Origin: a bacterium
GTDB lineage: Bacteria; RBG-13-66-14
DNA length: 24,786 nucleotides
Direction of reading: 5' to 3'
Assembly: GCA_035528375.1 (NCBI GenBank)
Contig: DATKYS010000101.1
Location: 1 to 24,786 of the forward strand
The position numbers and the translations under genes were made by a program. Below, piece after piece: positions 1 to 24,786 of the stretch. Position 1 is the first letter of the stretch, and each line of letters begins with the position of its first letter. The notes under the pieces were generated by a model, which saw only the letters and a list, made by a program, of their open reading frames with translations, made no database searches and was not told the DNA's origin.

Positions 1-56
1 CGTAGGGGCGACCGTCCACGGTCGCCCGCGGGCGGGTGTGGACACCCGCCCCTACG
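1..56. repeat. Nested palindromic intergenic repeat (REP/MITE-like)
   Basis: Two perfect 9-bp hairpins lie side by side. The first has arms GGGCGACCG (6-14) and CGGTCGCCC (19-27) around loop TCCA. The second has arms GGGCGGGTG (30-38) and CACCCGCCC (43-51) around loop TGGA. Both sit inside an outer inverted repeat, CGTAGGGG (1-8) and CCCCTACG (49-56). The two loops are complementary to each other. The element is noncoding and lies past the 3' end of the beta-propeller gene. The structure is seen directly. That it is a dispersed genomic repeat is inference, because only one copy is in the window and it touches the window edge. Confidence 0.75.
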
Positions 57-75
57 TCAACGCAACCTGAGGTGA

Positions 76-88
76 GGGGTGCGACCCC
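76..88. other. Small hairpin after the beta-propeller gene
   Basis: GGGGT (76-80) pairs with ACCCC (84-88) around a 3-nt loop. It lies 5-17 nt beyond the stop codon of the minus-strand beta-propeller gene. No T-run follows on the minus strand, so it is at best a weak or factor-assisted transcription end. Confidence 0.3.
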
Positions 89-92
89 GGTT

Positions 93-1268
93 CTACTCGA
101 AGGCGTAGAGCTTGCCGTCCTCGCAGCTCACCACCAGGGTGCCGTTGGCGTAAGCCGAGGAGCCGATGACCCCGGCGCCCAGTTCCTTCGACCAGAGCTC
201 CTTGCCGGTTTCGGTGTCCACCGCGTGGATGACCCCCGCCTTGGTGGTGATAAAGACGGCCTGGTCTATCACCGTGGGGCAGAAGCGGATGGGGGTCTCG
301 GTGCCGAAGCGCCAGCGCTTCTGGGCGTCTTCGGTCTTGAGCGATTCGAGGTAGTTCTGGGCTACGAAGTAGATGCTGTCCCGGCTCACGCTCGAGGTGC
401 AGGTCAGCGAGGCGATGGTCTCGTGGCGCCAGAGTATCTTCGCCGTCTCGGCGTCCAGGCAGTAGAGGTAGCCCCGTCTCTTGTCCGACTCGGGCAGGGA
501 GTAGAAGAGGCGTTCGGAGTGGTAGGTGGCGGAGCTGGTGGCCCGGCCCAGGGATTTCGTCTTCCACTTGATGTCGCCGGAACCCTGCCAGACGCTCATC
601 AGGCAGCCGTCGTAGGTGCCGATGAAGATGTTGACCTCGCCGGTGGTGGGCTCGCTGTGCGCCGACTCCCAGGGGCTGATCCACTTGAGCTGGCAGTGTG
701 TGGCGTCCAGGGCGACCAGGTACCCCTCGCGGCTGGTGAGGAAGACGTTGGTGCCGTCCACGCAGGGGGTGTTGAGGACGATGTCGTCCAGGTGGAACTT
801 CCACTGGATGAGGCCCGACTCGATCCCGATGGAGTAGAGGTGCTGGTCGTCGCAGGGCACGTAGACGAAGCCGTCCCACGAGGTGGCGGCGGGGCTCGTG
901 ACCTTGGCGTCGAACGCGGTCTTCCATACCAACTCGCCCGTCTCCAGGTCGAGGCAGTGGAACTCGTTGCCGTCGCAGGCCGCGGTGAACACGTGCTGGG
1001 TGGTGACGATGGGTGAGGTGTTCACCTTGGGCCCGATTTCATGGGTGAACTTCAGCTTGCCCTCGATCATCCGGTGCGTCGGTCCGACCGTGCCCGTGTG
1101 GGCGGGATTGCCGCGGTACATGCTCCAGGTGTACACGTCCTCGGTCTTGAAGCGGAGGAAGTAGCTGTTGATGGTGTCCTTGAGCTTGGAGGTCAGGCGG
1201 TCTACCTCGCCGAGGGCGCCCTTGCGGATGGTTTCCAGCTCTTCCTGGTGGATGACGATTCGTTTCAT
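93..1268 (-). CDS. PQQ-like beta-propeller repeat protein, no signal peptide
   Basis: This 391-residue protein is made of WD/PQQ-type repeats. It has a W-x-M-Y-R-G-N-P-A-H-T-G opening typical of the family at about residues 47-58. Several later blades end in tryptophan motifs such as ELVWK, LIQWK, DIKWK, ILWR and ELWSK, and the protein ends with a closing DGKLYAFE blade. Residues 1-45 are charged and probably helical. Unlike BamB or the quinoprotein dehydrogenases, no signal peptide or lipobox is visible, so it is predicted to stay in the cytoplasm. No quinone or metal ligands can be assigned, so it is more likely a binding scaffold than an enzyme. I chose the ATG at 1268 because AGGGAGAG lies just upstream. 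A GTG at 1373 would add 35 residues and cannot be excluded, since the predicted transcript begins near 1379. Confidence 0.8.
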   Translation of the reverse strand: MKRIVIHQEELETIRKGALGEVDRLTSKLKDTINSYFLRFKTEDVYTWSMYRGNPAHTGTVGPTHRMIEGKLKFTHEIGPKVNTSPIVTTQHVFTAACDGNEFHCLDLETGELVWKTAFDAKVTSPAATSWDGFVYVPCDDQHLYSIGIESGLIQWKFHLDDIVLNTPCVDGTNVFLTSREGYLVALDATHCQLKWISPWESAHSEPTTGEVNIFIGTYDGCLMSVWQGSGDIKWKTKSLGRATSSATYHSERLFYSLPESDKRRGYLYCLDAETAKILWRHETIASLTCTSSVSRDSIYFVAQNYLESLKTEDAQKRWRFGTETPIRFCPTVIDQAVFITTKAGVIHAVDTETGKELWSKELGAGVIGSSAYANGTLVVSCEDGKLYAFE

Positions 1269-1338
1269 GGCTCTCCCTGCGGCTTCCCCCACGGCGTCGT
1301 ACGCCTGCGGGTCGCTCTCAGTGGGTTTCCGAGTCGCA

Positions 1339-1374
1339 ACTACGGCCGAAGGCACAACTGCGTTCGAAGGCACA
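1339..1374. repeat. Tandem 18-bp repeat in the leader of the beta-propeller gene
   Basis: Positions 1339-1356 and 1357-1374 are adjacent 18-bp units that match at 15 of 18 positions, sharing CGAAGGCACA at the plus-strand 3' end. On the minus strand they lie immediately downstream of the predicted transcription start (about 1379). That position would suit a regulator-binding site, but nothing more is visible. Confidence 0.5.
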
Positions 1375-1385
1375 TCTTTTTCTCG

Positions 1386-1414
1386 ATTATATCTTTAACC
1401 CCTCCCCCGGTCAA
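1386..1414 (-). promoter_or_regulatory. Sigma-70 promoter for the beta-propeller gene
   Basis: On the minus strand TTGACC (1414-1409) is followed, after exactly 17 bp, by a perfect TATAAT (1391-1386). The -35 box lies inside the last codons of the hemW-like gene and the -10 box lies just past its TAA stop. Transcription would start near 1379, about 110 nt before the ATG at 1268. Confidence 0.75.
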
Positions 1415-2603
1415 CCGAGGACCCATCCACCAGATCTACGAGGATGCGGTCGGCTACGAGCTGGTGCTCCCGGACGATGCGCCAGCTCTCTTCACCGACG
1501 CGTGTACCGCTCAGCAACTCCACCCGTCCCGCCGCGAGGTGACCCGCGAGGGCGGGAAACGCCTCCATCACCTCCACCCCCCAGCGCTCGCGGAATCGTT
1601 TCCCGGAGAGGCCGTTGCGGGTCCGGAGAGCCAGCATCGCCATTTCCAGCCGGCGTTCCCGCTCCGTGGGCCGCTCTTCCTCCCCGTCCGGGCGCTCGTC
1701 TTTCTCCGCGGCGCCCAGCCAGGCCTCGAGATCCGGCGTGTTACGCCGCCGAAGCTCGCCGTCATCGGAGACCGCCGAGGGGCCGAGGCCGACGAACGGT
1801 CCGGCCTCCCAGTAAATTTCGTTGTGACGGCAGCGGTGGCCCGGGCGGGCGAAGTTGGACAGCTCGTACTGCAGGAAACCATCGGTCTCCAGGCGATCCA
1901 GCGCGGCGTAGTAGATGTCGGCCGCCGTGTCGGGGTCCGGCGTGGGGAGCTCGCCCCGCTCCACGGCCCGGCCCAGGGGGGTGGTCGGCTCCAGCTTGAG
2001 CGCGTAGAGGGAGATGTGGTCCGGCGAGAGTGCGAGCGCGGCCTCCAGGCTTTTTTGAAAAACCGACCTTTTCTGTCCCGGCAGGCCGTACATCAGGTCT
2101 ATGGACACCGACCGGACGCCGGCGCGCCGGGCGTTGGCGAAGATGCCGGTGTCCGTGGACCGGTGGGAGCGCCCCAGCATCCGCAGCTCGTCGTCGTCGA
2201 AGCTCTGAAAACCCACCGAGAGCCTGGTCAGCCCGGCCCGCAGCAGCGCCTCGAAGTAGCCGATCCCGGAGTTGGCGCAGGGGTTGGATTCCGCGGAGAC
2301 CTCGGCCCCCGAGGGGATGCGGAACCGATCGCGCGTCCGGGCGATGATGTTGCCCAGCTCCCCCGCCCCCAGGAGGTTGGGCGTCCCCCCGCCCACGTAG
2401 AGCGTTCTCCCGCGGACCTCGGGCCCGAGCTTCAACTCCCGGAGAAGCCCGGCGACCACCCTCCTCCCCATCTCCGGCTCCGCGACGTAGCTGGTGAAAT
2501 CGCAGTAGGCGCAGCGGCGTCGGCAGAGTGGGACGTGGACGTACACGCCGACCAGGTTACGGGTTCCGGTGCTCGAGGCGTCGCCCCGGATTTGCCAGGG
2601 CAT
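1395..2603 (-). CDS. hemW: HemW-like radical SAM protein (oxygen-independent coproporphyrinogen oxidase family)
   Basis: This is a 402-residue radical SAM protein. The [4Fe-4S] motif C27-x3-C31-x2-C34 (CRRRCAYC) follows the YVHVPLC opening typical of HemN/HemW. GGGTPNLL, which contributes to SAM binding, and the YEVSNFA-like YELSNFARPGH segment with the following H-N-E-x-Y-W also match HemW. HemW proteins of about 380-400 residues are heme chaperones, and the longer HemN proteins are the true coproporphyrinogen dehydrogenases. Length and the short N-terminus favour HemW. The ATG at 2603 overlaps the preceding stop as TAATG, and GGAG lies 6 nt upstream. That binding site and start are part of a 26-bp repeat that recurs at 4011-4036. 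No other heme gene is in the window. Confidence 0.85.
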   Translation of the reverse strand: MPWQIRGDASSTGTRNLVGVYVHVPLCRRRCAYCDFTSYVAEPEMGRRVVAGLLRELKLGPEVRGRTLYVGGGTPNLLGAGELGNIIARTRDRFRIPSGAEVSAESNPCANSGIGYFEALLRAGLTRLSVGFQSFDDDELRMLGRSHRSTDTGIFANARRAGVRSVSIDLMYGLPGQKRSVFQKSLEAALALSPDHISLYALKLEPTTPLGRAVERGELPTPDPDTAADIYYAALDRLETDGFLQYELSNFARPGHRCRHNEIYWEAGPFVGLGPSAVSDDGELRRRNTPDLEAWLGAAEKDERPDGEEERPTERERRLEMAMLALRTRNGLSGKRFRERWGVEVMEAFPALAGHLAAGRVELLSGTRVGEESWRIVREHQLVADRILVDLVDGSSVDRGRG

Positions 2604-2616
2604 TACTCGCTCCGCT
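2591..2616. repeat. 26-bp direct repeat, copy A (carries RBS and ATG of hemW)
   Basis: This copy matches 4011-4036 at 25 of 26 positions in the same orientation, and similarity continues for a few bases (CGTTT) after a 1-bp offset. On the minus strand it contains the stop of the PHP gene, the GGAG binding site and the ATG start of the hemW-like gene. The two copies enclose the PHP gene. Confidence 0.8.
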
Positions 2617-4003
2617 TCGTTTCGTCCGTCGCCGGTCGGACGTAGATGGGATTGGAGAAGAGCCAGAGCCGCTGCACCGTGCCCCAGGGGAGATTGGGCG
2701 CCTCGACCCAGGCCTCGACCCGGTACACGCCGGGTTTTAAAATCTGATAGACGAAACGGTTGTCCGAAAATCGCTTCACCAGCCCGCCGTCCCGGATGAG
2801 TCGCAGCTCGACCCCCTCCGCCGGGGGGCAGTAGGCCTCCAGGGCCGTGGGCTCGCCGCCGAGGCTCGTCTCATCGCCCATGATGACCGTCCTCTCCCCC
2901 GAGCGGGCGGTGAACCGGAAACCCCGGCCGTCCCCGATGGGGGCGATGCAGCCGAAGCAGTGTCCCCGGGCGAGGGCCCCGGTGATGAGGGTCGAAGCGA
3001 TGCCGGGATCGGTCGGCAGGCGTCGTGGAAGAAGGACGTAGGTGTGGATCGTGTCGAAGGCGCTTTCGTAGCTCGGCACCTTTAAATACCAGTCGCCCAG
3101 GACCTTGGACCGCCCCAGAGCTTCGGCGGAGGCCAGCCCCACCACCGGCCTGGCCCGGCACAGCTCGTCCCAGAGCGTGAACACCGCCCGATCCACGCCG
3201 AGACGGGCGTAGGAGCGGGGGCCGTCCAGGAGGTTCACGCTGACCGCGCCGAGCCAGGTCAGGGGGTCCGCGCGCCGCCACAGGCTGCGCAGGTTGACCA
3301 CCTCCAGGGCGGTGAAGTTGGAAAGACCCCAGTCGCCCCAGGGCTCCTCGGCGTCCAGCGGCATGGCGACGACCGATAGTCCCTTCTCGTTCACCTCGGC
3401 GCAGATGCTCGCCGTAGACCGCCCTAGCCCCTTCGGCAGCGTCTTGGGGCCCAGAATCCAAAGTTTCCCCTCCGGCCGTACGAGCTCCGCGCCGCAGATG
3501 AGGTACAGGTGGCCGTAGTTGCCGACCAGGCCGTCCTTGCGGGCCCGCATAGAGTGCACGTCGGTGAAGACGACGAAGTCGAGGTCCGCCTTCCGCGCCA
3601 GGACGGCGATTTCGCCGTACCTCGAGTCGCCGTCGGAGTACCGGCTGTGCACCCCGAGCACGCCCCGGTAGGCGTAGTAACCGCCCAGGCGGGGGTAGAC
3701 GGCGAAGGTCTTCGCGGGAAACTGGACCTGGAGGTTGTAGAGGGAGAAGAGAGTGAAGGCGGCCACGAGGGCCAGGACGACGTCCCGGACCAGACGGCGG
3801 CGTTTCCTGTGGCGGGTGATTGCTTCCGTCGTGGTCGGGACGGCGGGACTGTGGGTGAGGTCCTGGGCTCGGGGGTGGGGGCCCTCGGGGGGCGTCGTTT
3901 TCCGGGCGTCCCCGCGTTTGAACGGGCGCCGGAGAAACGAACCGACCGCTCCCGCGAGGCCGGTCAAACACTTTTTGAGCCTGTTGCGTTTTTCCTGGGT
4001 CAA
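2603..4003 (-). CDS. Membrane-anchored PHP-domain protein with degenerate metal site
   Basis: The predicted protein has 466 residues from a TTG start. It has a basic, disordered N-terminus, then one membrane segment (about residues 71-93), then a PHP-fold domain and a C-terminal beta-rich domain ending in a FSNPIYVRP motif. It is a full-length paralogue of the intact PHP protein at 22252-23391. The metal-binding motifs are mostly lost: canonical HxHxxxSDG reads GVHSRYSDG, TDHD reads TDVH, HPDH reads MPLD, and the last D-x-H reads about E294-x-L296. Only H119, D124, D148 and E173 remain. Phosphoesterase activity is therefore doubtful. Positive residues before the membrane segment suggest the domain lies outside the cytoplasm. 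The start is uncertain: an upstream ATG (4135) would overlap the previous gene by 85 bp, and the TTG at 4003 lacks its own ribosome binding site but touches the stop of a 7-codon ORF. Confidence 0.75.
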   Translation of the reverse strand: MTQEKRNRLKKCLTGLAGAVGSFLRRPFKRGDARKTTPPEGPHPRAQDLTHSPAVPTTTEAITRHRKRRRLVRDVVLALVAAFTLFSLYNLQVQFPAKTFAVYPRLGGYYAYRGVLGVHSRYSDGDSRYGEIAVLARKADLDFVVFTDVHSMRARKDGLVGNYGHLYLICGAELVRPEGKLWILGPKTLPKGLGRSTASICAEVNEKGLSVVAMPLDAEEPWGDWGLSNFTALEVVNLRSLWRRADPLTWLGAVSVNLLDGPRSYARLGVDRAVFTLWDELCRARPVVGLASAEALGRSKVLGDWYLKVPSYESAFDTIHTYVLLPRRLPTDPGIASTLITGALARGHCFGCIAPIGDGRGFRFTARSGERTVIMGDETSLGGEPTALEAYCPPAEGVELRLIRDGGLVKRFSDNRFVYQILKPGVYRVEAWVEAPNLPWGTVQRLWLFSNPIYVRPATDETKRSE

Positions 4004-4023
4004 CGGTCGGTTTGCCGGGGCAT
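4000..4023 (-). other. Seven-codon ORF overlapping the PHP start (possible coupling peptide)
   Basis: Copy B of the repeat supplies GGAG-6 nt-ATG on the minus strand. The ATG at 4023 opens the frame MPRQTDR and stops at TGA (4002-4000). That stop overlaps the TTG (4003-4001) proposed as the PHP start, in the form TTGA. Ribosomes could load at the good site, stop, and restart at the TTG. This is inferred from arrangement only. Confidence 0.3.
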
Positions 4024-4036
4024 TACTCGCTCCGCT
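4011..4036. repeat. 26-bp direct repeat, copy B (upstream of the PHP gene)
   Basis: This is the partner of 2591-2616, with one mismatch in 26. It lies between the lipoprotein stop (4051) and the proposed PHP start (4003). Recombination between the copies would remove the PHP gene exactly and join the lipoprotein gene to the binding site and ATG of hemW. Confidence 0.8.
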
Positions 4037-4050
4037 CGTTTCCGGGGTGG

Positions 4051-4746
4051 CTATTCGAGAAAACTCCCCCGAACCCCGATCCAGAGCTGCTCCACCGTAC
4101 CCGTGGAATTCACCTCGGCGAATATTTGCAGCCATCGTTCCAGCCGCGGGTCGGCGAAGGGGGGGAGGGGCAGCCTCGAGGCCTCCAGGAGCCAGCGGCG
4201 GTCGTCGCCCTCGCCCGTCCAGTCCACCGCCCGCCAGGTGAGGGAAACGAAATCAGCCGGGGTCGGGCGGAAGTTGCCGTTGTGCTCCGGGTGGGCCGAG
4301 AGGGCGTCCAGGTCCAGCTCTCCCAGCCGCTCGAGCCAGGCCTCCGGCAGCTCGACGGGGGGGACGGCGGTCGTATCGGCCGACGCCGCTCCACCGGACA
4401 GCCGGACGCCGTACCCGTAAACGCCGGTTTCGGACACGAGGGCGTCGGATAACCGGACGAGCGCATCGGTGAGCTCGGGACGCCGCGGTTCCAGGAAATA
4501 GACCTCGCGCGTGATCCCGCTCGAGTTCCAGGTGTACGAGGTCAGTGTGGTCAGGGCGCCGGTGTCGTGCAACAGGCCGCCGACCGTGACGCGGTCGCCC
4601 GGCTCCGAGCCGGGGGCGGTCACCCGGTCGGCCAGGTCGTCCGCGGGTGCGACGGGGTGAATTAGAGGGGGGGCGTCCTCCCGGCAGGCGGCGGAGAGGA
4701 CGAGGGCCGCGAATAGCGGAATCAAGCGGAGGGGCGTGTCATTCAA
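4051..4746 (-). CDS. Putative lipoprotein of unknown function
   Basis: The predicted protein has 231 residues. It begins with a short basic n-region, a hydrophobic stretch (about residues 8-20) and a lipobox-like L-S-A-A-C ending at C21, so it is probably a lipid-anchored envelope protein. No family is recognisable. The mature part has an acidic, alanine/proline-rich region around residues 115-135 and a tryptophan-containing C-terminal half (VSLTWRAVDWTG, RLERWLQIFAEV, EQLWIGVRG). The TTG at 4746 is chosen because it places the signal sequence at the very N-terminus. It overlaps the stop of the upstream TPR gene by 8 bp (TTGAATGA), and a GGAGG lies about 12 nt upstream. The overlap suggests translational coupling. 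Confidence 0.65.
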   Translation of the reverse strand: MNDTPLRLIPLFAALVLSAACREDAPPLIHPVAPADDLADRVTAPGSEPGDRVTVGGLLHDTGALTTLTSYTWNSSGITREVYFLEPRRPELTDALVRLSDALVSETGVYGYGVRLSGGAASADTTAVPPVELPEAWLERLGELDLDALSAHPEHNGNFRPTPADFVSLTWRAVDWTGEGDDRRWLLEASRLPLPPFADPRLERWLQIFAEVNSTGTVEQLWIGVRGSFLE

Positions 4747-5398
4747 CGATGTACCCAGCCTCCTCCTCGGTGATGACGTCCACCTCCTCCGTGGAGGAGG
4801 TGTCGTCGCGCAGGGCGGCGATGCGGTTCCGGGCGAAGGCGATGTCCCCCTCGCCCTCCGAGAGGCTGATGTAGCGCTGCCAGTGGCGGATGGCGTCCAG
4901 TGTGTCGCCGGTCTTCTCCAGGAGGAGGGCCAGGTTCCAGTGGGCCAGCGCGTAATCGGGCTTGATTTTGAGCGCCTCCTCGTAGGACTCCCGCGACAGG
5001 TCGTAGTACGACAGCTCCTGGTAGGCGTTTCCCAGGTTGTTGTACGCCTTGTAGTAGTAGGGCAGGACCTCGATGGCATTCTCGAAGTAGCTGACGGCGA
5101 GGGAGAAGAGCTTCGACTCCATGTAGACCAGGCCGAGGTTGTTGTTGACGAAGGGGTCGTCCGGGGCGATTTCCTGCGCCTTCTCGTACTCCCGGGTCGC
5201 GCCGCGCAGGTCTCCGGCGGCGAGGAGGACGTTGCCCGCGTCAATGTACCCGGCCAGCTCGGAGCTTTCTTGAGTTTCCGTCACCGTCGCAGTCTCCTCG
5301 GAGGTGGTGGCGGGATGGGAGCCGCCTCCCGTGCCGAAGAGGGAACAGCCGGTGCCGAGGATTAAAAGAAGGGGAAGGCCTGGGACGGGTGTTTTCAA
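4739..5398 (-). CDS. TPR-repeat lipoprotein
   Basis: The 219-residue protein has an N-terminal hydrophobic stretch and a lipobox-like L-G-T-G-C with C18 (G at -3 is imperfect). A serine/threonine/glutamate-rich linker follows, then about four tetratricopeptide repeats (about residues 46-185) with the usual W/L-G-Y-A-P spacing, for example NNLGLVYMESKLFSLAVSYF and YNNLGNAYQELSYYDLSRES. The C-terminus is acidic. TPR lipoproteins usually act as scaffolds in outer-membrane or secretion assemblies, and the partner here is unknown. The TTG at 5398 is preferred over the GTG at 5467 because GTG lies upstream of a strong promoter's predicted start (about 5423) and would put the signal sequence internally. 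GGAG lies 7 nt before the TTG. First gene of its operon. Confidence 0.75.
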   Translation of the reverse strand: MKTPVPGLPLLLILGTGCSLFGTGGGSHPATTSEETATVTETQESSELAGYIDAGNVLLAAGDLRGATREYEKAQEIAPDDPFVNNNLGLVYMESKLFSLAVSYFENAIEVLPYYYKAYNNLGNAYQELSYYDLSRESYEEALKIKPDYALAHWNLALLLEKTGDTLDAIRHWQRYISLSEGEGDIAFARNRIAALRDDTSSTEEVDVITEEEAGYIVE

Positions 5399-5429
5399 TT
5401 GTCGGCTCCGAGCTCTTTCGTTTGCGGGT

Positions 5430-5458
5430 ATTCTAGCGTTACGATGGACGGCAGTCAA
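5430..5458 (-). promoter_or_regulatory. Sigma-70 promoter of the minus-strand lipoprotein-PHP-hemW operon
   Basis: On the minus strand TTGACT (5458-5453), a 17-bp spacer and TAGAAT (5435-5430) form a near-consensus promoter. The predicted start is near 5423, giving a 25-nt leader before the TTG of the TPR lipoprotein gene. It is divergent from the promoter at 5523-5551. Confidence 0.75.
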
Positions 5459-5522
5459 TGGGTACACCGGGCGATACCGAGGCGGAGGGCCCGGAAGCGC
5501 GCCGGTATAACTGCATAAATCC

Positions 5523-5551
5523 TTGACAATTCAAGAAATTCCGGTTATGTT
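5523..5551 (+). promoter_or_regulatory. Sigma-70 promoter of the single-pass membrane protein gene
   Basis: A perfect TTGACA (5523-5528), a 17-bp spacer and TATGTT (5546-5551) precede the gene at 5607. The predicted transcription start is near 5558. The -35 boxes of this and the divergent minus-strand promoter are about 64 bp apart, so one bound regulator could affect both. Confidence 0.75.
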
Positions 5552-5606
5552 TTGACCGTGGTGATCCGGCGAATGGGTCTGGATAAGACTGTTGACGATA
5601 CGCGCC

Positions 5607-6359
5607 ATGGACGACGACAGCCGAAGGAAAGATGAGCCCCGGGTGCGCTTTCGGCGCAGCGCGAAGCCGCGCACCAGGTCCGGTTCCGTCACGCACATCA
5701 TCCTCATGGGCGCCGCCCTGGCCGTAATCGTCTGGCTCATTTTTTACCTGAAGGATTCGAGCCTCTTCGGCGGCGACGGGGAAGGGGTGGAAACGGGGCG
5801 CACCCCCGTGGTCCGTGGGTCAGGTCTCGACATAGACGAGAATCTGATCAACTACTTCGATGAGGGCATCCAGCTCCTGCGGCCCGACCGCAATTGGGAA
5901 TTCGCCTACGGCACCGGCCTGCGCCACGACGAGGCGGACGCGTTCAGCGCGGTCGCGTGGCTGGACGCCACCGAGATCTGCCGGCTGACCCTCTACGACG
6001 CCGATCGGCCCGTGGCCAGGGTGCGGGTGGGGAAGCTCCAGCTTCAGGAGTCGCGCACGACCAGCTCGCTGGCCCGCCAGTCCTTCGAGAACATCATGCT
6101 CTACGCCCTGAACCCGGACCACCCGTACAATGTGGACACTTGGGAGCCCACGACCACCCTCGACTCGGACGGGCTCCAGGGCACCTACTACGTTATCAAA
6201 ATCACCCATTCGAAGAACACCCAGGCCGACATCCGCATCGTCGCCTTCTTCGTCAAGGATCTTTGGGTCTATACACTGATGGGCGAGGTGAGCTACGAGG
6301 AGTACGATCTCTACCGGGAGAAGTTGCGCTATATCTTCGGTCATTTTGTGTTTATATAG
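5607..6359 (+). CDS. Single-pass membrane protein of unknown function
   Basis: The 250-residue protein starts with a strongly charged, arginine-rich N-terminus (residues 1-25), then one membrane segment (about 30-48), then a roughly 200-residue soluble domain. The charge pattern predicts the N-terminus in the cytoplasm and the domain outside. The C-terminal half has an alternating beta pattern with aromatic residues (YYVIKITHSK, RIVAFFVKDLWVYTLMGEV) and ends YLYRE-like, KLRYIFGHFVFI. I do not recognise a family. The ATG at 5607 has no clear binding site. A TTG at 5592, with GGATAAG upstream, would add five residues and is a real alternative. The gene has its own promoter, and its stop lies inside a 9-bp inverted repeat. 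Confidence 0.65.
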   Translation: MDDDSRRKDEPRVRFRRSAKPRTRSGSVTHIILMGAALAVIVWLIFYLKDSSLFGGDGEGVETGRTPVVRGSGLDIDENLINYFDEGIQLLRPDRNWEFAYGTGLRHDEADAFSAVAWLDATEICRLTLYDADRPVARVRVGKLQLQESRTTSSLARQSFENIMLYALNPDHPYNVDTWEPTTTLDSDGLQGTYYVIKITHSKNTQADIRIVAFFVKDLWVYTLMGEVSYEEYDLYREKLRYIFGHFVFI

Positions 6360-6362
6360 CGC
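6326..6362. repeat. 9-bp inverted repeat spanning the stop codon
   Basis: GCGCTATAT (6326-6334) and ATATAGCGC (6354-6362) are perfect arms around a 19-nt loop. The TAG stop of the membrane protein gene lies in the right arm. In RNA this would form a hairpin without a T-run. In DNA it could be a regulator site ahead of the next promoter (6511). The role is unknown. Confidence 0.5.
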
Positions 6363-6510
6363 TTAGCGTTTGCATATTTATCCGCCTTGTGGCAGACTAA
6401 ACCGATGAGTGGCCGTTTCCTGCCGTCGCGCATCGGGGCGGCGGTGGAATAGGAGCCCGCAAGTGGTGGGAGGACGGCGTTGCGTGCCGGTCCCTCCCCC
6501 TGGATCGTCA
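6360..6510. other. Intergenic stretch without a recognisable gene
   Basis: The stretch between the membrane protein stop and the next promoter is GC-rich and can form an imperfect hairpin around 6467-6501 (GGGAGG..CGGC paired with GCCG..CCTCCC). No known small-RNA signature, T-run terminator or convincing short ORF was seen. A 60-codon minus-strand frame exists but has no supporting signals. Confidence 0.4.
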
Positions 6511-6539
6511 TTGACCGTTCCAACTTTAAGGGATAAAAC
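6511..6539 (+). promoter_or_regulatory. Promoter of the VPAFD-repeat/mreB genes
   Basis: TTGACC (6511-6516), a 17-bp spacer and TAAAAC (6534-6539) precede the ATG at 6566. The -35 box is good and the -10 box moderate. The predicted start near 6546 gives a leader of about 20 nt containing the GGAAGGA binding site. Confidence 0.55.
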
Positions 6540-6565
6540 CAGCCGGTTGTTCGGAAGGACCCGTC

Positions 6566-7618
6566 ATGGTTGACCAGAGTTATATCGAGGAGATCAAGCG
6601 GAGAAACGCCGAGCGGGCGGCCAAGCTCAAGGAAAGCCTGAAGATCGGCGATTTTTCGAAGCTCGCCCCTTCGGGAACCGGCGACGAGCCGCCCGGAGCA
6701 GTGGTGATCACCCCGGGGGGCGCAAGAAAAGCCGCCGGACCACCTCCCCCTCCCGCGGGAAAACCGGCCGCCGCAGGACCGCCCCCTCCGCCGCCCTCCC
6801 GGACCGAAGCGGTTCGCACCGCTCCTCCGCTCCCGCAGACCGCCGCCCGAGTCGCATCAGCTCCTCCTCCGCCGCCCGAAGCCCGGGCCGAGAGACCGGC
6901 CCCGCCCCCCGAAGCGGTGAGAGAGCCCCTCGTTCCCTCCGAGGGCATTTGGGACGAGATTCTCGGTGAGACCGTGGAGGCCGCGCCCGACGAGATGCCG
7001 TCCCCCCTGGACACCGGCCCCAGCACCTCCGAGCTCGAAGAATTCAAGGTGCCTCTCTTCGACACGACCCGGATCGAGGAGGAGGAGGTCGAGGAGGAGG
7101 AAGAGGTAGCCGCGGTGTCGGAAGAACAGGAAGGCATAACCGACGAGTTCGTCGTCCCCGCTTTCGATTCCGGAACGACCACGGAGGTGGTCGAGGAGGA
7201 GTACGCAGTTCCGGCCTTCGATTCCGCGGAAGCAGAGGCCCTCGTCGAGGCCGAGGAGGAGTACGCGGTCCCGGCCTTCGATTCCTCCGCCGCGGCGCCC
7301 GCGCCCGTCGAGGAGGCCGCCGTCCCCGCCTTCGATACCTCCGAGCCCGTCGAGGAGCTGGAGGAGGTCGAGGAGGAGTACGCGGTTCCCGCCTTCGACA
7401 CCGCCGTCGAGGTCCCGGTGGAGGCACCGCTCAGGCCGGCCGCCGGGATTCCGGTCGCCGAGCCCGCCGCTGCGGCGCTGACGACCTTCGACAACTACAT
7501 CGTCCTCGAGGTCAAGGGTTCGGAGCTCCGTCTGAGGCGCCGCAACATTTCGCTGCGCGAGGCCGTCTCCCTCTTCGAGGTTGCCCTGGAGGAGTGCCGC
7601 AAACTCCTCGAGGAATAG
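6566..7618 (+). CDS. Disordered repeat protein with six V-P-(A/L)-F-D motifs, next to mreB
   Basis: The 350-residue protein has no recognised family. Residues 1-32 form a charged, probably helical head (IEEIKRRNAERAAKLKESL). Residues about 53-120 are proline/alanine-rich with runs of prolines. Residues about 155-285 are very acidic and carry six copies of a V-P-(A/L)-F-D-(S/T) motif starting at V162, V197, V215, V235, V253 and V274. Three copies have the longer form EEEYAVPAFD. Residues about 300-350 form a compact C-terminal segment (FDNYIVLEVKGSELRLRRR) ending in a probable amphipathic helix (LREAVSLFEVALEECRKLLEE). No signal peptide or membrane segment is present, so it is cytoplasmic. The ATG has GGAAGGA 6 nt upstream. 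The mreB frame begins 20 bp after the stop, probably on the same transcript. This suggests, but does not show, a role with the MreB cytoskeleton. Confidence 0.75.
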   Translation: MVDQSYIEEIKRRNAERAAKLKESLKIGDFSKLAPSGTGDEPPGAVVITPGGARKAAGPPPPPAGKPAAAGPPPPPPSRTEAVRTAPPLPQTAARVASAPPPPPEARAERPAPPPEAVREPLVPSEGIWDEILGETVEAAPDEMPSPLDTGPSTSELEEFKVPLFDTTRIEEEEVEEEEEVAAVSEEQEGITDEFVVPAFDSGTTTEVVEEEYAVPAFDSAEAEALVEAEEEYAVPAFDSSAAAPAPVEEAAVPAFDTSEPVEELEEVEEEYAVPAFDTAVEVPVEAPLRPAAGIPVAEPAAAALTTFDNYIVLEVKGSELRLRRRNISLREAVSLFEVALEECRKLLEE

Positions 7619-7638
7619 GCGCCCTTTCGGGTTGATCC

Positions 7639-8736
7639 ATGCGGGGCGCAGCGTTGCGCCCCAATCTGAACTCCGACCGAGTCCGCCAACCGTTCGAGTC
7701 CAACGAGCGCGCCTTGATCTTCAACAAGATACACCCCCGCTACATCGCCCTGGACCTGGGAACCACCAGCACCCTGATCCACCTCGAGGGTCAGGGTGTG
7801 GTTGTGAACGAGCCCTCGGTCATCGCCGTCAACGAGAAGGGGCAGATCGAGGCGCTGGGCCATGAGGCCAAGCGGATGCTGGGGCGCACCCCGCCGAACA
7901 TCCGCGCCATTCGGCCCATGGAGGACGGCGTCATCGCCGACTACGAGACCGCCGAGCTCATGCTCAAGGCCCTTTTGCGCCAGGCGCTCAAGGGGGCGTC
8001 CATCGTGAAGCCGAGGGCGCTGTGCTGCGTGCCCTCGGGGATAACGGAGGTGGAGAAGCGGGCGATCCGCGACTCGGTGAAGAACGCCGGCGTCCGGGAG
8101 ATATACCTCATTGAGGAGCCCATCGCCGCCGCGGTGGGGATGCGGCTCCCCATCGAGGAGAGCACCGGCTCCATCGTGGTGGACGTGGGCGGCGGCACCA
8201 CCGAGGTCGCCGTGATGTGCCTCGGCGGGGTGGTGGTGTCCGAGTCGCGCAAGATCGGCGGGAACGTGATGGACGAGGCTGTGGACCGCTACCTCCGCAG
8301 CCACTACAACATCTTCGTCGGCGAGCAGATCTGCGAGGAGATAAAGATCACCATCGGCTCCGCCGTGCCCCTGGAGGAGGAGGAGAACTTCGTGGTCAAG
8401 GGCCGGAACATGCTCAACGGCATCCCGACCACGGTGACGATCAGCTCCACCGAGGTGCGCGAGGCGCTGCGCGAGTGCATCGTGCAGGTGATAGGCGCCG
8501 TCCGCTCCACCCTGGAGCAGACGCCGCCCGAGCTGGCCTCCGACATCGTCAACGCCGGGATCAACATGACGGGCGGCGGCTCGCTGTTGAAGCGCCTGGA
8601 CGACGCCATCACCCAGGAAACGAACCTCAGGGTCCACCGCGCCGCTTCGCCCCTGACCACGATCATCGAGGGGCTCGGGATGATTCTGGACGACTTCCGC
8701 CGTTACCGGAGACTCTTTAACCTCTACCCGACGTAG
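7639..8736 (+). CDS. mreB: Rod shape-determining protein MreB (bacterial actin)
   Basis: MreB forms ATP-dependent membrane-bound filaments that guide cell-wall synthesis along the cell side wall. The 365-residue sequence has the actin-fold motifs in order: phosphate-1 DLGTTSTL (from D39), the EEPIAAAVG connecting segment, phosphate-2 VDVGGGTTEVAV, and adenosine motif MTGGGSLL. Interior segments such as NEPSVIA, MEDGVIADYE and CVPSGITEVEKRAI are typical of MreB. Usual length is 335-350, so the first 20-25 residues may be extra. The ATG at 7639 has a weak binding site, and a TTG at 7714 would give a standard N-terminus. The usual mreC-mreD partners do not follow. Instead a strong terminator closes the unit. 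Confidence 0.95.
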   Translation: MRGAALRPNLNSDRVRQPFESNERALIFNKIHPRYIALDLGTTSTLIHLEGQGVVVNEPSVIAVNEKGQIEALGHEAKRMLGRTPPNIRAIRPMEDGVIADYETAELMLKALLRQALKGASIVKPRALCCVPSGITEVEKRAIRDSVKNAGVREIYLIEEPIAAAVGMRLPIEESTGSIVVDVGGGTTEVAVMCLGGVVVSESRKIGGNVMDEAVDRYLRSHYNIFVGEQICEEIKITIGSAVPLEEEENFVVKGRNMLNGIPTTVTISSTEVREALRECIVQVIGAVRSTLEQTPPELASDIVNAGINMTGGGSLLKRLDDAITQETNLRVHRAASPLTTIIEGLGMILDDFRRYRRLFNLYPT

Positions 8737-8750
8737 GACGCTTCGCGTCC
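8736..8750. other. Hairpin just after mreB
   Basis: GGACGC (8736-8741) pairs with GCGTCC (8745-8750) around TTC. It begins at the last base of the mreB stop codon and lies 10 bp before the intrinsic terminator. It may protect the transcript end or be a small dispersed repeat. Confidence 0.4.
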
Positions 8751-8760
8751 ATTGAGGATT

Positions 8761-8782
8761 GAGGGCGGGGGCCCTCTTTTTT
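8761..8782 (+). terminator. Intrinsic terminator after mreB
   Basis: GAGGGC (8761-8766), loop GGGG and GCCCTC (8771-8776) form a perfect six-pair GC-rich stem followed directly by six T residues (8777-8782). It ends the VPAFD protein-mreB transcript and separates it from the glycan genes. Confidence 0.85.
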
Positions 8783-8873
8783 ATTGGGAAGCGACCGATT
8801 CTCGGGACATTCGGGAATCGGGGGAGCGGCCGTTGAGCAAATCGCACCGCGTCCCCTTGGCTCCGTTTCAGCG

Positions 8874-8882
8874 TGGTATAAT
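8874..8882 (+). promoter_or_regulatory. Extended -10 promoter of the glycan gene run
   Basis: TGG followed by a perfect TATAAT (8877-8882) forms an extended -10 element (TGnTATAAT). No good -35 box lies at the usual distance, as is common for extended -10 promoters. The predicted start is near 8889, and the ATG at 8932 follows after about 43 nt. Confidence 0.55.
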
Positions 8883-8931
8883 CCGGGCCCGTAAGAACCG
8901 AATCCACGCCGGCTTATCCATTTTAGAGGCG

Positions 8932-11379
8932 ATGGCTCTCACCGCCGCAGGTAAGATTTTTAAAAACGAGGGCGTGCGCTGGGGGCTGACCGTCCTCGGC
9001 CTGGCGGTCGTCGTCGCCGGCTCGACATGGCTCCGGCGCTCCCTCTGGAGCGACGACACCCTGATGGTCTCCGACGCGGCCTTCCGCTACCGCCTGGCCC
9101 GGATGTACGCCCAGGGGGAGACGCCGCCCGAGCGGGATTTTCGGGTGATGCCACCCGAGGGCCAGCCGCTCCACGACGACCTCCTCCTCGTCGAGGACGC
9201 CCTGGTGGGGTGGACCTACCGCCTCTTCCACACCGGCTACGACGAGGCGTCCTTCTCGGACCACCTCGCGCTGTGGGTTTCATTTGTGAGCTCCCTGGGC
9301 GCGGGGGCGGTATTCCTCCTCGGTTACGCCCTGTGGCGGAGGCGAAGCTTGGCCCTCGCCGCGGCGCTCATCGCCGTCTTCGCCGTGGCCTCCGTGGACC
9401 GGACGGTCAACGTCTACCTGCGCGAGCACCTCGCGGTGCCCTTTGCCCTCCTCGGCTGGGCGGGGATGCTCGGCGCCCTCGGTCCGCCGAGCGACGATTC
9501 CGGTTGGAGGAAACGCCTGCCCTGGCTCGTCGCTTGCGGCCTGGGGTGGGGCGTGGCGCTGGCCGCCTGGCATCTCGCGGGCTTCCTCCTCACGGTGACG
9601 GCGGTCCTCCTGGCCGTGTACCTCCTCTGGCGGAAGGAGTGGAGGTCAATCGGCCCGACGGCCCTCGTCCTGGGGGGAGTCACCCTCGTGGTCGGCCTGG
9701 CCGTTCCGGCTCTGCGGGTGAAGGGGCTGGCCCTCTCGCCGGGCGCCTGCCTGCTATACCTGACCGCCCTGGTGTGCCTGGTGCCAAGGCTGAGGCGCGT
9801 CCTGGAGCCGCGACGATGGCGCACAATCCTGGCGCTCGTCGGCGGCGCGGCGGTCATCTTTATCGCCGGTCGTCTCCTCTGGGGTCAGGAAAGCCAGTTC
9901 GGTCACGTTTACACCCTCTTCTGGGACAAGCTTCTTTTTCTCGGTCAGAAGCCGGCCGACCCGGCCCGGTTGTCCTGGATAAGCCGGGCGCTGTGGTCCG
10001 GGCCCTTCGACGGCCCGACCCTGACGGGTTTCCTATCCACAAACTGGCTTCTCCTGCCTTTTGGTGCCGCCGGGGCGGCGGTTTGCTTCGGGGACTGGCG
10101 CCGGGGAAAAATATCGCGGGCCGCCGTCCTCTTTCTGGGATTGACCGTAGCCCTGCTGGCCGGTTTTCTCTTCTTCCGCCGGCTGGAGGTTTTTCTCGCC
10201 CCGATGCTGGCCCTGGCCGCGGCGGGGCTCATCACCCGAATAGACTCCCGGCGGAAGCTGCCCCTGGTCGTCGGCCTGGCCGGTCTCGCCTTCTTCAACG
10301 TTTACCAGTCTGCCAATATCGCCGGGGACGACGCGGTGCGGCGGGTCGTCGCCCGCCTGGCGGACCAGCCCCGCCCGTGGCCCCACGACATCGGCGACGA
10401 GCTGCGGGTCGTCATCGCTTGGCTGCGGGAGAACACACCGCCCGACGCCGTGCTCGCCGCGCGGTACAACATCGCCCCCATGCTTCTGGCCTACGCCGAC
10501 CGCCCCGTTGCGCTGCACTCCATCTGGGAGTCGTCCGAGGTCCGGGAGCGGGCGCGGCGGTTCACCCTCGGCCAGTTCGGGGATGAGGGCGATTTTGAAA
10601 AGTTGCTCGCGGGGTGGGGGGTGGACTACCTGGTGGTGAGCGCCGCCGACTCACTCGACTTCGGTCCCGAGTCGGCGCGCTACGAGGCCGATGCCCTCCG
10701 ACCGGTCGAAGGGGAGGCGATTGCCGCGCTCTGCCTATTCCCGGAGGAATTGACCGGCTTCGATCTGCAATTCCAGACCCCATCCTTCCGGGTGTACGCG
10801 GTCGGAGATAAGCCCGTCGGGCGGCCGTTCTACGGCGACAGTCGGTCCTGCGCCCTGGCCGGTAGTCCCCCCGACGCCCATCCGGTTGGGGCGTACAGCC
10901 CCCTCTTCGATCCGGCCTCCCCCATCGTCGCCGGGACGGAGCCCGCCGACAGGGGTTCCGTCATCTACGCCGCCCTGGACGACTACAACCTCGGCGCCTC
11001 GCTCTACAACGGCGGCCGGCACGACCAGGCCGTCCCCCGTTTCCGCCGCGTCCTGGAGCGGGTGGGCGACCTGAACCGCGCCGGGTACTGGCTGGCGGCG
11101 GCGCTTTACCGATCCGGCGACCCGGCCGGGGCGGAAGCTGCGCTCGATTCATTCCTCGGGCACAGCCCCGGAGACATGGACGGCCTCCTGCTGCGCGCCG
11201 AGGTCCTCCGAGCGCTCGGTCGGTCGGCGGATGCCCTGGTCGAGCTCCAGACGGAAATCGCCCGCCTGCCCGATGAACCGCGGCTCTACGACGAGCTGGC
11301 CGAGGTGTACCGGGGGCTGGGGGATTTCCGGCAGGCGGAGCTTCTGCGCCAGAGGGCGCGGGAGGTGGCCGGTGCATGA
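8932..11379 (+). CDS. GT-C/STT3-like polytopic membrane protein with C-terminal TPR domain
   Basis: The 815-residue protein has one N-terminal membrane segment (about 15-32), then an external loop with SDDTLMVSDAAFRYRLARMYAQG (pattern around D48 to R57) and P-x-x-x-D-F-x-x-x-P-x-G. This resembles the first acidic loop of GT66 (STT3/AglB/PglB) oligosaccharyltransferases. About ten more hydrophobic segments follow up to about residue 520. A soluble part then opens with WLRENTPPDAVLAARYN, reminiscent of the STT3 C-terminal domain, but the WWDYG motif is not present. The last 140 residues (about 675-815) are TPR repeats. A role in moving lipid-linked sugars onto an acceptor is inferred. The ATG at 8932 follows AGAGG closely. 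The frame stays open upstream, but a promoter and the terminator lie there. It overlaps the next gene by 8 bp. Confidence 0.65.
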   Translation: MALTAAGKIFKNEGVRWGLTVLGLAVVVAGSTWLRRSLWSDDTLMVSDAAFRYRLARMYAQGETPPERDFRVMPPEGQPLHDDLLLVEDALVGWTYRLFHTGYDEASFSDHLALWVSFVSSLGAGAVFLLGYALWRRRSLALAAALIAVFAVASVDRTVNVYLREHLAVPFALLGWAGMLGALGPPSDDSGWRKRLPWLVACGLGWGVALAAWHLAGFLLTVTAVLLAVYLLWRKEWRSIGPTALVLGGVTLVVGLAVPALRVKGLALSPGACLLYLTALVCLVPRLRRVLEPRRWRTILALVGGAAVIFIAGRLLWGQESQFGHVYTLFWDKLLFLGQKPADPARLSWISRALWSGPFDGPTLTGFLSTNWLLLPFGAAGAAVCFGDWRRGKISRAAVLFLGLTVALLAGFLFFRRLEVFLAPMLALAAAGLITRIDSRRKLPLVVGLAGLAFFNVYQSANIAGDDAVRRVVARLADQPRPWPHDIGDELRVVIAWLRENTPPDAVLAARYNIAPMLLAYADRPVALHSIWESSEVRERARRFTLGQFGDEGDFEKLLAGWGVDYLVVSAADSLDFGPESARYEADALRPVEGEAIAALCLFPEELTGFDLQFQTPSFRVYAVGDKPVGRPFYGDSRSCALAGSPPDAHPVGAYSPLFDPASPIVAGTEPADRGSVIYAALDDYNLGASLYNGGRHDQAVPRFRRVLERVGDLNRAGYWLAAALYRSGDPAGAEAALDSFLGHSPGDMDGLLLRAEVLRALGRSADALVELQTEIARLPDEPRLYDELAEVYRGLGDFRQAELLRQRAREVAGA

Positions 11380-12778
11380 CCGGGTGCTCGTCCTGGGGGC
11401 CGGCCTGACGGGGCTCGCCGCCGCCGACGATCTGGCGGCCGCCGGTGTCCCCTGTCTGGTCCTGGAGCGGTCCCCCACCGTGGGCGGTCTGGCCGGTGGG
11501 CTAAGGCGTAACGGGTTCAGCTTCGACTACGGCCCCCACCGCTTCCACACCCCGGACCCCCGGATCGAAAGCTGGTTCACCGACCTCTTCCCCGACGGCG
11601 CCTGGTTGCGGCCCCGGCGCAAGAGCGAGATACAGCTCGTCGGTCGGCGATTCGCCTACCCCCTGGAACTGGGCGACGTGGTGCGCAAGCTGGATTTCAC
11701 GGACAACGCCCGGGCATTTTCCGACTACCTGGTGAGCTCGCTGCGACGGGCCTTGTCGCGCCCCGACGAGGCGAGCTTCGAGGACTGGGTGGTCAACCGC
11801 TTCGGCCGCACGCTCTACGACCTCTACTTCAAGCCGTACACGGAGAAGCTCTGGGGCGTCCCGACCCGGGAAATCTCGCCCGACTGGGCCGCGCAGCGCA
11901 TCAGCCTGGTCAGCCTGTTCGACGTCCTCAAGCGGCTTCTCTCCAGGGGTTCCGGCAAAGACCCCCGGACCTACGCCCGGGAGTTCCTCTACCCGGAGGC
12001 CGGCATCGGCGAATTGCCCCGCCGTCTCGCGGCGAGGGCGGTTTCCCGCGGGGCGGAGATACGCCTGGACGCTGAGGTCGTCGCCCTGAAGGTCAGGGAA
12101 GGGGCGTTCGAGGTCGAGGTCAAAGACGCCGACGGAAAGGTTTACCGCGAATCGGGGAGCGCCGTCGTCTCCACCGTCCCCCTGGCGGAGCTGGTCGGCT
12201 TCATCGAGCCGCGCCCCGGGGCGGAGGTTCTCCGGGCGACCCGGGGGCTCCGCTCGCGCTCTGTCGTCTTTCTGCATTTGACGCTGGATGGAGAGACGCC
12301 CTCGGACAACCACTGGATATACTTCCCCGAGCCGGGTTACGTCTTCAACCGGGTCAGCGAGCCGGCCAACTTTTCGCCGAAACTGACGCCGCCGGGCTGC
12401 GCGGCGATCACCGCCGAGGTGAGCTGCGACGTCGGCGACCGGTTCTGGCGGATGGGGCTCGGTGAGCTCTGTCGGAAGAACCTGTCCGGCCTGGCGTCGG
12501 TCGGGCTCTTGAAAAAATCGCCCCGGGCCTGCGCCGTGTCCCGCCGGCCCCACGCCTACCCCCTCTACGACCGCGGATACGGCGAGAGGTTCAAGGTCTG
12601 CCTGGAGCACGTCAACCGTCATCCCGGCCTCATCACCACCGGGCGGCAGGGGCTCTTCCGGTACGGGAACATGGACCACGCGGTCGTCATGGGCCGGAAG
12701 GCGGCATTATCTCTCAGGGGTAAAATGGACCGCGAGGAGGCCCAGGCGGTGGGCACGACGCAGGAGTATTTTGGCTGA
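11372..12778 (+). CDS. FAD-dependent oxidoreductase, UDP-galactopyranose mutase/protoporphyrinogen oxidase type
   Basis: This 468-residue protein opens with an FAD-binding Rossmann motif, G9-x-G11-x-x-G14, an acidic E32 ending the second strand, and GGLAGG. A G-P-H-R-F-H-T segment and the FKPYTEKLWGVP stretch are typical of the UDP-galactopyranose mutase-related amine-oxidase group often found in polysaccharide clusters. It is longer than true Glf (about 370-400), and the C-terminal RRPHAYPLYDRGY and GRQGLFRYGNMDHAV segments fit the longer FAD-dependent family. The substrate cannot be told; the neighbours favour a sugar or lipid-linked glycan step over heme synthesis. The GTG at 11372 has GGAGG six bases upstream and gives an 8-bp overlap (GTGCATGA) with the previous gene. 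Confidence 0.8.
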   Translation: MHDRVLVLGAGLTGLAAADDLAAAGVPCLVLERSPTVGGLAGGLRRNGFSFDYGPHRFHTPDPRIESWFTDLFPDGAWLRPRRKSEIQLVGRRFAYPLELGDVVRKLDFTDNARAFSDYLVSSLRRALSRPDEASFEDWVVNRFGRTLYDLYFKPYTEKLWGVPTREISPDWAAQRISLVSLFDVLKRLLSRGSGKDPRTYAREFLYPEAGIGELPRRLAARAVSRGAEIRLDAEVVALKVREGAFEVEVKDADGKVYRESGSAVVSTVPLAELVGFIEPRPGAEVLRATRGLRSRSVVFLHLTLDGETPSDNHWIYFPEPGYVFNRVSEPANFSPKLTPPGCAAITAEVSCDVGDRFWRMGLGELCRKNLSGLASVGLLKKSPRACAVSRRPHAYPLYDRGYGERFKVCLEHVNRHPGLITTGRQGLFRYGNMDHAVVMGRKAALSLRGKMDREEAQAVGTTQEYFG

Positions 12779-14097
12779 TGCGGCGGCTCCTCCTCATCGT
12801 CAAGAACTTCCCCCCTTTTCGGACCGAGCCGAACACGGCCAATTTGGTCAAATACCTCGGCCGGCAGGGGTGGAAAATAGACGTGCTGTGCTCCCGCCCC
12901 GGCTGGGGGGTGGACACGCGCGGCCTCACCCGCGACGAGGCCCAGCTCGAGGCGCTCCACCCGAGCACGACCGTTTTTCCGGTGGCGACGGTCAACCCCG
13001 TCCACGGTCTCGGTCTTTTACTGAAGGGGCGGGGAAATGCGGGGTCGTCGGGCGGGAGGCTGTCCCGGCGCCACGTCTCGCCCCTCGGCCGCCTCTTCCG
13101 CTCCGTCCTGCACGTTCCCGATTCGGAGCACTACTGGTTCCACCCGGCGTTCTGGCGCGGACTGCGGCTTATAAAAAAACGCCGCCCGGACCTCCTCCTC
13201 ACCTCGGGACCGCCCTTCACCACCCACCTCGCCGGCTGGAAGCTGAAAAAACTCACCGGCATTCCCTGGGTCTGCCACAGCCGCGACCTTTTTTTGGAAA
13301 ACCCGCTCTACACCCCGTGGCTTCCCTGGCGGCGGGGGCTGGACCGGGTGCTGGAGCGCCTTGTCATGCGGGGCGCCGACGCGGTAACCACGGTCTACCC
13401 CGAGGCCACGGAACTCCTCCGGCGGCGGTACGCACGACCGGGGCAATTTTTTAGGACCGTGCGTAACGGTTACGACGAGGAAGTTTTCGCGGGGATGGAG
13501 CCGGTTTCCACGGACCGCTTCACCGTTCTCTACGGCGGGCGTCTGGCGGCCGACGACGCCGACGGGCGCACCGGCTGGTCGCTCCTGGACGGCCTCGGGC
13601 TGTGGCTGAAGCGGCGTCCCGGGCTCCGAAAGGCCGTTCGCCTGAGGCTCGTGGGGAACATCCACCCCGTTTACGGGGAGGAGGTCGCGCGGCGGGGGCT
13701 GGCCGACGCCGTCGAGATTTTTCCGCCGGTCCCCCTCGGCGAGATGGTCGGCCTCGAGCTGGGGGCCGACGTGCTGGTGATCATCCTGGAGGACTCGCCG
13801 AAGAACTGGTTCACCGCCGGGGGTAAAATCTACGAGAGCGCCCGGGCGGGCAGGCCGATTCTGGGCGTCCTGCCGGAGAACGCCGCCGCGAGGCTCATCC
13901 GGCAGAAAAACCTCGGCCTCGTCGCGCGCTACGGCTCGGCGGAGCAAGTAGCCACGGCCCTGGACGCGCTCCACGAGGGCGTGACCTCGGGCACGTTGAG
14001 CTACGGCGGGCCGGAGCGTGACGCCTTCGTGCGCGAGACCAGCTTCGAGCGCCTGGCGGCGAGATTTTCCGAAATCTTCGGCGAGCTTCTCGGTTGA
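12778..14097 (+). CDS. Glycosyltransferase family 4 (group 1) protein
   Basis: The 439-residue protein has a two-Rossmann GT-B layout. The N-terminal domain begins RRLLLIVKNFPPF with the NT-x-NLVKYL segment usual in GT4. A middle segment reads LLTSGPPFTTHLAGWKL and WVCHSRDLFLENPL. The C-terminal domain has FTVLYGGRL, a nucleotide-sugar binding region, and GGKIYESARAGRPILGVLPENAA, where the E-x-x-x-G-x-P pattern contacts the donor. It probably adds a sugar to a lipid-linked glycan on the cytoplasmic face of the membrane. Donor and acceptor are not predictable. ATG overlaps the upstream stop by one base (TGATG), so the two are probably coupled. No membrane segment is obvious. Confidence 0.85.
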   Translation: MRRLLLIVKNFPPFRTEPNTANLVKYLGRQGWKIDVLCSRPGWGVDTRGLTRDEAQLEALHPSTTVFPVATVNPVHGLGLLLKGRGNAGSSGGRLSRRHVSPLGRLFRSVLHVPDSEHYWFHPAFWRGLRLIKKRRPDLLLTSGPPFTTHLAGWKLKKLTGIPWVCHSRDLFLENPLYTPWLPWRRGLDRVLERLVMRGADAVTTVYPEATELLRRRYARPGQFFRTVRNGYDEEVFAGMEPVSTDRFTVLYGGRLAADDADGRTGWSLLDGLGLWLKRRPGLRKAVRLRLVGNIHPVYGEEVARRGLADAVEIFPPVPLGEMVGLELGADVLVIILEDSPKNWFTAGGKIYESARAGRPILGVLPENAAARLIRQKNLGLVARYGSAEQVATALDALHEGVTSGTLSYGGPERDAFVRETSFERLAARFSEIFGELLG

Positions 14098-14123
14098 CCC
14101 GCCTCCGGCGGGCGTGGTAAGCT
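14094..14123 (+). promoter_or_regulatory. Possible promoter of uppP
   Basis: TTGACC (14094-14099), an 18-bp spacer and TAAGCT (14118-14123), preceded by TGG as an extended -10, lie before uppP. The -35 overlaps the stop of the glycosyltransferase gene and the spacer contains the hairpin CCCGCC-TCC-GGCGGG (14098-14112). The -10 box is poor, so this is tentative. Confidence 0.4.
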
Positions 14124-14164
14124 AAATCCTCAATTGAAGCGGTCTTATAGACCACGGAGGCAAC

Positions 14165-15010
14165 TTGGACCTGTTGCAGGCAGCCGCGCTGGGTTTTGTC
14201 CAGGGGGCGACCGAGTTCCTCCCCGTTTCGAGCTCCGGCCATCTGGTGCTCACCGGGGCACTCATCGGCGTGGAGCCGGATTTCAACCTGGCCTTCGGCG
14301 TGTTTCTCCACTTCGCCACGGCGCTGGCGGTGCTGGTCTACTTCGCCAAACGCTTCGTCGGGCTGGTGCGCATCCTCTTCGTCAACCCGGTCCGTTGGAT
14401 CGGCGGAAAAAAGATACCCGACGGCGACCGCCGCCTGGGTCGGCTTCTGGTGGGGATAATCCTCGGCACGTTGCCGGCGGTGGCCGTGGGCCTTTTGTTA
14501 AAGGCCCAGATTGACGAGGCGTTCCGCTCACCGATGCTGGCGGCCGCGATGCTCTACGTCACCGCGGCGATTCTCTTCAGCCTTCTGCTGCGCAAGCGCG
14601 ACCGGGTGAAGGCCGAGACGGTTGAGACGACGGAGCCCCCCGCCCCCCCGTTTTGGCGCGCCCTCCTCGTCGGCGTGGCGCAGGCGGTGGCCATTCTGCC
14701 GGGAATCAGCCGCTCCGGCGCGACCATCGTCGCCGGAATCCACCTGGGCGAGGAGCAGAGGCACGCCGCCGAGTTCAGCTTCCTCCTCTCCCTGCCGGCC
14801 ATCCTCGGGGCCAACATCGTCGAGCTGGGCGACGTGATTTCTTCGGGTACGTGGCTCCCCTGGCCGGTGTACTTGATCGGGGGCGCGACCGCCTTTTTCA
14901 CCGGTCTGGCGGCCATCTGGGTCGTCATGCGGACCGTGAAGAGCGGGCGCTTCTGGCTCTTCGGAATCTACTGCGCGGTCGTGGCCACGGTTTCCCTCAT
15001 CGTCTGGTGA
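14165..15010 (+). CDS. uppP: Undecaprenyl-diphosphatase UppP (BacA)
   Basis: UppP is an integral membrane enzyme that removes one phosphate from undecaprenyl diphosphate, regenerating the lipid carrier for peptidoglycan and other glycans. The 281-residue length is normal. The N-terminal signature GATEFLPVSSSGHL (active-site glutamate and SSSGH) and the second motif LPGISRSGATI are both intact, with about eight membrane segments. The start is TTG at 14165 with GGAGG four bases upstream; no ATG fits. The 67-bp gap from the glycosyltransferase gene holds a possible promoter. Location beside lipid-linked glycan genes fits carrier recycling. Confidence 0.95.
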   Translation: MDLLQAAALGFVQGATEFLPVSSSGHLVLTGALIGVEPDFNLAFGVFLHFATALAVLVYFAKRFVGLVRILFVNPVRWIGGKKIPDGDRRLGRLLVGIILGTLPAVAVGLLLKAQIDEAFRSPMLAAAMLYVTAAILFSLLLRKRDRVKAETVETTEPPAPPFWRALLVGVAQAVAILPGISRSGATIVAGIHLGEEQRHAAEFSFLLSLPAILGANIVELGDVISSGTWLPWPVYLIGGATAFFTGLAAIWVVMRTVKSGRFWLFGIYCAVVATVSLIVW

Positions 15011-15014
15011 CGCT

Positions 15015-16907
<1,893 letters not shown>

Positions 16908-16967
16908 ACCCCTTGCCGCCCGCCGGGGGCCCTCGTAGCCCAAAAAAATTACCGACCCGGGAGGGTC

Positions 16968-17609
16968 ATGCGCAGAATCGCCCTTCTAGCGTTCCTCTTG
17001 ACGTTCACCGCGGCCCTCGCCGGCGAGCTGACCACGGAGGAGGTCGTGGCGCGGGTCAAGGCGTCCTACGCCACCGCGGACTCCTTCACCTGCGACGTCC
17101 GCCGTGTCACCGCCTCCGGCATGCTCGGCCAGCGGCACGTCATGCGCGGCTCCATGACCAGCCTCCTGCCCGACGAGTTCCGCATAGACTACGTCAGCCC
17201 CTTCGAGCAGTCCCTGGTCTGCAACGGCGAGACGGTTTGGCTCTACACGCCCCGGAACAACCAGGTCATCGTCTCCTCGGTGGAGGACTACGCCGAGCGG
17301 GAGATGCTGGGGAACCTGATCGGCTACTTCGAGCGGGACTACGCCTACGCGCTCGCGGGCGAGGAGGAGGTGGACGGGCGCAACACGGTGGTGCTGCGGA
17401 TGACCGCCCTTTCTCCCGACTACCCCTACCCTCGGGGGCGGTTGTGGGTGGACCCCGAAACCTGGCTCCCGGCCGAGGTGGAGCTGACCGACGACATCGG
17501 GAACACGGTTTCCTACCGGCTATCGAACATCCGGCTGAACGTGGCGGTGGACCGTTCATCGTTTAATTTCACCCCGCCGCCCGGGGTGGAAGTGGTTAGG
17601 GTGGACTAG
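16968..17609 (+). CDS. lolA: Outer-membrane lipoprotein carrier protein LolA family
   Basis: LolA carries lipoproteins across the periplasm to the outer membrane. The 213-residue protein has a cleavable signal peptide (RRIALLAFLLTFTAALA, cut near residue 18-19) and the LolA core: SFTCDVRRV, FRIDYVSPFEQSLVCNGE, VWLYTPRNNQVIVSSV, and a C-terminal LWVDPETWLPAEVELTDDIGNTVSYRLSNI. Length is near the usual 200-210. The ATG has GGGAGGG just upstream. It follows ftsK after 60 bp; ftsK-lolA adjacency is also known in E. coli. Its presence implies an outer membrane, in line with several putative lipoproteins in the window. Confidence 0.85.
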   Translation: MRRIALLAFLLTFTAALAGELTTEEVVARVKASYATADSFTCDVRRVTASGMLGQRHVMRGSMTSLLPDEFRIDYVSPFEQSLVCNGETVWLYTPRNNQVIVSSVEDYAEREMLGNLIGYFERDYAYALAGEEEVDGRNTVVLRMTALSPDYPYPRGRLWVDPETWLPAEVELTDDIGNTVSYRLSNIRLNVAVDRSSFNFTPPPGVEVVRVD

Positions 17610-18980
17610 ATGGACGCGGGTGACATCAGACGGGAGCGACTCAGGAGGAACCTGCGGACCGCGGGGCTCTCCCTTCTCCTAATTGCCGCCGGGCTGGTTT
17701 TGATCTTCCAGGGCGGGGCGCTGGGCATCTTCTTCGGCATCCCCCTCGGGGCCGGGGGCCTGGTCGCCCTCGTCATCGGGCTCGTCGCCCTCATCAGGGG
17801 CCTGCTCGTCCCGCCGCGCCGCTTCGCCTGCCCTCGCTGCAAAACGGAGCAGGGCGCCCTGCGCGACCTCCCCTGGACGGTCTGCACGAAGTGCGGGCTC
17901 CCCCTCGTCTTCCTGGGGGAGAGCTATCTGTCGCTCATCCACTGCGGGAGGTGCGGGGCGGAGTTCGGCGTGGGCGCAAAGCAGGACGCCCCGGTGGCCT
18001 GTCCCGACTGCGGCCAGCTCCACCTGGTCAGCGGCGGTGAGATTCAGCCCGACGACGAGCACCGGGAGGCGCTCAGGCTGGAGGACTTCACCCCCGACGG
18101 GCTTTACTCGGGCGAGAGGGGGGAGCTGCGCGTGTCCCTGTTGAGCGGTCGGGGACGCGTGTTCTTCGTGGAGAGAATCGCCGCGATGCTGGCCGAGAAG
18201 AGCACCGCCGTGGTCTGGGGGGAGCTGGTGGCCCGCACGCGCGCGTTGTGCCTCGCCTTCAGCCTGCTGGCCGAGGCGGCCGAAACGGGGGACCTCGAAT
18301 CCGCCCCCGCCTTCTGGCCCGTCCTGCGGGGCTCCACCGTGAACACGGTCTACGCCTGGGCGCGCTACCTGGAGCTCACGGGCCCCCACGAGTTCCGCCC
18401 CGACGACGTCCCCGCGGAGTTTCCCCTGGGCGAGATAATCGAGTGCCAGCACGACCTGGCCCCCCTGCCCGGTTTCGGAGATAAGTGGGACCTGGACGCC
18501 GCGGCGCTGGAGGAGAGGCCGCGGTGGTTCGGGGGCCCCCGCCTCGTGCTCGCCGATTTCCGCGCCCTGGAGCGCCTGGCCCGGGAGGTGGACCCGGAGA
18601 AGGGGATGCCGTCCCTGGACGAGGAGGAGCGGAAGCAGCTTCTGGACGTCTTCTCCCTGGACAAGTTGCCCGCGGGGAAGCGGAGGCGCGTCGAGATGGT
18701 TTTGGGCGAAAAGGGCGGGCGGGCCGCCGCCTTCTGCGATCTGTCCTACAAAGCCAACGCCCGCTGCGGGCTGGTGCTTTTAGACGACGGCGGATTGGCC
18801 GCCTACGACCGGGAAACCGTGAAGTTCTACGCGCCCGACGGGGTCGCCTCGGTTTACTTCACCGACCGGGACCTCGTCGTCGAGCCGGTGGAGGGCGAGC
18901 CTTTCAAAATCCCCGCCGGCATCCCCCGGGAGCGCCGCTCGTTTCTCCTTTTACTCCAGCCGGAGGGCACCAGTGGATGA
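17610..18980 (+). CDS. Membrane protein with two zinc-ribbon modules, unknown function
   Basis: The 456-residue protein has a basic N-terminus, two membrane segments (about residues 18-35 and 40-64), then two C-x2-C pairs likely to bind zinc: C74/C77 with C92/C95, and C112/C115 with C131/C134. A large soluble region of about 320 residues follows, with no recognisable family. It is rich in acidic residues and has a hydrophobic segment around LRGSTVNTVYAWARYLEL. The C-terminal 90 residues look beta-rich (CGLVLLDDGGLAAYDRETVKFY, VASVYFTDRDLVVEPV). The zinc ribbons and the bulk are probably cytoplasmic. ATG directly follows the lolA stop (TAGATG), so it is cotranscribed. It overlaps rimO by 8 bp. 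Confidence 0.7.
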   Translation: MDAGDIRRERLRRNLRTAGLSLLLIAAGLVLIFQGGALGIFFGIPLGAGGLVALVIGLVALIRGLLVPPRRFACPRCKTEQGALRDLPWTVCTKCGLPLVFLGESYLSLIHCGRCGAEFGVGAKQDAPVACPDCGQLHLVSGGEIQPDDEHREALRLEDFTPDGLYSGERGELRVSLLSGRGRVFFVERIAAMLAEKSTAVVWGELVARTRALCLAFSLLAEAAETGDLESAPAFWPVLRGSTVNTVYAWARYLELTGPHEFRPDDVPAEFPLGEIIECQHDLAPLPGFGDKWDLDAAALEERPRWFGGPRLVLADFRALERLAREVDPEKGMPSLDEEERKQLLDVFSLDKLPAGKRRRVEMVLGEKGGRAAAFCDLSYKANARCGLVLLDDGGLAAYDRETVKFYAPDGVASVYFTDRDLVVEPVEGEPFKIPAGIPRERRSFLLLLQPEGTSG

Positions 18981-20358
18981 CGCCCCTAAGAGGGTCCACG
19001 TCGTCTCCCTGGGTTGCGCCAAGGCCCTGGTGGACACCGAGGTCATGCTGGCCCAGCTCGAGCGGAGGGGGTACCTCCCGACCAACGACGAGGAGGCAGA
19101 GCTCTACCTGATCAACACCTGCGGCTTCCTGGAGGAAGCGCTGGCCGAGACTTTTGACGAGATAGAGCGTCTGGTCGAGCTCAAGGCGGCGCATCCCGGC
19201 TCGCGGCTGGCCGTGGTGGGCTGCGCGTCCGAGGCGCTCAAAAAGGGGATGGCCGAGCGTTTCCCCCAGGCGGACCTCGTGGCCGGGACCGGGTCGCTGG
19301 CGCACATCGGCGAGCTGGTGGACCGCCTGGAGCGGCGCCGGAAGGCGCAGCCTACGGCCGAACCGCTCCTCGACTTTCCCCCGCCCGGAGGGGCCTACGA
19401 CGGCAACCCCGACCCCCTCCCCGAGCGGGTGGCGATCACCCTGCCGCACATCGCCTACCTCAAGCTGGCCGAAGGCTGCGACCTGGGGTGCACCTTCTGC
19501 GCCATCCCCGCCCTGCGCGGCCCTCAGCGGAGCAGGCCCGCGGAGCACCTGGTCGCCGAGGCGGTGTCCCTGGTCGAGGAGGGTGTGCGGGAGCTGATTT
19601 TGATCGCCCAGGAGACCACGGCCTACGGGCGCGACCTCTACGGCGAGCCGTCCCTCGTGCGGCTGCTGGCCGAGCTCTCCCTTCAGTTGCCCGAGGATGA
19701 CGTCTGGGTGCGATTGCTCTACCCGAACCCCGCCCGTGTGGACGCGGAGTTGCTCAAGGGTTTCACCGAATACCCCCAGCTCGTCCCCTACCTCGATTTC
19801 CCGTTCCAGCACGCCGACGGAGCCGTGCTCGAGTCCATGGGCCGTCCCGGCGACGCACAGACGCTCGCCGCCGTCATCGCCCTAGCGCGGGAGACCGTGC
19901 CGGGGCTGGTCCTGCGTGGAACCGCCCTGGTCGGCTTCCCCACCGAGGACGGGGCCGCCTTTGACAGACTGATCCGCTTCGTGGAGGAGACGGGGTTCGA
20001 CCACCTCGGGGTTTTCACGTACTCCGCCCGACCGGGGACGCGCGCCGCCGATGAGCTCGACGATCCCGTGTCGCAGGAGATGAAGGAGCTGCGCGCCGAG
20101 GCGCTCCACGACCTCCAGGAGGCCGTCTCCCTCGCCCGGAACTCGCGCCTGGTGGGCGCGCGGGACGACGTGCTGGTGGACGCCGTCGCCGCGGGAGGGG
20201 CCATAGCCCGTGGCCGCCGATTCTGCCCCGACGTGGACGGGGTGGTCGAGGTGACCCTGCCGGAGGGGCACGGCTGGCTGCCCGGTGATTTCAGGCGTGT
20301 CGTCTACACCGCGGCCCAGCCCTACGACCTCTACGCCGAGCCGGTGACCGAAGAATGA
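18973..20358 (+). CDS. rimO: Ribosomal protein S12 methylthiotransferase RimO
   Basis: RimO is a radical SAM enzyme that methylthiolates an aspartate of ribosomal protein S12. The 461-residue protein has the N-terminal methylthiotransferase domain with cluster cysteines C15, C50 and C84 (VSLGCAKALVDTE, LINTCGF, VVGCASE). It also has the radical SAM motif C169-x3-C173-x2-C176 and a C-terminal TRAM domain ending in PYDLYAEPV, which separates RimO from MiaB. Length and motif order are standard. The GTG start at 18973 has GGAGGG about six bases upstream and overlaps the previous gene by 8 bp (GTGGATGA). Confidence 0.93.
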   Translation: MDDAPKRVHVVSLGCAKALVDTEVMLAQLERRGYLPTNDEEAELYLINTCGFLEEALAETFDEIERLVELKAAHPGSRLAVVGCASEALKKGMAERFPQADLVAGTGSLAHIGELVDRLERRRKAQPTAEPLLDFPPPGGAYDGNPDPLPERVAITLPHIAYLKLAEGCDLGCTFCAIPALRGPQRSRPAEHLVAEAVSLVEEGVRELILIAQETTAYGRDLYGEPSLVRLLAELSLQLPEDDVWVRLLYPNPARVDAELLKGFTEYPQLVPYLDFPFQHADGAVLESMGRPGDAQTLAAVIALARETVPGLVLRGTALVGFPTEDGAAFDRLIRFVEETGFDHLGVFTYSARPGTRAADELDDPVSQEMKELRAEALHDLQEAVSLARNSRLVGARDDVLVDAVAAGGAIARGRRFCPDVDGVVEVTLPEGHGWLPGDFRRVVYTAAQPYDLYAEPVTEE

Positions 20359-20957
20359 CGCTGCCGAACAGGCTGACCCTCGTTCGAATCGCTCTGGCGC
20401 CGCTCTTCGTGGTGGCGGTGGCCGTCGGGCATTTTTACGCCTACCTGGCGGCGCTGGTCCTCCTCGCCCTGGCCGCCCTCACCGACCTGGCCGACGGCCG
20501 CATCGCGAGAAAAACCGGGACCCGGTCAGCCTTCGGGGAGTTCGCCGACCCCCTGGCGGACAAGCTCTTCGTCGTCACCGCCCTCGTCTCCTTCGCCGCG
20601 GTGGACGCGGTGCCCTGGTGGCTGGCGCTCATCGTCGTCTGGCGGGAGTTGATCGTCACGACGCTCAGAGCCTACGCCGCCCATCGCGGCGTGGACATCC
20701 CCCCCTCCCGGCTCGGCAAGGCCAAGACCCTGCTGCAGATGATCGCCGTGCTGGCGGTGCTGGCCTACCTGACGGCCCGCGCCGGCTTCCCCGTCCTCGG
20801 CTGGGAGTGGAATGAGATCCTCGATCGCGTGTGCCGGATAATCTACCTGGCTATTCTGGGGCTCTCCGTGGCGCAGACGCTCCTCTCCGGCGCGCAATAC
20901 CTCTGGAACGCCCGGAAGCTTTTGCGGAGCGGAGTCGAGGGGGAGGAGGGCGGATGA
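20355..20957 (+). CDS. pgsA: CDP-diacylglycerol-glycerol-3-phosphate 3-phosphatidyltransferase PgsA
   Basis: PgsA makes phosphatidylglycerol phosphate from CDP-diacylglycerol and glycerol 3-phosphate at the inner membrane. The 200-residue protein has the full CDP-alcohol phosphotransferase motif D44-x2-D47-G48-x2-A51-R52-x8-G61-x3-D65-x3-D69. It also has the N-terminal NRLTLVRIALAPLF typical of PgsA and several membrane segments. ATG overlaps the rimO stop as ATGA. The next gene encodes the phosphatase for its product, which supports the PgsA assignment over other family members. Confidence 0.93.
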   Translation: MTLPNRLTLVRIALAPLFVVAVAVGHFYAYLAALVLLALAALTDLADGRIARKTGTRSAFGEFADPLADKLFVVTALVSFAAVDAVPWWLALIVVWRELIVTTLRAYAAHRGVDIPPSRLGKAKTLLQMIAVLAVLAYLTARAGFPVLGWEWNEILDRVCRIIYLAILGLSVAQTLLSGAQYLWNARKLLRSGVEGEEGG

Positions 20958-21493
20958 GCTTCGTGAAGCGGACCCGGATACCGGAGACACCGCCGCTGCG
21001 GTGGTGGGAGGCGCCCTACCTGGTCGTGGCCAGCTTCGGCGGCACGGGGTTCTTCCCAAAAGCCTCGGGGACCGTCGCCAGCCTGGCGGCCTGCGTCCTC
21101 TACGTCCTTTTACCCCCCTGGCCCTGGCTCGTCGCTGTGCTCGGGGCGGTTCTCTTCATCTTCGGTGTGCCGGCGACGGGCTGGATGGCCCTCCGCTACC
21201 GCGATAACGATCCCAGCCAGGCCACAGCGGACGAGGGCGCGGTGATGCTGCTGATTCTCGCCTTCTTCCCCCGGGAGTGGGGCTATCTGGCCCTGGCATT
21301 TCTCCTCTTCCGCTTCTTCGACATCGCCAAGCTCCCCCCCTGCCGCCGGATCGAGCGTCTGTCCGGCGGGTGGGGGATCATGCTCGACGACCTGATGGCC
21401 GGCGTCTACACCGCCGTCCTCCTGGCCGTCGTTTACCTGACGAAACTGATGCCCGCCTGGGCCCGAGTCCCGTTACCCGACCTCTGGTTCTAG
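20954..21493 (+). CDS. pgpA: Phosphatidylglycerophosphatase A (PgpA)
   Basis: PgpA dephosphorylates phosphatidylglycerol phosphate to phosphatidylglycerol. The 179-residue protein carries the family motifs FGGTGFFPKASGT (about residues 28-40), a central D-P-S-Q-x-T-A-D-E segment in place of the usual DDPxxxxxDE, and the C-terminal RRIERLSGGWGIMLDDLMAGV with its paired aspartates. Several membrane segments are present. ATG at 20954 overlaps the pgsA stop as ATGA and has GGAGGGCGG upstream. The frame is open further upstream, but the overlap start gives the standard PgpA N-terminus. Confidence 0.9.
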   Translation: MSFVKRTRIPETPPLRWWEAPYLVVASFGGTGFFPKASGTVASLAACVLYVLLPPWPWLVAVLGAVLFIFGVPATGWMALRYRDNDPSQATADEGAVMLLILAFFPREWGYLALAFLLFRFFDIAKLPPCRRIERLSGGWGIMLDDLMAGVYTAVLLAVVYLTKLMPAWARVPLPDLWF

Positions 21494-21503
21494 AGGAGCA
21501 GCC

Positions 21504-22238
21504 ATGCCCGACGAAGAACAGGTTTACTCGAGCCCCCTCGGCCAGTACATGGACGCGGTGGTGTCGCCCGGCGAGGCCTTCCGGGGCCTGAAAACCAGGC
21601 CGCGCTGGCTCGTTTTCTTCCTCATCACCATCGCCGTCTCACTGGCCACCCTCCCCCTCCTGATGCCCTACTCCGTGACGGCCCAGCGAGAGGCACTCAA
21701 CGAAATTCTGCGTGAGAACCGGGACGTGATGCCCGCCGAGCAGGTAGCCCGGCTGGAGGAGTTCCGGGACCAGGCCGGCACCGGCTTCATGGGCGAGGTA
21801 TTTCCCTACCTCGTGGTGCCCGTGTCGCTCTTCCTCTACCTCCTGATCGCCTCGGCGGGCCTGAACGTCGGTGTGGGGCTGACCGGGGAGAAGCTGGGCT
21901 TCCGCAACGCCGTCTCCATCGTTTCCCTGGCCTCGGTGGCGATGGCCGCGGGGGCGGTGGTTACGCTGGTTCTGGTGCTGGTGAAGGGCGACGTTTACGT
22001 GGGGACCAACCTGGGGCTCCTGTTCCCCCGGATGCCCGCGGAGTGGTACACGCGGGTCCTCAAGGGCTTCGCCTCCCAGATAGACATCTTCTCCGCCTGG
22101 AGCGTCTATCTGCTCACCATCGGTGTGCATGAGGTGGTCGGCCTCTCCACCAAGCGTTCGTTCCGTGTCGTCATCATCCTCTGGCTGCTCTGGGCGGTGC
22201 TTATGACGGCCCTGAGCTACTTCGGCTTCGGCATGTGA
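21504..22238 (+). CDS. Yip1-family integral membrane protein
   Basis: The 244-residue protein begins with a short polar N-terminus. The typical Yip1-family entry follows, D-A-V-V-S-P-G-E-A-F-R-G-L-K-T-R-P-R, then about five membrane segments with an external loop rich in charged residues (about 60-92). Bacterial members of this family are widespread but have no settled function. The ATG has GAGGAG a few bases upstream. It lies 10 bp after pgpA and 13 bp before the PHP gene, so it is probably cotranscribed with them. Confidence 0.75.
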   Translation: MPDEEQVYSSPLGQYMDAVVSPGEAFRGLKTRPRWLVFFLITIAVSLATLPLLMPYSVTAQREALNEILRENRDVMPAEQVARLEEFRDQAGTGFMGEVFPYLVVPVSLFLYLLIASAGLNVGVGLTGEKLGFRNAVSIVSLASVAMAAGAVVTLVLVLVKGDVYVGTNLGLLFPRMPAEWYTRVLKGFASQIDIFSAWSVYLLTIGVHEVVGLSTKRSFRVVIILWLLWAVLMTALSYFGFGM

Positions 22239-22251
22239 GGACCTTTCCCCG

Positions 22252-23391
22252 ATGAGCCGCCCCCGGACATGCCCCGCCTTCCCCGACGGGTACCGCGAGT
22301 ACACGGGTGTCGTCCACCTACACTCGACCTACTCCGACGGCCACTGGCCCGTGGGGCGCATCCTCGGGGAGGGTATCCGCGCCGGGCTGGACTTCGTCTT
22401 CCTCACCGACCACGACACCCTGGGGGCGAAGGAGGACGGCTGGGGCGGCTGGTACGCCCCCGGTGGGCCCGAGGGTCCCTGGCTCTCGGTGAGACCGGTG
22501 GAGAGGGGCTCATCCCCTCACCGCATCTTCCTCGGAGTGGGAGCGGAGATAACCCCCCCAAAATCGCACTACCTGGCCTTCGGCGTGGACCGGCTCCCCG
22601 CCCCGAACCTGCCCAGCCAGAAAATCATAGACTTCGTCCGCGCCCGCGGCGGCCTCGGCATCATCACCCACCCCGACCACCGGGGGAACGTCCGCTTCGG
22701 CATCGGCTGCTACAAGTGGGAGGACTGGTCGGTCACCGGCTACGACGCCCTGGACGTTTGGGACCTGATGACCGACTGGCAGGACTCGCTACGGGGCATC
22801 GTGAGCGCCTACGTGGCCTACAACCTGCCGGCGTGGGTCCTGCGCGGCCCGAAGCGGGAGACGCTGGCCCGCTGGGACTGGATGCTCGCCCGGGGCCCGA
22901 TGCCGGTCATCGGCTGCTGCGACAACCACGGCCGCCCCTACCGCCTGGTGCGGACCTACGACATCCTCCCCTATCCCACGGCCCTGCGCCTGTTGCACCT
23001 CCACCTCTTCACGCGGCCGCTGGAGGGACTCTCCGCCGACGAGACCGAGCGTGAGCTTCTTTCCGCCATGCGGGCCGGGCGCGGCTTCATCGCCCTGGAC
23101 TTCTGGTGGCCGTCCCGGGGTTTTTCCTTTTCCGCCGGGAACGGGACCCAGACCGCGCCGATGGGTTCCACCGTCTCCCCGGAAAACGGCCCCTGGACGC
23201 TGACCGTGCGCCTTCCCGAGCGGGGGATTATCACCCTCGTCAAGGACGGGGTACCGTTGGTCACCCGCGTCGGTCTCGGGCTGGATTTTGAGGAGAGGGG
23301 CGGCGGAGTCTTCCGGGTCGAGGTCCACCGCCGGCGGAATTTTTGGAAAAAGCCGTGGATATTCTCCAATGCCATCCGGATAACGGATTGA
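22252..23391 (+). CDS. PHP-domain metal-dependent phosphoesterase (intact active site)
   Basis: The 379-residue protein has a complete PHP metal-binding set: H22-x-H24 and D29 in VHLHSTYSDG, D53 and H54 in LTDHD, E99 in GAEI, H140 and H143 in THPDH, and D224 and H226 in CCDNH. PHP proteins of this type hydrolyse phosphate esters with a bound metal cluster. The natural substrate is not predictable, and DNA polymerase or histidinol phosphatase is unlikely because no other domain fits. A C-terminal beta-rich domain follows (about 285-379), ending in KKPWIFSNAIRI. No signal peptide is present. It is a full-length paralogue of the degenerate, membrane-anchored protein at 2603-4003. AGGAC lies about nine bases before the ATG. 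Confidence 0.85.
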   Translation: MSRPRTCPAFPDGYREYTGVVHLHSTYSDGHWPVGRILGEGIRAGLDFVFLTDHDTLGAKEDGWGGWYAPGGPEGPWLSVRPVERGSSPHRIFLGVGAEITPPKSHYLAFGVDRLPAPNLPSQKIIDFVRARGGLGIITHPDHRGNVRFGIGCYKWEDWSVTGYDALDVWDLMTDWQDSLRGIVSAYVAYNLPAWVLRGPKRETLARWDWMLARGPMPVIGCCDNHGRPYRLVRTYDILPYPTALRLLHLHLFTRPLEGLSADETERELLSAMRAGRGFIALDFWWPSRGFSFSAGNGTQTAPMGSTVSPENGPWTLTVRLPERGIITLVKDGVPLVTRVGLGLDFEERGGGVFRVEVHRRRNFWKKPWIFSNAIRITD

Positions 23392-23406
23392 TCGGGTGGG
23401 TGAAAA

Positions 23407-24213
23407 ATGCGTAAGTCGGCTTTGTTGCTGTTTGTGTCGCTGGCTTCCGTCGGATGCGCCGCCGGGGGGGTCCCCGCGAACGCCGAGTCCGCGGGCAGCG
23501 AAAACCTCGCCATCTCCCCCTGGAACTGGCACTCGATTCCGGTGGTGGAGCCCGGCGGCTCGCTGTGGCTGGGCTTCACCGCGAAGAACCCCACCAATCA
23601 GACGGTCACCGCAGATTCCTTCTGGGGCGGTTGCCTTCTGGCTCTGACCGCGCCCTCGGGCGGGGTGCAGACCGTGGGCGGCCCGTCGGTCCAGGGCGCG
23701 GCGGGGTCCGTCCGGGACATGGGCCCCGGCGAATCCAGCACCGCCGTCGTGGATGCGGGAGAAATATTCGATTTCACCGAGACCGGCACCCACCTCCTGC
23801 GCTGGGACACGCCCCTGGGGACGATGGAGTACCCCATCGAGGCCCTGGCCGGCCTCGACTATCTCCTCCACCGCCTGGCGAACGATTCTGCCTACAACGA
23901 ATGGGGGCTCTACCTCTACGGCGAGGACGGGGTCTTCCTCTCCGAATCGCTGGCGATCCGGGTCGCGGCGAAAGGTGACGTGGCGGTCGGCGGCCTGGCC
24001 GCATTCCTGGACGACGAAAAGGAGTGCTTCATCGAGGGCTCCGAGGAGGCGACCATCGGCTCGATGTACGCCCACCGGGTCGAGGACTACGCGGCGATAA
24101 TGCTCGCGGTGATTCTCGGCGCCGACGTTCCCGAGCTGCGCTCGATGAATCCCGCCGTGAGGGACGCCGGCATCGCGAGGGTCAGGCTTCTTCTCGGCGA
24201 AAGCGGGTACTGA
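23407..24213 (+). CDS. Putative lipoprotein with an Ig-like N-terminal half, unknown function
   Basis: The 268-residue protein has a signal sequence (RKSALLLFVSLA) and a lipobox-like A-S-V-G-C with C17, so it is likely anchored to a membrane. Residues about 30-140 look like a beta-sandwich, with phrases such as VVEPGGSLWLGFTAKNPTNQTV and GTHLLRWDTPLGTMEYPIEAL, reminiscent of domains that describe a secreted Ig-like or protease-inhibitor fold. The C-terminal part is more helical. No family can be named. ATG follows the PHP stop after 15 bp with only a weak binding site (GGGTGGGTG), and the stop overlaps the next gene by one base. Confidence 0.6.
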   Translation: MRKSALLLFVSLASVGCAAGGVPANAESAGSENLAISPWNWHSIPVVEPGGSLWLGFTAKNPTNQTVTADSFWGGCLLALTAPSGGVQTVGGPSVQGAAGSVRDMGPGESSTAVVDAGEIFDFTETGTHLLRWDTPLGTMEYPIEALAGLDYLLHRLANDSAYNEWGLYLYGEDGVFLSESLAIRVAAKGDVAVGGLAAFLDDEKECFIEGSEEATIGSMYAHRVEDYAAIMLAVILGADVPELRSMNPAVRDAGIARVRLLLGESGY

Positions 24214-24786
24214 TGGCCAACCGGACGCTGGCGGTCACCGACGAAATCTACGCCTACCTGGAGAAAAACACACTGCGGGAGCCCGAAGTCCTGCGGCGGC
24301 TCCGCGAGGAAACCTCGAAGATGCCCAACCCCGACATGCAGATAGCCCCGGAGCAGGGGCAGTTCATGGCGCTCCTGGTGGAGCTCGTCGGGGCGAGGCT
24401 CTGCCTGGAACTGGGCGTGTTCACGGGCTACAGCTCCACCGCGGTGGCCCTGGCGCTGCCACCGGGGGGAAGGCTCATCGCCTGCGATTCCAGCCGCGAG
24501 TGGACCGATGTCGCCCGGCGGTGTTGGGAGGCGGCCGGGGTATCGCACAAGATAGAGCTTCGTCTGGGACCGGCATTGCAGAGCTTGGATGCGCTTTTAG
24601 CCGAGGGCTACACCGGGCGGTTCGATTTCGCCTTCATAGACGCGGACAAGGACAACTACGACGCGTACTACGAGAAAACCCTGAAGCTCCTGCGTCCCGG
24701 CGGACTCGTCGCCCTGGACAACGCCCTGCGGCACGGGCGGGTGGCCGACGCCGCCGACGCCGACCCGGGGACGGCCGTCATCCGCG
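24213..24786 (+). CDS. SAM-dependent O-methyltransferase, family 3 (partial, runs off the window)
   Basis: The frame opens at the ATG at 24213, overlapping the previous stop as TGATG, and stays open to the window end (191 codons). The N-terminal MPNPDMQIAPEQGQFMALLVEL segment, motif I LELGVFTGYSSTAVALAL, the acidic strand end LIACD, and FDFAFIDADKDNYDAYYEKTLKLLRPGG-type motifs with D-N-A-L match the cation-dependent caffeoyl-CoA O-methyltransferase-like family. The DADKxNY aspartates bind the metal. Usual length is about 215-225, so only the last 25-35 residues are missing. The substrate is unknown. Bacterial members act on small catechols or on tRNA (TrmR). Confidence 0.85.
   Translation, partial: MANRTLAVTDEIYAYLEKNTLREPEVLRRLREETSKMPNPDMQIAPEQGQFMALLVELVGARLCLELGVFTGYSSTAVALALPPGGRLIACDSSREWTDVARRCWEAAGVSHKIELRLGPALQSLDALLAEGYTGRFDFAFIDADKDNYDAYYEKTLKLLRPGGLVALDNALRHGRVADAADADPGTAVIR

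Follow-up and report, generated by a model that had tools for sequence, protein, structure and literature searches.

The stretch of DNA analyzed here (the window) is 24,786 nucleotides long and carries three adjacent, collinear genes on its forward strand. They encode a membrane-anchored protein (5607 to 6359), a protein that we call the scaffold (6566 to 7618), and a second MreB, MreB2 (7714 to 8736). A gene for a TPR lipoprotein (4739 to 5467) is transcribed divergently from the reverse strand. The window genome (G000) was studied within a sample of 14 genomes of Candidatus Coatesbacteria, seven of which belong to its own family, f1 (G000 to G006), and seven to other families. In f1 the three forward genes are likewise adjacent and collinear, and the position of the lipoprotein gene is kept.

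The membrane-anchored protein is composed of a short basic cytosolic N-terminus (EPRVRFRR), one predicted transmembrane (TM) helix, and an outer domain. Its predicted cytosolic part is about 25 residues long, and the EPRVxF stretch within it is invariant. A modest structural model (mean pLDDT of 50) matched the outer domain to the PsbP/DcrB/Mog1 fold, with Foldseek E values from about 1e-5. The best VIA-align match (3lyd_A) had a Z score of 12.7 and an rmsd of 2.9 over 135 residues, and DcrB had a Z score of 11.9. Although the outer domain shares this fold, the protein is only about 8 to 13% identical to its members and adds the cytosolic tail and the TM helix. As modeled, the fold alone gives no readable role.

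The scaffold gene is preceded by a Shine-Dalgarno-like GGAAGGA and encodes, from an ATG start, a protein of 350 amino acids. An AlphaFold2 model built on 12 homologues predicted a helix at residues 4 to 27 (pLDDT, 83 to 90), no structure from residue 37 to 306, strands at 311 to 317 and 320 to 326, and a helix at 330 to 349. The head helix (IEEIKRRNAERAAKLKESL; 6575 to 6646) is followed by a proline-rich disordered linker with PPPPP runs (residues 37 to 124; 6674 to 6937), the peptide GIWDEILG (6944 to 6967), an acidic linker with six VPxFD motifs, and a C-terminal strand-strand-helix domain, the tail (residues 308 to 350; 7487 to 7615). Head and tail are conserved throughout the phylum. In the alignment of the 12 homologues, I7, E8, R12, R13, N14, R17, and L21 of the head are invariant. 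GIWDEILG is invariant in f1 and contains the single tryptophan of the scaffold; exactly one tryptophan, followed by D or E, is found in every homologue. The acidic fraction of the linkers ranges from 0.19 to 0.36 and their proline fraction from 0.17 to 0.27. The initial annotation had placed the motifs in an acidic disordered region between a basic helical head and a helical tail. Model and composition agree with that setting, and the head is indeed a helix, but it is only weakly basic (net charge of +2 over 36 residues), and the helix of the tail is preceded by two strands.

The protein had been described as unrecognized, and it does lie outside current models. No Pfam family matched it at E values up to 0.1, nor did any NCBIfam family or any sequence in the PDB. 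A profile search with the tail against the PDB matched only short helix fragments of repeat proteins, which we do not regard as relatives, and comparison of the scaffold model by Foldseek and VIA-align gave nothing significant (best E value, 3.1; Z score of 2.8 to the P1 ParB dimer domain). A WH2-like actin-binding head was rejected for want of a Pfam match. An amphipathic, membrane-binding head was also rejected: its hydrophobic moment did not exceed that of shuffled sequences, 1,551 of 5,000 of which reached the observed value.

The translated reading frame bears out the six copies of V-P-(A/L)-F-D-(S/T), spaced 18 to 35 residues apart, that were noted initially. They are VPLFDT (residues 162 to 167; 7049 to 7066), VPAFDS (197 to 202; 7154 to 7171), VPAFDS (215 to 220; 7208 to 7225), VPAFDS (235 to 240; 7268 to 7285), VPAFDT (253 to 258; 7322 to 7339), and VPAFDT (274 to 279; 7385 to 7402). 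Composition-preserving shuffles of the linker (n = 50,000) contained on average 0.0097 matches to [VI]PxF[DG], and none reached the observed six. The VPAFD-coding DNA (GTNCCNGCNTTYGAY) occurs at five sites in the 2.63-Mb assembly, all of them inside the scaffold gene. Recent tandem duplication of DNA was rejected as the origin of the array. Only weak short-period arrays were detected, and the motif copies differ at synonymous third positions, which argues against a fresh duplication.

Motif numbers in f1 were six in G000, five in G001, seven in both G004 and G006, and five in G005 (six if one VPSFA is counted). The f1 consensus is [DE][DE][FY]xVPxFD[ST], with relaxed forms such as VPKFG and VPSFA in G005. 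Across these five species, the core P and F are present in 31 of 31 motifs, with V or I in the first position. Since the conserved core letters are fixed by the search pattern, the weight lies on the number of motifs, which is far above that in shuffles. Asp follows PxF in 26 of the 31 motifs; in the others this position holds Gly or Ala, and in none a large hydrophobe. As to loss of motif number and sequence among close relatives, which the initial annotation held to count against its proposal, five to seven copies persist across four genera.

Between G000 and G001, the dN/dS ratio was 0.18 for the motifs, 0.13 for the head, and 0.03 for the tail, as opposed to 0.47 for the proline-rich linker and 0.73 for the other, although these values are rough because few synonymous sites were counted per region. 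GIWDEILG had no nonsynonymous changes. Judged by these ratios, the motifs, the head, the tail, and GIWDEILG are under purifying selection, whereas the linkers drift.

The product of mreB2 scored 411.7 bits against MreB_Mbl (cutoff, 27), 413.6 against TIGR00904 (cutoff, 365.75), and 435.7 against NF010539 (cutoff, 293). Alignment with Thermotoga maritima MreB (1jce) located the nucleotide-binding motifs DLGT, EEPxAAA, DxGGGTTEVAV, and TGGGxL. A maximum-likelihood tree built from 36 MreB sequences grouped the scaffold-linked copies from six f1 genomes into one clade (SH-aLRT of 100) on a long stem (0.72), separate from the canonical f1 copies, from the sole copies present in other Coatesbacteria, and from the MreBs of other phyla. 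The other MreB of the window genome is encoded on contig C84, and the seven Coatesbacteria outside f1 have one MreB match each. The canonical mreBCD arrangement was not found at mreB2, which has no mreC or mreD downstream; ORFs that resemble MreC and MreD by eye trail the other MreB in G004 and G006 (loci L046 and L047). The neighbor of the scaffold had been called mreB, and it passes the MreB models, but it is a second, family-specific MreB and not the mreBCD-type copy.

The intergenic distance also requires revision. The 20 bp given initially is correct to the first ATG of the open frame, at 7639. A start at this ATG would, however, add 25 nonconserved residues (7639 to 7716), and in G001 and G003, two relatives from the same genus, the mreB frame is broken by a stop codon before the conserved LIFNKI start. 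Thus, mreB2 probably starts at TTG 7714, giving a gap of about 95 bp. The C-terminus of MreB2 ends in a conserved (K/R)LFNLxP (8700 to 8736), which is absent from canonical MreBs and is a possible interaction peptide.

Six of the seven f1 genomes carry mreB2, and all seven carry the gene for the TM protein; both were absent from the seven other Coatesbacteria. The array is present in each f1 genome whose contigs cover the scaffold gene and in no homologue from outside f1. Where contigs allow, the scaffold gene lies directly upstream of mreB2 in f1, and the two are neighbors wherever a contig reaches (G000, G001, G004, G005, and G006); the G003 copy spans two contigs. In G002 (75% complete), neither scaffold nor mreB2 was found, and the TM protein gene lies at a contig end. 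Judged by this distribution, the f1 traits are the array, mreB2, and the TM protein, and head and tail appear to be ancient. The co-occurrence of array and mreB2 rests on one clade (the six genomes with mreB2) and so counts as one evolutionary event. The f1 homologues confirm that the gene is real and conserved. The initial annotation asked whether it always precedes mreB; the motif-bearing f1 homologues precede mreB2, but the head-tail homologues found elsewhere do not. Our literature search found no paper linking Coatesbacteria with MreB.

These head-tail homologues make up an older family. A 41-residue tail profile, which included one member from outside f1 (G012), matched exactly one ORF in 13 of the 14 Coatesbacteria genomes, the exception being the incomplete G002. 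E values were about 1e-24 to 1e-21 in f1, with 2e-24 as the lowest, and 2e-19 to 4e-8 outside it. The G012 homologue was first matched by the scaffold protein of the window at an E value of 0.007, with both ends aligned. Independently, a profile built solely from f1 sequences recovered the heads of three of these ORFs from outside f1 (E values of 1.5e-4 to 2.4e-3). Outside the phylum, in the remainder of a 290-genome sample, the tail gave only short matches with E values of at least 0.004, which we judged to be due to chance. The family is characterized by a head of the type DPIEAIKRRNEERA, an acidic, proline-rich linker with one tryptophan, and a tail of the type VxGNKVRIxRRNIxL. It is a phylum-wide and hitherto undescribed family of scaffolds that lies outside Alphaproteobacteria and has a layout like that of PopZ.

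The homologues of every other Coatesbacteria family sampled lack the VPxFD array and are encoded away from mreB. Since they possess head and tail all the same, these two parts did not originate as docking sites for MreB. The comparison suggests that head and tail are ancestral, and that the array and the linkage to mreB2 are derived. At the non-f1 loci examined, a small TM zinc-ribbon protein is encoded downstream of the homologue; the f2, f3, and f5 loci have two further genes nearby, one for a secreted protein of about 550 amino acids that matches no Pfam family and one for a radical-SAM/SPASM protein. This conserved gene set of scaffold, zinc-ribbon TM protein, secreted protein, and radical-SAM/SPASM protein occupies L043 4665 to 10282, L094 3804 to 10206, and L089 5168 to 9779; L043 and L094 also hold a methyltransferase-like ORF. 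In f1, the secreted protein (contig C31 of G000) and the scaffold sit on different contigs. A second, partial copy of the secreted-protein gene with two in-frame TAG codons, possibly a pseudogene, is located at G000:C126:32825-33382. The homologues of f3, f4, and f5 each contain one (D/E)(F/L)DL(S/G)SF peptide, which may be a single ancestral version of the VPxFD repeat.

From sequence comparison, the f1 scaffold probably works as a multisite scaffold for the MreB2 filament or for membrane partners. The array is found where mreB2 and the TM protein are found; head and tail do not depend on these two. The most economical reading is that the array docks an f1-specific protein. Of the two candidates, MreB2 is the stronger, since a multivalent chain would meet many equivalent sites along a filament. 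We assign a probability of about 45% to the reading that the scaffold is a hub with the layout of PopZ in which the array serves to dock MreB2, or its module, and to gather it into clusters at the membrane, a partnership suggested by co-occurrence. The initial annotation proposed multivalent docking on MreB; conservation of the motifs and linkage to mreB2 speak for the idea, but its object would be a family-specific paralogue rather than MreB in general. RodZ is the canonical MreB adaptor. No RodZ-type HTH_25 domain scored above the curated cutoff in any of the 14 Coatesbacteria genomes, all of which have MreB, so RodZ may be absent from the phylum or very divergent. The lack of a match in the f1 genomes makes another MreB adaptor plausible there.

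In the proposed mechanism, the scaffold would be a cytoplasmic, mostly disordered hub in which the ancient head helix and tail flank a linker rich in proline and acidic residues. Each of the five to seven [DE][FY]xVPxFD[ST] peptides would bind weakly to one site on MreB2; DEFVVPAFDSGTT is a candidate peptide for this docking. The strand-strand-helix tail is probably the self-assembly part, and one scaffold multimer would then bridge several MreB2 subunits or filaments. Head and tail would connect the scaffold molecules with one another and with an older partner. MreB2 would thereby be clustered into a membrane-associated patch that positions the envelope protein. A fuller scenario can be put forward tentatively, with the odds leaning against it: an ancient hub gained the VPxFD array together with MreB2, and its linker decorates MreB2 filaments multivalently, tying them to the membrane-anchored envelope protein.

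Docking on MreB2 has to be weighed against the fact that in other Coatesbacteria families the scaffold homologue works without an adjoining MreB. It is doubtful, though worth serious consideration, that the array docks another partner, in the simplest case the TM protein, or else an unlinked client. The TM protein shares the f1-only distribution and could equally be the motif partner, and its invariant basic cytosolic EPRVxF could pair with an acidic peptide, although a cytosolic part of about 25 residues is short. The possible ancestor of the repeat in f3, f4, and f5 occurs where MreB2 is absent, but its resemblance to the repeat was judged by eye. With another partner, mreB2 would be in the operon by virtue of the same envelope process or by binding to another part of the scaffold.

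It is unlikely that the motifs are instead stickers for self-association, binding the tail or head of the scaffold itself to form a condensate with MreB2 as a passive client or neighbor. The layout and composition resemble those of PopZ (PMC9512792), and copy number varies between five and seven among genera, as that of stickers may. Head and tail are conserved, however, in families without the array and so had an origin separate from that of the motifs. In addition, the motif region is unstructured in the AlphaFold2 model (pLDDT of about 45), which is weak negative evidence.

We consider it very improbable that the array arose as a low-complexity expansion specific to this lineage, plays no part in docking, and lies next to mreB2 by coincidental cotranscription. 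The linkers do expand and contract, and G001 lacks some 20 residues of G000 that include one motif (around motif 3). Nevertheless, the P and F of the core and the V or I before them are kept in every motif, the motif count far exceeds that of shuffles, the motifs are constrained while their flanks drift, and the linkage holds across four genera. The least credible reading is mimicry of the FtsZ tail, in which VPxF would copy the IPAF core, compete for or recruit FtsZ-tail binders, and link MreB2 to division: the FtsZ tail of the sister family f3 (EFDIPAFIRQR) is close to DEFVVPAFDS, and FtsZ tail peptides bind actin-fold FtsA among others (PMC4117426), but the Asp found in 26 of 31 motifs at the position matching Escherichia coli FtsZ L378 makes functional mimicry unlikely, the conserved Arg after the core is missing, and the FtsZ tail of f1 itself (DLDRPTFMR) is unlike the motif.

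If the fuller scenario is correct, the scaffold would be the bacterial equivalent of the proteins that bind actin through tandem motifs, in a phylum without detected RodZ. The MreB partners known so far are mostly folded or membrane proteins; a conserved array of short docking motifs that arose along with a second MreB would show that multivalent disordered linkers can organize bacterial actins as well. The sister families would offer an evolutionary before-and-after, with a hub lacking array and MreB2 there and a hub with both in f1. The system also supplies testable peptides and proteins of an uncultured phylum.

The scaffold resembles RodZ in its proposed role as a dedicated MreB adaptor, but it has neither the N-terminal HTH_25 domain nor a TM helix and, with no Pfam match, was rejected as a RodZ member. 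Extra MreB paralogues occur in other bacteria, for example, Bacillus subtilis. Like MreB, Mbl, and MreBH, MreB2 passes the cutoffs of Pfam MreB_Mbl and NCBIfam mreB; unlike them, it is confined to f1 on a stem of 0.72, lacks adjoining mreCD, and has a KLFNLxP-type C-terminus.

PopZ, the polar scaffold of Caulobacter, shares with the f1 scaffold the order of its parts, namely, an N-terminal helix, a disordered linker rich in proline and acidic residues, and a folded C-terminal part. In PopZ, the N-terminal helix takes clients and the C-terminal region is responsible for assembly, and the linker is 0.29 acidic and 0.23 proline (PMC9512792), which is near the composition of the scaffold linkers. 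The scaffold differs in its strand-strand-helix tail, as opposed to the helical oligomerization domain of PopZ, in its multivalent VPxFD array, in its position beside MreB, and in belonging to a different phylum. Membership in the PopZ family was rejected, as neither Pfam nor NCBIfam gave a match.

The C-terminal conserved peptide of FtsZ (DYLDIPAFLRKQAD) binds its receptors with a Kd of about 20 to 80 micromolar; in E. coli FtsZ, L378E abolished SlmA binding, and L378 is critical for binding ZipA, FtsA, and MinC (PMC4117426). Together with PopZ, it is a precedent for the action proposed here for weakly binding peptides on disordered linkers. Within the phylum, this peptide varies from DLDRPTFMR or DLQRPTFMR in f1 (L055 to L060) to EFDIPAFIRQR in f3 (L050 to L053). 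The VPxFD motif is similar in its hydrophobe-Pro-x-Phe core, which likewise follows an acidic stretch and is carried on a disordered linker, and the weak binding proposed for it would match that of the FtsZ peptide. In contrast to that peptide, VPxFD has Asp in place of Leu, Met, or Ile with no Arg after it, and it is internal, repeated five to seven times, and carried by a protein other than FtsZ.
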